Positions 1 to 64,000 of a stretch of DNA of 64,000 bases are shown piece after piece. The position numbers were made by a program, and so were the translations under genes. A model generated the notes under the pieces. It was not told where the DNA came from. It saw only the letters and a program-made list of their open reading frames with translations, and did no database searches. Each line of letters begins with the position of its first letter. The first letter of the stretch is position 1. Origin of the DNA: Gramella sp. Hel_I_59 (GTDB taxonomy: Bacteria; Bacteroidota; Bacteroidia; Flavobacteriales; Flavobacteriaceae); the NCBI RefSeq assembly GCF_006714895.1, contig NZ_VFME01000001.1:434001-498000 (forward strand), written 5' to 3'.

Positions 1-464
1 GAACCATTCCGGTTTCAGGCCGGTATTCAGATCGCCAGAAGGAGGTTTATAATGCTGTAAATAAGGTAAAAAAGGAAGCGACCAAAATGCTGGTGCCGGG
101 AACTATGTGGAAAGAATATCATGTTGAGGTTGGTAAGATGATGACTTCTGAATTACTTGCGCTGGGACTTCTGGACAAAGCAGATGTTCAGAATGAAGAT
201 CCAGACTGGCCGGCATACAAGAAATATTTTATGCACGGTACTTCCCATCATATAGGGCTGGATACTCATGACTACGGAATTTTGACAGAACCTATGGAAG
301 CAAACCAGGTATTTACCGTAGAACCGGGAATCTACCTTCCTGATGAAGGCTTCGGAATTCGTCTGGAAGATGATGTGGTCATTCAGGATAAAGGAGAGCC
401 TTTCAATCTAATGGGAAATATCCCGATCGAGATCGAAGAAATCGAGGAGATAATGAATTCTTAG
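1..464 (+). CDS. pepP: Xaa-Pro aminopeptidase, 5'-truncated (C-terminal part)
   Basis: This is the C-terminal part of an M24-family metallopeptidase that removes N-terminal residues preceding proline. The open frame runs from base 3 without a start codon in the window, so the gene begins upstream. Visible M24 'pita-bread' features are the metal-ligand segment HGTSHHIGLDTHD, the EPGIYLP segment with a metal-binding Glu, and RLEDDVVI with the last Glu ligand. The order and spacing fit the end of the aminopeptidase P catalytic domain. The roughly 153 residues present are about one third of the usual 430-470. It is followed by a long hairpin. Prolidase is the close alternative, but the SHHIGLD form favours aminopeptidase P. 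Confidence 0.9.
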   Translation, partial: TIPVSGRYSDRQKEVYNAVNKVKKEATKMLVPGTMWKEYHVEVGKMMTSELLALGLLDKADVQNEDPDWPAYKKYFMHGTSHHIGLDTHDYGILTEPMEANQVFTVEPGIYLPDEGFGIRLEDDVVIQDKGEPFNLMGNIPIEIEEIEEIMNS

Positions 465-491
465 AAGAGTATTTTAGGAATTGAAGTTTAG

Positions 492-537
492 AAATACCGT
501 GAATACCAGCTAGATATCCTGGGATTCACGGTATTTT
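492..537 (+). terminator. long hairpin after pepP
   Basis: A 13-bp perfect stem (492-504 with 524-536, AAATACCGTGAAT) extends inward through a one-base mismatch into CCAG/CTGG (506-509 with 519-522), leaving a 9-base loop. A short T run follows. It is a plausible intrinsic terminator and ends only 12 bases before the next gene. Confidence 0.6.
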
Positions 538-548
538 AAATTTACGCG

Positions 549-1331
549 ATGATGAAACTACTATATAAAGACAACGAGATCTTTCATACGATTACGGGAA
601 CAGGCCACACGAAAATTCCCTTGGTCTTGCTGCACGGTTTCTTAGAAGATATGACGATCTGGTATGACTTTATAGAAGGCCTGGGAAAGGAACGGCAAAT
701 AATTTGCATAGACTTACCCGGTCATGGAAGGTCTAAAGATTTTTCAGGACCACATGGCATGCAGGAAATGGCAAATATTGTTGCTGCTGTTCTTAAAGAT
801 ATTGGAATACAACAAGTTAGCCTGGCAGGTCATAGTATGGGTGGATATGTTGGTTTGGAATTCCTCGATAATTTTCCTATGATGTTGAAGGATATCATGT
901 TGATTAATTCTACACCTTCTGAAGATACTGTAGAACGAAAAAAGATTCGGGACAGATCAATAGAAATTGTGGGAACCAACAAGGATGCTTTTATAAGTAT
1001 GGCAATTTCCAATTTATTTTCTGCGGAAAGTCGGGAAGTTTTTAAAGATGAAATTGATCGCTTAAAACAAGCTGCTTACAGGCTGAATATTGAAAATATA
1101 CAGCAAACGCTGAAAGCGATGCGAGATCGAAAAGATCATACTGTGACTTTGAAAAAATTTGAGGGGGGCAAAATGATTATTGCTGGTAAAGATGATACGC
1201 TAATTGAAATTACTGATATTCAGAAGCTAGCAACGGAAACGAATTCAGATCTAATCATTCTTGAAAAGGGTCATAATTCCTGGCTGGAAATGTCAGAAAA
1301 ATTATACAAAAACATGCTTTTTATCGATTAA
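549..1331 (+). CDS. alpha/beta hydrolase
   Basis: A 260-residue single-domain alpha/beta-hydrolase fold protein. The oxyanion-hole region is LLHGFLEDMTIWYDF (about residues 27-41), the strand ICIDLPGHGRS follows, and the nucleophile elbow is GHSMGG with Ser as nucleophile. A C-terminal GHNSW supplies the likely catalytic His, and the IIAGKDD segment the acid. The substrate cannot be told from sequence; relatives include esterases and the MenH-like group. Two ATG codons are adjacent (549 and 552), so the start is uncertain by one residue. No signal peptide is seen, so it is likely cytoplasmic. It has its own transcription unit behind the pepP hairpin. Confidence 0.85.
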   Translation: MMKLLYKDNEIFHTITGTGHTKIPLVLLHGFLEDMTIWYDFIEGLGKERQIICIDLPGHGRSKDFSGPHGMQEMANIVAAVLKDIGIQQVSLAGHSMGGYVGLEFLDNFPMMLKDIMLINSTPSEDTVERKKIRDRSIEIVGTNKDAFISMAISNLFSAESREVFKDEIDRLKQAAYRLNIENIQQTLKAMRDRKDHTVTLKKFEGGKMIIAGKDDTLIEITDIQKLATETNSDLIILEKGHNSWLEMSEKLYKNMLFID

Positions 1332-1403
1332 TTTAACCTTTTTATCGAAACATTAACTTTTTTTTATACTTTAGAGTCTTAGAAATCAGAAATTTATACA
1401 CCT

Positions 1404-1655
1404 ATGAATAAAAAACACTTTAGCTCGTTCTCTATTACAAAGGTTCATTGCAACTTGTTTGGTCATAAATTAAAAGTTTCTAAAAACATCACGAACCATG
1501 TTCATGAATACCAGTGCTGCAGATGCGGCATGGAAATGACCGATACTGCTGACGGACTACTCGCAAGACTTACACCGAAATTTAAAGAAACCAACGCCTA
1601 CCTGGCAAAAATCCATCAGAAAAGGCAGCAGGCATTTTATGCTGAAGCTTCTTAG
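1404..1655 (+). CDS. small Cys-containing hypothetical protein
   Basis: An 83-residue basic protein with no signal peptide. It carries a CNLFGHKL segment and a later CCRCGMEM pair, so three or four Cys plus His residues could form a small zinc-binding knuckle. The short C...GH...CxxCG pattern resembles small prophage-associated proteins of the DUF1660 type, but no other phage gene is nearby. The C-terminal half is helical and rich in Lys and Gln. Function unknown; it is considered real because of its ATG start, good codon use and lack of a competing frame. Confidence 0.6.
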   Translation: MNKKHFSSFSITKVHCNLFGHKLKVSKNITNHVHEYQCCRCGMEMTDTADGLLARLTPKFKETNAYLAKIHQKRQQAFYAEAS

Positions 1656-1823
1656 GGTTTTCGATTTAATTCGCTTTTACTTCTGATCAATATCTTTAGA
1701 ATCTTCCACATAATTCCTTTCGAGCTAAATCGAGGTAAAAATGTTGTCTTGACTTGTTCAATACGAGGCCGATCCCTAATCGAATTAGATCCGAAAGGTC
1801 TGGCCGAAATGGGGTTTCAGAAA

Positions 1824-2879
1824 TTAATCCTCTTCCTTATCCATTGAATTCCAACCTCTGGCGATTAGTGGTAATTTTTGATTTGCACGGGTAACCAGGT
1901 GCATGCCCTCATTTTCTTCAGTCATATGACCAATCACAGTTAAATTCGGGTTTCCTTTGATCTTATCGTAATCTTCCTGCGCAATGGTAAATAGCAATTC
2001 ATAATCTTCACCACCGCTTAATGCGATCGTAGTGCTATCGATATTGAATTCCTCACAAACTGAAATCACAGCAGGATCCAGCGGAATTTTCTCTTCGTAT
2101 AGATTGGCGCCTACTTTAGAGCTTTTGCAGATATGGATGATCTCAGAAGACAAACCGTCACTGATATCGATCATGGAACTTGGTTTAACACCAAGATCGC
2201 TTAGAAGCTTAGCAATATCTTTTCGGGCTTCAGGTTTTAATTGTCTTTCAATAAGATAGGTATACTGCTCAAGATCTGGCTGGGAATTTGGATTCGCTTT
2301 AAAAACTTCTTTCTCACGCTCCAGTACCTGAAGACCCATATAGGCAGCTCCAAGATCACCGGTTACCACGAGAAGATCGTTAGGTTTAGCTCCATCTCTG
2401 TAAGCAATATTCTCCTTTTTAGCGTGACCAATTGCTGTAACGCTGATCATAAAACCAGAAGTAGAAGAAGTAGTGTCCCCACCAATAACATCGACATTAT
2501 AAACTTTCGAGGCTAATTGTACCCCGGCATAAAATTCTTCCAGCGCTTCTACCGGAAACCTGTTCGACACAGCGATAGAAACTGTTACCTGGCTTGCGGT
2601 AGCGTTCATTGCATAGATATCAGATAAATTAACCATCAGCGCTTTGTAACCCAAATGTTTTAGTGGCATGTAAGCAAGATCAAAATGAACACCTTCGATC
2701 AAAAGATCTGTGCTTATTACAGTTTCTTCATCATCAAATTTCAGAACAGCAGCATCATCTCCAATAGCTTTGATCGTAGAATCAAGCTTCGGGCTAAAAT
2801 GCTTTGTTAAGTGTTCGATCAAACCGAATTCACCTAATTCTGAAAGGTTCGTCTTACTTTCCTGACTATTATCAAACAT
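1824..2879 (-). CDS. thiL: thiamine-monophosphate kinase
   Basis: ATP-dependent phosphorylation of thiamine phosphate to thiamine diphosphate, the last step of cofactor synthesis. The protein has the AIR-synthase/PurM-like fold: GEFGLIEHL at the N-terminus, IGDDAAVL (metal and nucleotide binding), STDLLIEGVHFD, VNLSDIYAMNA, VIGGDTTSS, and a C-terminal DISDGLSSE plus SGGEDYELLF. The frame is open up to 2909, but the ATG at 2879 is preferred: it starts just before the conserved region and leaves a -7-like box (2899-2906) outside the gene. About 351 residues, typical for the family. No other thiamine gene or TPP riboswitch is seen beside it. Confidence 0.95.
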   Translation of the reverse strand: MFDNSQESKTNLSELGEFGLIEHLTKHFSPKLDSTIKAIGDDAAVLKFDDEETVISTDLLIEGVHFDLAYMPLKHLGYKALMVNLSDIYAMNATASQVTVSIAVSNRFPVEALEEFYAGVQLASKVYNVDVIGGDTTSSTSGFMISVTAIGHAKKENIAYRDGAKPNDLLVVTGDLGAAYMGLQVLEREKEVFKANPNSQPDLEQYTYLIERQLKPEARKDIAKLLSDLGVKPSSMIDISDGLSSEIIHICKSSKVGANLYEEKIPLDPAVISVCEEFNIDSTTIALSGGEDYELLFTIAQEDYDKIKGNPNLTVIGHMTEENEGMHLVTRANQKLPLIARGWNSMDKEED

Positions 2880-2898
2880 GCAATGAAAATTTAGACTG

Positions 2899-2906
2899 CA
2901 AAAATA
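2899..2906 (-). promoter_or_regulatory. candidate -7 box of thiL
   Basis: On the minus strand this reads TATTTTTG, an exact match to the flavobacterial TAnnTTTG -7 element, about 20 bases before the preferred ATG. No TTG is found at the usual 17-23 base spacing, so support is partial. Confidence 0.4.
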
Positions 2907-3057
2907 CAAGAATAAAATGCAATTCAGAAGAAAGCATGAAAAGCTTCTGAAGCCGCAGAAATATTGCCTTGGTGACTACTGGAATTTCGATCGAAGACTT
3001 CTATGATTCAATTCTTAAAACATATTCCTAGTCTATGGTAAACCGCTTGTTTTATAG

Positions 3058-3065
3058 TATATTTG
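3058..3065 (+). promoter_or_regulatory. candidate -7 box of the suf operon
   Basis: TATATTTG is an exact TAnnTTTG match 31 bases before the first suf gene. The nearest upstream TTG (3047) is too close for a normal -33 element, so only half of the promoter is convincing. Confidence 0.5.
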
Positions 3066-3095
3066 CACTCAATTTAGAATTAATCTTTATAGCTT

Positions 3096-3425
3096 ATGAT
3101 TAAAGTTAGCGAAGAGGCTAAAAAGAAAATTTCCGTCCTCATGACCGAAGAGGGTTTTAATGCTACGGCAGACTATGTTCGGGTTGGAGTGAAGAGCGGA
3201 GGATGTTCTGGTTTGTCTTATGAACTTACGTTCGACAATAGCCAGGCTGAAGGCGATAAGGTCTTCGAAGATAACGATGTAAAGATCGTTGTTGACAAAC
3301 GCAGTGTGCTTTATCTGGCTGGAACTATTTTGGAATATTCCGGAGGATTAAATGGAAAAGGATTTGTTTTTAACAACCCGAACGCACAAAGAACCTGTGG
3401 ATGCGGTGAAAGTTTTTCACTGTAA
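3096..3425 (+). CDS. sufA: A-type Fe-S carrier, HesB/IscA/SufA family
   Basis: A 109-residue A-type carrier that receives nascent Fe-S clusters and passes them to apoproteins. It is a single HesB domain of normal length. The three conserved cluster-binding Cys are visible: one in KSGGCSGLSY (about residue 37) and two in CGCGESF near the C-terminus. It opens the SUF operon 51 bases before sufB, which favours the SufA role over IscA; erpA-type function is the alternative. Cytoplasmic. Confidence 0.92.
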   Translation: MIKVSEEAKKKISVLMTEEGFNATADYVRVGVKSGGCSGLSYELTFDNSQAEGDKVFEDNDVKIVVDKRSVLYLAGTILEYSGGLNGKGFVFNNPNAQRTCGCGESFSL

Positions 3426-3476
3426 AAATTATGTATCGGTTACTACCGATCTTTAATTTAATTAGAATTACGAAGA

Positions 3477-4922
3477 ATGGCATATACTGAAGACGATTTA
3501 AAGAAAGAGCTCGAAACCAAGGAATACGAATATGGATTTTATACAGATATAGAATCTGATACTTTTCCTGTGGGCTTGAACGAAGATATCGTAAGAGCAA
3601 TATCCAAGAAAAAGGAAGAGCCGGAGTGGATGACGCAATGGCGTTTGGAAGCTTACCGGGAATGGGAGAAAATGGAAGAGCCGGACTGGGCTAATGTAAA
3701 TTATCCAAAACCAGATTTCCAGGCGATCTCTTATTACTCTGCTCCAAATAAGAAACCGAAGTACGATAGTATCGATGATGTGGATCCGGAATTACTGGAT
3801 ACTTTTAAAAGACTGGGGATTTCTCTTGATGAGCAAAAGAAATTAGCCGGTGTTGCAGTAGATGTGGTAATGGATTCAGTTTCTGTAACTACAACTTTTA
3901 AAAAGACGCTTGCTGAAAAAGGGATTATTTTCTGTTCTATTTCTGAAGCGATCAAAGAACACCCAGAACTGGTTAAAAAATATCTTGGAACCGTGGTTCC
4001 GCAGAAAGATAATTTCTACGCTGCTCTTAACTCGGCAGTTTTTAGTGATGGTTCTTTCTGTTATATTCCGAAAGGCGTTCGATGCCCAATGGAACTATCA
4101 ACATATTTTAGAATAAACCAGGCAGGAACCGGTCAGTTTGAGAGAACACTGGTTGTTGCAGATGAGAGCAGTTATGTAAGTTACCTGGAAGGTTGTACTG
4201 CTCCATCCCGTGATGAGAACCAGCTGCACGCAGCAGTTGTAGAGCTTATCGCTTTGGATGATGCTGAGATCAAATACAGTACGGTACAAAACTGGTTCCC
4301 TGGAAATAAAGAAGGAAAAGGTGGAGTTTTCAATTTTGTAACTAAACGTGGACTTTGCGAAAAAGGGGCGAAGATTTCCTGGACTCAGGTAGAGACAGGA
4401 TCTGCAGTTACCTGGAAATATCCAAGCTGTATCCTGAAAGGTGATAATTCGGTAGGAGAATTTTACTCAATTGCCGTGACCAACAACTTTCAGCAGGCAG
4501 ATACCGGAACTAAGATGATTCATCTTGGTAAGAATACTAAGAGTACGATCATCTCAAAAGGTATTTCTGCAGGAAAATCTCAGAACTCTTATCGTGGTCT
4601 GGTACAGATCAACGGTAGAGCTGAAAATGCGCGTAACTTTTCACAATGTGATTCCCTTCTGATGGGGAATGAGTGTGGAGCTCATACCTTCCCTTATATT
4701 GAAGTTAAAAATAAATCTGCACAGGTGGAGCACGAGGCAACAACCAGTAAGATCGGTGAAGACCAGATCTTCTATTGTAACCAGCGTGGTATAGATACTG
4801 AAAAAGCGATCGCATTGATCGTAAATGGTTTCAGTAAAGAAGTATTGAACAAACTTCCTATGGAATTTGCAGTAGAAGCTCAGAAATTATTAGAGATCTC
4901 GCTGGAAGGTTCAGTAGGATAA
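3477..4922 (+). CDS. sufB: Fe-S cluster assembly scaffold protein SufB
   Basis: SufB is the scaffold subunit of the SufBC2D complex on which the Fe-S cluster is built. The 481-residue length matches the family. Recognisable segments are the N-terminal YGFYTDIES, the beta-helix core containing [11 protein letters not shown] and YLEGCTAPS, and the C-terminal [15 protein letters not shown] and GIDTEKA motifs typical of SufB rather than SufD. The Cys in EGCTAP and the acidic and Cys residues of the core are candidate cluster ligands. It sits between the A-type carrier and a lipoprotein gene, in the same direction as sufCDS. Confidence 0.97.
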
Positions 4923-4946
4923 TTGATTCTGAAGACAACTTGATCG

Positions 4947-5327
4947 ATGAGAAGGTTTTTTGAAATAATGATCGTGGCTATTTTGCTCGTATCCTGTCAG
5001 GATGATGAACAAAAGGAACTTAATCCCGAACCTGTAACTGCTAAAGTTCAGGATAGTCTGGAAGTGCTTCAGGGAGACTATGTTTATGTAGCTGATGCTG
5101 CTGTACTACGAGGGGAGAATTTCGTGTATGGTGTTAAACAGGATTCCATTGCAATGCTACTTTCAGAAAAAGTAAGCGATTTGAAATCTGATGATTTTGA
5201 AATGATCCCGGTTCGTGTTAGAGCTAAGATCACGCCAAATCCCACACTGAAAGGCTGGGACGAGATCATCGAAATTAGGGAGATCCTGGAAATTTCAGGA
5301 GCCAGTGTTTCAGATTCAATAGAATAA
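4947..5327 (+). CDS. hypothetical lipoprotein inside the suf operon
   Basis: A 126-residue protein with a lipoprotein leader (MRRFFEIMIVAILLVSC, Cys 17) followed by an acidic spacer, so it should be anchored to an envelope membrane. The mature part is short, with the segment VPVRVRAKITPNP-like reading as VRVRAKI...LKGWDEIIEI, which suggests a small beta-rich domain. No family is recognised. It lies 24 bases after sufB and 52 before sufC in the same orientation, with no terminator seen, so it is probably cotranscribed with cytosolic Fe-S machinery, which is unexpected for an exported protein. Confidence 0.75.
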   Translation: MRRFFEIMIVAILLVSCQDDEQKELNPEPVTAKVQDSLEVLQGDYVYVADAAVLRGENFVYGVKQDSIAMLLSEKVSDLKSDDFEMIPVRVRAKITPNPTLKGWDEIIEIREILEISGASVSDSIE

Positions 5328-5379
5328 ATAAAAATAGAATATCAAACAGTCTGCATAGGCAGATTCAGAAATAACAGAC

Positions 5380-6129
5380 ATGCTTAAAGTAAAGAATTTA
5401 CACGCCAGTATTGAAGATAAAGAGATCCTGAAAGGAATTAACCTGGAAATCAAACCAGGAGAGGTTCATGCGATCATGGGGCCAAACGGTTCCGGGAAAA
5501 GTACCCTTTCTTCAGTAATCGCAGGAAGAGAAGAGTATGAAATGACTGAAGGTGAAATGATGTTCGAAGGGGAAGACCTGAACGAACTTGATCCTGAGGA
5601 AAGAGCGCACAAAGGAGTGTTCTTATCATTTCAATACCCTGTGGAAATTCCTGGTGTTTCTGTAACCAATTTTATTAAAACAGCGATCAACGCTCAAAGA
5701 AAGGCACACGGGCAACCGGATATGCCTGCGAATGATATGCTGAAAATGATTCGTGAGAAATCTGAAATGCTGGAAATCGATAGAAAATTCCTTTCTAGAT
5801 CATTGAACCAAGGTTTCTCAGGAGGAGAGAAGAAACGTAACGAGATCTTCCAGATGGCGATGCTTGAACCAAAATTATCTATTCTTGATGAAACAGATAG
5901 TGGACTTGATATCGATGCACTAAAGATCGTTGCAAATGGAGTGAATAAACTTCGCTCTAAGGATAACGCGGTATTGCTAATTACGCACTACCAGAGATTG
6001 CTTGATTATATCGTACCAGATTACGTGCATGTATTGGTAGACGGAAAGATCGTAAAGTCTGGAGGAAAAGAACTTGCTTACGAACTGGAAGAAAGAGGAT
6101 ACGATTGGGTAAAGCAGGAAACAGTTTAA
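5380..6129 (+). CDS. sufC: Fe-S assembly ATPase SufC
   Basis: The ABC-type ATPase of the SufBC2D scaffold; it binds SufB and SufD and drives conformational change. The 249 residues contain Walker A GPNGSGKST, the Q-loop in FLSFQYPVEIPG, the ABC signature GFSGGEKKR, and a Walker B ILDETDSGLDID, where the DETDSGLD form is characteristic of SufC. There are no membrane segments. It stands 46 bases before sufD. Confidence 0.97.
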   Translation: MLKVKNLHASIEDKEILKGINLEIKPGEVHAIMGPNGSGKSTLSSVIAGREEYEMTEGEMMFEGEDLNELDPEERAHKGVFLSFQYPVEIPGVSVTNFIKTAINAQRKAHGQPDMPANDMLKMIREKSEMLEIDRKFLSRSLNQGFSGGEKKRNEIFQMAMLEPKLSILDETDSGLDIDALKIVANGVNKLRSKDNAVLLITHYQRLLDYIVPDYVHVLVDGKIVKSGGKELAYELEERGYDWVKQETV

Positions 6130-6175
6130 TACTCGAGTCGAGAAATTGAATTGTTGAACTAGAAATTAGAATGTA

Positions 6176-7489
6176 ATGGAATTGAAAGATAAATTGGTCT
6201 CGTCATTTTTAGCCTTTGAGGAAAATCTGGACCCGAACGAGAATCTGGATACTTTAAGAAACGAAGCGATCAAAAATTTTGAAACGCTTGGTTTTCCTGG
6301 TAGAAAAGACGAAGACTGGAAGTATACCTCACTAAATTCGGTTTTAAAACACGATTATAGTGTTTTTCCGAAGAAAGAAGACGCGATCGAGTATCGTGAT
6401 ATCAAGAAATACCTCATACATGATATAGATACTTATGATCTGGTTTTTATCGATGGGATCTATTCTTCTCATCTATCGCAAACCACTCATGATAAGATCG
6501 ATGTTTGTTTGATGTCTGCTGCGCTTAACAAGGACAAGTACAGTGCGGTAATTGAAAATTATTACAATAAAGTTGCTCCAAAAACCAGCCTGAATTCGCT
6601 GAATACAGCATTTGCCAGGGAAGGAGCTTTTATACATATTCACAAGAATACTCAGGCAGATAAGCCTATCCAGATCATTAATTTTGCTACTGGAAATGAG
6701 TCTGCTCTAATGTTACAGCCTAGAAATCTGGTTGTTGTGGATGAGAATTCTCATGTGCAGATCATTGAAAGACACCAAAGTCTTACAGATCACCCGGTGC
6801 TTACGAACTCTGTTACCGAGATCTTTGCAGATAAAAGAGCGATCGTAGATTACTATAAAATCCAAAATGATAAAGCTTCAGCTTCATTAATTGATAATAC
6901 GTTTATCAATCAAAAATCTGAAAGCCACGTTTCTGTGCATACATTCTCGTTTGGAGGGAAGCTAACCAGAAATAATTTGAACTTCTACCAGAATGGAGAA
7001 CGTATAGATTCTACCATGAAAGGAGTTACCATTATTGAAGACAAGCAGCACGTAGATCACAACACACTGGTTCATCATATCGAGCCTAATTGTGAAAGTC
7101 ACCAGGATTACAAAGGAATTTTTGATGACAAATCTGTTGGGGTATTCAATGGTAAAGTTGTTGTAGAGAAGGAAGCACAGAAGACAAATGCTTACCAGTC
7201 TAACAACAATATCCTCGCAAGTGACAAGGCGACGATCAACTCGAAGCCACAGTTAGAGATCTTTGCAGATGATGTACGTTGCAGCCACGGGTGTACGATC
7301 GGGCAGCTTGATGCGGAGGCTTTATTCTATTTGCAATCCAGAGGTATTCCGCGTAAGGAAGCCAGAGGATTACTTATGTACGCATTCGCAAATAACGTAT
7401 TGGAAAGTGTAAAAATTCCGGAAGTGAAGAAGCGTATTAATAAGCTAATTGCGAGCAAACTTGAAGTCGATCTAGGCTTCAATCTATAA
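6176..7489 (+). CDS. sufD: Fe-S assembly protein SufD
   Basis: SufD is the partner of SufB in the scaffold complex and helps iron entry. It has 437 residues. The N-terminal helical part includes FPGRKDEDWKYTSL, typical of SufD, followed by the beta-helix core and a C-terminal domain with DDVRCSHGCTIGQLD and EALFYLQSRGI. The sequence is clearly divergent from sufB in the same operon, as is usual. It lies between sufC and sufS with short gaps (46 and 20 bases), consistent with one transcript. Confidence 0.96.
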   Translation: MELKDKLVSSFLAFEENLDPNENLDTLRNEAIKNFETLGFPGRKDEDWKYTSLNSVLKHDYSVFPKKEDAIEYRDIKKYLIHDIDTYDLVFIDGIYSSHLSQTTHDKIDVCLMSAALNKDKYSAVIENYYNKVAPKTSLNSLNTAFAREGAFIHIHKNTQADKPIQIINFATGNESALMLQPRNLVVVDENSHVQIIERHQSLTDHPVLTNSVTEIFADKRAIVDYYKIQNDKASASLIDNTFINQKSESHVSVHTFSFGGKLTRNNLNFYQNGERIDSTMKGVTIIEDKQHVDHNTLVHHIEPNCESHQDYKGIFDDKSVGVFNGKVVVEKEAQKTNAYQSNNNILASDKATINSKPQLEIFADDVRCSHGCTIGQLDAEALFYLQSRGIPRKEARGLLMYAFANNVLESVKIPEVKKRINKLIASKLEVDLGFNL

Positions 7490-7509
7490 ATCAATAAAAC
7501 TTTAAGAGG

Positions 7510-8748
7510 ATGAGTCAGTCAACTCAGGTCAGAAAAATAGATGTTGAAACGATCCGTCAGGATTTTCCAATTCTTGGACGTGAGGTGAATGGCTATCCAT
7601 TGGTTTATTTCGATAATGCCGCGACTGCGCAAACACCTAAACAGGTGATGAATGCGATCGTGGATTATTATTCGAATTATAATGCCAATATTCATCGTGG
7701 AGTTCATGCGCTTTCTCAGGAAGCGACAGATAACTATGAGCAGGCCAGGATTAAAATTCAGCAACATTTCAATGCTGAACATGCTCACGAGATCATTATG
7801 ACCTCGGGTACAACACATGGGATCAACCTTGTGGCGAATGGTTTTTCTTCTTTACTGAAGTCTGGAGATGAAATTCTGGTTTCAGCAATGGAGCATCATT
7901 CGAATATTGTGCCCTGGCAAATGCTGGCGGAAAAGACCGGTGCTAAGCTGAAGGTCATCCCGATGAACGAAAGAGGGGAACTAATCCTTGACGAATATAG
8001 GAACCTGATCACTGATCGCACAAAACTTGTCTTTGTAAATCATGTTTCCAATGCCCTTGGAACGGTGAATCCAATTAAAGAGATTATTGACATCGCTCAT
8101 GAAGCTGGTGCTGCTGTTTTAATAGACGGAGCTCAGGCATCGCCGCACATTAAAGCTGATGTTCAGGAGCTTGATATTGATTTTTATGTAGTTTCAGCTC
8201 ATAAGATGTGTGGCCCTACTGGTGTTGGAATGTTATATGGTAAACAGGAGTGGCTGGAAAAATTACCTCCTTATCAGGGTGGTGGTGAAATGATCGCTAC
8301 AGTAAGTTTTGAAAAAACGACCTATGCCGGTCTGCCTCACAAATTTGAAGCGGGAACACCTAACATTTGTGGCGGAATAGCTTTTGGAGCGGCCCTCGAT
8401 TATATGAACTCTATTGGCTTTGAAGAGATCGCTTCTTACGAAGATGAATTGCTTCAATATGCAACAAGCAGGCTGAAGGAGATCCAGGGAATGAAGATCT
8501 ATGGGGAAGCTGCCGAGAAGACGGCCGTGATTAGTTTCAACGTAGAGGGATTACATCCATACGATATTGGAACGCTATTAGATAAAATGGGAATTGCTGT
8601 TAGAACAGGGCATCATTGTGCACAACCGGTAATGGATTTCTTTAAGATTCCCGGAACAGTAAGAGCATCCTTTGCATTTTACAATACGAAAGAAGAGATC
8701 GATACATTTATGGAAGGGTTAAAAAAGGCTTTGATGATGCTGCAGTAA
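7510..8748 (+). CDS. sufS: cysteine desulfurase SufS
   Basis: A PLP-dependent class V aminotransferase-fold enzyme that takes sulfur from L-cysteine as an enzyme persulfide and passes it to SufE. The 412 residues show the PLP lysine in SAHKMCGPTG (Lys 232), the preceding DGAQASPH, and the catalytic Cys in RTGHHCAQP (Cys 370). This arrangement is the SufS/CsdA (group II) type, not IscS. It ends the first SUF block and is followed by a clear terminator at 8784. Confidence 0.97.
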   Translation: MSQSTQVRKIDVETIRQDFPILGREVNGYPLVYFDNAATAQTPKQVMNAIVDYYSNYNANIHRGVHALSQEATDNYEQARIKIQQHFNAEHAHEIIMTSGTTHGINLVANGFSSLLKSGDEILVSAMEHHSNIVPWQMLAEKTGAKLKVIPMNERGELILDEYRNLITDRTKLVFVNHVSNALGTVNPIKEIIDIAHEAGAAVLIDGAQASPHIKADVQELDIDFYVVSAHKMCGPTGVGMLYGKQEWLEKLPPYQGGGEMIATVSFEKTTYAGLPHKFEAGTPNICGGIAFGAALDYMNSIGFEEIASYEDELLQYATSRLKEIQGMKIYGEAAEKTAVISFNVEGLHPYDIGTLLDKMGIAVRTGHHCAQPVMDFFKIPGTVRASFAFYNTKEEIDTFMEGLKKALMMLQ

Positions 8749-8783
8749 TCGCGAACCTTCCTAATCAAATACAATATACTTAA

Positions 8784-8811
8784 AAGAGGCTCCAACATGG
8801 TGCCTTTTTTT
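8784..8811 (+). terminator. terminator after sufS
   Basis: AGGC/GCCT pairs flank an inner CCA/TGG stem with an ACA loop, interrupted by a T-T mismatch, and a run of seven to eight T follows. This splits the SUF region into a first unit ending with sufS and a second unit with sufE. Confidence 0.75.
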
Positions 8812-8839
8812 GTAATATGCTATATCTAAAATTCCAGTT

Positions 8840-9271
8840 ATGAAACTTTCAATACTATCTTTTATTCTAATATTCTTTGCTATTAATGACTGTTCTAACG
8901 ATGGTCAGGAAGAAATCAAATCTGTAAGCTATAAAACTTATACGCGCGGATCTTCTTCAACTTATACGATCACTTCGGAAGAGATCAAATTAAAAAGCAC
9001 TGGAGTTCAAACAAAGGAAAATTCAGAAGCAATCTCAGAGGAAGATTGGGAGATGCTCACTTCAGAAATTAAAAAAATTGATACCTCCAAACTGGAAGAT
9101 CTTGAGGCGCCAACAGAATCCAGGGCCAGTGATGCAGCTGCACATGCTGAACTAAGTCTGGTCATTGGAAATTCTGAATTTAATTCCTCCACCTTTGATC
9201 ATGGGAATCCTCCTGAGGCTTTAAAACCATTGGTGCAGGCTATTTTAAGATTGGCAGAAAATGTTGAATAG
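8840..9271 (+). CDS. hypothetical secreted protein, possible lipoprotein
   Basis: A 143-residue protein with a hydrophobic leader ending in INDCSND. The Cys at residue 18 could be lipidated, although Asp at -1 is a poor lipobox residue. The mature part is acidic and Ser/Thr-rich and carries a SYKTYTRGSSSTYTI segment. No family is recognised. It lies between the sufS terminator and sufE, and the promoter for sufE overlaps its last codons, so it is probably a single-gene unit. Confidence 0.65.
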   Translation: MKLSILSFILIFFAINDCSNDGQEEIKSVSYKTYTRGSSSTYTITSEEIKLKSTGVQTKENSEAISEEDWEMLTSEIKKIDTSKLEDLEAPTESRASDAAAHAELSLVIGNSEFNSSTFDHGNPPEALKPLVQAILRLAENVE

Positions 9272-9294
9272 CAGGTTAGCATGTCGTACTTTTG
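9264..9294 (+). promoter_or_regulatory. flavobacterial promoter of the sufE operon
   Basis: TTG (9264-9266), a 20-base spacer and TACTTTTG (9287-9294) match the flavobacterial TTG-N17-23-TAnnTTTG promoter exactly. The -33 element lies inside the end of the preceding coding region, and the box ends 14 bases before the sufE ATG. It allows sufE and its followers to be expressed apart from sufABCDS. Confidence 0.75.
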
Positions 9295-9308
9295 TGCAAA
9301 ATTGAGTT

Positions 9309-9731
9309 ATGACGATTCAGGAAAAACAGAATGAAGTAATTGATGAGTTTGCAATGTTCGACGACTGGATGCAGCGTTACGAATATATGATCGAACTTGG
9401 GAAATCACTTCCGCTAATAGACGAAAAATATAAGATCGAAGAGAATCTTATAAAAGGATGTCAAAGTAAAGTCTGGGTTCATGCCGAGCTTGACGGTGAG
9501 CGTTTGTTATTCACCGCAGATAGTGATGCGATTATTACCAAGGGAATTGTTGCGATCCTGATAAGAGTATTTTCAGATCAGCATCCTTCTCAGATCATTG
9601 AAGCAAATACTCAGTTTATTGATGAAATTGGTCTAAAAGAACATTTGTCTCCAACCAGAGCAAACGGACTTGTAAGTATGATCAAACAATTAAAAATGTA
9701 TGCTTTGGCATATCAAACACAATTGAATTAA
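9309..9731 (+). CDS. sufE: sulfur acceptor protein SufE
   Basis: SufE takes the persulfide sulfur from SufS and delivers it to the SufBCD scaffold. The 140-residue protein has the normal family length, the acceptor Cys in IKGCQSKVWV (Cys 51), and the family segments FDDWMQRYEYMIELGKSLP and SPTRANGL. It lies one base before the next gene, so the two are translationally close. It is separated from sufS by a terminator and a lipoprotein gene but still belongs to the same cluster. Confidence 0.96.
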   Translation: MTIQEKQNEVIDEFAMFDDWMQRYEYMIELGKSLPLIDEKYKIEENLIKGCQSKVWVHAELDGERLLFTADSDAIITKGIVAILIRVFSDQHPSQIIEANTQFIDEIGLKEHLSPTRANGLVSMIKQLKMYALAYQTQLN

Positions 9732-9732
9732 G

Positions 9733-10056
9733 ATGGAGCAGGAAATAAATACACAGGAATTAGGAGAGAAGATCGTAACAGTTTTAAAGACGATCTATGA
9801 TCCGGAAATTCCGGTAGATATCTACGAATTAGGTTTGATCTATGACGTGATGGTGTCTACAGATTATGACGTAAAGATTTTAATGACCCTGACTACCCCT
9901 AACTGTCCGGTGGCAGAAACCCTTCCATTAGAAGTGGAAGAGAAAGTGAAGTCTCTGGATATGGTAAAAGATGCTGAAGTGGAGATCACTTTTGACCCAC
10001 CATGGAGCCAGGATCTAATGAGCGAAGGAGCGAAACTTGAGCTTGGATTGCTCTAA
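9733..10056 (+). CDS. sufT: SUF system Fe-S assembly protein, DUF59/MIP18 family
   Basis: A 107-residue DUF59 (MIP18/PaaD-like) protein. The motif DPEIPVDIYELGLIYDV at the N-terminus and the Cys in TTPNCPVAE are family hallmarks, and the C-terminus DPPWSQDLMSEGAK is typical of the SUF-linked subgroup. Members act in Fe-S cluster maturation or delivery, as an accessory to SufBCD. It follows sufE by one base and precedes the DUF2480 gene by nine, so all are probably one transcript. The sufT name is assigned by family and position. Confidence 0.88.
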   Translation: MEQEINTQELGEKIVTVLKTIYDPEIPVDIYELGLIYDVMVSTDYDVKILMTLTTPNCPVAETLPLEVEEKVKSLDMVKDAEVEITFDPPWSQDLMSEGAKLELGLL

Positions 10057-10065
10057 AAATACTTT

Positions 10066-10578
10066 ATGGCTGAAGAAATCGTAAATAGAATCGCCGAAAG
10101 TAAACTGGTTACCTTTAATCTTGAAGATTTTTATCCCAAGGGACAGCGTGTCGTTTTTGATATTAGCGACTGGCTACTTGAAGGCTTTGTGCTGAGAGAG
10201 AAAGATTTTAGAGAACAGGCGAAAAATCATGTCTGGCAACAGTATAAGGGTGCTTATGTTGCCCTTGTATGTTCTACAGATGCGATCGTACCGTCATGGG
10301 CTTTTATGCTCGTTAGCTCATACCTGCAGGGTATTGCTCAAAAGACCATAATCGGAGATCTGGAAAACCTGGAAAGTCATCTTTACCAGGAAGTGATCGA
10401 TCGTCTGGATGTTAGTGATCTGGAGGATAAGCCTGTTATTATCAAGGGATGTTCCAACAAACCAGTTCCAAAAAATGCTTATATAATGATCATGCAGAAA
10501 CTACAACCTGTAGTTAAAAGCTTAATGTATGGAGAGGCTTGTTCTTCAGTTCCGCTCTATAAAAAACCTAGAAAATAG
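10066..10578 (+). CDS. DUF2480 family protein
   Basis: A 170-residue soluble protein of the Bacteroidota-restricted DUF2480 family, recognised by the conserved NRIAESKLVTFNLEDFYP opening, the FDISDWLLEGFVLREKDFR segment and ALVCSTDAIVPSWAFML. Four Cys (including KGCSN and EACSS near the end) are notable in a gene tied to Fe-S assembly, but whether they bind metal is unknown. It sits in the sufE-sufT operon with short gaps, which suggests a role near Fe-S biogenesis by association only. Confidence 0.85.
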   Translation: MAEEIVNRIAESKLVTFNLEDFYPKGQRVVFDISDWLLEGFVLREKDFREQAKNHVWQQYKGAYVALVCSTDAIVPSWAFMLVSSYLQGIAQKTIIGDLENLESHLYQEVIDRLDVSDLEDKPVIIKGCSNKPVPKNAYIMIMQKLQPVVKSLMYGEACSSVPLYKKPRK

Positions 10579-10580
10579 TA

Positions 10581-11477
10581 ATGAAGAAAGTTTTATTTAC
10601 AGCCGTTGCGCTGTTTTTATTTGGATCTTCCTTTGCACAGGAGGAAAATGATTCTATCCCACCCAATGGATGGCAAAAAGAAGGAAATGTTCAGTTATTA
10701 TTTAACCAGTCTGCTTTCAACAAAGAATGGACAGGTGGTGGAACTTCCAGTATCGCTGGAAATTTAACTGTAGATTACCAGTTCAATTATCGTAAGGATG
10801 ATTTTACCTGGGATAACAGGATTCTGGCGAATTACGGACTTACGAAAGTAAAAGACGATGAATTTGAACGTAAAACGAGTGACCGACTTGAATTGAACAG
10901 TATTGCCGGGAAGCAGATAGAAGACACGAATTTTTATTATTCATGGTTTTTAAACTTCAGAACTCAGTTCGCTAAAGGTTATGAATTTTCAGAAGATGCT
11001 GAAACTGGGGAAACTATAAGAACCGAAACCACCCATTTTCTATCACCAGGTTACTTGCAAACCGGTCCTGGGATAATGTATAAGAAAGATGATAATTTCA
11101 TGGTGAACCTTGCACCGGCCACGGCAAGATTGATCTTTGTGGACAGTGATTTCACGAGTCGTGCAGGTTATGTTGATGGTGATTACTTTGGAGTTGATGA
11201 AGGAAAAAGTACTAGGTTCGAACTAGGCGCTGCACTTACCGCTTTCTTAAGCTACGAGATCCTTGAAAATGTAGAAATGGAGCATTCACTAGCTTTATAT
11301 TCAAACTATCTTGAGAACCCGGAGAATGTAGATATTGATTATTTGCTGAATCTGAACATGGGAATCAATGATTACCTTTCTGCAAACCTGATATTCCAGG
11401 CGATCTATGATGATAACGCTGTTGGAGCATTCCAGATTCGTGAAGTATTTGGAGTCGGGATCAACTTCGGATTCTAG
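10581..11477 (+). CDS. DUF3078 outer-membrane-type beta protein
   Basis: A 298-residue protein with a cleavable signal peptide (KKVLFTAVALFLFGSSFA, cleavage likely after AQ). The mature part has alternating aromatic/polar strands, the NKEWTGGGTSS segment and a C-terminal FGVGINFGF ending in Phe, as in outer-membrane beta-barrels. It fits the DUF3078 family common in Bacteroidota. It starts two bases after the DUF2480 stop and is the last gene before a strong terminator. Role unknown. Confidence 0.85.
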   Translation: MKKVLFTAVALFLFGSSFAQEENDSIPPNGWQKEGNVQLLFNQSAFNKEWTGGGTSSIAGNLTVDYQFNYRKDDFTWDNRILANYGLTKVKDDEFERKTSDRLELNSIAGKQIEDTNFYYSWFLNFRTQFAKGYEFSEDAETGETIRTETTHFLSPGYLQTGPGIMYKKDDNFMVNLAPATARLIFVDSDFTSRAGYVDGDYFGVDEGKSTRFELGAALTAFLSYEILENVEMEHSLALYSNYLENPENVDIDYLLNLNMGINDYLSANLIFQAIYDDNAVGAFQIREVFGVGINFGF

Positions 11478-11497
11478 AGAAAACCTATAGATTTATG

Positions 11498-11525
11498 AAA
11501 AGCCCGTGAAATTCACGGGCTTTTT
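11498..11525 (+). terminator. terminator of the sufE operon
   Basis: Stem AAAAGCCCGTGAA pairs with TTCACGGGCTTTT around a very short loop and is followed by a T run, a classic Rho-independent terminator directly after the DUF3078 gene. Confidence 0.85.
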
Positions 11526-11580
11526 CAGTTAAATTTTTGTTGAAGTATGGCGGCTTCGAATGCAGAAGCCATCTAATGAT

Positions 11581-11588
11581 TATCTTTG
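11581..11588 (+). promoter_or_regulatory. candidate -7 box of hflX
   Basis: TATCTTTG matches TAnnTTTG exactly and ends only 5 bases before the chosen hflX ATG. This would give a nearly leaderless message and argues against the longer open frame that begins at 11537. No well-spaced TTG is seen. Confidence 0.4.
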
Positions 11589-11593
11589 TATTT

Positions 11594-12817
11594 ATGATTG
11601 AAAAAACCGACCTGTCCTTTGAAAAAGCTGTTCTTGTAGGTATAGTTACCAAAGATCAGAACGAGGATAAACTTGAAGAATACCTGGACGAGCTGGAGTT
11701 TCTAACTTTTACCGCTGGTGGTGAAGTGCAGAAACGTTTTACGCAGAAGATGGACATGCCGAATCCTAAAACCTTTATTGGAACCGGTAAGATGGAAGAG
11801 GTGCGTGAATTCGTGGCAGAACATGAAATTGGTGCCGTGATCTTTGATGACGAACTTACACCTGCTCAGCAGAAGAACATTGAAAAAATACTAAAGGCTA
11901 AAATTCTGGACAGGACTAACCTGATTCTGGATATTTTTGCCCAGAGAGCAAAGACCAGTTACGCCCGGACACAGGTAGAACTGGCGCAATATGAGTACTT
12001 ATTACCAAGACTTGCCGGTATGTGGACTCACCTTGAAAGACAACGTGGTGGTATTGGAATGCGTGGTCCAGGGGAAACAGAGATCGAAACCGACCGTCGT
12101 ATCGTTAGAGATAAAATATCTTTACTGAAGAAAAAACTGGAAACCATCGATAAGCAAATGGAAGTACAGAGAGGGAACAGAGGACAACTGGTTCGTGTAG
12201 CACTTGTAGGATATACCAACGTAGGGAAGTCTACCTTGATGAATGCGATTAGTAAAAGCGAGGTTTTTGCTGAAAATAAATTATTTGCCACGCTGGACAC
12301 CACAGTAAGAAAAGTAGTGATTCGTAACCTTCCATTTCTGCTAAGTGATACCGTTGGTTTTATTAGAAAACTGCCAACTCAGCTGGTAGAATCTTTTAAA
12401 TCTACATTGGATGAGGTTCGGGAAGCAGATCTTCTCTTGCACGTGGTAGATATCTCTCATGCCAATTTTGAAGACCATATAGCTTCCGTTAACCAGATTC
12501 TAACAGAGATCGAAGCTTTAGGTAAACCAACCATTATGGTCTTTAATAAGATCGATGCTTACGAGCCTGAAGAGATCGAGGAGGATGATCTTGTAACCGA
12601 GAGAACTTCAGCGCATTATACGCTCAAGGAATGGAAGAAAACCTGGATGAATAAAATGGGTAATAATGTGGTCTTTATTTCTGCCACTGAAAAAGAGAAT
12701 TTTGAACATTTCAGAAAAAGAGTATACGAAGCCGTTCGTGAAATTCATATTACTCGATTTCCTTATAATAACTTCCTGTATCCGGAGTATGATAAATATG
12801 GCGAGACTAAAGAATAG
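11594..12817 (+). CDS. hflX: ribosome-associated GTPase HflX
   Basis: HflX is a GTPase of the Obg-HflX superfamily that binds 50S subunits and splits or rescues stalled ribosomes. The N-terminal domain carries FIGTGKMEEV and VIFDDELTPAQQ, followed by the helical LERQRGGIGMRGPGETEIE linker, and the G domain with G1 GYTNVGKST, G3 DTVGF and G4 NKID. The frame opens at 11537, but the ATG at 11594 gives the family-typical start (MIEKTDLSFEKAVLVG) and about 407 residues. A Bacteroidota-type tail follows the G domain. Single-gene unit. Confidence 0.95.
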   Translation: MIEKTDLSFEKAVLVGIVTKDQNEDKLEEYLDELEFLTFTAGGEVQKRFTQKMDMPNPKTFIGTGKMEEVREFVAEHEIGAVIFDDELTPAQQKNIEKILKAKILDRTNLILDIFAQRAKTSYARTQVELAQYEYLLPRLAGMWTHLERQRGGIGMRGPGETEIETDRRIVRDKISLLKKKLETIDKQMEVQRGNRGQLVRVALVGYTNVGKSTLMNAISKSEVFAENKLFATLDTTVRKVVIRNLPFLLSDTVGFIRKLPTQLVESFKSTLDEVREADLLLHVVDISHANFEDHIASVNQILTEIEALGKPTIMVFNKIDAYEPEEIEEDDLVTERTSAHYTLKEWKKTWMNKMGNNVVFISATEKENFEHFRKRVYEAVREIHITRFPYNNFLYPEYDKYGETKE

Positions 12818-12821
12818 ATAG

Positions 12822-13736
12822 TTAGCTTAAAAATTTTATCCCGGTAAGATCTTCAGAAACAGCCCATAATTTTGCGGCTGTTTCTTTGTTTTCAGCCTGT
12901 CTGGCAATTTCAGCTTCTGCAGGCTTCCCTTTCATTTCTCTAAAGCCATCAGGCCCAATATAGCAACCACCTGCCAGGTCTTTATCTAAAGCCGCCTTGA
13001 GCGTAGGTTGCGCTCCTTTTTCCGCAGAATGGGAGATGAATGGTTGCAAGGGTTTGGCGATAAGCATAAGCCATCCCGGCAAATGTCGCATGAGTTCTGT
13101 GGAGGAAACACCTGGATGGGCGGCAAGTGAACTCACGTGTCTTACAGAATTAGCTTTTAATCTTCGTTCCAGTTCTAAACTAAAAAGCAGGCAGGCAAGC
13201 TTGGATTGCCCATAAGCTTTGAATTTTGAATAAGAGTTTTCACTCTGCAGATCATTGAAATCAATTTCGGCATTTTTGTGAGCGATAGAACTCAAGGTCA
13301 CGATCCTGGAGCTTTTCGAAGTAGTCAATTCTTCCTCTAATAAACCAGTAAGTAGAAAATGGCCTAAATAATTTACTCCTAATTGAAGCTCAAAACCGTC
13401 TTCGGTTTTTTGATAAGGAGGCATCATCACACCAGCGTTATTTATTAGAAGGTCAAGCTTTTCATTTTTAGTTTTAAATTTTGAAGCAAAGGACCTTACC
13501 GATTCCAGACTTGCAAGGTCTAGTTCCAGTATCTCTAGTTTAGCGTTTCCATGCCAATTCAGAATTTGTTGCCGGGCTTCTTTGGCTTTTTCCAGGTCTC
13601 GGCAGGCCATGATCACCTTGAAGTCCTTTGCTGCAAGCGCCTTTGTAGTTTCGAAACCCAGTCCGGCATTCGCTCCAGTTACAATTGCGATAGGTTGTTC
13701 GTTATTGGATATTTCTGAATTCTGAAATTCGCTCAT
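12822..13736 (-). CDS. short-chain dehydrogenase/reductase
   Basis: A classical SDR of 304 residues, close in style to retinol-dehydrogenase/protochlorophyllide-reductase-like members. The NAD(P)-binding motif is TGANAGLGFETTKAL, with ACRDLEKA downstream favouring NADP, then the NNAGVMMPP motif, the Ser of SSIAH and the catalytic YGQSK (Tyr and Lys). Substrate unknown. It is convergent with hflX, only 4 bases apart, and no terminator is visible in the gap. Confidence 0.88.
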   Translation of the reverse strand: MSEFQNSEISNNEQPIAIVTGANAGLGFETTKALAAKDFKVIMACRDLEKAKEARQQILNWHGNAKLEILELDLASLESVRSFASKFKTKNEKLDLLINNAGVMMPPYQKTEDGFELQLGVNYLGHFLLTGLLEEELTTSKSSRIVTLSSIAHKNAEIDFNDLQSENSYSKFKAYGQSKLACLLFSLELERRLKANSVRHVSSLAAHPGVSSTELMRHLPGWLMLIAKPLQPFISHSAEKGAQPTLKAALDKDLAGGCYIGPDGFREMKGKPAEAEIARQAENKETAAKLWAVSEDLTGIKFLS

Positions 13737-13811
13737 GGATTGTTCTTTTGATACTTCGGAAAGATCTTTTGGATCAATTATTTCTTATTTTTAAAAGATA
13801 CAATCTATATC

Positions 13812-14537
13812 ATGAAAATTATTCTACTCCTCTTAGTTTTAGTATTTAATTTGAATATGCAGGCTCAATCGGTTCAAGGTTCGTGGAAACTTGCTGCGGA
13901 AAATGGCAAGGCAGTAACAGGCAAAGAGGTGATTCGTATTTATGCTGATTCGTATTTCACTGAAGGTGCGAAAGATCCAGATTCCAATGAATTTCTCTGG
14001 GCACGTGGAGGGGAATATCACAAGAAAGATGATCAGGTTCGAATTGATTTTGACACGAGGCAGGAAAAACCTTCAGTAGAATTGATTGCACATAGGATCG
14101 AATTTGAAGAGGACAATAGTTTCAGGGTAGAACAGGGCGAAACCATTCAAAAGTGGATAAAAGTGTCAGGAAATAAAAATGAATTAACGGGAAATTGGGT
14201 GATCACGGGTAGAGAGCGAAATGGTGAAATGAATCAGATGAAACCCGGTGATCGAAGAACTATCAAAATGCTGGGTGGCGATCGTTTCCAATGGGTAGCA
14301 TTTAACTCGGCAACCGAAGAATTTTTTGGTACCGGCGGTGGAACTTATATTGCGAAGGATGGAAAATATGTAGAGAATATAGAATTTTTCTCCAGGGATG
14401 CCAGTAGAGTGGGAGCAAGTCTCGAATTCAATTATAAAGTCGAAGACGGGAATTGGATACATTCAGGAAAAAGTTCCAAGGGTGATCCTATCAAAGAGAT
14501 CTGGTCACCTTATGCTGAAGCTTATTCCAGAAACTAA
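13812..14537 (+). CDS. secreted protein with two lipocalin-like halves
   Basis: A 241-residue protein with a signal peptide (MKIILLLLVLVFNLNMQAQ). The mature part looks like two tandem copies of one small beta-barrel domain: GSWKL...IRIYADSYF...GGEYHKKDDQ in the first half and GNWVI...IKMLGGDRFQW...GGGTYIAKDGK in the second. This pattern resembles short lipocalin-like domains that are frequent in Bacteroidota secreted proteins. Ligand unknown. Its 3' end overlaps the convergent gene by 4 bases. Confidence 0.8.
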   Translation: MKIILLLLVLVFNLNMQAQSVQGSWKLAAENGKAVTGKEVIRIYADSYFTEGAKDPDSNEFLWARGGEYHKKDDQVRIDFDTRQEKPSVELIAHRIEFEEDNSFRVEQGETIQKWIKVSGNKNELTGNWVITGRERNGEMNQMKPGDRRTIKMLGGDRFQWVAFNSATEEFFGTGGGTYIAKDGKYVENIEFFSRDASRVGASLEFNYKVEDGNWIHSGKSSKGDPIKEIWSPYAEAYSRN

Positions 14538-15340
14538 TATATAGAATGCTCAAATTTGAAATTGAGCTCTTTTTGAAATCTATCTGAACTTACCACTTTA
14601 CCTTCTGATGATATTTCATGACTGAAGTGAGGGGCTTCAAGTTCTCTGTCCTGCGCTATTTTAGTATAATAATCTTCACGTGAAGGATGCTCTGGATGTA
14701 CCAGGTTATATATATTATTGGTAGCAGGTTTCTCGATTAGGGCAATAATTGCTTTGATGCAATCACGACGATGTACGAGATTTACCGGCGCTTTTGGAGA
14801 GCTTAGATCTCTTTTTCCAGAAAGCTGATTCACAGGATGGCGATCATCGCCAATTAAACCACCAAAACGCAGAATTTCAGTTTTAAAGTTTTCGTTATTC
14901 AGCAATAATAACTCGGCATTGCGCAGCTGAACTGCTATATTGGAAGAGTTATCGGTTTCAGTATTTTCATTAACCTCTGGAAAACCAGGTTCATTTTTAT
15001 AGACCGAAGTTGAACTCACGAAAATGATCTTTGGACAATAACTTTTCTCCAGGTAAGGAACAATGGTTCTAACTTTTGAAACGAAGTCGGCTTCAGGATT
15101 TTTTCTAAGTCCGGGAGGGATGTTCACCACGATACAGTCGGACTTGGAGAGAAAAGACCTGATATCTCCCTGTATTCCTTTTTCATACAATTTTATCGTG
15201 TAGGGAACGAGTCCTGCGGCGTGAAGATCAACAAACTTCTCATTTCTGGTAACAGAAGCTTTTACCTCATGATTCAAGGCCCTTAATTCTTTTCCAAGCT
15301 CAAAACCAAGCCATCCACATCCTAAAATCGCGATTTTCAT
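14534..15340 (-). CDS. NAD(P)-binding epimerase-like protein
   Basis: A 268-residue Rossmann-fold protein. The N-terminal GCGWLGFELGKEL is a dinucleotide-binding loop of the extended-SDR/YeeZ type, and SSTSVYKNEPG is the likely active-site serine/tyrosine region, without a clean YxxxK. The body resembles NAD-dependent epimerase/dehydratases of unknown substrate. Its start follows directly after the M28 peptidase stop on the same strand (no gap), so the two are probably cotranscribed. Confidence 0.8.
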   Translation of the reverse strand: MKIAILGCGWLGFELGKELRALNHEVKASVTRNEKFVDLHAAGLVPYTIKLYEKGIQGDIRSFLSKSDCIVVNIPPGLRKNPEADFVSKVRTIVPYLEKSYCPKIIFVSSTSVYKNEPGFPEVNENTETDNSSNIAVQLRNAELLLLNNENFKTEILRFGGLIGDDRHPVNQLSGKRDLSSPKAPVNLVHRRDCIKAIIALIEKPATNNIYNLVHPEHPSREDYYTKIAQDRELEAPHFSHEISSEGKVVSSDRFQKELNFKFEHSIY

Positions 15341-17662
15341 TTATTCCTTTATTCTTATGGTTTTCTTTAAAATTGTAGCATCATTCAAAACGAATGGCCG
15401 CGGGATCATATCCTTCGGTCTTTTTTCAAGCTTTAATTCTTCGTTTTCGAAGAGATCGTAAGCCGATTCGTAAAGTACAAATTCTGGCTCATCTTCTGGT
15501 GCTATTGCGAATTCAATTCGCAAAGTATCCCGGTTTGAGGCGTAATATGTAAGAATTCGTTCTTTCCATCGCTGCGTATGCATATTAAAATATTGTTCTC
15601 CCAATTGCTCATCTTCAGCTATAAGATCATTTACTCTAAACTCTTTAAAATCCACATCACGGATTTCATATAATTCCAGGCGGTTAATATCCCGATTTGG
15701 AGCGATCTTCAAAGAATAGGACTTCCAATTAGTCAATGTATCAGTTTCGAGTTCTTGCAGTAGGATTGCAGGTTCGGGAATATCAACTTCCGTAGCGCTG
15801 GATTTTCTTCGGAAATTACTGCCGTATTTACTGCTGAAGTTAGATTCTGTTCCTGAATTTTCTGTGCCTTCAGGAAAATAAGAGCTCGTCCAGGAATCTT
15901 CCATTTTATCATAACTATACCAGAAATTAACCTGCTGGTCGAGATCCTTCAGATACACCAAACTATTAGGTTTAGGTCTTTCCGAAGAAAATTCTGAGTA
16001 ATAATGCGCTGTAAATAGTAAAATATTAAAAACCAGAAAGCATAAAACCGCAAAGGATTTAAGTTTTCTGAAGTATCCAAAGAGCGGTAAAAGGAATAGA
16101 AATACTAAACTTACCAGGATTGCGGTAATGAAAAGGGTTTTAAGACCCAATGCGACCGGTAAACTCAAGATGAAGGGCAGAAGTAAAATAATGGCGGGAA
16201 AGCTCAGTAAGACCATTAGAATGCGGTTTGGTTTTTTTTGTCTTATCAGGACGAAGAGTTGTAATAGTCCGAAGAATACAGGGATGATAAAATATGCAGC
16301 ACCTTTCAGGTATAAGGCAACGAGTGTACAGATCACCAGCCATAAAGCAAGTGGCGCTGTAAATATGGAAGCTTTATATGAACGTTTGCGAAACCAATGA
16401 TAGGTTATAAAACTAATGGACAGGGAAAGAAAGATGATCAATGCGATGTACCAGTAGCCATTGTAGGTAAAGCCATGTTCCATTTCTGAGTATTCCGGGT
16501 AAATAAATAGACAGAACTGCCAGAACGCCCAGCTTAAAAAAGCTGATAAACCAATACTGATTAACATGGGTAAAAAACCTTTGAAAATTTCAGTAATACT
16601 CAGGCGGTCTCTTCGAATTCCGTAGATAACCAGGATGAGGAAAATCGCAATGGCAGCGATCAACATGGGCAAGATCCAGTCGAAAGGATATTTTACGAAC
16701 TCTCCAAAAGGCAAATTAAAATATATAAGATCTCTGTCACTGGATAAATTTTTAAGATCTGCTTCGCTAAAATGAGCAAGCAGCGGCATAAGGTAGCTAC
16801 CTTGATGAGCAAGGGTTTCGGCATCCAGATTTTTGGGAGTGTCATTCGCCGTGTGATAGTCAAAATGATCATCAATAAAAGCAAAATTATAACCATTGAT
16901 ATTGCCCTTTTCACGCAAGACGGTAAGATCTGTGTCGTTTGGAAGCATTTTATAGATACTGTAGGCAAGCGAGTTGCTTACTGGGAATTCTACGTTCGCA
17001 TCTGCAAATGCTTCGATCAACTTCGCATTCTTTCCATTAGTTTCCAGTAGCATAAATGGATTTCCACCGCTTCCCCTGGCTTCAAAATTAAGCGCTAGTT
17101 GTGCATCTTTCGCCCACGGATGATCTTTAACAAAGATCTCTGCACCTATCAAACCAATTTCTTCCGCATCTGTAAAGAGCAAAATAATATCATTCTTAGG
17201 TTGAATTTCCTTTTCACGGAATGCTCTGATGCCTTCCAGTATGGTAGCCACGCCACTTCCTGCATCACTTGCACCTGGCGAAGAATGTGTGGCACTGTCG
17301 TAATGAGTCATAAGTACCAATGCATCACCATCACCTGAACCTTTAATTCTGGCAAGGATATTTTGTGGTTTGCTTAAAATAGCGCTGGAATTGAGAAAAT
17401 AATCTTCCTGAGTTTGTACTTCCAGACCCATTTGCTGCAATTCCTGTACGATATAGTTGCGAACTTTTGGATGCTCACTGCTCCCAACATAATGTGGTTG
17501 CTGTGCAATAGCTTCCACATGCTGGAAGGCTCTTGAAGTTGAAAATTGATCTAAAGGAATTTCTTCGGAAAGCCTGGCTTGGGGAGCGTCGAAATTAAAA
17601 CTTAGCCAAACTGCTACAAAGATCAGCAAGAAAGATATTAAGCCGGAAAATTTAGAGTTCAT
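15341..17662 (-). CDS. M28 family membrane metallopeptidase
   Basis: A 773-residue protein: an N-terminal hydrophobic anchor, an M28 zinc aminopeptidase domain facing the periplasm (about residues 30-320), about eight membrane segments (about 330-570) and a soluble C-terminal region. Zinc-site motifs seen are THYDSATHSSPGASDAGSG (first His and bridging Asp), FTDAEEIGL (general base and metal Glu) and the late HFDYHTANDTPKN (His). The arrangement resembles Fxna/vacuolar-membrane-protease-type M28 enzymes. It is expected to release N-terminal residues from peptides outside the inner membrane. Confidence 0.9.
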   Translation of the reverse strand: MNSKFSGLISFLLIFVAVWLSFNFDAPQARLSEEIPLDQFSTSRAFQHVEAIAQQPHYVGSSEHPKVRNYIVQELQQMGLEVQTQEDYFLNSSAILSKPQNILARIKGSGDGDALVLMTHYDSATHSSPGASDAGSGVATILEGIRAFREKEIQPKNDIILLFTDAEEIGLIGAEIFVKDHPWAKDAQLALNFEARGSGGNPFMLLETNGKNAKLIEAFADANVEFPVSNSLAYSIYKMLPNDTDLTVLREKGNINGYNFAFIDDHFDYHTANDTPKNLDAETLAHQGSYLMPLLAHFSEADLKNLSSDRDLIYFNLPFGEFVKYPFDWILPMLIAAIAIFLILVIYGIRRDRLSITEIFKGFLPMLISIGLSAFLSWAFWQFCLFIYPEYSEMEHGFTYNGYWYIALIIFLSLSISFITYHWFRKRSYKASIFTAPLALWLVICTLVALYLKGAAYFIIPVFFGLLQLFVLIRQKKPNRILMVLLSFPAIILLLPFILSLPVALGLKTLFITAILVSLVFLFLLPLFGYFRKLKSFAVLCFLVFNILLFTAHYYSEFSSERPKPNSLVYLKDLDQQVNFWYSYDKMEDSWTSSYFPEGTENSGTESNFSSKYGSNFRRKSSATEVDIPEPAILLQELETDTLTNWKSYSLKIAPNRDINRLELYEIRDVDFKEFRVNDLIAEDEQLGEQYFNMHTQRWKERILTYYASNRDTLRIEFAIAPEDEPEFVLYESAYDLFENEELKLEKRPKDMIPRPFVLNDATILKKTIRIKE

Positions 17663-17784
17663 GCAATGAGGATCAAAGTTTTAAAGTTAATTAAGTTTTT
17701 GAAATATGAATAACAGAATAACTGTCATGCGTAACAAATCGAAAAACCTTATATTTAAGTAATTGGTAATCAAATAAATAAATT

Positions 17785-18252
17785 ATGGGTATTAAAAGTT
17801 TTATGGGTAAACGAGCAGAGCCTGAAAAGCCTGCGGAAATTCCGATGCTGGTGAGAGATTATATGACCGAGAAGCTTATCACCTTCAGGGAAAATGAAAA
17901 TATCATGGATGTCGTAGAGAAATTAATTAAACATGGCATCTCTGGTGGCTGTGTGGTGAATGACAGGAATGAATTGCTGGGAATTATATCTGAAGGAGAT
18001 TGTATGAAACAAATTTCTGACAGCAGGTATTATAATATGCCAATGACAGATCTCACGGTTGGAAAACGAATGATTAGTAATGTGGAAACTATAGATGGGA
18101 ATATGAATGTTCTGGATGCCGCGAAGATCTTTATTGAAAAGAGATTCCGAAGATTTCCTATTGTGGAAAATAACCAGTTGATAGGTCAGATTTCACAGAG
18201 AGATGTTCTTAAAGCTGCTCTAAGATTAAAATCACACACCTGGAGTTATTGA
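17785..18252 (+). CDS. CBS domain protein
   Basis: A 155-residue protein made of two CBS motifs (about residues 26-80 and 92-150), which together form a Bateman module that normally binds adenine nucleotides. Visible segments are VRDYMTEKLITF, GGCVVNDRNELLGIISEGD and FRRFPIVENNQLIGQISQRDV, all standard. No catalytic domain is attached, so it is probably a stand-alone energy or stress sensor. Its last 7 bases overlap the convergent DUF4174 gene. Confidence 0.9.
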   Translation: MGIKSFMGKRAEPEKPAEIPMLVRDYMTEKLITFRENENIMDVVEKLIKHGISGGCVVNDRNELLGIISEGDCMKQISDSRYYNMPMTDLTVGKRMISNVETIDGNMNVLDAAKIFIEKRFRRFPIVENNQLIGQISQRDVLKAALRLKSHTWSY

Positions 18253-18677
18253 TCTTTTCTTCTTATTTCTGCCTTTCTCATAGGCATACCATCTATCAGG
18301 CTGAATAATTTTTCGGTTTGAACAATTTCCTGTTGCCTTAGTTTAATGCCTCCATCCAGTCCAAGTAGGAAAACTTCAAATTCAGTTTTTACAGAAATTT
18401 TTAGTTTGTCTTTTAAGTATGAACTTACCCATTCTGAATTTTCAGGAAAAATTGTTTTGTATTGATTACTATGAACCTGGATTAGTATTAGTTTTCTTTC
18501 TGAAAGCTCTTTTGGTTCTTCGGTAAGTAGATCCAATTGTTTTGATACAAGATCTAATTCAGTGTCATTAGAATACACGACAATGATTCGGTTTTCCCAT
18601 TGGTATTGTTGCAGGTCCTGCGCTTTTGAAGTCATTCCGTAGAAAATTAGAATAATGAGTAATGTGAGATTCCGCAT
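18246..18677 (-). CDS. DUF4174 secreted protein
   Basis: A 143-residue protein with a signal peptide ending near SKAQ. The mature part begins with YQWENRIIVVYS and continues with GLDGGIKLRQQEIV, features of the DUF4174 family of small thioredoxin-fold-like exported proteins. The usual catalytic Cys pair is absent. Role unknown; probably periplasmic. Confidence 0.75.
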   Translation of the reverse strand: MRNLTLLIILIFYGMTSKAQDLQQYQWENRIIVVYSNDTELDLVSKQLDLLTEEPKELSERKLILIQVHSNQYKTIFPENSEWVSSYLKDKLKISVKTEFEVFLLGLDGGIKLRQQEIVQTEKLFSLIDGMPMRKAEIRRKDQ

Positions 18678-18724
18678 ACATCAAAAGTTAGGCATTTCTA
18701 TTTGATCTTAGGTATAATAAAATC

Positions 18725-19072
18725 TCAATTTCTTCTCACCAATGCGTAAAAGTCATTTTCAAGCGGCAGATAGCCCATATCATACACAAAGAAGTATTGC
18801 TTTCCCGTTTTGGTAGTATAAATACTGGTGAAGAATTCAAAGCTAAATCCTTTGCAAAGTAATTTAGATTTAGAAACCGAAGTTTTATCACCGGGATTTA
18901 GTTCCTGAAGTATCCGGTAATTTTTCCGCAGCGAGTTATTCGTATTCCTGATGAGGTTACTTGCATCTTTATTCATCCTGTTGTGATATGCATTTCGGCA
19001 ATAATCACTACAGAATTTTTTATCTGTTCTTCCAACGATCTTTTCGTTGCACTCCTCGCAAGTCTTTTGCAT
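18725..19072 (-). CDS. small zinc-ribbon protein
   Basis: A 115-residue protein beginning MQKTCEECNEKIVG, with a second pair in KFCSDYCRNAYHNR. The CxxC...CxxxC spacing is that of a short zinc ribbon found at the front of several uncharacterised bacterial proteins. The rest is basic and helical, then a beta hairpin with YFFVYDMGYLPL. No exported signal. Could bind nucleic acid; not established. Confidence 0.7.
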   Translation of the reverse strand: MQKTCEECNEKIVGRTDKKFCSDYCRNAYHNRMNKDASNLIRNTNNSLRKNYRILQELNPGDKTSVSKSKLLCKGFSFEFFTSIYTTKTGKQYFFVYDMGYLPLENDFYALVRRN

Positions 19073-19121
19073 AGGGAAATATACTAAAAAGCTTTTTTAT
19101 AGGGTTTAACACCTTTGTTTT

Positions 19122-20060
19122 CTAGTAGAAAAGATGCGTATAATAGATGGGCATCCATACATCCTCATAAGTGCTTTTCGAAAAAATGGTTTCAGCCTGA
19201 TCAACATTAATGTTTATATCGGTCTCGGTTACTGCAGAGGTATTCAGACTGATTTTCCATTCATTGTCATTCAGCTTTTCACCAACAATCTCTCCCTGTT
19301 CTACAAATGTAATATTAGAAATACTCCCTGAAATACCTGTTACAACCTTATATTCTGAAAAGTTATCTGAAGTAATTAGAAAACTGTTAGCATTTGGATC
19401 TACTTCAAAATATACGATGCGAGTAATTTCGTCGTCTACGGCTTCGGGAATAGGATCTTCATACTGAAGCAATTTGAAAACCAGTTTATTACCAGGCTTC
19501 ACGTCCATCTCGAGATCGTTAGTATCTGGAATAGCATCAATCTGAAGTCTTGAGTTTTCGAAGAATGCATGGTAATTTTCAAGACTTTCATCATTTGTGA
19601 AATGTGAACGAACAGATCGTTCAACTACATGAATATCATTCGTTTCGTCATACATATATTCTGCGCCTTCAATACTTAAATCTGTTATCGCTATAGTAGG
19701 ACAGCAACCTTCAGTGATAGCTTCTCCTTCCACCGAAACTGTAAATATTTCTTCATCTGCGTACATCACCGAAAATTCAGCATCATTGAAAGTATAAATT
19801 ACAAGAGTTTTCTGTTCATTCTTTTCAATAACCTGGAAATCGGCTTCAAGATCATTAGAAGTTTCAACTACCGTGATCCCTTCAGAAGATGCTATGTTGT
19901 CAAAGATGTTTTCACCGGTATTGCTATCTATGATTTGAAAGTTTAAATCGGCATAACCGGCGTCACAGATCGTTGCTGAACAGTCCTCATCATCATCTGT
20001 CCCGCAGGATTGTAAAAAAGCTAAACTAAATAGTAGAAAATATGTTGCTAGAGATCTCAT
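19122..20060 (-). CDS. hypothetical lipoprotein, beta-rich
   Basis: A 312-residue protein with a lipoprotein leader ending LQSCGTDDDEDC (lipid Cys 19). The mature part is beta-rich and acidic; the second half (from about residue 185) contains NKLVFKLLQ, IVYFEVDPNANSF and WKISLNTS. That half is similar in order and spacing to the smaller neighbour at 20099-20611, which suggests paralogy. Function unknown. The two genes lie 38 bases apart on the same strand and may form an operon. Confidence 0.75.
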   Translation of the reverse strand: MRSLATYFLLFSLAFLQSCGTDDDEDCSATICDAGYADLNFQIIDSNTGENIFDNIASSEGITVVETSNDLEADFQVIEKNEQKTLVIYTFNDAEFSVMYADEEIFTVSVEGEAITEGCCPTIAITDLSIEGAEYMYDETNDIHVVERSVRSHFTNDESLENYHAFFENSRLQIDAIPDTNDLEMDVKPGNKLVFKLLQYEDPIPEAVDDEITRIVYFEVDPNANSFLITSDNFSEYKVVTGISGSISNITFVEQGEIVGEKLNDNEWKISLNTSAVTETDININVDQAETIFSKSTYEDVWMPIYYTHLFY

Positions 20061-20098
20061 AAGGGAGTTTTATCATTTAGGCGGTTAGTTAGTAAATT

Positions 20099-20611
20099 TT
20101 ATTGCGGCTGAAATATTCCTGAATTCTGAAATTTTATACTTCCAGAAAATTCTTCTTCCCCTTCATTTATTGTGTAATCTGCAGCTACTTCGAAGCTTAT
20201 ATTCCATTTCAGATTACCGATCTTTTGTGCAGTGATCTCACCAGATGTCGCTCTTCTGAAATCGGTAACAGGACAAAAGCAGGAATGTCTTAGATAGGTG
20301 TTGCTGACGTCAAAATCATTTGTAGTAAGCTGAAAATCTGCAGTATTTGCAGCAAGTTCAAAATATAAATATTGATCCAGACCGCTATCTGCAACTTCTG
20401 GATCTGATGCTTTACTAAAAGTATATTCAAAAACCAGCTTATCTCCATCGACAACTTCAACAAAGGTACCGAAGTCATTTTCACTGATCTTCAAAGCTGA
20501 ATTTTCATGTACGATGAATTCGACCGATTCTTTGATTCCTGTAGCATCATCAGATTTATCACAGGACATTAGAATAATAGAAAGTAGAAGTAGAAGGCTG
20601 AATTTTTTCAT
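20099..20611 (-). CDS. hypothetical lipoprotein, paralogue of the next gene
   Basis: A 170-residue protein with a lipoprotein leader ending LMSCDKSDD (lipid Cys 17). The mature domain contains DKLVFEYTF, YLYFELAANTADF, GEITAQKIGNLKWNIS, in the same order as in the downstream larger lipoprotein. A CFC pair in the middle (RHSCFCPV) is unique to this copy. No known family is recognised. It is the first gene of the pair. Confidence 0.75.
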   Translation of the reverse strand: MKKFSLLLLLSIILMSCDKSDDATGIKESVEFIVHENSALKISENDFGTFVEVVDGDKLVFEYTFSKASDPEVADSGLDQYLYFELAANTADFQLTTNDFDVSNTYLRHSCFCPVTDFRRATSGEITAQKIGNLKWNISFEVAADYTINEGEEEFSGSIKFQNSGIFQPQ

Positions 20612-20811
20612 AATTAATATTTGTATCTATTAGATGGCCATTTTCTGAAATGGTTGCGTTTACTCTGTAAAACAATCATGATTTCAGACTCCGGCGCAGG
20701 AGAAATTAGCATAATCTATGGATTCGTAGCTTTATAGGTTTTCGGATTGCTCAGCAATATGGATATAATATAAAGAAAAATGGCTGCGAAATGCGCGCTC
20801 CAATCGTCAGC

Positions 20812-21216
20812 TTATAATTGGTCTAAACTATTCATATCTATAGATTTAAACCAGTTTCTTCCATCGATGTTCATTTCTACAGTATTGAGCAAATACCTTT
20901 CCCGGCGGATATTATCACTATAAGCATTGCTCAACTTCTGATCCAGATCGATCAATTTGGCCATGGGTAGATTTTTATCTGCGAAAATTCTATATACGAT
21001 CTGCTGATCAATTCTGAATGGTTTGTTTCTCACAATTTCTGAAACCTTTTGCTCAATATTTTCAATTTTAGTTCTTTCGGTTTTGACATAATAGGTTTCT
21101 TCAGCGTTAATAAAGATATTGACATAAAACGGCTGGGTTTCCTGAGCTGAAGCTTGAGAAAGCATCTCTCTTCCAAAGAAAGTGAACAGGCATATAAGAA
21201 TAGACTTGTGTATCAT
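20812..21216 (-). CDS. exported protein with ExbD-like domain (tentative)
   Basis: The frame is open to 21327, but the ATG at 21216 gives a normal signal peptide (MIHKSILICLFTFFG...SAQ), so a 134-residue precursor is proposed. After the signal, the segment NIFINAEETYYV...KIENIEQKV...IVYRIFADKNLPMAKLIDL follows the order of the periplasmic domain of ExbD/TolR (substrate-less strand, helix, then IxADK strand). The usual single membrane helix with its Asp is replaced by a signal peptide. If correct it would be a free periplasmic relative; the match is by eye and weak. Confidence 0.6.
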   Translation of the reverse strand: MIHKSILICLFTFFGREMLSQASAQETQPFYVNIFINAEETYYVKTERTKIENIEQKVSEIVRNKPFRIDQQIVYRIFADKNLPMAKLIDLDQKLSNAYSDNIRRERYLLNTVEMNIDGRNWFKSIDMNSLDQL

Positions 21217-21425
21217 AAGGTTGTTGGATAGTTGGTTAGAGTTGATTATGAGAGTATTACTATCTTGGGAATGTTTTATTATATAGGCATTATACGTTTT
21301 CAAATGTTTACAAACGAAAGTAAACAACTACAAGTGCTTTACGACCGATTAGTCTTTGCTCTTCCATACATCTTTGTCCTGTTGAAATGAACGAATGATT
21401 TTCAACTGCAATAAAATCTTTAGTT

Positions 21426-21758
21426 ATGAGCACTTTAAGAAACACAGTACAATTGATCGGGCATGTAGGGAATGAGCCTGAAATCGTAAATCTTGAATCT
21501 GGAAAGAAATTAGCCAAATTTTCAGTAGCCACCAATGAAAGTTATAAGAATTCAAAAGGTGAGAAAATCACTGATACACAATGGCACAATATCGTTGCCT
21601 GGGGCAAAACTGCTGAACTGGTTGAAAATTACGTTCCGAAAGGGAAGGAGATTGGAATTGAAGGAAAACTAACCAGTAGAAGTTACGAGGATAAAGATGG
21701 TATTAAAAGATATGTAACTGAAGTCGTTTGCCAGGAACTTTTACTACTTGGTAAATAG
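21426..21758 (+). CDS. ssb: single-stranded DNA-binding protein
   Basis: A 110-residue OB-fold protein beginning MSTLRNTVQLIGHVGNEPE, with the SSB signature KFSVATNESYKNSKGEK and WHNIVAWGKTAELVENYV. It lacks the long acidic C-terminal tail of the main replicative SSB, so it is probably a second, shorter SSB used in repair or competence. Single gene, convergent with the deacetylase-like gene. Confidence 0.93.
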   Translation: MSTLRNTVQLIGHVGNEPEIVNLESGKKLAKFSVATNESYKNSKGEKITDTQWHNIVAWGKTAELVENYVPKGKEIGIEGKLTSRSYEDKDGIKRYVTEVVCQELLLLGK

Positions 21759-21768
21759 TAGATAGTTC

Positions 21769-22671
21769 TTAAAAATAGATTTGCTGGGCAGCTCTATAAG
21801 TGTTGGCGTGAGCTTCGATAATATATTTTATCTCTTTTGAATAACCACCACCCATGCTGCACTCCACAGGAATCTGAAGATCGTGGCAGGTTTGTAATAC
21901 GAACCTGTCGCGTTCTTTACATCCCTTTATAGTACAGGAGAGTCGGCCAAGCTTGTCGGTTTCTAAAATATCTACGCCACAGAGGTAGAAAATAAAATCA
22001 GGTTTTGTTCTTTCTATAAGTTCCGGTAGAACATCTTTTAGCTGCCTGAGGTAAGCTTCATCACCTGTGCCATCCGGGATTTCAATATCCAGATCAGAAG
22101 TTTCTTTTCTAAAAGGGTAGTTTCCCTTTCCATGCATCGAAAATGTAAATACAGAATCATCATTTTGAAAGATCTCAGCCGTACCATTTCCCTGATGTAC
22201 GTCCAGGTCTACGATCAGAATTTTTTCAGCCAGATTTTGATCTTGTAAATAGCGGGCAGCGATTGCCTGATCGTTCAATAAACAGAATGCTTCAGCTCTA
22301 TCTGAAAAAGCATGGTGAGTTCCACCGGCTATATTCATGGAGACGCCATATTCAAGTGCATATTTGCAGGCATCGATGGTTCCCTGTGCAATAATCTGTT
22401 CTCTATCCACAAGTTCCTGTGATAGTGGAAATCCTGAGACTCTGATCTCTTTTTTACTAAGATCCAGGTTCTTCAATCTATCAACATAGGTTGCAGTATG
22501 GGCTCTTAAGATCAAACTCTCATCGATGAGGTCAGGCTTAAAAAAATTCTCATCCTCACAGGTACCTTCATGCAATAATTGCTTTGGAAGCAAATCATAC
22601 TTTTCCATAGGAAACCTGTGACCTTCAGGCAGTGGATGTTTATAAATGGGATGAAAGGCAATTTTGAGCAT
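21769..22671 (-). CDS. histone-deacetylase-family amidohydrolase
   Basis: A 300-residue arginase/HDAC-fold enzyme, short and compact like class IV-related bacterial acetylpolyamine or acetyl-lysine deacetylases. The active-site His pair is in GGTHHAF (His 119-120), and zinc ligands sit in DLDVHQGNGT. The C-terminal segment contains ECSMGGGYSKE. Substrate unknown: acetylated proteins, polyamines or small molecules. The metG terminator lies directly before its start, so it should have a separate promoter or rely on read-through. Confidence 0.88.
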   Translation of the reverse strand: MLKIAFHPIYKHPLPEGHRFPMEKYDLLPKQLLHEGTCEDENFFKPDLIDESLILRAHTATYVDRLKNLDLSKKEIRVSGFPLSQELVDREQIIAQGTIDACKYALEYGVSMNIAGGTHHAFSDRAEAFCLLNDQAIAARYLQDQNLAEKILIVDLDVHQGNGTAEIFQNDDSVFTFSMHGKGNYPFRKETSDLDIEIPDGTGDEAYLRQLKDVLPELIERTKPDFIFYLCGVDILETDKLGRLSCTIKGCKERDRFVLQTCHDLQIPVECSMGGGYSKEIKYIIEAHANTYRAAQQIYF

Positions 22672-22699
22672 AAAAAAGCCTGGAAAGTTATTTCCAGGC
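22672..22699 (-). terminator. terminator of metG
   Basis: GCCTGGAAA pairs with TTTCCAGGC around GTTA. On the minus strand a run of six T follows, next to the start codon of the deacetylase-like gene. Confidence 0.8.
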
Positions 22700-22710
22700 G
22701 ATTTGAGTTT

Positions 22711-24786
22711 TTAATTTATCGTGATTCCGTTGGAGACATTATCCTCATCAGGATTCACAAAAACAAGTTTTCCTTCTTTGTTTTCGGTCATCAGGATCAT
22801 TCCTTCGCTTTCTACTCCACGTAATTTTCTGGGAGCAAGGTTTACCAGCACAGTTACTTTTTTACCGATAATTTCTTCTGCTTTAAAATGTTCAGCAATA
22901 CCGGAAACCACCGTTCTCTGATCAATACCGGTATCAACTTTAAGAATCATCAGCTTTTTGGTTTTGGCCATCTTTTCAGCTTCTATAATAGTTCCAACAC
23001 GCAGATCCATTTTAGTGAAATCTTCAAAAGTAGCAATCTCTTTTTGCGGTTCAGCTTTCTGATTTTCCATTTCGTTCGCTGCTTTGGTAGCCTTTAATTT
23101 TTCCAGTTGTTGCTCCATTTGTTCATCTTCTATTTTACTGAAAAGTAGTTCCGCTTTTCCAATTTGATGACCTGCAGGAATTAATGCTTCCCGGGTACCA
23201 ATAATATCCCAGTCTGGGGTAGTAGAAGTATTCTCTCCAGTTTGATTCAGCATTCGCTTTAGTTTAGCGGAAGTGAACGGGAGGAAAGGTTCGCTAATAA
23301 TACTGAGTGCGCTGGCAATTTGAAGTGCCACGTACATAATCGTTTTTACACGATCTTCATCAGTTTTAATTTGCTTCCATGGCTCTTCATCAGCCAGGTA
23401 TTTATTTCCAAGCCTGGCCAGGTTCATCAACTCACCCTGAGCTTCACGAAAACGGTATTTTTCAATCGAACTTGCGATTACCGATGGATATGCTTTTAAT
23501 TCAGCAATTGTCTGTTCATCCACTTCAGTATACTCTCCCGGCTGCGGAATTATTCCGTCATAATATTTGTTGGTTAAAACCACCACGCGGTTAATAAAGT
23601 TTCCGAAGATAGCGACCAGCTCATTATTGTTTCTTGCCTGAAAATCTTTCCAGGTAAAATCATTGTCTTTTGTTTCCGGAGCATTTGCAGTCAACACATA
23701 ACGCAATACATCCTGTTGATCTGGGAAGTCCTGCAGATATTCATGTAGCCATACCGCCCAGTTCTTTGAAGTTGAAAGTTTTTTACCCTCAAGATTCAGA
23801 AATTCATTTGCCGGCACATTCTCAGGCAAGATATAATCACCATGAGCTTTCAGCATCGTAGGGAAAATAATACAGTGAAAAACGATATTATCCTTCCCGA
23901 TGAAATGAACCAGTTTGGTGTTTTCGTCTTTCCAGTAAGGCTCCCAGTCTTTTCCTTCTCTCTCTGCCCATTCTTTGGTAGAGGAAATATAACCAATAGG
24001 AGCATCGAACCATACATAGAGCACTTTGCCCTCTCCGCCTTCCACTGGAACAGGGATTCCCCAGTCAAGATCTCTGGTTACCGCGCGGGCTCTTAAACCA
24101 TCGTCGATCCAGGATTTCACCTGACCATAAACGTTACTTTTCCAGTCGGCTTTGTGCCCTTTCAGGATCCATTCCTTTAGAAAATCTTCATATTGGTCTA
24201 ATGGTAAAAACCAGTGTTTAGTTTCTTTTAAAGTTGGAACGGCACCGGTAATAGCAGATTTAGGATTAATAAGATCTGTTGCATTTAATGAAGTTCCGCA
24301 GTTTTCACACTGGTCTCCATAAGCTTCTTCATTCCCACATTTTGGGCAGGTTCCAGTTACAAATCTATCGGCTAGAAACTGGTTAGCCTCGACGTCATAT
24401 AATTGCTCGGTAGATTCTTCAATAAATTTACCATCCTCATACATCTTCTTAAAAAAGTCTGATGCCGTTTTATGGTGAACATCACCTGAAGTTCTGGAAT
24501 AGTTATCGAAGGTAATTCCGAAGTCTTCAAAAGAGGTTTTGATGATCGCATTGTACTTGTCTACTACATCCTGCGGACTCACACCTTCTTTCTTGGCCTT
24601 GATCGTAATTGGCACACCGTGCTCATCACTTCCACAAACAAATGCTACATCATGTCCCTGCATTCGTAAAAACCTGGAATAAATATCTGCAGGTACATAA
24701 ACGCCTGCAAGGTGTCCAATATGAATAGGCCCGTTCGTATAAGGTAAAGCCGCTGTGATCGTAAATCTCTGAGGATTTTTGCTCAT
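22711..24786 (-). CDS. metG: methionyl-tRNA synthetase
   Basis: Charges tRNA-Met. The 691-residue chain has the class I HIGH motif ([10 protein letters not shown]), a zinc knob with CPKCGNEE and CENCG, the KLSTSKNW variant of KMSKS, the anticodon-binding helical domain and a C-terminal tRNA-binding OB domain beginning [14 protein letters not shown]. The frame is open to 24825, but the ATG at 24786 gives the conserved start ([19 protein letters not shown]). Followed by a clear terminator. Confidence 0.97.
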
Positions 24787-24908
24787 TAGAATAAGTAAAT
24801 TTTTAAGAGCGGTAAAGTTAAGCAAAGACGTTCGAATACGCGTTAAATTCTTGTAAAAGCGGAACCTTGTGGAGCTTATCTGTATACTTTTACTACAAAA
24901 AACTTCAA

Positions 24909-25490
24909 ATGCGTAAAATTCTAGCCGTTGTTGGTCTGCTGGCCATAGTTTCCTGTAACAGTAATAAAGCTGTAACTGGCTCTAAAGATATTTATAGTCT
25001 TGAAAATTTAAGCCGAATGTCTTCGGAAGATATTTCGCGCAATTACCCACAATCCAATATGGAAGAAGGAGTGGATGAATTCGAGGAGGGAACCGAGACA
25101 AAACCTTACAGCATACTATTTCCTGAAACTGAAGACGAGGTTTTGATCACCTGGCAAACTAAAGAGAAGAAAAAGGTGAGTTCAATCAATTATTCCGGAG
25201 AAGGAAGATGGACCACTGCCGATGGAATTAAGGTTGGAATGAGCCTGAATGAACTAAATGAATTAAATGCAAAACCAGTGTCTTTTTACGGTTTTGGATG
25301 GGATTATAGTGGAGCTGTAGACTGGAATGGTGGAAAACTTGCGAAATCCGGAATTGGTGTTTTCCTGAAAACAGATAAGGATATTCCTAATAAATTCTAT
25401 GGTGATAAGATCGTAAAAGCCAGTAAAGAAGAAATTGACGCTCTTGAACTTCAGGTAGGATCTGTGATGTTGATGAATGAGGTAAACTAG
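24909..25490 (+). CDS. hypothetical lipoprotein
   Basis: A lipoprotein with leader [16 protein letters not shown] (Cys 16); the frame is open from 24867, but the ATG at 24909 puts the leader in place, giving 193 residues. The mature part has a [19 protein letters not shown] segment reminiscent of small beta/alpha domains of unknown function. It is followed after 8 bases by yraN, suggesting cotranscription, though the two need not share a function. Confidence 0.75.
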
Positions 25491-25498
25491 GTTTACGA

Positions 25499-25858
25499 AT
25501 GGCTACTCATAATGATCTGGGCAAGAAGGGGGAGGAGTTGGCAGTACAGTTTCTTCTGAAAAATAATTACGAGATCCTGGAACGTAACTTCAGGTATCGT
25601 AAAGCTGAAGTAGATATCATTGCCAGAGAAGCTGATACCTTAATAGCAGTTGAAGTAAAATCACGAAGTTCGGTCTATTTTGGAAATCCTGCAGACTTTG
25701 TGAAACCTGCTCAGATCAAATTACTTGTGGAAGCAATGAATTACTATTCGGAAAAGCATGATACAGATCTGGAGATCAGGTTCGATATCATTGCGATTAC
25801 AAAATCTGGATCCAACTACGAAATGGAACATATTACTGATGCCTTTCTACATTTTTAA
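25499..25858 (+). CDS. yraN: YraN family endonuclease-like protein (UPF0102)
   Basis: A 119-residue protein of the UPF0102/YraN family, which has the restriction-endonuclease-like fold related to archaeal Holliday junction resolvases. The active-site pattern is visible: AEVDIIAREADTLIAVEVKSRSS, giving the Asp and ExK residues. Biochemical role is not settled. It follows the lipoprotein gene by 8 bases and ends before a bidirectional terminator. Confidence 0.92.
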   Translation: MATHNDLGKKGEELAVQFLLKNNYEILERNFRYRKAEVDIIAREADTLIAVEVKSRSSVYFGNPADFVKPAQIKLLVEAMNYYSEKHDTDLEIRFDIIAITKSGSNYEMEHITDAFLHF

Positions 25859-25882
25859 AGGCTCATAATTAGATACGTGAAC

Positions 25883-25914
25883 AAAAAAAAGCCGGTCGAA
25901 AGACCGGCTTTTTT
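25883..25914. terminator. bidirectional terminator between yraN and M13 peptidase
   Basis: GCCGGTC, loop GAAA, GACCGGC (25891-25908) with an A tract on the left and T tract on the right, serving both convergent genes. Confidence 0.9.
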
Positions 25915-25937
25915 AGTGAAATAAATTTTAGAAGCTG

Positions 25938-28010
25938 TTACCAGATTCTCACTCTATCTTCAGGTTTTACGTACATCTTATCACCTTCTTCAATAGTAAA
26001 TGCATCATACCATGCATCGATATTCTGAAGTGGCACATAAGCTCTGTACATTCCAGGAGAATGAGAGTCGGTTTTGATCCTGTTTCTCATCGCTTCATCT
26101 CTCATTTTAGTTCTCCAAACGGTTGCCCAGGAAAGGAAGAATCTTTGTTCTGGAGTAAATCCATCTATTTTACCTGGGTTTTCATTGTTCTCCAGATGAA
26201 TTTGTAATCCATCATAAGCAGCATTCACTCCTCCAAGATCACCAATATTTTCACCTAAGGTGAATTTCCCATTGATATAAACACTATCCAGTACTTCAAT
26301 AGCGCTGTACTGCTCCGCCAGGTCATTTCCTAAAGTTTCAAATTCTTCAAGATCTTTCTCAGTCCACCAGTTGTTAAGGTTTCCTTCAGCATCAAATCTA
26401 GCACCGCTATCATCAAAACCGTGTGAAATCTCATGACCAATTACAGCACCAATTCCGCCGTAATTCACCGCAGCATCTGCTTTATAATCGTAGAATGGAG
26501 GCTGTAGAATCGCCGCCGGGAATACGATCTCGTTATAACGTGGGTTGTAGTAAGCATTCACTGTTTGTGGAGACATGAACCATTCACCCTTATCAACTGG
26601 CTGTCCTAGATCTGCCATGTTCTCTGCAACTCTCCATTTTTGAGCGTTTAGCATGTTCTGGAAATAAGACCCTCCTTCTTCAGGTGAGGTGATTTCTAGA
26701 GCTGCGTAATCTTTCCACTCATCAGGATATCCAATTTTTACGTTGAAAGTACTAAGTTTTTCAAGCGCTTTCTTTTTGGTATCCTCGCTCATCCAGCTAA
26801 GATTGTTGATTCTATTTTCATAAGCCTTCAGGATGTTGTCCACCATTTCCTGAGCTTTTTTCTTTGCTTCAGCCGGGAAATGTTCTTCAACATAAAGTTT
26901 TCCAAGAGCTTCACCTAAAGTCCCATTGATAGAACTAAGAGCTCTTTCATTTCTAGGACGTTGTTCTTTTGCTCCCTGAAGTGTTTTGCTGTAAAACTCC
27001 CACGATTCGGTTTCAAGATCTGTAGTAAGTGCGCTTGCAGCTCCGTTGAAAAGATCCCATTTCAAATAGGTTTTCCAGTCTTCTACAGAATTTTCAGCAA
27101 TGATCTGCTGTAATGCTTTCATGTATTTTGGCTGGGAAACGATGATCGTATCAAGCTCCTTTGCGCCAATACCATCAAAATAAGCTTTCCAGTTCATGGC
27201 CGGAGTCATCTTTTGCAACTCAGCGACAGTCATTGGGTTATAGGTATTTCTGGCATCACGACGTTCTACTTTATCCAGTTTTGGCTCCGCAAGTCTGGTT
27301 TCAAATTTCAGGATCGTTTCAGCAGCATTTTTCGCTTCTTCTTCTGAATAGTCAAGATATTGTAGCATATCTGCTACGTAAGCTTTGTATTTTGTTCGGG
27401 TTTCCTTAGAATCTGAATCATTCTGAAGATAATAATCTCTTTCAGGTAATCCCAGACCAGAAGGGTTCAGGTAAGCAGCGTTCATATCAGAATTTTTGCT
27501 GTCTGCACCAACACCGAAGCTGAAGAATCCGGCACTTCCGTATTCACTCATTTCAACTAAGAAATCCTGAAGATCTTCCTTATTCTGGATAGAATCGATC
27601 TTTGCCAGGTAAGGTTTTACCGGCTCAATTCCCTGCTCATTTCTGGCAACAGTATCCATGATACTTTTGTAAAGATATACAGCTTTTGCCTGGTCTGTTG
27701 AAGCATCAAGACTATCGCTCGAAGCCGTTTTTTCCAGAAGACCAAGAGCATCCTCATCGGTTCTTTGTCTTAATTCATCGAAACTTCCCCAGCGGGTTCT
27801 GTCTCCAGGAATCTCTGTGCTATCCAGCCAGCGACCGTTTACGTAGCGAAAGAAATCTTCTTTTGCAGTTGTAGAAGTATCCATGTAGGCAAGATTGATA
27901 CCATGGATCTCATCATCTTTTTCCTCAGTTCTTTTTTCGTTATCATTACAGGCGGTAAACATCCCTGCGCTGAAAACAGATAAAAACAAAATTCTGTTTA
28001 TTCTTTTCAT
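25938..28010 (-). CDS. M13 family metallopeptidase lipoprotein
   Basis: A 690-residue neprilysin/PepO-like zinc endopeptidase, predicted to be a lipoprotein (leader ending FTACNDNEK, Cys 21). The zinc site is GHEISHGFDDSG (HExxH), the third ligand is in ENIGDLGGV, and substrate-binding NAYYNPRYNEIVFPA is present. Length is typical of full two-lobe M13 enzymes. It should cut peptides in the periplasm or at the cell surface. Codon use matches neighbours. Confidence 0.95.
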   Translation of the reverse strand: MKRINRILFLSVFSAGMFTACNDNEKRTEEKDDEIHGINLAYMDTSTTAKEDFFRYVNGRWLDSTEIPGDRTRWGSFDELRQRTDEDALGLLEKTASSDSLDASTDQAKAVYLYKSIMDTVARNEQGIEPVKPYLAKIDSIQNKEDLQDFLVEMSEYGSAGFFSFGVGADSKNSDMNAAYLNPSGLGLPERDYYLQNDSDSKETRTKYKAYVADMLQYLDYSEEEAKNAAETILKFETRLAEPKLDKVERRDARNTYNPMTVAELQKMTPAMNWKAYFDGIGAKELDTIIVSQPKYMKALQQIIAENSVEDWKTYLKWDLFNGAASALTTDLETESWEFYSKTLQGAKEQRPRNERALSSINGTLGEALGKLYVEEHFPAEAKKKAQEMVDNILKAYENRINNLSWMSEDTKKKALEKLSTFNVKIGYPDEWKDYAALEITSPEEGGSYFQNMLNAQKWRVAENMADLGQPVDKGEWFMSPQTVNAYYNPRYNEIVFPAAILQPPFYDYKADAAVNYGGIGAVIGHEISHGFDDSGARFDAEGNLNNWWTEKDLEEFETLGNDLAEQYSAIEVLDSVYINGKFTLGENIGDLGGVNAAYDGLQIHLENNENPGKIDGFTPEQRFFLSWATVWRTKMRDEAMRNRIKTDSHSPGMYRAYVPLQNIDAWYDAFTIEEGDKMYVKPEDRVRIW

Positions 28011-28155
28011 TGTTCTAGTTAAGAATTATAAAATAATACGGCTAATGTAGCAAAACGGTCAAAATAATCCATAATTCAGCCTCGCCGAATTGAGAACAAC
28101 CTGCTGAAAATTAATAATTAAGCTTGATGTAGATTTTTATCTAAACTGAATGGAA

Positions 28156-28686
28156 CTATTTGTTTTTCAATTCTGAAATTAGATTTTTATCGAATTGGGC
28201 TTTTAAACTGGTAAGTTCATCTACATTTTCATTGGGCACTGCGATGGAAAGTACGTAATGATGAATCTTCCATTTGCCATCCTCTTTAGCAACTATTCCA
28301 GAACCCCTGCAAATCCCCATTTGTGTTTCTAGAAGTTCATCAAACCAGGCGATTTTAGAATTCTGGTGCACATAAATATTTCTTTCAATCGAAGTAAAAC
28401 TCCATGCTTTCCCTGAATCAAAATATGGTTTAGCGAACTTTTTAAATTCTTCCGCAGTCCAGTTTTCAGTAGCATCGGTCCCAACAAATATCGCATCATT
28501 AGTCATTAGACCAAAGTATGTTTCAAATTCAGTATTGGCGGCCGCAAGATGCCAGCTGTCCAGCGTTTCACTTACTCTTTCTTTGATCGCTGTCTTATTT
28601 TTTTCTGAATCCTTTACCTGTGCATGCAATGGCAACACGGTGAGAAATGCGAAAACGAATAGAAATTTTAAAGCTGAATTTTTCAT
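28156..28686 (-). CDS. SnoaL/NTF2-like secreted protein
   Basis: A 176-residue protein with a signal peptide (cleavage near LHAQ). The mature domain fits the NTF2-like cone: a helical start (VSETLDSWHLAAANTEFETYF), MTNDAIFVGTDATENW, and strands AWFDELLETQ and GKWKIHHYVLS. Family members include DUF4440/SnoaL-like enzymes and binding proteins; no catalytic assignment can be made. It lies 16 bases after a lipoprotein gene on the same strand. Confidence 0.78.
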   Translation of the reverse strand: MKNSALKFLFVFAFLTVLPLHAQVKDSEKNKTAIKERVSETLDSWHLAAANTEFETYFGLMTNDAIFVGTDATENWTAEEFKKFAKPYFDSGKAWSFTSIERNIYVHQNSKIAWFDELLETQMGICRGSGIVAKEDGKWKIHHYVLSIAVPNENVDELTSLKAQFDKNLISELKNK

Positions 28687-28702
28687 TGGTCGAATATTTG
28701 TT

Positions 28703-29281
28703 TTAAGATACTACATTTTCCACGGTATCTTCAGTAGCGGTTGAATCCATTTCTCTTTCCATTCTTTCAAATTCATCCAGCTCTTTCTCAAAATCCTCAA
28801 GAGTTTTCAGAAATAATTCATTCATCTGAAGTTTAAGATTATTGAATTCCAGATAGATCTCTTTAGCTGTACGATCAATATCCTTTACATCTGGCTGTTG
28901 TCTATTCGAATACTGCTCCAACAGGTGTGCTTTGGTCTTTAAAACATTCAGTCTGGCTTCCACAGGCACCGCTCTAAGGCTATCGGGCAAGGAGATGCTA
29001 AGTGAATTCATGATCTGGGAAATCGCCGTAGCATTATTCATGACCTTACGAGTCGTAGTATTTTCCAGTTTCTTCACTTCATTTTGAGCAGTGATAAATT
29101 CCAGCCAGTTGGAAGCATATTTCTTTGCTTCCGGTTCAAGATCAAAACCTCGAGTATCTATTTCGATCTTCTTATCATAGGATATACTGTCTTTTGTATC
29201 GTTGCTATTCTGGCTATCTTCTGCCTCAGATTTGCAGGATATCAAACAAAGAAATATTATAACGAATAGAGGGAATTTCAT
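28703..29281 (-). CDS. hypothetical lipoprotein, coiled-coil
   Basis: A 192-residue lipoprotein (leader ending FLCLISCKSE, Cys 16). The frame is open to 29302; the ATG at 29281 places the leader correctly. The mature part is almost all helical and highly charged, with ELDEFERMEREMDST at the end, suggesting a long coiled coil. No family recognised. It leads the gene pair with the NTF2-like protein. Confidence 0.75.
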   Translation of the reverse strand: MKFPLFVIIFLCLISCKSEAEDSQNSNDTKDSISYDKKIEIDTRGFDLEPEAKKYASNWLEFITAQNEVKKLENTTTRKVMNNATAISQIMNSLSISLPDSLRAVPVEARLNVLKTKAHLLEQYSNRQQPDVKDIDRTAKEIYLEFNNLKLQMNELFLKTLEDFEKELDEFERMEREMDSTATEDTVENVVS

Positions 29282-29383
29282 AAGTGATAATTGAATGAAC
29301 AAAGTTATCCATAATTCTATGAATGAAGTAACCGATTTTCAATTACAGAATCCATAGCGAATAGCGTCAAGAAAAAGCTAAGA

Positions 29384-29416
29384 TTGCGAAATCCTCTGTA
29401 TAATTAAATATATTTG
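29384..29416 (+). promoter_or_regulatory. flavobacterial promoter of the epimerase gene
   Basis: TTG (29384-29386), 22-base spacer, TATATTTG (29409-29416), both exact to consensus, ending 15 bases before the ATG. Confidence 0.65.
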
Positions 29417-29431
29417 CACAAAATTTAATTT

Positions 29432-30391
29432 ATGGCCGAAAAGATATTGATTATCGGTGCTTGCGGACAGATTGGAACCGAACTTACGCTGAAATTGAGA
29501 GAGATTCACGGGAACGATCAGGTGGTTGCCAGTGATATTCGTGAAGGAGTAGATGAGTTAATGCAATCAGGTCCTTTTGAGATCCTGAATGCTACCGATG
29601 AGGTTCATATAAGACAGATCATAGAGACCTATAATATTAAGGAAGTTTACCTGATGGCTGCGATGCTTAGTGCTACTGCAGAAAAAGCTCCTAAGAAGGC
29701 CTGGGATCTTAATATGAATTCACTTTTCCATATTCTTGATTTTGCCAAGGAAGGTTTGATCGATAAGATCTTCTGGCCTTCCAGTATTGCTGTATTTGGG
29801 CCAACCACTCCAAAGGACAATACCCCACAGATTACTGCAATGGAACCTACCACGGTTTATGGAATTAGCAAGCAAACTGGTGAACGCTGGTGTGAGTACT
29901 ATCATCAAAAATTTGGTGTGGATGTTAGAAGCATCAGGTATCCTGGTATCATTAGTTATAAAACCCTTCCGGGTGGCGGAACTACAGATTATGCGATCGA
30001 GATCTTCCATGAAGCCCTAAAGCAAAATGCATACACCAGTTTCCTGGATAAAGATGCGGCATTACCAATGATGTATATGGATGATGCGATCAAAGCTACA
30101 GTGGAAATTATGCAAGCTCCTTCGGAAGCTATTAAAGTAAGATCATCTTATAATCTTGCTGCGATAAGTTTTACGCCTGAAATATTAGCGGCAAACATTA
30201 GTAAGCATCTACCGGATTTTAAAATTTCTTACGATCCAGATTTCAGACAGGCTATTGCCGCGTCATGGCCATCAAGCATTGATGATTCATCGGCAAGACA
30301 GGATTGGGGTTGGGATCATGAATTCGATCTTGATAAAATGACCAAAACTATGCTAAAAGGGGTAGGACAAACTACAGAGCAAACTCATTAA
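29432..30391 (+). CDS. NAD-dependent epimerase, L-threonine-dehydrogenase-like
   Basis: A 319-residue extended SDR. The NAD loop is GACGQIGTELT and the catalytic pair lies in YGISKQTGE (Tyr, Lys), with WPSSIAVFGP upstream. The overall pattern, including VRSIRYPGIISY, is that of the GalE-like L-threonine 3-dehydrogenase group (threonine to 2-amino-3-ketobutyrate), which is found in many Bacteroidota; a UDP-sugar epimerase is the alternative. It is a single-gene unit with its own promoter and terminator. Confidence 0.87.
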   Translation: MAEKILIIGACGQIGTELTLKLREIHGNDQVVASDIREGVDELMQSGPFEILNATDEVHIRQIIETYNIKEVYLMAAMLSATAEKAPKKAWDLNMNSLFHILDFAKEGLIDKIFWPSSIAVFGPTTPKDNTPQITAMEPTTVYGISKQTGERWCEYYHQKFGVDVRSIRYPGIISYKTLPGGGTTDYAIEIFHEALKQNAYTSFLDKDAALPMMYMDDAIKATVEIMQAPSEAIKVRSSYNLAAISFTPEILAANISKHLPDFKISYDPDFRQAIAASWPSSIDDSSARQDWGWDHEFDLDKMTKTMLKGVGQTTEQTH

Positions 30392-30396
30392 ATAAC

Positions 30397-30422
30397 AAAA
30401 GCCGCTTTACAGCGGCTTTTTA
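30397..30422. terminator. bidirectional terminator, epimerase / cold-shock gene
   Basis: GCCGCT, loop TTAC, AGCGGC (30401-30416) with A run left and T run right. Serves both convergent genes. Confidence 0.85.
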
Positions 30423-30444
30423 CTTTTTTGATTGGAAAAACTAA

Positions 30445-30639
30445 TTACTCAACGATGCGAACATCTGTTGCGTTAACTCCTTTTTTCCCTTCAGTTTCTT
30501 CGTATTCTACTCGATCGCCTTCCTGAATAGTTTCACCATTCAAACCGGTAATGTGTACGAAAATGTCTCTTTTGGTGTCGTCATTTGTAATGAACCCATA
30601 ACCTTTAGATTCATTGAAAAATTTTACTGTGCCTTGCAT
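30445..30639 (-). CDS. cspA: cold-shock domain protein
   Basis: A 64-residue single cold-shock domain. RNP1 is KGYGFI within KFFNESKGYGFITND and RNP2 is DIFVHI. It binds single-stranded RNA or DNA and acts as an RNA chaperone. Size and motifs are fully typical. A long untranslated leader (about 23 bases to the -7 box) precedes the start. Confidence 0.95.
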   Translation of the reverse strand: MQGTVKFFNESKGYGFITNDDTKRDIFVHITGLNGETIQEGDRVEYEETEGKKGVNATDVRIVE

Positions 30640-30661
30640 AATAATGATAATTAATAAAGAA

Positions 30662-30669
30662 CAAACATA
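30662..30669 (-). promoter_or_regulatory. candidate -7 box of cspA
   Basis: On the minus strand this reads TATGTTTG, an exact TAnnTTTG match, about 23 bases before the cold-shock ATG. The -33 element is not clear. Confidence 0.45.
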
Positions 30670-30726
30670 ACAGTAAAATTTTTAGAATCTACTGGAAATC
30701 AGAATTTTTTGGGATTTTTGTAACTT

Positions 30727-30972
30727 TTAAAGTCGGTCAATTCCCTTGTCCCGCATTTTTTTCATGTTCTTTTCAGAAAGGGTATAGTCTTCTAATTTCT
30801 TGCCTCGCCATCTTACTACAAGGAAAATTGGCATTAGAATAAAGGCACTTGCCAGTACGGCAATTCCTATGATTCTGTCGCCGGTAAGTGTATCATCATT
30901 TAACCTGAAATAGAATCCTACACCTACTGCTATTAGAATAGCTATCACCAATAATTTCATAAATATCTTCAT
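30727..30972 (-). CDS. small membrane protein
   Basis: About 81 residues with two hydrophobic stretches (near residues 4-20 and 34-53) and a charged, basic C-terminus with KKMRDKGIDRL. The frame opens at 30990; the ATG at 30972 starts one base after the stop of the ClC gene and is the preferred start, with another ATG at 30960. It is probably cotranscribed and possibly translationally coupled with the channel. No family recognised. Confidence 0.65.
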   Translation of the reverse strand: MKIFMKLLVIAILIAVGVGFYFRLNDDTLTGDRIIGIAVLASAFILMPIFLVVRWRGKKLEDYTLSEKNMKKMRDKGIDRL

Positions 30973-30973
30973 A

Positions 30974-32764
30974 CTATACAGTAACTTCAATTAATTTCTG
31001 CCTATAGGCAGTTAACAATTTTGATTTGGAGATAAACCCGATATATTTTCCCTCACGAACAACCGGTAAGTTCCAGGCATTACTTTCCTGGAATTTTCGC
31101 ATGATCTCCTTCATTCGGTCATTTTCAATGTCTATGATTTCCGGAGCCTGCTGCATGATCTCCTGCACCTTGACTTCATTATATAATTTTTCATTGAACA
31201 TGATAGATCGTATATCATCTAGTAATATGATACCCATAAAATTCCGATTTTCATCAATAACAGGGAAAATATTACGTGAGGATTTCATCACTCCGTCATG
31301 GATAACATTTCCCAGGTTCATATCAATTTCCAGGGCGATAAAATTCTTTTCTACTACGCGACTAATGTTCATAAGTGTCAAAACCGTCTGATCTTTGTCA
31401 TGCGTTAAAAGGTCACCACGTCTTGCCAGCTCCATGGTATACACAGAATGAGGTTCAAACTTAGTTGTGATCAAATAGGAAATAGCCGCAGTGATCATAA
31501 GCGGAATAAAAAGTTCGTACCCATGGGTAAGTTCAGCAATAAGGAAAATAGCGGTTAGTGGTGCGTGCAACACTCCGGCCATAAGTCCGGCCATTCCTAC
31601 CAATGTAAAATTACTTACTGAGATCTCATTCCTGAAAATACCAAGATTGTTCACGACTAACGCGAAACAGTGTCCCATAGCGCTACCCATAAACATTACT
31701 GGTGCAAAGATCCCTCCAACACCGCCGGCACTAAAAGTCAATGCTGAAGCGATGATCTTAAAGATGACCAGACCTGCAAGCAAAATAATGACCACCCAGA
31801 TATTCTCAAGGTAAGCGTTGAATAAATTTGTTCCCAGGGCTTCGAGATAATTTTCCTGCAAGAGGTTGTTGATCACGTTATAACCTTCACCATATAATGG
31901 AGGTATAAAATAAATAAGAACTCCCAGTCCCAATCCGGCAAAAATGAGCCTGACAAAAGGAGAGGTTATTTTAGCGAGCAGTTTGGTAGTACCAAAATAG
32001 ATACGGGAAAAATATACCGAAAATGCTGCTGCTACGACACCCAGCACCAAATAATAAGGCACTTCAGAAATTGTAAATTGATCCTCTAAAGTGAAAGGTA
32101 AAATAATCTGACTTCCGAAGAAAAAATAGGAAGTAAGTATAGCAGATACCGAAGCAATTAGCAGCGGCAGGAGGGAAGCCAGCGTTAAATCAAGACTGAA
32201 AACTTCCACGGCAAAAATGATCGCGGCAATTGGAGCTTTAAAGATACTGGACATTGCACCTGCTGCGGCGCATCCAATAAGTAAGGTCCTGGATGCCTGA
32301 TTCATCAAAAATATACGCGAAATATTAGAGCCCAGAGAAGCACCGGTCGCCACGGTTGGGCCTTCCAGTCCAACCGAGCCTCCAAAACCAACCGTAATAG
32401 GCGCGGTAATTAGAGACGCGTACATCTGGAATCTTTTCATTATGCCCTTCTTACGAGAAATGGCGTATAAAGTAGTTGGAATTCCATGCCCAACCTTTTG
32501 TCGCAATACAAATTTAATGATGAGGTACACGATCAAAAGACCAAGCACCGGAAATATGAAGTAGAATGCATCATGGTAATTGGCCACAAATTCCCCTTCA
32601 AGCAAACTCTGGATAAGGTGCGTGAGGTTTTTGATCATCACCGCAAAGAGCCCGGCAACAAATCCAATGACCGCGCTTAGGAACATGAGGAACTGTCGAT
32701 GAGAAAGATTCTTCGATTTCCAGGTTAGGAATCTGTGCAATAAGGTTTTACTAATATTTGCCAC
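30974..32764 (-). CDS. ClC family chloride channel/transporter with CBS domains
   Basis: A 596-residue ClC protein. Ion-pathway motifs are GSVGLEGPTVATGASLGS (with the gating Glu in GxEGP) and SAGGVGGIFAPVMFMGS. About ten membrane helices are followed by two cytosolic CBS domains, FPVIDENRNFMGIILLDDI and NLPVVREGKYIGFISKSKL. Transports chloride or exchanges it for protons; the proton-glutamate status was not resolved by eye. Inner membrane. The start is close to the aspS terminator. Confidence 0.93.
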   Translation of the reverse strand: MANISKTLLHRFLTWKSKNLSHRQFLMFLSAVIGFVAGLFAVMIKNLTHLIQSLLEGEFVANYHDAFYFIFPVLGLLIVYLIIKFVLRQKVGHGIPTTLYAISRKKGIMKRFQMYASLITAPITVGFGGSVGLEGPTVATGASLGSNISRIFLMNQASRTLLIGCAAAGAMSSIFKAPIAAIIFAVEVFSLDLTLASLLPLLIASVSAILTSYFFFGSQIILPFTLEDQFTISEVPYYLVLGVVAAAFSVYFSRIYFGTTKLLAKITSPFVRLIFAGLGLGVLIYFIPPLYGEGYNVINNLLQENYLEALGTNLFNAYLENIWVVIILLAGLVIFKIIASALTFSAGGVGGIFAPVMFMGSAMGHCFALVVNNLGIFRNEISVSNFTLVGMAGLMAGVLHAPLTAIFLIAELTHGYELFIPLMITAAISYLITTKFEPHSVYTMELARRGDLLTHDKDQTVLTLMNISRVVEKNFIALEIDMNLGNVIHDGVMKSSRNIFPVIDENRNFMGIILLDDIRSIMFNEKLYNEVKVQEIMQQAPEIIDIENDRMKEIMRKFQESNAWNLPVVREGKYIGFISKSKLLTAYRQKLIEVTV

Positions 32765-32790
32765 CGCTAGTTAATTACCGGATGAAGATA

Positions 32791-32814
32791 AAAAATCCCG
32801 CAATACGCGGGATT
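32791..32814 (-). terminator. terminator of aspS
   Basis: AATCCCGC pairs with GCGGGATT around AATAC (32794-32814). On the minus strand the stem is followed by a run of T, ending before the ClC start. Confidence 0.82.
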
Positions 32815-32820
32815 AATTAT

Positions 32821-34569
32821 TTATGATTTCAACTGAAGATGTAAATCTGTGAGTTGTTGTTCATCGAGTTTCGCTGGAGCATCGATCATCACGTCTCTTC
32901 CAGAGTTATTCTTTGGAAATGCAATGTAATCCCGAATACTTTCCTGTCCGCCAAGAATGGCTACCAGTCTGTCGAATCCAAAAGCGATCCCACCATGTGG
33001 AGGTGCTCCGTATTGGAAAGCATCCATTAGAAAGCCAAATTGCTCTTCGGCTTCTTCCGGAGTGAATCCAAGGTATTTGAACATTTGCGACTGAGTTTCT
33101 TTATCATGTATCCTGATAGAACCTCCGCCAATCTCATTTCCATTAAGTACAAGATCATACGCGTTTGCACGAACTTTCCCAGGATCTGTTTCAAGTAGTG
33201 CGAAATCTTCTTTCTTCGGACTCGTAAATGGATGGTGCATTGCGTGGAATCTTTCAGTATCCTCATCCCATTCAAGAAGAGGGAAATCTACTACCCACAA
33301 AGGTGCAAATTCATCAGATTTTCTAAGTCCCATTTCATTACCAAGATGCATTCTTAATGCACTTAACTGACTTCTTGTTTTATCAACATCACCAGCCATC
33401 ACGAGTATGAGATCTCCAGGTTTAGCTGAAGAAGCTTCCGCCCAGGCTTTCAAGTCTTCCTGAGAGTAAAATTTGTCTACTGAAGATTTTAAACTTCCAT
33501 CTTCATTATATTTTGCCCAAACCAATCCAGTGGCACCAATTTGAGGTCTTTTAACCCATGATATAAGTTTGTCGATCTCTTTACGCGTAAAAGAAGCGGC
33601 GCCCGGAACGGCTATCCCAACAACCAATTCCTGTTGATCAAAAACATTAAACCCTTTATTCTTGGCTACATCATCGAGTTCGGCAAATTCCATCCCAAAA
33701 CGAATGTCTGGTTTGTCATTCCCATATTTGCGCATAGCGTCTGCATAAGTCATTCTTGGGAATTCGTTCACTTCTACATTGCGAATTTCCTTCAGCAAAT
33801 GCCTGGTCAAACCTTCAAATATATTCAGGATATCTTCCTGTTCCACAAAAGCCATTTCGCAATCGATCTGTGTGAATTCAGGTTGACGATCTGCTCTTAG
33901 ATCTTCATCACGAAAACATTTTACGATCTGGAAATACTTATCCATCCCGCCTACCATAAGCAACTGCTTAAAAGTTTGCGGTGATTGGGGAAGTGCGTAA
34001 AACTGACCTTCGTTCATTCGGCTAGGTACTACAAAGTCACGGGCACCTTCAGGAGTGGATTTAATAAGGTATGGAGTTTCTACTTCAATAAAGCCAGCAT
34101 TAGAAAGATAGTTTCTTACCTTCATTCCTACCTGGTGTCGAAACATTAATTTATTCTGAACTGGTTTTCTACGAATATCCAGATAGCGATATTTCATTCT
34201 AAGATCTTCACCACCATCGGTTTCATCTTCAATAGTAAAAGGTGGTGTTTTTGAAGTATTCAAAATTTTGAAATCCTGTACTAGTAATTCGATCTCCCCA
34301 GTAGGAATGTTAGGATTTTTTGCTTCACGCTCGATCACTTCCCCGGTTACCTGGATCACGAATTCACGAGCAAGATTACCTGCTTTCTGCATTAGTTCTT
34401 CAGAAGAACGCTCTTCATCAAAAATCAATTGCGTAAGACCATAGCGATCACGAAGATCCACCCAAATCATAAAACCTTTGTTCCTGACTTTTTGCACCCA
34501 TCCGGAAAGGGTTACTGTATTTCCAATATGTTCGGCATTTAGTTCGCCGCAGGTATGACTTCTGTACAT
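32821..34569 (-). CDS. aspS: aspartyl-tRNA synthetase
   Basis: Charges tRNA-Asp (possibly also tRNA-Asn if non-discriminating). The 582-residue protein has the N-terminal OB anticodon domain ([21 protein letters not shown]), class II motif 2 [18 protein letters not shown] and motif 3 [11 protein letters not shown]. It carries the bacterial-type GAD insertion domain in the middle (about residues 290-400), so it is a D-type bacterial AspRS. Preceded by an exact -7 box. Confidence 0.97.
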
Positions 34570-34594
34570 GAATTCTTTAAATTTTGAATGGGCA

Positions 34595-34602
34595 CAAAAG
34601 TA
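34595..34602 (-). promoter_or_regulatory. candidate -7 box of aspS
   Basis: Minus strand TACTTTTG, an exact TAnnTTTG match, about 26 bases before the aspS ATG. No TTG at the expected distance. Confidence 0.45.
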
Positions 34603-34798
34603 AGAAGTTAAACAGTTTTACTGAATCTTTTCTACATGAAAATTCATTTAAAGTTGCCTGATATTAACTTTGGTTATTTGTGTAAAACTCTGCTTAACAG
34701 ATGAATAAAATCCCAATGTTAATTTAACGTTACCAAAACAAGTCTAAAAGGTAAACTTTTCGTATATTCGTGATGTAAACGTTAATACCGCAAGAGAG

Positions 34799-35164
34799 AT
34801 GAAGACTTTGAAAAATATGTTAGTAGCAGCAGTTCTGGCAACAGGAACCGTTGCAATGGCGCAGGATAATGATCCAAAACCCGCTTTTGAGAAGCAGGGT
34901 GAATTAATTAAAGGAACATTTTATTATGAAGATGGAAATATTAGACAGGAAGGTACGTACAAGGACGGCAGACTCCACGGAGAATGGATTTCTTACAACA
35001 AAGACGGTGAGAAGACGGCCATCGCCAATTACGAAAATGGCCAGAAAGATGGAAAATGGTTCTTCTGGACTGAAGATAAACTTACTGAAGTGGACTATAA
35101 AGATAGCGTGATCGCTAGCGTAAATAGCTGGAAAAGCGAAAGCTCTCTTGTTAGTAATGACTAA
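34799..35164 (+). CDS. secreted MORN-like repeat protein
   Basis: A 121-residue protein with a signal peptide (cleavage near AMAQ). The mature part has MORN-type repeats: YYEDGNIRQEGTYKDGRLHGEW, then YNKDGEKTAIANYENGQKDGKW. Such repeats occur in the YwqK antitoxin-like family and in many surface-exposed Bacteroidota proteins. Single gene; the terminator after it is shared with the RND operon on the other strand. Confidence 0.85.
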   Translation: MKTLKNMLVAAVLATGTVAMAQDNDPKPAFEKQGELIKGTFYYEDGNIRQEGTYKDGRLHGEWISYNKDGEKTAIANYENGQKDGKWFFWTEDKLTEVDYKDSVIASVNSWKSESSLVSND

Positions 35165-35181
35165 TAATTTTAAGTACGAAT

Positions 35182-35216
35182 AAAAAAACCCGAAGCAAAA
35201 GCTTCGGGTTTTTTGT
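35182..35216. terminator. bidirectional terminator, MORN gene / RND operon
   Basis: AACCCGAAGC, loop AAAA, GCTTCGGGTT (35187-35210), flanked by A and T tracts. Ends both convergent units. Confidence 0.92.
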
Positions 35217-35236
35217 TTGTATTTATTTGAACTTAC

Positions 35237-38200
35237 CTAGTTCGTAGTTTCAATCCTGTTTGAGTTTTCAACTTCTTCCGAAGAGGTTCTTTTTGAATGA
35301 ACCCACATTTTGATCCTTATCGCGATATAAAACAATAATGGAACAATGATTAAAGTAAGGAAAGTTGCTACGATCAAACCGTAGATCACTGTCCAGGCCA
35401 GAGGTCCCCAGAATATCACGTTATCTCCACCAAAGTAGATGTTCGCGTCAAACTCACTGAATAAACTGAAAAAGTCAAGGTTTAGTCCGATTGCCAGCGG
35501 AATCAAACCAAGAATAGTTGTGATCGCAGTAAGCAATACTGGTCTTAAACGTGCTTTTCCAGATCTAATGATCGTTTTCAAGAGTTCGTCCTGTGGAAGG
35601 TATTCAGATTCTGGTATTCCAAGACGCAGTTTCTTCCTGTCAATCAAGAGCTGTGCATAATCGAGCAGTACCACCCCGTTATTTACCACAATACCCGCGA
35701 GAGAAATAATTCCCATCATCGTCATCATGATCACGAAGGCTGAACCGCTAATGACAATTCCTCCAAATACTCCAATAAAACTCAGGAAAATAGCGATCAT
35801 AATGATCAATGGTTTCGAGATAGAGTTAAACTGGAAGATCAGGATCAGGAATATGAGTCCCAGTCCGCTGAAGAATGCACCTACAAGAAACGCCTGTTGC
35901 TTATTTTGCTCTTCTATCTGCCCGGTATAATCTACCTTGATCTCATCTGGCACGCCATCAAAATTCCGCATTTCATTCTGGATTTGCGCAACGGCTGCAC
36001 CAGCATCTGTATACCCTGGAGATAAAACAGAATAAATCGTAACAACTCTCCTGGTATCCCTGTGCTTAATTGCACTAAACCCAGATTTATTACTTTTCGT
36101 AGTTACTGCTGAAACGGGTATTTCTCTTAACTGACCCTTATTATTTCTGAAAGTGATTGTTTGATTAAACAAGGCGCTGTTATCATATCTGGAATCCTCG
36201 TCGAATCTTACATAAATATCATAATCTTCGCCACCTTCTTTGTACACACCAGCTTTTGTTCCAAAGATGGAATTTCTAAGTTGTTGTCCAACCTGCCCGG
36301 CACTTACTCCTAATTCACCAGCTTTTTCCCGGTCAACTTCTACCACCATCGACGGTTTGTCTTTATTCACATCGATCTTCAACTCGTCTATTGCAGGAAT
36401 GTTCTTAGTGTTTATATATTCACGCATTTGCTCTGCAGTCGCGATCAATTGATCATAATCTTCACCTTCCAATTCAATATTAATAGGAGGACCGGCAGGA
36501 GGACCATTCTGATCTTTTTCTACGGAAATCAAAACTCCCGGGTAAACTCCGTCCAGAGATTCCTGAACCTTTTGTCTCAAAACCTCACTGTCCTTTCCGC
36601 GGCGGTATTTGTACTCCCTCATAGAGGCTGTGATCTTACCTTTATGTGGCATTTCAGCCGCAGAACCACCATCGGTTTGTGGATTCCCGGCACCTTCACC
36701 AACCTGGGAAACGGCACTTTCGACCATAAAGTTATAACCGTCGTCCATATACTCATCACTGTTGAGTACTTTGTAAACCCTTTCTTCGATCTCCTTCGTG
36801 ATCGCATTGGTCTTCTCAATATCGGTACCTTCAGGATATTCGATATATACGATGATCTGGTTCGGTTTGTTATCAGGAAAGAATTCAACCTTGGTTCTTT
36901 GAGATCCCAGTGAAGCACCAAAACCTACAAAAGCGACGATCAACATTAAAAAGGTAGCTCCAACGATCCAGTAAGGGCGTTTGTTTTTAAACGATGCGGT
37001 TAGGCGTCTTTCGTACCAGTTCTCAAGTTTTACCAATGAACTTTTCTGAAATTTATTCGCCATTCTTCGAAGAAATAACCTGTAGATCCATACCATGATC
37101 GCTGTAAAGATCATCAATGAACCAAGCGCAGCATATTCTCCACCAAATAAAAATATGAGCAGACCAATTCCTGCAATGATTAAAGAAACCCTAATAATGG
37201 TTTTCAATGGCATATTTTTATCCTCTGTTTTCATGAATTGAGAAACCAGAACCGAATTGAAAAATATTGCTACGACCAGTGAAGACCCCAGTACGACCGA
37301 TAGTGTTATGGGGAAATAGATCATGAACTGTCCCATTAGTCCCGGCCATAATCCCAGCGGAATAAAGGCGGCAACCGTAGTTGCTGTAGAGATAATAATA
37401 GGAAATGCAATTTCACCAATACCTTCTTTCGCTGCATCCACGCGGCTCATTCCTTCCTCGTCCATAAGTCGGTAGACATTCTCGACTACCACAATTCCGT
37501 TATCAACCAGCATTCCAAGTCCCATGATCAATCCAAAAAGGATCATTGTATTCATGGTGTATCCTAACTGGTTCAGGATCATTAATGACATGAACATGGA
37601 CATTGGAATTGCAAAACCAACGAAGAGTGCATTTTTAAATCCTAAGAAGAACATTAGCACCGTCACAACCAGGATGATCCCGAAAATTATGTTATTTACC
37701 AGGTCATCAACCTGACCAATGGTCTTTGAAGATTGATCATTAGTAATACTTACATTTAGGTTAGTTGGAAATACTTCAGCTTTTGCTTTTTCAACGATAA
37801 GTTCGATCTGCTCTGCAGCAGCAACCATATTTTTACCTGAACGTTTCTTTACATCCAGCATTACCACCTGCTCACCAAACTCACGGGCGTAGGTGGTCTT
37901 TTCTTTCTCCTGAAAAGTAATATCAGCGATATCCTTCAGGTAAACATCATCACCATCTTCAGACTTAACAACGAAATTATTCAATTCTGAAGGTTCTTCG
38001 ATTTCACCAAGGATTCTGATGGTTCTTCGCTGTCCGCTGGTAACATAATTACCCGCACTCATGGTCATATTTCCGTTCGAAATAGCACTGGTAATATCAT
38101 TGAAACTAACGGAGGACGCCATCATTTTATAGATATCCACAGCTACTTCAATTTCTTTATCCTGAGCTCCACGAATATCTACTTTCTTTATTTCAGGTAG

Positions 38201-38746
38201 ATTTTCGATCTCATCCTGTAAGTATTCTCCAAACTCCTTCAGCTTCATTACCGGGTAATCTCCGGAAATATTAATATTCAGAATTGGAATTTCTTCTGAA
38301 AGACTCAATTCAAAAACATTGGGTTCTACTTTGGCACCATTAAAAGTTGGCCAGTCTTCACCTGAAGTTTCAGAATCTATTTCATCTTTGACCTTTTGCT
38401 TTGCAAGCTCCACAGCAATTCCCTCGTCAAATTCAATAACGATCATGGAATAATCTTCCTGTGAAGTTGAGGTAATTTCCACTACGTTACTTACCGTCTT
38501 CAACTTGTCTTCCAGAGGATTTGTAAGCAACTTCTCTATATCTTCCGCAGTATTCCCGGGATATATCGAGCTAACGTAGATCTTCGTTTCTTTTACTTCA
38601 GGAAAACTTTCCCGCGGCATGCTGAAATAAGCCGATATTCCGAAGAACAGAATAAGAGCCATCGCCACGTAAATGGTGGTTTTATTCTTTATTGCCCAGG
38701 ACGAGAGCGCAAACTCCTTGTCCAGATTGTTTTTTTCTTTCGCCAT
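35237..38746 (-). CDS. RND efflux pump inner-membrane transporter
   Basis: A 1169-residue RND permease of the AcrB/HAE-1 type, twelve membrane helices and two large periplasmic loops. The N-terminal helix is followed by FSMPRESFPEVKETKI and SIYPGNTAEDIEKLLTNPLED. The proton-relay helix reads GLGMLVDNGIVVVENVYRLM: the first Asp is kept, but the second Asp of AcrB's VDDAIVVVENV is Asn. The matching TM10 segment is GIVVNNGVVLL, Asn where AcrB has Lys. Drug, bile-salt or other substrate is unknown. Last gene of the tetR-tolC-adaptor-RND operon. Confidence 0.95.
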   Translation of the reverse strand: MAKEKNNLDKEFALSSWAIKNKTTIYVAMALILFFGISAYFSMPRESFPEVKETKIYVSSIYPGNTAEDIEKLLTNPLEDKLKTVSNVVEITSTSQEDYSMIVIEFDEGIAVELAKQKVKDEIDSETSGEDWPTFNGAKVEPNVFELSLSEEIPILNINISGDYPVMKLKEFGEYLQDEIENLPEIKKVDIRGAQDKEIEVAVDIYKMMASSVSFNDITSAISNGNMTMSAGNYVTSGQRRTIRILGEIEEPSELNNFVVKSEDGDDVYLKDIADITFQEKEKTTYAREFGEQVVMLDVKKRSGKNMVAAAEQIELIVEKAKAEVFPTNLNVSITNDQSSKTIGQVDDLVNNIIFGIILVVTVLMFFLGFKNALFVGFAIPMSMFMSLMILNQLGYTMNTMILFGLIMGLGMLVDNGIVVVENVYRLMDEEGMSRVDAAKEGIGEIAFPIIISTATTVAAFIPLGLWPGLMGQFMIYFPITLSVVLGSSLVVAIFFNSVLVSQFMKTEDKNMPLKTIIRVSLIIAGIGLLIFLFGGEYAALGSLMIFTAIMVWIYRLFLRRMANKFQKSSLVKLENWYERRLTASFKNKRPYWIVGATFLMLIVAFVGFGASLGSQRTKVEFFPDNKPNQIIVYIEYPEGTDIEKTNAITKEIEERVYKVLNSDEYMDDGYNFMVESAVSQVGEGAGNPQTDGGSAAEMPHKGKITASMREYKYRRGKDSEVLRQKVQESLDGVYPGVLISVEKDQNGPPAGPPINIELEGEDYDQLIATAEQMREYINTKNIPAIDELKIDVNKDKPSMVVEVDREKAGELGVSAGQVGQQLRNSIFGTKAGVYKEGGEDYDIYVRFDEDSRYDNSALFNQTITFRNNKGQLREIPVSAVTTKSNKSGFSAIKHRDTRRVVTIYSVLSPGYTDAGAAVAQIQNEMRNFDGVPDEIKVDYTGQIEEQNKQQAFLVGAFFSGLGLIFLILIFQFNSISKPLIIMIAIFLSFIGVFGGIVISGSAFVIMMTMMGIISLAGIVVNNGVVLLDYAQLLIDRKKLRLGIPESEYLPQDELLKTIIRSGKARLRPVLLTAITTILGLIPLAIGLNLDFFSLFSEFDANIYFGGDNVIFWGPLAWTVIYGLIVATFLTLIIVPLLFYIAIRIKMWVHSKRTSSEEVENSNRIETTN

Positions 38747-38752
38747 AACTGC

Positions 38753-39919
38753 TTAGTAATTCATGATTTTGACGGTTTGTCCTTCTTTCACACTACGAGC
38801 ACCATCCTCAATGATTAGGTCACCATCTTTCAGGCCTTCCAATACTTCAATAGAATCTCCCTGAGATTTTCCGGTCTTAACGATTACTCTCTTAGCCACC
38901 GCTTTTTCGCCTTCAACCTGATCTAAAACATATAGGTACTGTTCTCCATCAGCATTTTCAGAAAGAATGTTTTGTGGGACCAGAATTGCGTTTTCACTGG
39001 TGTAATCGTTGATCTTTACTCTTGCTGTAAGGTTTGGTTTTATCTCTTTCTCCTTATTTGGAACATCGATCTCTGCAGTAAAGGTTCGGTTGTTGGGATT
39101 AATGTAACTACCTACTTGCTTTACCTTAGTGTCCACAGTTTTGCCAAGTACCGGGAAGGTTACTTCTACCGGTTTTCCCTGGGTTACATTGGAGATATAA
39201 TTTTCTGGTACATCAGTCTTGATATACATATCGTCAAGATTTACGATTCTGAGAATCTGTGTTTGACCAGGTGAAACGACATTTCCCTGCTCTGTGATGA
39301 TCTCATCAATGGTTCCTGAAAAAGGTGCGCTTACAACAGATTTTGAAAGCTGACTCTTCATTTGCTTTACAGCGTTTACCTGTCCTTCATAATTGGATTT
39401 TGCCTGTAAATATTCAATTTCGCTACCAATTTGCTGCTCCCAGAGACGCTTCTGTCTTTCAAAAGTAGTCTTGGCCAGGTCCAGCTGAATTTCCATTTGT
39501 GCAAGTTGCTGACTCAATCCACCATCATCGATCTTCGCTAGAGTCTGTCCTTTTGAAACTTTCTGACCTTCTTCTACATAGATCTTCTGAAGAATTCCGC
39601 CCATTTCAGCGTTTAGAACGACATTTTTTCTTGTTTCCACGCTTCCCTGTAGTTCAAGGAAATGATCGAAATGTTCAGCTTCCACAGCAAAGGAAGTTAC
39701 CAGAGGAATATTTCTCTCCGGGTTGATCTCCTTCAGCTTGGAATCAAGTTTTTTAATTTCAGTTTCCAGCTCAGACTGTTGAGCGGTAAGCTCATCTCTT
39801 TTCTTCTGAATAGTTTCTATGTCATTGCTTTCCAGAATTTCTTCCGTAGATTTTTCTGAACCACCACCACAGGCAGCTAGCAAAGTACTGAACGATAAAA
39901 TATATACTAGTTTTCTCAT
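38753..39919 (-). CDS. RND periplasmic adaptor subunit
   Basis: A 388-residue membrane-fusion protein, lipoprotein leader ending LLAACGGGSEK (Cys 17). A coiled-coil opens the mature part, then barrel-sandwich (lipoyl-like) segments VEEGQKVSKGQTLAKIDDGG and VSAPFSGTIDEIITEQGNVVSPGQ, then a beta-barrel domain. It links the inner-membrane RND pump to the TolC-like channel. It lies 6 bases before the RND gene. Confidence 0.94.
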   Translation of the reverse strand: MRKLVYILSFSTLLAACGGGSEKSTEEILESNDIETIQKKRDELTAQQSELETEIKKLDSKLKEINPERNIPLVTSFAVEAEHFDHFLELQGSVETRKNVVLNAEMGGILQKIYVEEGQKVSKGQTLAKIDDGGLSQQLAQMEIQLDLAKTTFERQKRLWEQQIGSEIEYLQAKSNYEGQVNAVKQMKSQLSKSVVSAPFSGTIDEIITEQGNVVSPGQTQILRIVNLDDMYIKTDVPENYISNVTQGKPVEVTFPVLGKTVDTKVKQVGSYINPNNRTFTAEIDVPNKEKEIKPNLTARVKINDYTSENAILVPQNILSENADGEQYLYVLDQVEGEKAVAKRVIVKTGKSQGDSIEVLEGLKDGDLIIEDGARSVKEGQTVKIMNY

Positions 39920-39934
39920 TTTCTGAAGTTGTTT

Positions 39935-41368
39935 CTAATTATCTGATGTATAAGTACGGGTGTCTAACAGGTTTTCCAGTTCCACTTTAGCAGTGATCAC
40001 CTGTAACATGGCTTGTAAATAGTTTTGCTGTGCAGTGTATAACTGTCGTTGCGCTTCACTAAGCTCGAAACTACTGGCGATCCCTTCGAAGAACTTGATC
40101 TGGTTCTTGTTTTCGATTCTTTCAGATAGTTCGAGGTTTTTAGTAGCATTCTTGTAATTATCAAGGCTAAACTGGTATTCACTTTTAGCACTGTTAATAT
40201 CACTTTTTACCTGGCTTTCGGTTTGTTCCAGATCAAGCATTGCCTGCTCATACTCAAGTTTTCGCTGCTGAGTTTTGGCACTTCGCATCCCGCTGCTGAA
40301 AATTGGTATATTAAGACTCACTCCTAATATGGACTGTCCAAAATATTCCTGATTTCCATTTAAAAAAGTAAAGTCATTACTAAAGCCCTGGTAACCATAA
40401 TTCACAAATGCGCTTAAGGTAGGGAGTGCTTTCGCCTGCTGAAGTTTTACCTGTATATCTGCGGCTTCTGCCGTATTCTTAGCGATACGATAATCGATAT
40501 TTTCTTCTACCGGAATTGTCTCAGATAATAAGGAAAGATCGAAATATTTAAGCGCCAGTTCGTTTAGATCATCGGTGGCAACTACATTTTTCTCTACCGG
40601 GATTCCAAGGCTTATGTTTAGCATATCATAGGCGATATCCAGCATTCTTCGGCTTCTGGCGAGATCATTTTCAAGGTTAAGCTTGGTAATTTCCAATTGC
40701 TCCACATCTTCCTGTTCCGTTAGACCGTTTTCAAAGATCTTCTGGGTATCATTGAAGTTCTTCTCAACATTACCGAGATTTTTCTCAAAGATTTCAACAC
40801 TTTCTTCCGCCAGTAAAACATTTCCGTAGGCATTGATAATACCTTTCTTGATCTCAAGATTTGTTTTGGTCTTGGCATTTTTGGAAATTTGAAGCAGCGT
40901 TTTTACAGATTGAATTCCTACTATATAAGAGCCATCGAAAATTAACTGATTCCAGGTTGCTGTAGCATTTACGCTTTGCTGAGTTCCAAACTGCACCGGT
41001 ATAAATCCTTCCGGAGAATTTACAGGCACCTCGTTTCTATTCACATTATCGAAGTATTGTTCGACAATGTTCACGGTACTTTGAGTGTTGTCAAATGCAC
41101 TTGCTGGAAGCAAGGTGACCGGTTGTTTCAGGAAGTTCTGGTAATCTATTCCAGCACTAATTTGCGGCAAACCCTGGGCGATAATCTCCCATTTTTGCTG
41201 AAGAGCGATCTCCACATCCTTTTGTGCTATTTGTGACTGGTAATTGTTTTCCAGTCCAAATTCTATCGCTTCCATAAGGGAAAACTGATAGGTCTGGATC
41301 GTATCCTGCTGCGAGAAACTTTGCAGGCTTAAGGCCAGCATAATTAAAATTGATATTCTACTTTTCAT
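39935..41368 (-). CDS. TolC family outer-membrane channel
   Basis: A 477-residue outer-membrane efflux protein with a signal peptide (ending SLQSFSQ). The body is two long coiled-coil hairpins with typical repeated internal segments (FSLMEAIEFGLENN and FENGLTEQEDVEQLEI). Its start overlaps the last 11 bases of the tetR gene, so translation may be coupled. Forms the exit duct for the RND pump. Confidence 0.94.
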   Translation of the reverse strand: MKSRISILIMLALSLQSFSQQDTIQTYQFSLMEAIEFGLENNYQSQIAQKDVEIALQQKWEIIAQGLPQISAGIDYQNFLKQPVTLLPASAFDNTQSTVNIVEQYFDNVNRNEVPVNSPEGFIPVQFGTQQSVNATATWNQLIFDGSYIVGIQSVKTLLQISKNAKTKTNLEIKKGIINAYGNVLLAEESVEIFEKNLGNVEKNFNDTQKIFENGLTEQEDVEQLEITKLNLENDLARSRRMLDIAYDMLNISLGIPVEKNVVATDDLNELALKYFDLSLLSETIPVEENIDYRIAKNTAEAADIQVKLQQAKALPTLSAFVNYGYQGFSNDFTFLNGNQEYFGQSILGVSLNIPIFSSGMRSAKTQQRKLEYEQAMLDLEQTESQVKSDINSAKSEYQFSLDNYKNATKNLELSERIENKNQIKFFEGIASSFELSEAQRQLYTAQQNYLQAMLQVITAKVELENLLDTRTYTSDN

Positions 41369-41963
41369 CTAACTCAATTAAATCTTCTAAAGTTTTTAAT
41401 CCTTTTGCGGTACATATTGCACGCAGATGGTATTCCAGGAAATGGTCCATCAAAGCCGGCTGAGAATACTTTTCAGGAGCGAATAGATCTGTATCCTTAA
41501 TTCCCATAAGCCCAACAAAATGTATACGGCTTATAAAATCCACGTTAATGTCCTTACGGTAATAACCACTTTCGATCCCGCGATTGAGGTTATCCTGCAT
41601 GCAGGTTTCCAAAAGTTCATACTGCTTGTCCTTAAGACTCTCATAGACTTTCGGATAATATTTTTGAAGCTGAAAATGAGGAGAGGTCTTTTCTCCTTTC
41701 AAATTCTGCGCGATATAATGTTTGATCTCGTAATTTTCCTTGATCGGATTCTGATTTTTATCCTGAATTGCGCCAATCCCGCAACCCATTGTCTGGATCA
41801 CCTGTAAACCTGCTGCTGCTACCAATTTGTTCTTGGTAGAAAAATGCGCGTAAATAGTTTTCTTAGAGATCCCGATACTTTCCGCAATGTCATCCATGGT
41901 TACACTTTTGAAACCATAGGATAGAAACATCTCTGCGGCACTATTTAAAATTTTCTCCCTCAC
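41358..41963 (-). CDS. TetR/AcrR family regulator of the efflux operon
   Basis: A TetR-type regulator with an N-terminal helix-turn-helix (residues about 1-50 of the corrected protein: NSAAEMFLSYGFKSVTMDDI, then IGISKKTIYAHFSTKNKL) and a C-terminal ligand-binding domain. The open frame extends to 42044, but the GTG at 41963 is preferred: it gives the family-typical start MREKILNSAAEMF (201 residues), and an exact promoter lies between the two candidate starts. As first gene of the pump operon it probably represses its own transcript and is released by a pump substrate. Confidence 0.88.
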   Translation of the reverse strand: MREKILNSAAEMFLSYGFKSVTMDDIAESIGISKKTIYAHFSTKNKLVAAAGLQVIQTMGCGIGAIQDKNQNPIKENYEIKHYIAQNLKGEKTSPHFQLQKYYPKVYESLKDKQYELLETCMQDNLNRGIESGYYRKDINVDFISRIHFVGLMGIKDTDLFAPEKYSQPALMDHFLEYHLRAICTAKGLKTLEDLIELDEK

Positions 41964-41980
41964 TTCATGTAAATTTGGTG

Positions 41981-42011
41981 CAAAAGTAAGTCTAGGAAAC
42001 TTTAGAAACAA
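41981..42011 (-). promoter_or_regulatory. promoter of the tetR-RND operon
   Basis: On the minus strand TTG (42011-42009), a 20-base spacer and TACTTTTG (41988-41981), both exact to the flavobacterial consensus. It ends 17 bases before the GTG start at 41963. Confidence 0.75.
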
Positions 42012-42021
42012 AAAAAGTTTC
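41996..42021. promoter_or_regulatory. palindrome, candidate TetR operator
   Basis: GAAACTTT (41996-42003), 10-base spacer, AAAGTTTC (42014-42021), 8-bp perfectly complementary arms. It covers the -33 element of the tetR-RND promoter (42009-42011), a typical place for an autorepressor site. Confidence 0.6.
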
Positions 42022-42055
42022 TTCAGTTTACGTTTATTTAACATTCGCTTAAAAT

Positions 42056-42084
42056 TTGAAATAGGCTCAATTATGGTATTTTAG
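42056..42084 (+). promoter_or_regulatory. candidate promoter of the polyprenyl synthetase gene
   Basis: TTG (42056-42058), 18-base spacer, TATTTTAG (42077-42084), one mismatch to TAnnTTTG; ends 17 bases before the ATG. Confidence 0.5.
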
Positions 42085-42101
42085 CGCAAAAATTTCAATA
42101 C

Positions 42102-43076
42102 ATGCTTACCATTGCGGAATACCGAGAGGCCATCGTCGATTATCTTCATCAAAAGATACAGGTCAAGGAACCGGTAAATCTTTACGAACCAATGGTTTAT
42201 ATTTTAGAGCAGGGAGGTAAACGTTTAAGACCTGTCCTTGTTCTAATGGCAGCTGAAATTTTTGACTGCAACCATAAAAAAGCCCTAGATGCCGCCCTGG
42301 CAATAGAGGTTTTTCATAATTTTTCTCTTGTTCATGATGATATTATGGACGATGCGCCGATTCGAAGAGGTAAGAAAACAGTGCATGAAAAATGGGATAT
42401 CAATACCGGAATACTTTCCGGAGATGCGATGCTTATTAATGCATACCAGTTATTCGAAAACTACGAAGGGGATGTGTTCAAAGAGCTATCAAAACTATTT
42501 ACTAAAACAGCTATTGAAGTTTGTGAAGGTCAGCAGTATGATATAGATTTTGAAACCCGCGATAACGTGAGTATCGAGGATTACCTATTAATGATAGAAT
42601 ACAAAACTGCAGTCCTGGTTGGTGCTTCCTTGCAAATGGGAGCTATTGTAGCTGAAACTCCGGCTGCATGCAAGTCGGCGATCTATCAGTACGGAAGATT
42701 ACTTGGTATTGCTTTTCAGCTTCAGGATGATTACCTGGATGCTTTTGGGGATCCCGCCACATTTGGAAAACAACCTGGTGGTGACATCATAGAAAACAAA
42801 AAGACATTTCTCTATTTAAAAAGTCTCGAGCTGGCAAGTCCCGGTGAAGCGAGGCAACTGGAGCACTTATATTCTATTAGTCCTATGGAAAATACTGGAA
42901 AGATCGAAGCAGTCAAAAACCTGTTTGAAAGCAGTGGTGCAGCCGAACTTACCAGAAAGGAAATCGAGAAGTATACAGACATGGCTTTCGAGGTACTGGA
43001 CAGGATAGATATGCCGGAAGAGAAGAAAAAACCATTGAAGAGTTTTGGTAAAATGCTTATGGAGAGACAGGTATAA
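42102..43076 (+). CDS. polyprenyl synthetase (trans-isoprenyl diphosphate synthase)
   Basis: A 324-residue head-to-tail prenyl elongase that adds isopentenyl diphosphate to allylic diphosphates. The first Asp-rich motif is HDDIMDDAPIRRG, and the second is DDYLDAFGD, with GGKRLRP at the IPP site. The chain length of product (GGPP or octaprenyl for menaquinone) cannot be told from sequence alone. Single gene with its own promoter, divergent from the efflux operon. Confidence 0.93.
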   Translation: MLTIAEYREAIVDYLHQKIQVKEPVNLYEPMVYILEQGGKRLRPVLVLMAAEIFDCNHKKALDAALAIEVFHNFSLVHDDIMDDAPIRRGKKTVHEKWDINTGILSGDAMLINAYQLFENYEGDVFKELSKLFTKTAIEVCEGQQYDIDFETRDNVSIEDYLLMIEYKTAVLVGASLQMGAIVAETPAACKSAIYQYGRLLGIAFQLQDDYLDAFGDPATFGKQPGGDIIENKKTFLYLKSLELASPGEARQLEHLYSISPMENTGKIEAVKNLFESSGAAELTRKEIEKYTDMAFEVLDRIDMPEEKKKPLKSFGKMLMERQV

Positions 43077-43202
43077 AGTAATTTACCTGCATTTTTCTTA
43101 GCAATCTACTTCCCAAATTATTGAATTTCAGAGGGTGTTAAAATTCTTATAATCTCATAGAGAATTATCATAATGCCTGCAAGCTGTTTTTTTTAAATAT
43201 TG

Positions 43203-43210
43203 TATTTTTG
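43203..43210 (+). promoter_or_regulatory. candidate -7 box of sucA
   Basis: TATTTTTG is an exact TAnnTTTG match about 41 bases before the sucA ATG. No TTG at a normal distance (a CTG is present). Confidence 0.4.
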
Positions 43211-43251
43211 CTAATGTTTTTAAGAACAAAAGAAACTGTTGTTTCAATTTT

Positions 43252-46023
43252 ATGGAAAAATTTTCATTTCTAAATGCCGCTCATACTGCATACTTCGCAG
43301 AACTTTACGATCAATATTTAAAATATCCTGATAGTGTAGAGCCCAGTTGGAGGGCTTTTTTTCAAGGATTCGACTTCGGAATGCAACAAGATGGCGTTTC
43401 TGAAGATGTATTGGACGAAGCCCCTGTAGATTTTTCAGAAGGTGAGATACCGACACACGTAGTTAAAGAATTTCAGGTAATTCGATTAATTGACGGCTAT
43501 CGTACCAGAGGGCATTTATTCACCAAAACAAACCCTGTAAGAGAACGTAGAAAATACGTTCCAACTCTTAATATAGAGAATTTCGGACTTGAGAAAAAAG
43601 ATCTGCAGACCAATTTTAATGCAGGGGATATTCTCGGGATTGGACCTTCAAGCCTCGAAGAGATCATCAAACATCTTGAACTGGTGTATTGTGATTCTAT
43701 TGGGATCGAGTATATGTATATTCGAAAACCTGAAGAGATTGAATGGATCCAGAATCGTTTGAATGTAAACGATAACCATCCCGATTTTGACGCTACTCGC
43801 AAGAAGCAGATCCTGAAGAAGCTCAACGAAGCGGTCTCTTTTGAAACCTTTTTACATACTAAATATGTTGGGCAGAAACGATTTTCACTGGAAGGTGGAG
43901 AAAGTCTGATTCCGGCATTAGATGCACTTATCGAAAAAGCTGCAGAATTTGGTGTGGAAGATTTTGTAATGGGAATGGCTCACCGTGGTCGTCTAAATAC
44001 CCTTACTAATATCTTCGGAAAGAACGCAAAAGATATCTTCAGTGAGTTTGATGGAAAGGATTACGAACAGGACATATTCGACGGCGACGTTAAATATCAC
44101 CTGGGCTGGACATCCTGTCGCACTACAGATAGTGGAAAAGATATCAATATCAATATAGCTCCTAACCCTTCTCACCTGGAAACCGTTGGCGCAGTGGTAG
44201 AAGGAATTTCCAGAGCAAAAATGGATCGAAGATATAATGGAGATAACTCCAAAATTTTACCGATCCTGGTTCATGGTGATGCTGCAATAGCAGGTCAGGG
44301 ACTTGTGTACGAATTAGTACAGATGGCTAACCTCGAAGGTTACCAGACAGGTGGAACCATACATATCGTAGTAAATAACCAGATTGGATTTACTACAAAT
44401 TACCTCGATGCGAGAAGTTCAACGTATTGTACAGATGTGGGAAAAGTAACTCTTTCACCCATTTTACATGTGAATGCAGATGATGCAGAGGCTGTTGTAC
44501 ACTCGATATTATTCGCTTTAGACTTTAGAATGAAGTTTAAAAGAGATGTATTTATAGATTTACTGGGTTACAGAAAATACGGTCATAATGAAGGTGATGA
44601 ACCGCGTTTTACTCAGCCTAAACTATATAAAGCAATATCAAAACACGAGAACGCCAGAGATATTTATGCTGAAAAGCTGAAAGAAAGTGGTGTAATCGAC
44701 GATAATTATCTTAAGAAGTTAGAAGAAGAGTACAAAGCTTCTCTTGAAGAGAAACTTGAAGATTCCAGAAAGGAAGAAACTACCCGCATCACTCCATTTA
44801 TGCAGGATGAATGGGAAGGTTTCGAGAATGTCCAGGAGGATGAGATGATGAAGGAAATCGATACGACCTTCGATCTTGAAAAACTTGACAAGGTTGCCAC
44901 GGCAGTTTCAGAATTACCGGAAGGCAAGAAGTTCATGAGAAAGATCAAGAAGATCATCGATGGACGAAAGCAAATGTACTTTGAAGATAATAAGCTGGAC
45001 TGGTCAATGGCCGAACATTTGGCTTATGGTTCTCTAATGACCGAAGGTTATAATATTAGAATTACCGGGCAGGATGTGGAACGTGGTACGTTTTCACACC
45101 GTCATGCGGTAGTGAAGGTTGAAGATAGTGAGGAAGAGATCATTCTTCATAATAATATAGAAGACAGGGATGGAGATTTCTTTATCTATAACTCCCTGTT
45201 ATCAGAATACGGAGTGGTTGGTTTTGATTATGGTTACGCCATGGCAAGCCCGACAACATTAACAATCTGGGAAGCACAATTTGGAGATTTCGTGAATGGT
45301 GCACAGATCATGATCGATCAGTATATTTCTGCTGCGGAAGATAAATGGAAACTTCAGAATGGTTTGGTGATGTTATTACCTCACGGTTATGAAGGTCAGG
45401 GAGCAGAGCACTCTTCAGGTAGAATGGAAAGATTCCTTCAGCTTTGTGCAAAGGATAATATGTACGTGGCAGATATTACGACTCCTGCGAACATGTTTCA
45501 TATGCTTCGGAAGCAAATGAAGGCGAAATTCAGAAAACCGTTGATCATTTTCACTCCAAAAAGTTTACTACGTCATTCTAAAGTAATCTCTACAAAAGAA
45601 GAATTTGCAAATGGTTCGTTCCAGCCAGTTCTGGATGATCCAGATGCAAAAGCAGATTCAGTAAAAAGCCTGGTATTCTGTACGGGTAAATTTTATTATG
45701 ACCTGCTGAAGTTTAAGGAGGAGAATGATCGCGATGATGTTGCCCTTGTGAGAATCGAACAGTTATTCCCACTACCGGTGAGCATCATGAAAGAAATGAT
45801 GAGCAAGTATAAGAATGCCGAAGATGTGGTTTGGGCACAGGAAGAGCCTAGAAACATGGGAGCATATGGACATATGTTGCTGCATTTCGAAGAAGCAAGA
45901 CAGTTTAGAGTATGTAGTCGTAAATTCTATGGTGCACCTGCTGCAGGTAGCTCGGTAAGATTTAAGAAGCGTCATGAAAAAGTGATTGCCAGCGTATTCG
46001 ACAAAGATTTAAAAGAAGATTAA
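43252..46023 (+). CDS. sucA: 2-oxoglutarate dehydrogenase E1 component
   Basis: The 923-residue thiamine-diphosphate-dependent E1 of the 2-oxoglutarate dehydrogenase complex (TCA cycle). It starts with the E1 N-terminal FLNAAHTAYFAELYDQYLK, then GMAHRGRLNTL, HGDAAIAGQGLVYEL (ThDP-Mg site) and the C-terminal transketolase part with ENGLVM-like QNGLVMLLPHGYEGQGAEHSS. It lies 48 bases before sucB, same operon. The partner E3 (lpd) is not in this window. Confidence 0.97.
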   Translation: MEKFSFLNAAHTAYFAELYDQYLKYPDSVEPSWRAFFQGFDFGMQQDGVSEDVLDEAPVDFSEGEIPTHVVKEFQVIRLIDGYRTRGHLFTKTNPVRERRKYVPTLNIENFGLEKKDLQTNFNAGDILGIGPSSLEEIIKHLELVYCDSIGIEYMYIRKPEEIEWIQNRLNVNDNHPDFDATRKKQILKKLNEAVSFETFLHTKYVGQKRFSLEGGESLIPALDALIEKAAEFGVEDFVMGMAHRGRLNTLTNIFGKNAKDIFSEFDGKDYEQDIFDGDVKYHLGWTSCRTTDSGKDININIAPNPSHLETVGAVVEGISRAKMDRRYNGDNSKILPILVHGDAAIAGQGLVYELVQMANLEGYQTGGTIHIVVNNQIGFTTNYLDARSSTYCTDVGKVTLSPILHVNADDAEAVVHSILFALDFRMKFKRDVFIDLLGYRKYGHNEGDEPRFTQPKLYKAISKHENARDIYAEKLKESGVIDDNYLKKLEEEYKASLEEKLEDSRKEETTRITPFMQDEWEGFENVQEDEMMKEIDTTFDLEKLDKVATAVSELPEGKKFMRKIKKIIDGRKQMYFEDNKLDWSMAEHLAYGSLMTEGYNIRITGQDVERGTFSHRHAVVKVEDSEEEIILHNNIEDRDGDFFIYNSLLSEYGVVGFDYGYAMASPTTLTIWEAQFGDFVNGAQIMIDQYISAAEDKWKLQNGLVMLLPHGYEGQGAEHSSGRMERFLQLCAKDNMYVADITTPANMFHMLRKQMKAKFRKPLIIFTPKSLLRHSKVISTKEEFANGSFQPVLDDPDAKADSVKSLVFCTGKFYYDLLKFKEENDRDDVALVRIEQLFPLPVSIMKEMMSKYKNAEDVVWAQEEPRNMGAYGHMLLHFEEARQFRVCSRKFYGAPAAGSSVRFKKRHEKVIASVFDKDLKED

Positions 46024-46071
46024 TAATAAGAACCAATTTCCTGATTTCAGGAACCAAAATAAATTACAATC

Positions 46072-47364
46072 ATGGCCTTAGAAATGAAAGTTCCTTCACC
46101 CGGCGAATCGATTACTGAAGTTGAAATAGCTCAGTGGTTAGTCGAAGATGGTGATTACGTTGAAAAAGATCAGGCAGTAGCCGAAGTGGATAGTGACAAA
46201 GCAACGCTGGAACTTCCTGCGGAAGCTAGCGGAATTATTACTTTGAAAGCTGAAGAAGGAGATGTGGTAGAAGTTGGAGAGGTAGTTTGTCTTATCGATA
46301 CCGATGCTGCAAAGCCTGGTAGTGATGACACGGATGATAGTGAAAGCAAAGACGACAAGTCTGCTGAAGCTGAAGAAATAGAGCGTCAGGAAAGTACAGA
46401 GGATAAAGAGGACAGTGATAAAGCAGCTGCTAAAACTGAAGAACCTTCAAAATCAAGTACTCCAAGCCAGAAGCAAGATGATACCTATGCAACTGGAACT
46501 CCTTCACCTGCAGCTAAGAAAATTCTCGACGAAAAGGGGATTGATAGTAAAGATGTGAAAGGTTCTGGAAGAGATGGTCGCGTAACTAAGGAAGACGCGG
46601 TAGAAGCCAAAGCTTCTATGGGATCTCCTGGAAAGGGAAGCAGAGGAGAAGAGCGTAAGAAAATGTCAATGTTCCGTAGGAAACTTGCGGAACGTCTGGT
46701 AAGCGCGAAGAATGATACAGCGATGCTGACTACTTTTAACGAAGTAGACATGTCTCCAATTTTTGCGCTAAGAAAGAAATATAAAGAAGAATTTAAGGAG
46801 AAGCATGGTGTGAGTCTTGGCTTTATGTCATTCTTTACACTGGCGGTGATCCGTGCGCTTGATGAATATCCAGCAGTAAACTCTATGATAGATGGAGATT
46901 ACCAGGTAAGCTACGATTTTAAAGATATTAGTATTGCGGTTTCTGGACCTAAAGGACTTACAGTTCCTGTAATTAGAAATGCTGAAAATCTTAGTTTCAG
47001 AGGGGTAGAATCTGAAGTGAAAAGACTTGCGATCAAAGCCAGAGATGGTAAGATTACTGTAGATGAAATGACAGGTGGTACTTTCACCATCACTAATGGT
47101 GGAGTATTTGGATCTATGTTATCAACTCCAATTATCAATCCACCACAATCTGCTATTCTTGGAATGCACAATATTGTAGAAAGACCTGTTGCAATAGATG
47201 GTCATGTGGAAATCAGACCAATTATGTACGTAGCATTGTCTTACGATCACAGGATCATTGATGGTAAAGAGTCTGTAGGATTCCTTGTAGCTGTTAAAGA
47301 AGCACTGGAAAATCCTGAAGAACTATTGATGGACGGAGATATTAAGAGATCACTGGAATTATAG
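46072..47364 (+). CDS. sucB: 2-oxoglutarate dehydrogenase E2, dihydrolipoyl succinyltransferase
   Basis: A 430-residue E2. One N-terminal lipoyl domain (lipoyl Lys in [14 protein letters not shown], about residue 43), a long Asp/Glu/Lys/Ser-rich flexible linker (about 80-140), an E1/E3-binding motif ([14 protein letters not shown]) and a C-terminal catalytic domain with [11 protein letters not shown] (His and Asp of the active site). Makes succinyl-CoA. Followed by a clear terminator. Confidence 0.96.
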
Positions 47365-47383
47365 TATCAATCTCCTGTAGAAA

Positions 47384-47416
47384 TAAAAAAAGGGTACGCG
47401 TTAGCGTACCCTTTTT
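47384..47416 (+). terminator. terminator of sucAB
   Basis: AAAAAGGGTACGC, loop GTTA, GCGTACCCTTTTT, with a perfect stem, ending the sucAB operon. Confidence 0.9.
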
Positions 47417-47428
47417 ACTTTAACGAAA

Positions 47429-47539
47429 TTAGAACAAAACTAACAACCTGAATATATTCAAGCCCAGCACGGCAACAACTAAAATTGTCATAATGTAAAA
47501 GACCAGTTGTGAAGATATTCGAAGTTTAATAACGTAAAG
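47429..47539 (-). CDS. possible tiny hydrophobic peptide
   Basis: Read on the minus strand, a frame ends at a TAA (47431-47429) after VVAVLGLNIFRLLVLF. The only in-frame ATG (47491) leaves 20 codons. The coding look extends further up (YVIKLRISSQLVFYI) to near 47539, but no standard start codon is present there. A TATATTTG box lies at 47566-47559. A membrane micropeptide is possible; support is weak. Confidence 0.3.
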   Translation of the reverse strand, partial: LYVIKLRISSQLVFYIMTILVVAVLGLNIFRLLVLF

Positions 47540-47558
47540 ATTATTGGTTAGATTACTT

Positions 47559-47566
47559 CAAATATA
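47559..47566 (-). promoter_or_regulatory. -7 box upstream of the tiny hydrophobic frame
   Basis: Minus strand TATATTTG, exact to TAnnTTTG. It lies about 20 bases upstream of where the hydrophobic frame begins to look coding. No well-spaced TTG. Confidence 0.3.
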
Positions 47567-47603
47567 GAACGATATCACTTTCAGAAAAAGGGTGTTTTTC
47601 CCC

Positions 47604-48038
47604 TTATTTTAAAAAAAGAGCCTTGCCTTTATAATCAATTACAGCTTTGCCTTTTTTTAGAATGTCGGCTCCTATGATTCCCTGTACCTTTTCAGCTTTA
47701 TGATTTTCGAGTGCCTCATTGACGTGTTTAAGGTCGAAAAGTACCAGGTCGATCTTTTTCTTTTTCCAGTCTCCTATCTGTACTATATTTTTTGCTGAAA
47801 CCTGGGTTAACATATTGGTAGCTCCAGCACCAGCCGCTTTAATATCACTATCTTCTGAAAGTAGATCAAAATGTTCGATCGCATCTATACCCACACAAGT
47901 GCTGGAAGCGCCAGTGTCCAGTATAAAATTACCTTCAATATCATTGATCTTCGCTTTTAGTTCGAAATGATTGGTTTTGGTGTATTTTAATTTGATACGA
48001 TGGTATCCATTTTCCTGAAGCAACTCTTTTAAAGACAT
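47604..48038 (-). CDS. retropepsin-like aspartic protease
   Basis: A small single-domain aspartic-protease-like protein. The active-site motif is FILDTGASST, and the C-terminal flap/Ile-Ile-Gly region is VQGIIGADIL. One copy of the motif per chain implies that it works as a dimer. The frame is open to 48095; the ATG at 48038 (144 residues) is preferred since a TATATTTG -7 box lies at 48057-48050. No signal peptide, so cytoplasmic. The substrate is unknown. Confidence 0.85.
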   Translation of the reverse strand: MSLKELLQENGYHRIKLKYTKTNHFELKAKINDIEGNFILDTGASSTCVGIDAIEHFDLLSEDSDIKAAGAGATNMLTQVSAKNIVQIGDWKKKKIDLVLFDLKHVNEALENHKAEKVQGIIGADILKKGKAVIDYKGKALFLK

Positions 48039-48049
48039 TCTTTTTTCCA

Positions 48050-48057
48050 CAAATATA
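48050..48057 (-). promoter_or_regulatory. -7 box of the aspartic protease gene
   Basis: Minus strand TATATTTG, exact to TAnnTTTG, 12 bases before the ATG at 48038; it excludes the longer open frame starting at 48095. No TTG at 17-23 bases. Confidence 0.4.
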
Positions 48058-48131
48058 TGATTCTTGAATATAGCGGGAAACTGAGAGACTTTCAATCACT
48101 ACTTAAATTCAGTTTTAGAAAAAATACATAC

Positions 48132-48139
48132 TATCTTTG
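48132..48139 (+). promoter_or_regulatory. -7 box of the FAD-dependent dehydrogenase gene
   Basis: TATCTTTG, exact to TAnnTTTG, seven bases before the ATG at 48146. It overlaps the alternative TTG start at 48137, which is therefore unlikely. Confidence 0.45.
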
Positions 48140-48145
48140 AGGTCT

Positions 48146-49732
48146 ATGAGCACACTGGTTCAAATTACAGCTTTACCCCGGGAACTTGAAGATCATCATC
48201 TGCTTCTGAACAGGGCAATTAAAAAGTCGAACATCAGAAAGGATGATATCGGAGACTGGAGAATTAGAAAGCGTTCGATCGATGCCCGTAAAAAACCTGT
48301 GAAACTTAATCTACAGATCGAGATCTGGAAACACGGTGAAGAAAGAAGTGCGAGATCACCTTTGTCCCTTCAGGATGTTTCCGAAGCAAAGGTAATAGCA
48401 ATTATTGGTGCTGGTCCTGCAGGATTGTATGCAGCATTACGAGCAGTGGAAGCGGGATTGAAACCTGTGGTTTTTGAACGCGGGAAAGATGTAAGAGCCA
48501 GAAGACATGACCTTGCGAAGATTAATAAGGAGCAAACTGTAAACCCGGAATCTAATTACTGTTTTGGAGAAGGTGGCGCCGGTACGTACTCAGATGGGAA
48601 ATTATATACACGCTCGAAGAAACGAGGAAATGTATTGAAAGCCCTGGAGTGGTTCGTGGAATTTGGAGCAGATCCTGATATTCTTGTGGATGCTCATCCA
48701 CACATTGGAACGAATAAATTACCTAAGATCATCACCGCTATGCGGGAAGCGATCGTGGATGCTGGAGGAGAAGTACATTTCAACTCTAAACTAACCGATC
48801 TAAAGTTAGAGAGTGATAAGATCACTGCTATAGAAATCAATAAAGAGAAGTGGTTGCATTTTGACGAGGTGATTCTGGCAACGGGACATTCTGCCAGGGA
48901 TATATTTTACCTGTTGCATGAACGAAGTATAATGATAGAAGCCAAGCCTTTCGCGCTGGGAGTTCGAATTGAGCATCAGCAAAAACTGATTGATCATATT
49001 CAGTATCACGGGGATGATGAAAATCCTTATTTACCACCAGCTTCATACAGTCTGGTGGAACAGGTAGATGGACTTGGGGTGTATTCTTTCTGTATGTGTC
49101 CGGGAGGTATTATTGCTCCGTGTGCTACAGAACAGGAAGAAGTGGTAACCAATGGCTGGAGTCCAAGCAAGCGAAATAATCCATATTCCAACTCAGGAAT
49201 TGTGGTAAGTATAGAACCTTCAGATCTGCCGGGTTATAATGAAAATGATCCATTTGTTTGTCTTGACTTTCAGAAGATGGTAGAAAGAAATTGCTGGGAA
49301 GCGGCTGGCAAAACTCAACAGGTTCCAGCGCAACGTATGAAGGATTTTGTAGAAGGAAGAATGTCTTTAGATTTCCCGAAAACTTCTTATCAGCCGGGAA
49401 TTGTAAGCGTTGATCTTAATAAAGTGTTGCCCGATCTAATTGCTAAAAGACTACGGAAAGCCTTTGTGAAATTCGGAAAAAAGCTGAAAGGTTATTATAC
49501 GAACGAAGCCGTTTTGCATGCTCCGGAAAGTAGGACTTCTTCGCCAATTCTAATTCCGCGTGATCCAGAAACACTGGAACATGTAGAAGTAAAAGGATTT
49601 TATCCCTGTGGAGAAGGAGCTGGATATGCCGGCGGAATCATTTCCGCAGCCATCGACGGAATCAACTGTGTGGATGCTATTGCTAAGAAGTATGAAGCAA
49701 CGCAGGCAGGCGACAGCAAAAACTTGTCGTAG
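48146..49732 (+). CDS. FAD-dependent dehydrogenase (COG2509 type)
   Basis: About 528 residues. An N-terminal ~80-residue domain precedes the FAD-binding GAGPAGLYAALRAVEAGLK. A second block with CFGEGGAGTYSDGKL and a late NEAVLHAPESRTSSPI, then GEGAGYAGGII completes the flavoprotein fold. It fits the uncharacterised FAD-dependent dehydrogenase family. A frame-opening TTG at 48137 overlaps the -7 box, so the ATG at 48146 is the start. Electron partner and substrate unknown. Confidence 0.88.
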   Translation: MSTLVQITALPRELEDHHLLLNRAIKKSNIRKDDIGDWRIRKRSIDARKKPVKLNLQIEIWKHGEERSARSPLSLQDVSEAKVIAIIGAGPAGLYAALRAVEAGLKPVVFERGKDVRARRHDLAKINKEQTVNPESNYCFGEGGAGTYSDGKLYTRSKKRGNVLKALEWFVEFGADPDILVDAHPHIGTNKLPKIITAMREAIVDAGGEVHFNSKLTDLKLESDKITAIEINKEKWLHFDEVILATGHSARDIFYLLHERSIMIEAKPFALGVRIEHQQKLIDHIQYHGDDENPYLPPASYSLVEQVDGLGVYSFCMCPGGIIAPCATEQEEVVTNGWSPSKRNNPYSNSGIVVSIEPSDLPGYNENDPFVCLDFQKMVERNCWEAAGKTQQVPAQRMKDFVEGRMSLDFPKTSYQPGIVSVDLNKVLPDLIAKRLRKAFVKFGKKLKGYYTNEAVLHAPESRTSSPILIPRDPETLEHVEVKGFYPCGEGAGYAGGIISAAIDGINCVDAIAKKYEATQAGDSKNLS

Positions 49733-49834
49733 TTTGAACTAGATTTTGCCTTTCTGAAATTTCAATTTCATACTATTTTCGGAAGCATATCTGATTGCTA
49801 CTCGCTAAGAATACAGCAGTCTTAAGCAAAATTT

Positions 49835-52816
49835 CTAGACTGCAAACTTAAAATTAGTTCCCACCAGTCTTGGATCGGTTTGCGTAGCCTGCCTGGTGAG
49901 AGTTTTGATGCTAATGGAGATATACCCAAGATTGGAAACCACTTCACCATAACACAGGTAAATTCCCTTAGATCTTATAGGATACTTTTCGGCTACTGAA
50001 GGGAAAAGAACCACATCAAAAATGACTCCTTCAGGATCATAGAAAGTACCGAAATACATATATTTTCCATTCGAAGTTCCGGTTTTTTTAGAATTCACCA
50101 GGTTACCATAGATCTCTATATTTTTCCCGATATGATCCTTTAACTGCAAAGCTGTCACCACATTCTGCTTTAGAGGATCTTTCAGTAGTTCAAAATGACT
50201 GCATAGCGGAAATCCCAGAAGTTCCATCTGGTCGTAAGCTTCGATCATTTTGGAAGCTTCAAATTCCGGCAATTCAAAATCTTTATGCTTCGGTTTAAAG
50301 AGTAGTGGCTGATTCGTTTTTGGTTTATTCTTGTCCAGTTTAAAATAGGCTTTCCATAAAAGTTCGTGTTTGTCCATGCCGGTAAACCGGAAGGCGTTGA
50401 TTTTCAGTAATAAGCTAAGCTGTTCAATAGAAATCTGGATACGGTCTATAAAATCATCCAGAGAGCTAAATTCTCCAAAAAACTGTCTGTTTCCCAGTAT
50501 TTGCTGAATAGTTTTTACTTCAAGTTCTTTAATATAACCAAAGCCCAGGTAGACGTTTTTTCCGTAGATCACATTGGGGTGATCACTTTTATTGATACAG
50601 GGAGCGTGAATCTTGCCGCCCCAACGTCTTATTTCCTGAATATAGGTCTGCAGATCGTAGAAACCACCTCCATTGTTGATCGCCGCTACCATAAATTCAA
50701 GCGGAAAATATTTTTTCAGGTACAAACTCTGGTAGCTTTCCACGGCGTAGGAAGCCGAGTGTCCCTTCGGAAACGCGTAGCCAGCAAATGAAGAGATCTG
50801 TTCCCAGACTTCATCAATCAGTTTTGGTTCGTAGCCTTTAGTATTACAGTTTTCCCGGAAGGTGTTCTCGATCTTTTCCATTTGCCCCCGGGAAGTTTTT
50901 TTTCCACTCATCCCTCTTCGCAATACATCTGCATCATCCAGGCTCAAACCGGCAAAATGGTAAGCGACCTTCATCACATCTTCCTGGTAAACCATCACAC
51001 CATAAGTGTCGGGCATGATCTCGTACATTACCGGGTGAGCTTCCTTTCTTTTTTCAGGAAAGCGATGTCTTAGAATAAATTCATCTTTCATTCCAGCGCT
51101 GGAAATTCCTGGTCGAATCACAGAACTTGCTGCAACCAGGTTAAGGTAATCCCGGGTTTGTAGTTTTGTAAGTAAACCTCGCATGGCAGGAGATTCCACA
51201 TAAAATACACCCATACAATCGCCGGTGGTGAGCAATTCGTTAATAGCGGGATCTTCTTTAAAAGCTTGGATATTTTCTATATCCTCTAATTCAGCGTCTG
51301 GCTGATTCTGTTTTACGATCTCGATGGTATCGGTGATTTTTGAGAGTCCACGTTGGGCAAGAATATCAAATTTATGAATGCCTACTTCTTCAGCAATGTT
51401 CATATCAATCTGCATCGTTCGAAAGCCTTTGGGAGGTAAAAACGTTGCCGCATAATTATGAACCGAATCGTCCAGGATCAAAATTCCGCCGGAATGAACA
51501 CTCAAATAATTAGGGAAACCTTCTATGAGTTTGCTGTACTGGATCACAAGTTTTTCCAGATGATCCAGGTTGTTAAAGGTGTAGAAGACAGAAGCGAGCT
51601 TATCGATATTTTCTTTAGGCAAACCAAAAACCTTCCCGAGTTCACGGGCAACCGCGCGCTGTTTGAAAGTAACATAAGTACCCATAAGCGCTGTATTCTT
51701 ATACGTACCAAAAATATAATCTGTAATATCATTACGGTCTTTCCATGAAAAATCAAGGTCAAAATCTGGCGGAGATTTCCGGTTAGGATTTATAAAACGT
51801 TCAAAATAAAGATCGAGTTCTATAGGATCCACATTGGTAATTCCAAGAATATAAGCAACAACTGAATTCGCACCGCTCCCACGTCCTACAAATGGATAAT
51901 TCTGCGAACGAGCATAGTCCACAATTCCCAGGTTGATAAGAAAATAAGAGACAAACTCAAGCCTGATGATAGATTCCAGTTCTTTTTCAACCCGCGTATA
52001 AACTTCCCGATTTGCTTTTGGGTATTTTTCAGGAAGTTTTTCGTAGGTGAGCCGCCGGATCATATCTGCATCCTCTTCAATCGTATTTCGGTAGACCTTT
52101 AAATTTCGGTTCTGTCCTTTTCCGAAGTCATAATGCACCTTGCAAGCGTCCATAATTTGTTGTGTATTCTCCAGAATATGAGGGAAATCTTCAAAAGCGG
52201 CTTCCATTTCCAGCCTGGGATACATTTTATGTGAAGCTTTTCCCTGTTCTGTTTCTGGAAGCTTGCTAAGCAGCAAATTATTATCGATCGCTCTGAGTAA
52301 GCGATGTGCATTAAAGTCTTTTTTATTCCGAAAGCTTACCGTTTGTAGAATAACTAGTTTATCCTTCAGATTTCTATATTCTGAAAACCTTAATTTCCCA
52401 ATCTCCTCTTTGGAAACTCCTATATATTCATTGCTTCTGAAATTTTTACGTTTTTGTTCCACCACTTTTCCGAAGGGATAAATGATAAAACAATCAGGTA
52501 GTTGCGGAGCTGCCGTTTCAAAACCTTCCTTTTCATGCAGGTGATTTGAAAGATGATCGTTTAGCTGAAGGAAGCCAGCATTGTTTTTTGCCAGTCCAAT
52601 ATATTGTTGCTCAGCAGCATTTCTAAAGTCAATTCCCAGAACCGGTTTGATTTTGGTTCCATTGGTAAGCCTCAGGAATTCGAGACAGGCTGAAGTATTA
52701 TTGATATCTGTAATAGCAAACTGCCAGATATCGTTGGAGTAGGCGAGCTCACACAACTCCCTGATGGGAAAAGTCCCATATCGCAGTGAATAGTATGTGT
52801 GACAGTTTAAATACAT
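49835..52816 (-). CDS. dnaE2: DNA polymerase III alpha subunit, short error-prone type
   Basis: A 993-residue C-family DNA polymerase. The N-terminal PHP domain reads LNCHTYYSLRYGT where active PHP has HxH, so the metal site looks degenerate. Palm motifs are GRGSGANSVVAYILGI and PPDFDLDFSWKDR (two catalytic Asp), with a third segment further on. An OB domain closes the chain (NIEIYGNLVNSKKT). Shorter than replicative DnaE and coupled to dinB, so it fits the DnaE2/ImuC-like lesion-bypass group. It lies 34 bases after dinB. Confidence 0.9.
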   Translation of the reverse strand: MYLNCHTYYSLRYGTFPIRELCELAYSNDIWQFAITDINNTSACLEFLRLTNGTKIKPVLGIDFRNAAEQQYIGLAKNNAGFLQLNDHLSNHLHEKEGFETAAPQLPDCFIIYPFGKVVEQKRKNFRSNEYIGVSKEEIGKLRFSEYRNLKDKLVILQTVSFRNKKDFNAHRLLRAIDNNLLLSKLPETEQGKASHKMYPRLEMEAAFEDFPHILENTQQIMDACKVHYDFGKGQNRNLKVYRNTIEEDADMIRRLTYEKLPEKYPKANREVYTRVEKELESIIRLEFVSYFLINLGIVDYARSQNYPFVGRGSGANSVVAYILGITNVDPIELDLYFERFINPNRKSPPDFDLDFSWKDRNDITDYIFGTYKNTALMGTYVTFKQRAVARELGKVFGLPKENIDKLASVFYTFNNLDHLEKLVIQYSKLIEGFPNYLSVHSGGILILDDSVHNYAATFLPPKGFRTMQIDMNIAEEVGIHKFDILAQRGLSKITDTIEIVKQNQPDAELEDIENIQAFKEDPAINELLTTGDCMGVFYVESPAMRGLLTKLQTRDYLNLVAASSVIRPGISSAGMKDEFILRHRFPEKRKEAHPVMYEIMPDTYGVMVYQEDVMKVAYHFAGLSLDDADVLRRGMSGKKTSRGQMEKIENTFRENCNTKGYEPKLIDEVWEQISSFAGYAFPKGHSASYAVESYQSLYLKKYFPLEFMVAAINNGGGFYDLQTYIQEIRRWGGKIHAPCINKSDHPNVIYGKNVYLGFGYIKELEVKTIQQILGNRQFFGEFSSLDDFIDRIQISIEQLSLLLKINAFRFTGMDKHELLWKAYFKLDKNKPKTNQPLLFKPKHKDFELPEFEASKMIEAYDQMELLGFPLCSHFELLKDPLKQNVVTALQLKDHIGKNIEIYGNLVNSKKTGTSNGKYMYFGTFYDPEGVIFDVVLFPSVAEKYPIRSKGIYLCYGEVVSNLGYISISIKTLTRQATQTDPRLVGTNFKFAV

Positions 52817-52850
52817 CAGTAATCTTTTTATACTTCAGAATAGATCATCA

Positions 52851-54071
52851 TTATTGTTTTCTATGAGCAAGAACGATAGGTGGCTCCCCGTTAAAAGGAT
52901 TCTTCATTCTGCCGATGGTTTTCGCATCCATCGCAGCAGCACGCATCACCGCATGTTCACCAAAGCGATTTTTGATCTTATCCAGAGAATTGTAGAGATT
53001 CAGCATATCTTCAGAATCATCAAAAAGATTGATCTGATAGTGGCCACCCACGAGTCCGCTAAACTTCACCCCGATTAACCTAATGAGCAGGCGCCTGCTG
53101 TATAATTGTTTAAAAAGTTCCTCGACCTTAGGAATTAGAATATGATCTGCACTGGTATACGGGATCTTTACCTGTTTACTATAAGTTTGAAAATCTGAAT
53201 ATCTGATCTTTACACTCACTGTAGAAACAAGCTTATTTCCACGGCGTAGCTGATAGGCGAGACTTTCTGCCATGGCAACCAGCGTACCATGCAAACGGAT
53301 CATATCGATAGTGTCCCGGTTAAAGGTTCTTTCAGTTGAAATAGATTTGCGTTCGTGAAAAGGAATGATAGGAGGATTGTCGATCCCATGAGCACGTTTC
53401 CATATAGTGCGGCCATTCTTACCCAAAACGCTCTCTAAAACCTCTACAGGCATCTTCTGAATTGTCTCAATCCTGCGAACGCCGAGATTTAATAATTTCT
53501 GAAAGGTTTTATTCCCGATCATCGGGATCTTGTTCACTGCAAGCGGAGCAAGAAATGTTTTTTCTGAACCTGCTTCGATCACTTTCTGGGCATAAGGTTT
53601 GCCTTCTCCGGTAGCGATCTTGGAAACCACTTTGTTGGTGGAAAGTCCGAAGGAAATAGGTAAATAAGTTTCTTTTTTGATAGTTTCCTGAAGTTCTTTA
53701 GCAAACTGGGTGATCCCGAAAAATCGATCCATTCCTGTAAGATCTGCATAGAATTCATCTACGCTGGCCTTTTCAAAAGAAGGAACTTTGCTACGAATAA
53801 CTTCGGTGACCTCATGGGAGAATTTTGTGTATGTGGAAGCATTCCCTTTGATCACGATAGACTGCGGGCAGAGTTGCCTGGCCACCTTCATAGACATCCC
53901 GGAATGTACTCCAAACTTGCGAGTCTCATAACTACATGCTGCTACCACGCCACGATCTCCCAGACCACCTACGATAAGGGGTTTGTCATTCAATTTTGAA
54001 TCCAGACGCCTTTCTGCGGAAACAAAAAAGGTATCAAGATCAAGGTGTATAATTGATTTCTCTAATTTCAT
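52851..54071 (-). CDS. dinB: Y-family DNA polymerase IV
   Basis: A 406-residue translesion polymerase. Catalytic residues are Asp 11 in IIHLDLDTFFVSAE and the Asp-Glu pair (105-106) in SVDEFYADL, where typical DinB has SIDEAYLDV. Finger and thumb segments follow, with IPMIGNKTFQKLLNLGV as the HhH region. A standard beta-clamp motif was not found by eye. First gene of the dinB-dnaE2 operon; the control region carries paired operator-like repeats. Confidence 0.95.
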   Translation of the reverse strand: MKLEKSIIHLDLDTFFVSAERRLDSKLNDKPLIVGGLGDRGVVAACSYETRKFGVHSGMSMKVARQLCPQSIVIKGNASTYTKFSHEVTEVIRSKVPSFEKASVDEFYADLTGMDRFFGITQFAKELQETIKKETYLPISFGLSTNKVVSKIATGEGKPYAQKVIEAGSEKTFLAPLAVNKIPMIGNKTFQKLLNLGVRRIETIQKMPVEVLESVLGKNGRTIWKRAHGIDNPPIIPFHERKSISTERTFNRDTIDMIRLHGTLVAMAESLAYQLRRGNKLVSTVSVKIRYSDFQTYSKQVKIPYTSADHILIPKVEELFKQLYSRRLLIRLIGVKFSGLVGGHYQINLFDDSEDMLNLYNSLDKIKNRFGEHAVMRAAAMDAKTIGRMKNPFNGEPPIVLAHRKQ

Positions 54072-54112
54072 AATAGGAATAAATCCATTAAATAGGAATT
54101 ATTCCAAAATTA
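54072..54112 (-). promoter_or_regulatory. dinB promoter with tandem operator-like repeats
   Basis: Two near-identical 16-base elements lie 19 bases apart (54072-54087 and 54091-54106; 14 of 16 match). The second contains the palindrome GGAATTATTCC (54095-54105). It touches a minus-strand -7 box TAATTTTG (54112-54105). Two sites one start-site apart suggest cooperative repression of dinB-dnaE2, as in SOS-type control. No regulator gene lies next to it. Confidence 0.5.
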
Positions 54113-54171
54113 TAAATTTAATCTGGTTTATGATGTTGAGGGAGCGTTAAAAAGAAATAGGAATTTTGAAA

Positions 54172-54200
54172 TTGATTGTTGAATTAATACTGTAATTTTA
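54172..54200 (+). promoter_or_regulatory. candidate promoter of the Nudix-helicase-HNH cassette
   Basis: TTG (54172-54174), 18-base spacer, TAATTTTA (54193-54200), one mismatch to consensus. Transcription would begin near 54207, within the first codons of the longest frame and before the second TTG (54226). Confidence 0.3.
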
Positions 54201-54201
54201 A

Positions 54202-54615
54202 TTGTCAAATAATCGAAAGTTCAGTTTGATTCAAGTTACATGCGCCTTGATAGAGGATAATCATAGAGTATTATGCGCGCAACGCAGTAAGAATATGAGC
54301 CATCCTTTGAAATGGGAATTTCCAGGTGGGAAACTTGAAGCTGGAGAAACACTGGAGAATTGTCTCAGGAGAGAAATTAAAGAAGAACTGGGATTAGATA
54401 TTAAAGTTATACAACGTCTCCCTTCCAATATCCACAAATATTCTGATAACAAGATTATAGAACTTATTCCATTTCGCTGTTCCCTACAAACTTCAGAAAT
54501 TATTTTAAAAGAGCACTCTAAAATAGAATGGTCAACCGTATTCCAATTAGAAAAATTTGATTGGGCGGAAGCAGATATTCCAATTGTTAAACATTACATA
54601 CAAACTTTTAGATGA
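54202..54615 (+). CDS. Nudix (deoxy)nucleoside triphosphate pyrophosphohydrolase, MutT-like
   Basis: A Nudix hydrolase of about 130-137 residues. The Nudix box is GGKLEAGETLENCLRREIKE (then ELGL), matching the GX5EX7REUXEEXGU pattern except that the REUXEE is REIKEE as expected. The N-terminal VTCALIEDNHRVLCAQR is MutT-like. No ATG is available: the frame opens at a TTG (54202) right after a stop codon, and a second TTG (54226) gives the family-typical MIQVTCALI. Substrate probably an oxidised or other (d)NTP. Its stop overlaps the helicase start by 4 bases. Confidence 0.85.
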   Translation: MSNNRKFSLIQVTCALIEDNHRVLCAQRSKNMSHPLKWEFPGGKLEAGETLENCLRREIKEELGLDIKVIQRLPSNIHKYSDNKIIELIPFRCSLQTSEIILKEHSKIEWSTVFQLEKFDWAEADIPIVKHYIQTFR

Positions 54616-57600
54616 GTTTTGAAACGGGTCTTTACGAGCAGCTAATTAATAAGCTTATAACAAATAAGTTAGAATCACTTGACTGCCAAGAATTTCATAT
54701 TAGTAAAACAGCGTTAGACAAAGAGGAAGCATCCCAATATCTAAGTCTTTATTTGTCAGAAACAATTCGTTTTGCTTTAAATGAAATTAAAGACAAGGAT
54801 AGACCCTTGAAGCAAATTGAGATATCTAATAAGATCATAAGTTTATTGGCTGCAGAGCTTAAAAATTTAGATTTAACCAACAATCTTATAGAAAATGAAG
54901 GAAAGATACTGGAGGCCGTATTTTCAAAATCTAATTTTCCTTATTCCAACCTAAAAGATAGACTCAAAGAAATTACACCCTATACTCGCCTAAGTCAAAG
55001 TGAACTTTTCACAGGAAATAATACTGGAATATCTTTAGAAAGTGAGATTAAAAAAGAAATTCTTTCGGCTGATTCTATATGTTGGTTAGTATCATTTATT
55101 AAATACTCAGGAATTCGAATTTTTAAAAAGGAACTTGAAGAGTTCACGCATAGTGGTAAAAAATTAAAAATTATCACAACGTCCTACATGGGTGCTACAG
55201 ATGCGAAAGCCGTAGAATATTTATCTTCTTTACCTAATACTGAAATCAAAGTATCCTATAATGTAGAGCATGAACGACTACATGCGAAGGCATACTTATT
55301 CCTGAGAAATTCAGGTTTTCATACAGGTTATATAGGCTCATCTAATCTCTCGAGATCTGCCTTAACCAACGGTCTAGAATGGAACTTGAAAGTGACAACC
55401 CAAGAGATCTCTCATATTATAGATAAGTTTCAGAAGACATTTGATACTTACTGGGAAGATCCAGAATTCGAAAATTATAATAACGGTAGAGATAGAGAGA
55501 AACTAATTAGTTCCTTAAAAAGACAGAGTTCTTACGGAACAAATCAAATCACTACATTTTTCGATCTAAAACCTTATCCCTATCAGGAAGAAATATTAGC
55601 CAAGCTCGATTCTGAAAGAATTATTCATAAAAGAAATAAGAACCTGGTGGTGGCTGCAACAGGAACCGGTAAAACAGTCATTTCTGCTTTCGATTTTAAA
55701 CGATTTAGAAATTCAAATCCAAATACGAAATTTCTATTTGTTGCGCACCGAAAAGAAATTCTAGAGCAAGCCCAAAAGACGTTTCAACATGTTTTACGAG
55801 ACTCTAATTTTGGGGAATTGTGGGTAGGAGGCTATGAACCCGAAAAGTATGATCAGCTCTTTGCTTCCGTTCAAACTTTAAACAGTCGATTAAAGAACTT
55901 AGAGATAGATGAGAGCTTCTTCGATTATATTGTAGTAGATGAAGTACATCATATCAAAGCCGATAGTTATAGACCAATATTAAGAAGATTCAAACCTGAA
56001 ATACTTTTAGGCCTTACCGCTACACCTGAAAGAATGGATGGTGGTGATATTACTGAAGATTTTCATCATAAAATTGCAGCTGAAATTCGGCTTCCTGAAG
56101 CATTAAATAGAAAGTTATTATCTCCATTCCAATATTTCGCACTTTCCGATTCTATTGATTTAACGAATGTAAGTTGGAAAAACGGCAGATACGAGATTAA
56201 AGAATTAACTAAGCTCTATACTGAAAATGATAGGCGGGTTGGGGATATCCTCAAAAATTGTGATGAATACCTTACAGATGTTCATGATGTGCAAGCTTTA
56301 GGTTTTTGTGTGAGTCAGGACCATGCAAAGTATATGGCTGATAAGTTTACAATTGCTGGGTTGAAAGCAGATTACCTAATAAGTGGGAATAGCTCCAATA
56401 GGGCAGTTTTGAAAGATAGACTCACTAAAAAGGAAATTAATTACTTATTCGTCGTTGATATTTTTAATGAGGGTGTTGATATTCCAGAAATTGATACGGT
56501 CCTATTTTTGCGTCCTACCGAAAGTCTAACGATATTTTTGCAGCAATTAGGAAGAGGACTTCGCTTAGCCGAGAATAAAGATTGTCTTACAGTTTTAGAT
56601 TTTGTAGGAAATGCAAAACCAGAATATGATTTTGAACATAAATTCAGAGCATTAATTGGGAGAACACATACTTCTATTATCAAAGAAATCGAAGATGAAT
56701 TCCCGCATTTGCCACTAGGCTGCTCGATTATTTTAGAGCGGAAAGCTAAAGATATAATACTAACCAATATTAGAGAAGCTACGGAATTTAGAAGACCTGA
56801 GCTTCTTAGAAAAATTCAAAACTTCAAACATCATTCTTCAAGAATTCTTACTATAGATAATTTCTTAGATTTCCATCATCTTGAAATACAGCAAATTTAT
56901 AAAAAAGGAAGTTGGAAAAGACTTTGTGCAGATGCCGGTATAATCCAGCAATTTGAAGAACCTAATGAAAAAGAAATATCAAATTTTATAAGTAGCAGGT
57001 TGATACATTGCAATTCAGTAAGTTACCTCACTTTTATAAAGCAACTGTATAATAATAGTTTTGAAGTTTCTAACGATTCTGAAATAGATCATTTGAAAAC
57101 TTTGATGCTCCATTATGACATATGGCAAAAATCTGGTCCAGACCTCAATTTCGACGACTTACAGTCAAGCTTGAATCAAATCAAGACAAATCCTGTAATG
57201 ATTCAGGAAATCGTGGAAGTTGTTGATTATTGTCTAGATAGGATAGATTTTATTGAGAAACCTATTAATCTTGGATTCCCATTCCCATTAAAAATTCATA
57301 GTCGTTATAATCGTAACCAAATTCTTGTAGCCATTAGAAGGCATAAGTTTGACAAGGCTAAACCAAGTAGGGAAGGAGCATCTTATGAAAAATCTATAAA
57401 TACTGAGGCATTGTTTGTCACCCTTAAAAAGTCTGATAAAGATTATTCACCTACTACTATGTATGAGGATTATGCATTAAATAAAAATCTATTTCACTGG
57501 CAGACTCAAAATAGTGCATCTCCAAATACACCAAAAGGGCAAGCGTATATTCAAAGTGAAAAAAACGTCCTATTATTTGTGAGAGAACAAGCTAAGGATG

Positions 57601-57749
57601 AGTATGGATTTACGATGGGTTATGTGTTTTTGGGAGAGGCAATATTTCAAAGTCATTCAGGTGAGAAACCCATGAATATTGAATGGAAATTAGAGGAGCC
57701 AATGCCACCGTTTATTTTAAAAGAGAGTCAGAAATTAGCTGTTGGATGA
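54612..57749 (+). CDS. PLD-like / DEAD-box helicase with C-terminal DUF3427
   Basis: A 1045-residue multidomain protein. About residues 110-290: phospholipase-D-like region with HAKAYLF (His 224, Lys 226) and GSSNLSRSA (about 241); the Asp of the HKD motif is Leu. About 320-690: superfamily 2 helicase with Walker A ATGTGKT (about 350), DEVHH (about 443), LGLTATPERMDG and QQLGRGLRL (about 644). The rest is DUF3427, with SRYNRNQILVAI, LKKSDKDYSPTTMY and NKNLFHWQTQNSASP. This architecture is known in defence-type neighbourhoods, but its activity is not established. Overlaps the Nudix stop (ATGA) and AT-rich compared with flanks. Confidence 0.9.
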   Translation: MSFETGLYEQLINKLITNKLESLDCQEFHISKTALDKEEASQYLSLYLSETIRFALNEIKDKDRPLKQIEISNKIISLLAAELKNLDLTNNLIENEGKILEAVFSKSNFPYSNLKDRLKEITPYTRLSQSELFTGNNTGISLESEIKKEILSADSICWLVSFIKYSGIRIFKKELEEFTHSGKKLKIITTSYMGATDAKAVEYLSSLPNTEIKVSYNVEHERLHAKAYLFLRNSGFHTGYIGSSNLSRSALTNGLEWNLKVTTQEISHIIDKFQKTFDTYWEDPEFENYNNGRDREKLISSLKRQSSYGTNQITTFFDLKPYPYQEEILAKLDSERIIHKRNKNLVVAATGTGKTVISAFDFKRFRNSNPNTKFLFVAHRKEILEQAQKTFQHVLRDSNFGELWVGGYEPEKYDQLFASVQTLNSRLKNLEIDESFFDYIVVDEVHHIKADSYRPILRRFKPEILLGLTATPERMDGGDITEDFHHKIAAEIRLPEALNRKLLSPFQYFALSDSIDLTNVSWKNGRYEIKELTKLYTENDRRVGDILKNCDEYLTDVHDVQALGFCVSQDHAKYMADKFTIAGLKADYLISGNSSNRAVLKDRLTKKEINYLFVVDIFNEGVDIPEIDTVLFLRPTESLTIFLQQLGRGLRLAENKDCLTVLDFVGNAKPEYDFEHKFRALIGRTHTSIIKEIEDEFPHLPLGCSIILERKAKDIILTNIREATEFRRPELLRKIQNFKHHSSRILTIDNFLDFHHLEIQQIYKKGSWKRLCADAGIIQQFEEPNEKEISNFISSRLIHCNSVSYLTFIKQLYNNSFEVSNDSEIDHLKTLMLHYDIWQKSGPDLNFDDLQSSLNQIKTNPVMIQEIVEVVDYCLDRIDFIEKPINLGFPFPLKIHSRYNRNQILVAIRRHKFDKAKPSREGASYEKSINTEALFVTLKKSDKDYSPTTMYEDYALNKNLFHWQTQNSASPNTPKGQAYIQSEKNVLLFVREQAKDEYGFTMGYVFLGEAIFQSHSGEKPMNIEWKLEEPMPPFILKESQKLAVG

Positions 57750-57758
57750 ACTTGACTT

Positions 57759-58739
57759 ATGATTGAAGAATCTATTGCAAAATATTTAAATTACTTCAAG
57801 AAATTGAACCGCGGTTATTCTAAGAATCTTGGTCGTGCTCCGCATAAACCAATTTTACTGCTTTCAATTCTTCAATTGATTCAAGATGGAAGTATTGATT
57901 CCAATAAAATATTTATTACTCCAGAATTAATCTTAGCCTTCAAAAGAAATTGGAAACAACTTGTAGATACTGGTCACACTACTAATTTCTCTCTTCCCTT
58001 TTTTCATTTGAAATCTGAACCCTTTTGGTACTTAATTCCCAAAGCTGGTGGTAAAATTTCAGTTACAAAATCAAAAAGTATTAAAAGCTTCAAGTATCTA
58101 AAAGAGAATTTGGCTTATGCTGAGATTGACAGAGAGTTGTATGTTCTATTACAACATCCAATTTCAAAGACATTGTTTGAACAATTTTTATTGGATCAAT
58201 ATTTTGCTTCAACAAAAAATCAATATTCAGAAAAACAAAAAACCATTGAGGAAAGTTTTATCGAAAATTCTATTCTAAATGAATCATCTGAGATTTATCA
58301 GAATCAGATTTCCAGCTTAAGAGAACGCTTAGAAGAAGACGAATTCGAGGAGGAAATTTTCGTTCGGGGCGGGCTGTTCAAAAGAACAATACCAAAAATA
58401 TACGATTATACCTGTTGCATTTCTGGACTTAAGATTGAGACCAGTAATAATGTTCAAATGGTTGATGCCTGCCATATTTATCCATTCAGCCTTTCTAGTG
58501 ATGACACAGTTCCTAATGGTATAGCATTGTCTCCAACGATGCATAGAGCTTTTGATCGAGGGCTGATCACAATTAATTCAGATTATATAGTTCGAGTTTC
58601 ACCAATCGTAGATGATCAAAACTCAGAGTTTTCAATCACCCAATTCGATGGTAAACAAATTATGGTTCCAAGAGAAGAACGTTGGTTTCCATCTCTACAA
58701 TCGCTAAGGTGGCATAACAAAGAAGTCTTTCAACTATAA
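57759..58739 (+). CDS. HNH endonuclease with modified-DNA-binding-like N-terminus
   Basis: A 326-residue protein. The C-terminal half has an HNH_2 nuclease: CCISG (about 218), the first His in DACHIYPFS (about 238), and NGIALSPTMHRAFDRG with Asn (about 252) and last His (about 262). The N-terminal half contains GRAPHKPILLLSIL (residues 25-38); this motif is typical of HNH proteins annotated as phosphorothioate/modified-DNA-dependent restriction enzymes (ScoMcrA-like sulfur-binding domain), which is an inference. It starts 10 bases after the helicase gene in the same direction. Confidence 0.87.
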   Translation: MIEESIAKYLNYFKKLNRGYSKNLGRAPHKPILLLSILQLIQDGSIDSNKIFITPELILAFKRNWKQLVDTGHTTNFSLPFFHLKSEPFWYLIPKAGGKISVTKSKSIKSFKYLKENLAYAEIDRELYVLLQHPISKTLFEQFLLDQYFASTKNQYSEKQKTIEESFIENSILNESSEIYQNQISSLRERLEEDEFEEEIFVRGGLFKRTIPKIYDYTCCISGLKIETSNNVQMVDACHIYPFSLSSDDTVPNGIALSPTMHRAFDRGLITINSDYIVRVSPIVDDQNSEFSITQFDGKQIMVPREERWFPSLQSLRWHNKEVFQL

Positions 58740-58823
58740 CAACCGATATTTCGTAAAAATTTGATCGAGATTATAATCAATCTATTTTTTTCGTAACTTA
58801 ATAATTCATTAATACTCAGGATT

Positions 58824-59057
58824 ATGAAAAGTTCTTCAGGAAAACGCGGACTCATAAAAAAATACGCTACAGATTTTATCTTTTCTGAAAAAACCAGGTT
58901 TGTTCTGGATGGCACCGGTTTTAGCAATTCTTCAGAAGAACCTGGATCAAAGATTATAAAATTCAGATTTGATAATTCAGACTCAGATAAAGCGACCAAA
59001 CCCGTCTTTCGTTGTATCTATAAAATGATGAAAAAATTTAATCTATCCTTAAATTAG
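58824..59057 (+). CDS. small basic hypothetical protein
   Basis: A 77-residue protein, MKSSSGKRGLIKKYATDF..., rich in Lys, Arg, Ser and Phe with no signal or membrane segment. No family recognised. The competing frame on the minus strand (58730-58999) is a less likely reading. It lies 84 bases after the HNH gene; whether it belongs to that cassette is unclear, but its composition is closer to the host's. Confidence 0.5.
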   Translation: MKSSSGKRGLIKKYATDFIFSEKTRFVLDGTGFSNSSEEPGSKIIKFRFDNSDSDKATKPVFRCIYKMMKKFNLSLN

Positions 59058-59171
59058 GGGCTTTTAGAAAATCGAAAATCCACTCTTAGACATAAAATAA
59101 AAAATACTATCTTCGTTTGTATGGAGGAACCCGAAAATCCTGAGAGTAGGGGAAACACTTAATCTAACCAA

Positions 59172-59579
59172 ATGAAGTTTAAATCTTTACTAATCATTGC
59201 CATCGCTGCAATGACATTATCCAGTTGCTCCATCAGACTGGTTGACTTTACCGTAATTAGTTCAAAAAATGTAAACCTTGACATCGACAGAGCTCAGGGT
59301 GTAAAAACTGAGGGTAAGAAATCTTATTTTCTGGGAATTGGATGGAACATCAAAGATGCTATGGATGAGGCTCTGGAAGAAGCAGGTCCTGAGTATGACA
59401 TGCTAATTGATGGTGTGGTAAGATACACCAGCTATCCTTTCGTTTCTGGAGTGACTGTAGAAGGTACTGCTGTAAGTACTAGAGCAATGAAAGATCGTAT
59501 GGGAGAAGCAGGTTTTCAGGACTGGTTAAAAGGCCAGAATGTACTTACTGAAGAGACTGCGGTAGTGATTCCTGAATAA
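59172..59579 (+). CDS. hypothetical lipoprotein
   Basis: A 135-residue lipoprotein (leader MKFKSLLIIAIAAMTLSSC, Cys 19). The mature domain has FLGIGWNIKDAMDEALEEAGPEYDMLIDGVV, a common pattern in small Bacteroidota lipoproteins that look like TRAPP/TolA-dependent or CsgG-like beta-alpha proteins. No function can be given. It is convergent with the beta-propeller-type lipoprotein and shares its terminator. Confidence 0.75.
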   Translation: MKFKSLLIIAIAAMTLSSCSIRLVDFTVISSKNVNLDIDRAQGVKTEGKKSYFLGIGWNIKDAMDEALEEAGPEYDMLIDGVVRYTSYPFVSGVTVEGTAVSTRAMKDRMGEAGFQDWLKGQNVLTEETAVVIPE

Positions 59580-59598
59580 TCATTCGGAATTGAAAAAC

Positions 59599-59632
59599 AA
59601 AAAGCCCGGTCATAACGACCGGGCTTTTCTTT
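59599..59632. terminator. bidirectional terminator between two lipoprotein genes
   Basis: AAAGCCCGGTC (59601-59611), loop ATAAC, GACCGGGCTTT (59617-59627), with an A-rich left flank and T-rich right flank. Confidence 0.88.
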
Positions 59633-59650
59633 TGAAACTAAAAAACTTAA

Positions 59651-60670
59651 TTAGTCTTCAAAATATACTGCAGAAACTCCAGAAAGCATATTGTTCACAG
59701 CTGGAGTTGCATTTCCACTTGCATTTGACGCATCGTCAAAAGCCAGTACTCTACCGCCACCATTAGCAAGTTCAGCAACATAGATCATATCAGAATCTGC
59801 ATCGTAAGCAACATTTACCGGATTACCCAATAAAGTAGCTGCTCCAGAAATTCTCATTTGATCTGAAAGACCTAAAGTTGCGGCATCCATAGTATTATTA
59901 AATTTACTATCAAAGTCAGTAATTACATGAAGTCCACCATCAGAATCTGATCCTGCATCTCCAATATCTGTAAGTACCATTGTTCCACCATCATAGTCAA
60001 GACCATGAGTTCTCACAATTCCTTCTACCATTACAGTTTTTGTAGCGCTCACCATTCCATCTGTATTATTAGAAAGGAAGTTGTCAAAACTAGCAAGCAT
60101 GTTTGTAGTATCTACAATTGCATACAAAGTATTTCCAACAAACTCGATACCCCAAACTTTAAAGTCTACGGTTACTGTGTTTCTTAGAGTAAAACCATTG
60201 TCTTCTTTGCTATAGATATAAAATCTACCATCTGCAGTGGTGTCATCACCATCCACATCGGCATTATCTGCCACTACGATAAGGTCGCCATTAACAGCAA
60301 CATCTCTTGGGCTCATTAGATCACTAGAGCTCATGAATTCTGCAGATACTGTAGACATAGAACCATCCCACATATCAACATCTCCATAATACTGAAGTTG
60401 TTTAGGATCTCTGGAAGCTACGATTAAAGAACTGTCATCTTCATCATAAAAAATTCCTTCAGCGTCTGTTGAAGAAGTATTTACTGTATAAGAAGTACCA
60501 TCATCAAGATTGTACTGTACTACAGATCCAGAATGTGTGGTAGCATATAACATTGCAGAATCCATTTCCACGATATCATCTGTCACGTCATCATCATCAT
60601 CTGAGCAAGAGGTGAATCCTAACATAGCGGACATCGCGATAAATAATAAAGGTTTTTTCAAAATTTTCAT
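59651..60670 (-). CDS. secreted lipoprotein, beta-propeller-like
   Basis: A 339-residue lipoprotein (leader ending LGFTSCSDDDDDVTDD, Cys 22). The mature part has repeated blade-like units: MLYATTHSGSVVQYNLDDG, SLIVASRDPKQLQYY, LIVVADNADVDGDD, TLYAIVDTTNM and MIYVAELANGGGRVLAF. This is a propeller-type repeat protein, similar to SMP-30/NHL or DUF4394-like folds; the exact family is not settled. The Asp-rich stretch after the Cys is normal in this group. Confidence 0.78.
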   Translation of the reverse strand: MKILKKPLLFIAMSAMLGFTSCSDDDDDVTDDIVEMDSAMLYATTHSGSVVQYNLDDGTSYTVNTSSTDAEGIFYDEDDSSLIVASRDPKQLQYYGDVDMWDGSMSTVSAEFMSSSDLMSPRDVAVNGDLIVVADNADVDGDDTTADGRFYIYSKEDNGFTLRNTVTVDFKVWGIEFVGNTLYAIVDTTNMLASFDNFLSNNTDGMVSATKTVMVEGIVRTHGLDYDGGTMVLTDIGDAGSDSDGGLHVITDFDSKFNNTMDAATLGLSDQMRISGAATLLGNPVNVAYDADSDMIYVAELANGGGRVLAFDDASNASGNATPAVNNMLSGVSAVYFED

Positions 60671-60813
60671 AAGTAACTTTTTTATTGATTATTGTTTACG
60701 GTAATATTTACGAAACTTACCAACTACGGTTTTCTGAACAGAAGCTTTTAACTCAGGATTAGGCTTTTTAACTCAGGCTTGTTAAACTGAAATTAAAATT
60801 GAAACTGAATTAA

Positions 60814-60847
60814 CAAAAAAAGCCTCTGCAAGTGCAGAGGCTTTTTG
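60814..60847 (-). terminator. terminator of ahcY
   Basis: AGCCTCTGC (60821-60829), loop AAGT, GCAGAGGCT (60834-60842). The A run to its left becomes a T run on the minus strand, after the ahcY stop. Confidence 0.82.
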
Positions 60848-60868
60848 TAATCAACATTTGATTAATTT

Positions 60869-62185
60869 CTAGTACCTGTAGTATTCTGGCTTGTAAGGTC
60901 CTTCTACCGTTACACCAATATATTCTGCCTGGTCCTGTTTAAGTTCAGTTAGTTCAACCCCAATTCTTTCAAGGTGAAGCTTTGCAACTTTTTCATCAAG
61001 ATGCTTAGGTAACATATAAACTTCGTTTTTGTACTGATCTGTATTATTCCAAAGTTCCATCTGTGCCAGGGTTTGGTTTGTAAATGAGTTACTCATTACA
61101 AAACTAGGATGTCCAGTTGCACAACCTAAATTCACCAAACGACCTTCAGCAAGAAGGATAATATCTTTCCCGTTGATAGTATATTTATCAACCTGAGGCT
61201 TTATCTCTACTTTAGAGTTTCCGTGGTTATCATTTAACCAGGCAACAGCGATCTCATTATCAAAATGACCAATGTTCGCTACGATTGTTTTGTCTTTCAT
61301 CGCCTCGAAATGCTCTCCACGTACGATGTCTTTATTCCCGGTAGTAGTAATTACGATATCTGCTTTTGGAAGCACAGTTTCCAGTTGCTTCACTTCAAAG
61401 CCATCCATGGCAGCCTGTAATGCACAAATTGGATCAATTTCAGTAACAGTTACAATAGAACCAGCACCTTTAAAAGATTGCGCTGTTCCTTTTCCAACAT
61501 CACCATATCCACAAACAACAACTCTTTTACCAGCTAGCATCACATCTGTAGCACGACGAATCGCATCTACTGCACTCTCACGACAACCGTATTTGTTATC
61601 GAATTTTGACTTGGTTACAGAATCGTTTACGTTAATTGCCGGCATTGGCAATGTTCCGTTCTTCATTCTTTCGTAAAGTCTATGAACTCCTGTAGTTGTT
61701 TCTTCTGAAAGTCCTTTAATTCCTCCAGCAAGTTCTGGGTACTCATCAAGTACCATATTGGTAAGATCCCCACCATCATCAAGGATCATGTTAAGTGGCT
61801 TACGATCTTCCCCGAAGAAAAGTGTTTGTTCGATACACCAGTTAAATTCCTCTTCAGTCATTCCTTTCCAGGCGTAAACAGGAATACCAGCAGCAGCAAT
61901 AGCAGCGGCAGCATGATCCTGAGTAGAAAATATATTACATGAGCTCCAGGTTACATCTGCTCCCAGTTCTACCAAAGTTTCGATAAGAACTGCAGTCTGG
62001 ATCGTCATATGTAAACAACCCGCAATTCTGGCACCTTTTAGAGGCTTGGATTCCCCAAACTCTTTACGCAATGCCATAAGTCCCGGCATTTCAGCTTCAG
62101 CAAGTTCAATTTCAAGTCGGCCATATTCGGCTAGCTCAATATCTTTGACTTTATAGGCGGTATACGGTACTGTTTTAGTTGACAT
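60869..62185 (-). CDS. ahcY: adenosylhomocysteinase
   Basis: Hydrolyses S-adenosylhomocysteine to adenosine and homocysteine, clearing the product inhibitor of methyltransferases. The long open frame starts at 62422, but ATG 62185 gives the family start ([18 protein letters not shown]) and 438 residues. Motifs: [16 protein letters not shown], the Rossmann [22 protein letters not shown] and [14 protein letters not shown] is a tightly bound cofactor. Divergent from the phosphopantetheinyl transferase. Confidence 0.97.
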
Positions 62186-62190
62186 ATTAT

Positions 62191-62198
62191 TATATTTG
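62191..62198 (+). promoter_or_regulatory. -7 box for the phosphopantetheinyl transferase operon
   Basis: TATATTTG, exact to TAnnTTTG, about 50 bases before the ATG at 62249. A TTG at 62179 is too near for a -33 element. Confidence 0.35.
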
Positions 62199-62220
62199 AA
62201 TATTAGCAATTTTAATGTCG

Positions 62221-62228
62221 CAAAAATA
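62221..62228 (-). promoter_or_regulatory. -7 box of ahcY
   Basis: Minus strand TATTTTTG, exact to TAnnTTTG, about 36 bases before the ahcY ATG at 62185. It supports that start over the longer frame from 62422. Confidence 0.45.
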
Positions 62229-62248
62229 AGGAAAAGCTTAGAAAATAT

Positions 62249-62893
62249 ATGCCTCTTTATAAAACAATAACAGTTGATGAACGTACTAAAGTCTTCATTT
62301 GGAAGGTGGAAGAGTCTTTTGATTGGCTGGCAAACGGGGTCGATCTTACCGCACATTGTCAAAAAAGAGTAGACGGTATGAAATCTGAAATTCACCGTCG
62401 TGGATTTATGAGCATTAGACATTTAATGGCCGAAGCAGGGTATACAGATAATGATCTTTATTATGACGATCTGGGGAAACCCCATCTTCGTGATGACAGG
62501 TATATCTCCATTACTCATTCGTTCAATTTCACCGCGATCATTATTAGCAATCGCGACGTAGGGATCGATATTGAAAAGCAACGGGAAAAGATCCTGAAAA
62601 TCGCTAATAAATTTACTCCGCTTAACGAATATCATACGTTGGCGAATGAAGAGGCGTTGATAAGAAAGCTTACGATAGTCTGGGGTGCCAAGGAATCTGT
62701 TTATAAATTGATCGCTCGCCCTGGAGTCGGTTTTTTACAGCATATTAATGTGACCGACTTTGATTTTGAAGATTCGAAAACTACCGCGCATGTACGATAC
62801 CATGAACTGGATTCCTGGTATGATATCGATTTCCTCGAATTTGAGAATTTCACGTGTGTTTATGCGCTTTCTTCTACTGGAAACAACAAGTAA
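62249..62893 (+). CDS. 4'-phosphopantetheinyl transferase superfamily protein
   Basis: A 214-residue Sfp-type enzyme that moves the phosphopantetheine arm of CoA onto carrier proteins. The signature motifs are [11 protein letters not shown] (metal Asp and Glu) and [15 protein letters not shown] (Lys/Glu helix); the pre-motif [12 protein letters not shown] is also present. It is a two-lobe (Sfp/Het I) type by length. Its stop overlaps the next start by one base (TAATG). Target carrier unknown (fatty-acid ACP or secondary metabolism). Confidence 0.92.
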
Positions 62894-63594
62894 TGCCTGA
62901 AGTACTCAGCTATTTAGAGGATATACAGCAAGCTTTTGTAGAGAACAGAAAGTTGCTTGCAATCCTGATAGATCCCGATAAATTTGATGAGAAGCAGGTT
63001 GATGATTTTTTTCAAAATCTGCCTTGTGAACCGACCCATATTTTAGTTGGAGGCAGTACGGTGGAACATGGGAGAACCTGTGCCGTGGTCTCAGCGATCA
63101 AGTTGGTAAGCAGGCTTCCGGTGATACTCTTTCCTGGTGATTTTTCTCAGATCTCTTCGGAAGCAGATGCATTGCTTTTTCTAAGCCTGATCTCGGGGAG
63201 AAATCCTGAATTTTTAATTGAGCAACAGGTGCGTTCTGTGGAGAAGATCAAAAGTTCAGACCTTGAAGTCATTCCTACGGGTTATATTCTCATTGATGGT
63301 GGCAGGGAAACTTCAGTTCAAAAAGTTAGTAAAACCATTCCTATTGATCAGAAAGAGGTAAAGCTTGTCGTGAATACTGCGCTGGCAGGACAGTATTCGG
63401 GAAAACAATTGATTTATCTGGAAGCTGGAAGTGGCGCAGAATACCCGGTTTCTGCGGAAATTATTAAGGCGGTGTCTTCAACTCTCGAAATCCCCGTAAT
63501 TGTTGGTGGAGGTATTCGCACGCCGCAGCAAATGCACAATGCTTATAAATCTGGTGCGACAATGGTGGTCATGGGAACTGCTTTTGAAAAATAG
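62893..63594 (+). CDS. geranylgeranylglyceryl phosphate synthase family (PcrB-like)
   Basis: A 233-residue TIM-barrel prenyltransferase. Motifs: LLAILIDPDKFDE, THILVGGSTVEHGR, LFPGDFSQIS, YLEAGSGAEYPV and IIVGGGIRTPQQM-like (VIVGGGIRTP). Enzymes of this type in Bacteroidota make ether-linked prenylglyceryl phosphates; the group II GGGPS of a flavobacterium has been characterised. The ATG at 62893 overlaps the upstream stop, so the longer frame from 62854 is rejected. Confidence 0.92.
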   Translation: MPEVLSYLEDIQQAFVENRKLLAILIDPDKFDEKQVDDFFQNLPCEPTHILVGGSTVEHGRTCAVVSAIKLVSRLPVILFPGDFSQISSEADALLFLSLISGRNPEFLIEQQVRSVEKIKSSDLEVIPTGYILIDGGRETSVQKVSKTIPIDQKEVKLVVNTALAGQYSGKQLIYLEAGSGAEYPVSAEIIKAVSSTLEIPVIVGGGIRTPQQMHNAYKSGATMVVMGTAFEK

Positions 63595-64000
63595 TATTTC
63601 GTTCTTAAATTAATGAAACTTCGGAAAATATTGATTGTTTCAGTATTTTATTTCTTCTGAAGCGCACTTCGACAAGCTCAGTGCAACAAGTTGTTTCAGA
63701 TTTACTAGTATCTAAGTTTGTATTAATGTACCGGGTTTGATTTATCATTTATTCTGAAGGCCGCACTTCGACAGGCTCAGTGAAACAACTGGCTTCAGAT
63801 TTCCCTATCATTTGACTTAATATTATTGTACCGGGTTTGATTTATCCTTTATTCTGAAGGTCGCACTTCGACAGGCTCAGTGCAACAACTAATAGCACCA
63901 TTTTTTGAATATGATTATTGTACAGCCGGATTGAGAAAAGTCCTGCGTCGATCAAATTTAAGCTCCCGACCATTCAGTAAACTTCAGATAATAGCTAACT
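63595..64000. other. gene-poor tail with repeats
   Basis: No convincing gene is seen in this 406-base tail. It holds the ~100-bp tandem repeat (63664 onward) and an AT-rich end. At the edge, a minus-strand frame ends with a stop at 63960-63958 after 13 readable codons, which could be the end of a gene beyond the window, but is too short to judge. Confidence 0.7.
63664..63889 (+). repeat. ~100-bp tandem repeat, REP-like unit
   Basis: The core GCACTTCGACARGCTCAGTG occurs at 63664, 63763 and 63863, so copies are 99 and 100 bases apart. Between cores, the spacers share TTCAGATTT near the start and GTACCGGGTTTGATTTATC, TTTATTCTGAAGG before the next core. The core has GCACT/AGTGC ends that can form an imperfect hairpin. 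Similar CTTCGAC...GCTCAGTG elements are known from experience as dispersed repeats of flavobacterial genomes. No transposase here. Confidence 0.85.

Follow-up and report, generated by a model that had tools for sequence, protein, structure and literature searches.

Organisation of the locus

The locus described here occupies positions 54202 to 58739 of a 64,000-nucleotide stretch of DNA from Gramella sp. Hel_I_59 (the window), where the list of open reading frames places three forward-strand genes in the order Nudix, helicase and HNH, referred to below as the trio. Its features are as follows.

54226..54615, forward strand: predicted Nudix hydrolase of the NudG/3GWY type, in a reading frame open from TTG 54202 (Pfam, PDB matches, Asp column)
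54612..54615, forward strand: ATGA overlap of 4 bases between the Nudix stop and helicase start codons (sequence)
54612..57749, forward strand: SauUSI-like putative type IV restriction enzyme, 1045 aa (Pfam, PADLOC, 7clg, residues)
57759..58739, forward strand: SBD-HNH protein, 326 aa (8h0l, NF045808, Foldseek, invariant columns)
54176..58786, no strand: variable segment flanked by dinB and a short conserved gene (comparison with the empty-site genome G402)

Judged from homologues, translation of the Nudix gene probably starts at the TTG codon at 54226 rather than at 54202. A preliminary description of this DNA had reported three codirectional genes, the first two overlapping by four bases, which proved correct, and a second gap of 10 bases, which was measured as 9. 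Its assignment of Nudix, PLD-helicase-DUF3427 and HNH domains agrees with Pfam, and the trio does diverge, as described, from a translesion polymerase operon, comprising dinB and a gene for a DnaE-like polymerase. The lower GC content that had been noted relative to the flanks was also found (0.33-0.35 versus 0.40), with values of 0.345, 0.337 and 0.331 for the Nudix, helicase and HNH genes, respectively, against a mean of 0.403 (standard deviation 0.016, minimum 0.365) for the 34 other ORFs of at least 200 aa in the window. GC3 is 0.263-0.275 in the trio versus 0.363 (standard deviation 0.039) elsewhere, but is not in itself outlying, since one other ORF in the window reaches 0.232.

Recurrence of the trio, and variability of the site, were examined in other genomes. 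A scan of genome contigs, covering the best 80 of 585 relatives, revealed the same gene order, with the HNH gene starting 1-9 bases after the helicase gene, in Christiangramia sediminis and two Salegentibacter species; the arrangement is thus more than chance, and extends, as the preliminary description had wished to see checked, beyond Hel_I_59. The trio is a variable insert, since the site is empty in the close relative G402, in which homology ends at 54175 and restarts at 58787, with 226 other bases in place of the trio segment. Among genus-mates in which the dinB flank was examined, 13 of 17 showed none of the trio genes, ruling out a conserved housekeeping neighbourhood. Genomes G397 and G399 keep the Nudix and helicase genes at the site and lack the HNH gene, while G401 keeps the HNH gene without the Nudix gene and most of the helicase. 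The idea of the whole trio as an obligate unit was dropped, the HNH gene being gained and lost separately across loci and genomes.

The large protein resembles the type IV restriction enzyme SauUSI

By homology, the large protein belongs with SauUSI, a restriction enzyme of type IV, as a long relative that carries a nuclease, a motor and a DUF3427 reader of its own. Pfam places the PLD, SF2 ATPase and C-terminal DUF3427 domains in one chain in the SauUSI order, preceded by an N-terminal extension of about 100 residues relative to SauUSI; the parts are a PLD nuclease (approximately residues 147-281, with H224 and K226), an SF2 motor (approximately 319-670, Walker A at 349-355) and a reader at 849-1035 (D953, W963). 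The PADLOC mREase_IV model matches the protein at 4.7e-223, and its nearest solved relative is SauUSI (PDB 7clg, 1.4e-87), with homology over residues 136-1012. The structural match to 7clg amounts to 29% identity over 622 aligned residues and spans model residues 126-899, the reader domain lying outside the match list (VIA-align). These matches and the variable site support the restriction-like, defence-type character ascribed to the locus in the preliminary description, and also its mobility.

Both residues of the PLD HxK motif, H224 and K226, are conserved in 25/25 members of the clade, and the Walker A (ATGTGKT) and DEVHH motifs are present and conserved in alignments A1 and A4 (T352 and H447 in at least 90% of A4). 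The cytosine-reading Asp858 and stacking Trp868 of SauUSI correspond by sequence to D953 and W963 (25/25). The Glu that ends the published H(x)K(x)4E motif (E126 in SauUSI) aligns here with Leu231, and since this column holds K or R in 10/11 sequences of the SauUSI-like set A2, an acidic residue is not a defining feature of the wider family. In place of Tyr831, with which SauUSI contacts the methyl group, the window protein has Ala923 (the clade having Val in 19/25 and Tyr in 0/25), and in place of Met829 it has Glu921, because of which the exact mark recognised may differ from 5mC.

SauUSI is described as cutting DNA at S5mCNGS with 5mC or 5hmC (PMC7913695), and as a single polypeptide that is sufficient both in vitro and, when cloned in E. 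coli, in vivo (PMC3874153); in the literature consulted it is treated as a single-polypeptide barrier against DNA uptake.

The Nudix protein is a predicted 5-substituted dCTP pyrophosphatase

The first protein of the trio matches the Pfam NUDIX family (2.4e-19), and its best PDB matches are 5x1x (3.6e-29) and then 3gwy (6.2e-21), with approximately 40% identity to 3GWY and 31% to NudG. It shares with both an Asp at the column of MutT Asn119, which we take to be the base-reading column, whereas E. coli MutT has Asn. The NCBIfam model NF007834 (pyrimidine (deoxy)NTP diphosphatase) scores 86.7 bits, below its cut-off of 156, for which reason the protein is not classed as NudG itself; the NCBIfam MutT model scores 69.9 bits, also under its cut-off. 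Published kcat/Km values for 3GWY are 4.8e6 with 5-Me-dCTP and 4.4e6 with 5-hydroxymethyl-dCTP (PMC5158307), and hydrolysis of 5-Me-dCTP is reported for NudG. These two substrates of 3GWY are the nucleotide counterparts of the cytosines that SauUSI reads in DNA. The window protein is, then, probably a 5-methyl/5-hydroxymethyl-dCTP pyrophosphatase, as predicted from its homologues, which agrees with the earlier suggestion of nucleotide editing and narrows it to 5-substituted dCTP. No close orthologue of B. fragilis 3GWY was found in 395 genomes of the class, the best match having 57% identity. The PADLOC model PDC-S07 matches the window Nudix protein and also E. coli NudG and MutT; since MutT itself scores 6.3e-39 the match is unspecific, and was dropped as a sign of defence.

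Linkage of Nudix and helicase genes

Nudix and helicase genes form a recurrent pair. In the combined phylum and class samples, the helicase adjoins 21 of 26 distinct 3GWY-like Nudix loci (E <=1e-25; two of these are near-identical loci from one genus, G026 and G163). Of 19 weaker relatives of 3GWY from the phylum sample, a group that includes the window Nudix, 11 lack a helicase within 1.5-kb flanks. Viewed from the helicase, a tree was built from 113 of 123 loci (helicases of at least 800 aa with a ceiling of 1400 aa, and at least 450 nt of upstream sequence), of which 45 have a linked Nudix gene, 42 upstream and 3 downstream, and 68, including 29/29 from Pseudomonadota, have none. Nudix is the commonest neighbour family of the 123 helicase loci (45), ahead of a HipA-like family named by eye (16) and SBD-HNH (11). 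All 45 linked Nudix proteins have the NudG-type Asp, and distances between Nudix proteins correlate with those between helicases of the same locus (r 0.70 for 45 pairs; 0/2000 permutations as high).

The order of the pair is flexible, with the Nudix gene overlapping or abutting the helicase gene upstream, or lying downstream in Bacillota and viral-type contigs. The four-base overlap was seen in 9/18 and 15/23 upstream-linked loci of two sets, for which 35 of 40 and 76 of 80 loci were used (helicase at least 800 aa, at least 450 nt upstream; the 40 regions were taken for 47 helicase places). Matches to 3GWY were also found in 3 records of a plasmid collection (E 1e-15) and 7 of a phage collection (E 1e-12), with a helicase adjacent in 7 of the 9 records examined from these 10, counting as adjacent one locus (L395) where the helicase frame is in pieces. 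The gene for SauUSI itself (953/953 residues aligned to 7clg, with few differences) follows a Nudix gene at a distance of 1 bp, and the product of that Nudix gene is near-identical to the PDB sequence 5X1X (130/130 aligned), itself the best solved relative of the window Nudix. The adjacency is mentioned in one figure legend among the literature passages retrieved, in which no functional proposal for it was found.

A different partner in place of Nudix was sought in Pseudomonadota and rejected, neighbour clustering having returned only the HipA-like family and scattered genes. Compensation in trans was not supported: NudG-like proteins occurred in 4/19 helicase genomes without the linked gene versus 1/18 with it (p 0.34), and since they were found in only 4/19 unlinked genomes the Nudix enzyme is not an obligatory antidote. 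This comparison covered 37 of 43 helicase genomes and left out frames of at least 366 aa, presumed to be MutY; one genome (G048), with zero such Nudix matches, was placed in the unlinked group without its neighbourhood. E. coli has a NudG of its own. Since SauUSI is reported to be sufficient alone (PMC3874153), the Nudix enzyme would be unneeded for SauUSI restriction in the E. coli clone.

The SBD-HNH protein is probably a separate component

The third protein has an N-terminal sulfur-binding domain (approximately residues 6-154), with pocket residues H29, K30 and P80, followed by a C-terminal HNH nuclease with H239, N253 and H262, these key columns being invariant in 20/20 sequences. It matches PDB 8h0l both by sequence (1.8e-16) and in Foldseek (3.6e-8), the latter with a structure model of mean pLDDT 56.9 that is usable in its N-terminal part only, and scores 105.4 bits (2.9e-30) against NF045808, under the curated cut-off of 180. 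The N-terminus that had been likened to a modified-DNA reader thus matches a sulfur-binding domain, and the protein is probably a separate phosphorothioate-dependent nuclease, on the evidence of these matches. Three host proteins matched PF01507, searched for in connection with phosphorothioation; two are CysD-like and one CysH-like, and from position and sequence they look like sulfate-assimilation genes.

SBD-HNH shares the helicase locus in 10/113 tree rows, for which the tree needs a minimum of 6 changes, and in other loci is convergent with or upstream of the helicase gene. Of 23 SBD-HNH genomes, 6 carry a helicase, two of these six coming from one genus, against 43/395 of all genomes (one-sided p 0.029); the other 17 gave no match to the helicase at E 1e-60. 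The earlier proposal that the helicase scans DNA which HNH then cuts was not supported, given that a PLD nuclease domain, with an HxK motif conserved in 25/25, is part of the helicase protein itself, and that the HNH gene is missing beside the pair in G397 and G399 and stands without Nudix and most of the helicase in G401.

Proposed function and alternative explanations

The locus is best regarded, with reasonable though not high confidence, as a mobile restriction locus of type IV, modification-dependent and stacked, with a recurrent pair of genes at its core. We lean to a similar degree towards a mechanism in which the same chemical mark would be targeted in free nucleotides and in DNA, with HNH as a stacked add-on. 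The SauUSI-like enzyme would read 5-substituted cytosine in incoming DNA via its predicted SRA-type reader, translocate by means of the ATP motor and use its built-in PLD nuclease to shred the DNA, while the Nudix enzyme, putatively coupled to it in translation, would hydrolyse the matching 5-methyl- or 5-hydroxymethyl-dCTP to the monophosphate, such that the mark would be removed at the levels of both nucleotide pool and DNA. Cleaning of the pool would keep the mark out of host DNA, avoiding self-cleavage, and could also starve phages whose modified DNA is assembled from a pool of modified dCTP. SBD-HNH would then serve as a second, separable type IV nuclease against phosphorothioated DNA. 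The proposal draws on observed homology, domains, key residues, gene linkage and mobility, together with zero matches in the host to the C5-cytosine methyltransferase family PF00145; from these we infer the substrates, the restriction activity, the coupling, and which of the Nudix benefits matters.

Several other explanations were weighed against this mechanism. One is that the Nudix enzyme acts on the attacker only, degrading phage hm-dCTP such that the resulting plain-cytosine phage DNA falls to other restriction, with no self-protection. This seems rather unlikely, even if conversion of the dCTP pool is described as the source of incorporated hm5C (PMC3874153), 3GWY is equally good on 5-hydroxymethyl- and 5-methyl-dCTP (PMC5158307) and the Nudix gene is optional beside the helicase, because phage DNA with less modification would be spared by the partner helicase and the two genes would therefore partly undercut each other; it overlaps, however, with the starvation arm of the preferred mechanism, and the probabilities of the two are not exclusive. 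It is unlikely, too, that an ordinary SauUSI-type helicase is accompanied by a generic MutT-like antimutator, their linkage stemming from the movement of both with defence islands. The closeness of the MutT and pyrimidine model scores, both below cut-off, the lack of Nudix in 68/113 helicase rows and the reported activity of SauUSI alone (PMC3874153) would fit such an arrangement, but the linkage is specific and order-flexible, every linked Nudix protein has the NudG-type Asp where E. coli MutT has Asn, and Nudix is the commonest helicase neighbour (45/123 loci versus 16 for the next).

An obligate three-part complex, with the helicase passing DNA on to HNH and Nudix tuning the process, would account for the identical order and close HNH spacing in four genomes including Hel_I_59 (among the best 80 of 585 relatives), and for the shared loci, repeated tree changes and enrichment described above. 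It appears improbable nonetheless, in view of the convergent or upstream HNH genes of other loci, the partial loci of G397, G399 and G401, the 17/23 SBD-HNH genomes devoid of a helicase match and the nuclease domain carried by the helicase itself. Finally, Nudix domains have been catalogued among the parts of NAD-linked conflict systems (PMC7159879), by analogy with which the Nudix protein could handle a signal (ADP-ribose, or a cyclic or dinucleotide) that switches the nuclease. This is highly improbable: no family recognisable on overall inspection as a signal maker recurs beside the pair in neighbour clustering, and the protein resembles NudG/MutT triphosphatases well above ADP-ribose Nudix models.

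Returning to the two-level mechanism, it can be extended, tentatively and as a possibility that falls somewhat short of probable, to SauUSI-type restriction in general. This would be at root a two-gene immunity, in which Nudix watches the dNTP pool for 5-substituted dCTP and the translocating nuclease searches DNA for that base; the altered pocket of the long clade would read a 5-substituent of another kind or of greater bulk, to which the clade's own Nudix would be matched, and the form found in Christiangramia and Salegentibacter would add a phosphorothioate sensor. If the gene neighbour of SauUSI does destroy the nucleotide counterpart of the mark read by SauUSI, then restricting modified DNA and keeping the nucleotide pool clean would be one system, which would help to explain the safe carriage of such nucleases, or pressure on hydroxymethylcytosine phages, and would provide a likely biological role for 5-methyl-dCTP Nudix enzymes.

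Comparison with known systems

The large protein is like SauUSI in having the PLD/SF2/DUF3427 order in one chain, in keeping the PLD His and Lys and the reader Asp and Trp, and in that the SauUSI gene also adjoins a Nudix gene; it differs in its longer N-terminus, its base pocket (Ala923/Glu921) and its PLD Leu231. With 3GWY (B. fragilis Q5LBB1) and NudG the window Nudix shares the Nudix box, the column Asp and a similar AD.P C-terminal motif, but it is about 40% and 31% identical to them, respectively, falls below the NudG equivalog cut-off and has a predicted substrate. The SBD-HNH protein has the SBD fold, the His-Lys and Pro sulfur pocket and the HNH triad in common with ScoMcrA, SprMcrA and the SBD of Hga, whereas, in contrast to ScoMcrA, it is without an SRA domain (Pfam) and has Leu79 aligned with Tyr164. 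In PADLOC, PDC-S07 and mREase_IV match the Nudix protein and the helicase, respectively, but as two separate models.

Organisation and mobility of the locus

The preliminary description had reported three codirectional genes of lower GC content than their flanks, divergent from a polymerase operon, and had read them as a restriction-like module. The arrangement was borne out by reading of the open frames:

54202-54615, + strand, Nudix open frame
54612-57749, + strand, SauUSI-like helicase open frame
57759-58739, + strand, HNH open frame, with a sulfur-binding domain (SBD)

The Nudix and helicase frames are joined by an ATGA overlap, the helicase-HNH gap is 9 bases, and dinB and a DnaE-like gene run divergently on the other side. 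The GC contents (0.345, 0.337 and 0.331, respectively) lie below those of the 34 other window ORFs of at least 200 aa (mean 0.403, sd 0.016, minimum 0.365). Upstream of dinB, at 54072-54110, lie AT-rich imperfect palindromes (TAGGAATTATTCC-like) that the empty-site genome G402 also retains; the polymerase operon may have its operator here.

The site was compared with flanks from 17 genus-mates. In G402, whose DinB is 99.75% identical to that of the window, homology ends at 54175 and restarts at 58787, and 226 different bases fill the interval. G401 lacks 54198 to 57485 and retains the HNH gene with the last 82 helicase codons, G399 and G397 carry Nudix and helicase genes at the same site without the HNH gene, and G405 has the trio at another place, inverted; in the remaining 12 the trio genes are absent from the fetched stretch. 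These partial and empty sites indicate that, judging from sequence, the trio locus is an inserted segment whose parts are separable. At the right border of the variable site lies a 77-aa frame (58824-59057, + strand), the DNA of which is conserved in several genus-mates; it overlaps a mechanically called - strand ORF (58730-58999) and has no NCBIfam match.

The Nudix protein and its linkage to the helicase

The solved relatives closest to the window Nudix in the PDB sequence search are 5x1x and 3gwy. It was filed as NudG/3GWY-type, and not as NudG, because it scores far below the NudG equivalog cut-off. The column used for comparison was the base-reading one of E. coli MutT Asn119: Asn in MutT, it is Asp in NudG, 3GWY, the window protein and 45/45 helicase-linked Nudix proteins. 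The published kcat/Km values of 3GWY (B. fragilis Q5LBB1) are 4.8e6 for 5-Me-dCTP, 4.4e6 for 5-hydroxymethyl-dCTP, 6.7e6 for 5-Me-CTP and 8.5e4 for 5-OH-dCTP, with reportedly much lower activity on canonical NTPs, and the likely NudG substrates listed are 5-methyl-dCTP and 2-OH-dATP (PMC5158307).

A Nudix gene lies directly upstream of the helicase, on the same strand, at 18 of 35 usable loci in the phylum sample and at 23 of 76 among the best 80 of 585 relatives in the named-genome scan, the 4-bp overlap recurring in 9/18 and 15/23 of these, respectively. In contigs from Bacillota or of viral type (L145, L153, L156; L321, L330; L397-L400) it lies downstream instead, with gaps of up to 625 bases. 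Linkage changes at least 17 times on a FastTree phylogeny of 113 helicases, and has been lost or gained repeatedly. A helicase adjoins 21 of 26 distinct 3GWY-like loci (E <=1e-25; phylum and class samples) and 8 of 19 weaker ones, among which the window locus is counted (phylum sample), in both cases within 1.5-kb flanks. Distances among the Nudix proteins track those among the helicases (r 0.70, as high in 0 of 2000 permutations), a correlation to which common host ancestry contributes.

Several loci showed further features. The downstream Nudix of L153 (8122-8958) appears by eye to be fused to a C-terminal GNAT acetyltransferase-like domain. On an L. plantarum plasmid (L315, NZ_CP028230.1, 2493-7888) two further genes come after a Nudix gene and a SauUSI-like helicase: one for a 106-aa 'nucleotide pyrophosphohydrolase', which resembles MazG by eye and has no NCBIfam match, and one for a second helicase. 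The 106-aa protein may be an additional nucleotide-cleaning enzyme of this array, unrelated to the Nudix; no second such case was found among the collected loci. HipA-like genes, identified by eye, lie near helicases at 16 loci, 11 of them Nudix-less loci within the mostly gammaproteobacterial set L113-L155. In the 30-kb 'plasmid' record L395 (NZ_CP077890.1) a Nudix gene accompanied by helicase pieces occurs twice, the copies being inverted; the record resembles an artefact of chromosomal assembly.

The SBD-HNH protein

Residues 6-154 match SBDHga1 (8h0l, 1.8e-16) in the PDB sequence search. In the predicted model (mean pLDDT 56.9, C-terminal half poor) the same stretch matches 8h0l, 7ccj and 5zmo, three structures of an SBD with phosphorothioated DNA, only 8h0l scoring below 0.001. 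In ScoMcrA the sulfur pocket comprises His116, Arg117 (mostly Lys in homologues) and Pro165 (PMC6224610). In alignments read by eye these correspond to H29, K30 and P80, invariant in 20/20 sequences, as are the HNH residues H239, N253 and H262.

SBD-HNH genes are codirectional with and downstream of the helicase in the window, L076-L078 and L095, convergent with it in L040, L068 and L069, and upstream in L111 (61 bases) and L109 (1054). In the phylum sample they occur in 23 genomes, in two of them in pieces; a helicase is present anywhere in 6 of the 23 versus 43/395 overall (one-sided p 0.029), and adjacent in 4. The SBD-HNH protein is read as a second nuclease of type IV, stacked at the locus.

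The host genome (3.44 Mb, single contig) has no match to the C5-cytosine methyltransferase family PF00145, for which a control search was positive in 10/14 genomes. Its three PF01507 matches, each beside CysN-like or CysD-like genes, look like sulfate assimilation genes, and therefore no phosphorothioation gene is obvious. This fits with carriage of both nucleases without self-damage, within searches that leave room for other modification systems.

Why the Nudix and helicase would pair

SauUSI attacks in DNA what 3GWY attacks as dCTP, and hmC phages make DNA from a dCTP pool converted to hm-dCTP (PMC3874153). The Nudix protein would keep the 5-substituted mark out of host DNA, or starve the phage of it, or both. 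A role as strict antidote or obligate partner is opposed by the majority of helicase loci examined, which lack a Nudix gene, and by the reported activity of SauUSI as a lone polypeptide, both in vitro and when cloned in E. coli (PMC3874153). Nor was there a clear excess of compensation in trans, a NudG-like Nudix being found in 4/19 genomes without a linked Nudix versus 1/18 with one (p 0.34). The two-level reading, of one mark met as nucleotide and in DNA, is the part worth testing. The neighbourhood has been mentioned in print, in one figure legend of a paper whose text lacks the word 'pool'; no functional proposal for the pair was found in the portion of the open-licence literature covered, and one may exist elsewhere.

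Comparison with known systems

The trio is a real, mobile locus of the restriction type first proposed, and can be described more specifically as a putative long-form SauUSI with a nucleotide-level Nudix partner, plus a phosphorothioate-type HNH protein. Contig L401, probably host DNA although its deposited name is Staphylococcus phage SA 1306 Kay, has a frame (5383-8244) that aligns to SauUSI (7clg) over 953/953 residues with few differences, and a Nudix gene ends 1 base upstream of it. This Nudix is near-identical to 5x1x (130/130 residues aligned, 1.3e-83), the best match also of the window Nudix; in a second S. aureus record this Nudix neighbour recurs next to fragmented helicase frames. 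The window pair and the S. aureus pair are thus built from related proteins. SauUSI of S. aureus is adjoined by a Nudix gene as the window helicase is, the window Nudix shares its Asp with 3GWY and NudG, and the HNH protein keeps, as aligned by eye, the His, basic residue and Pro of the ScoMcrA pocket.
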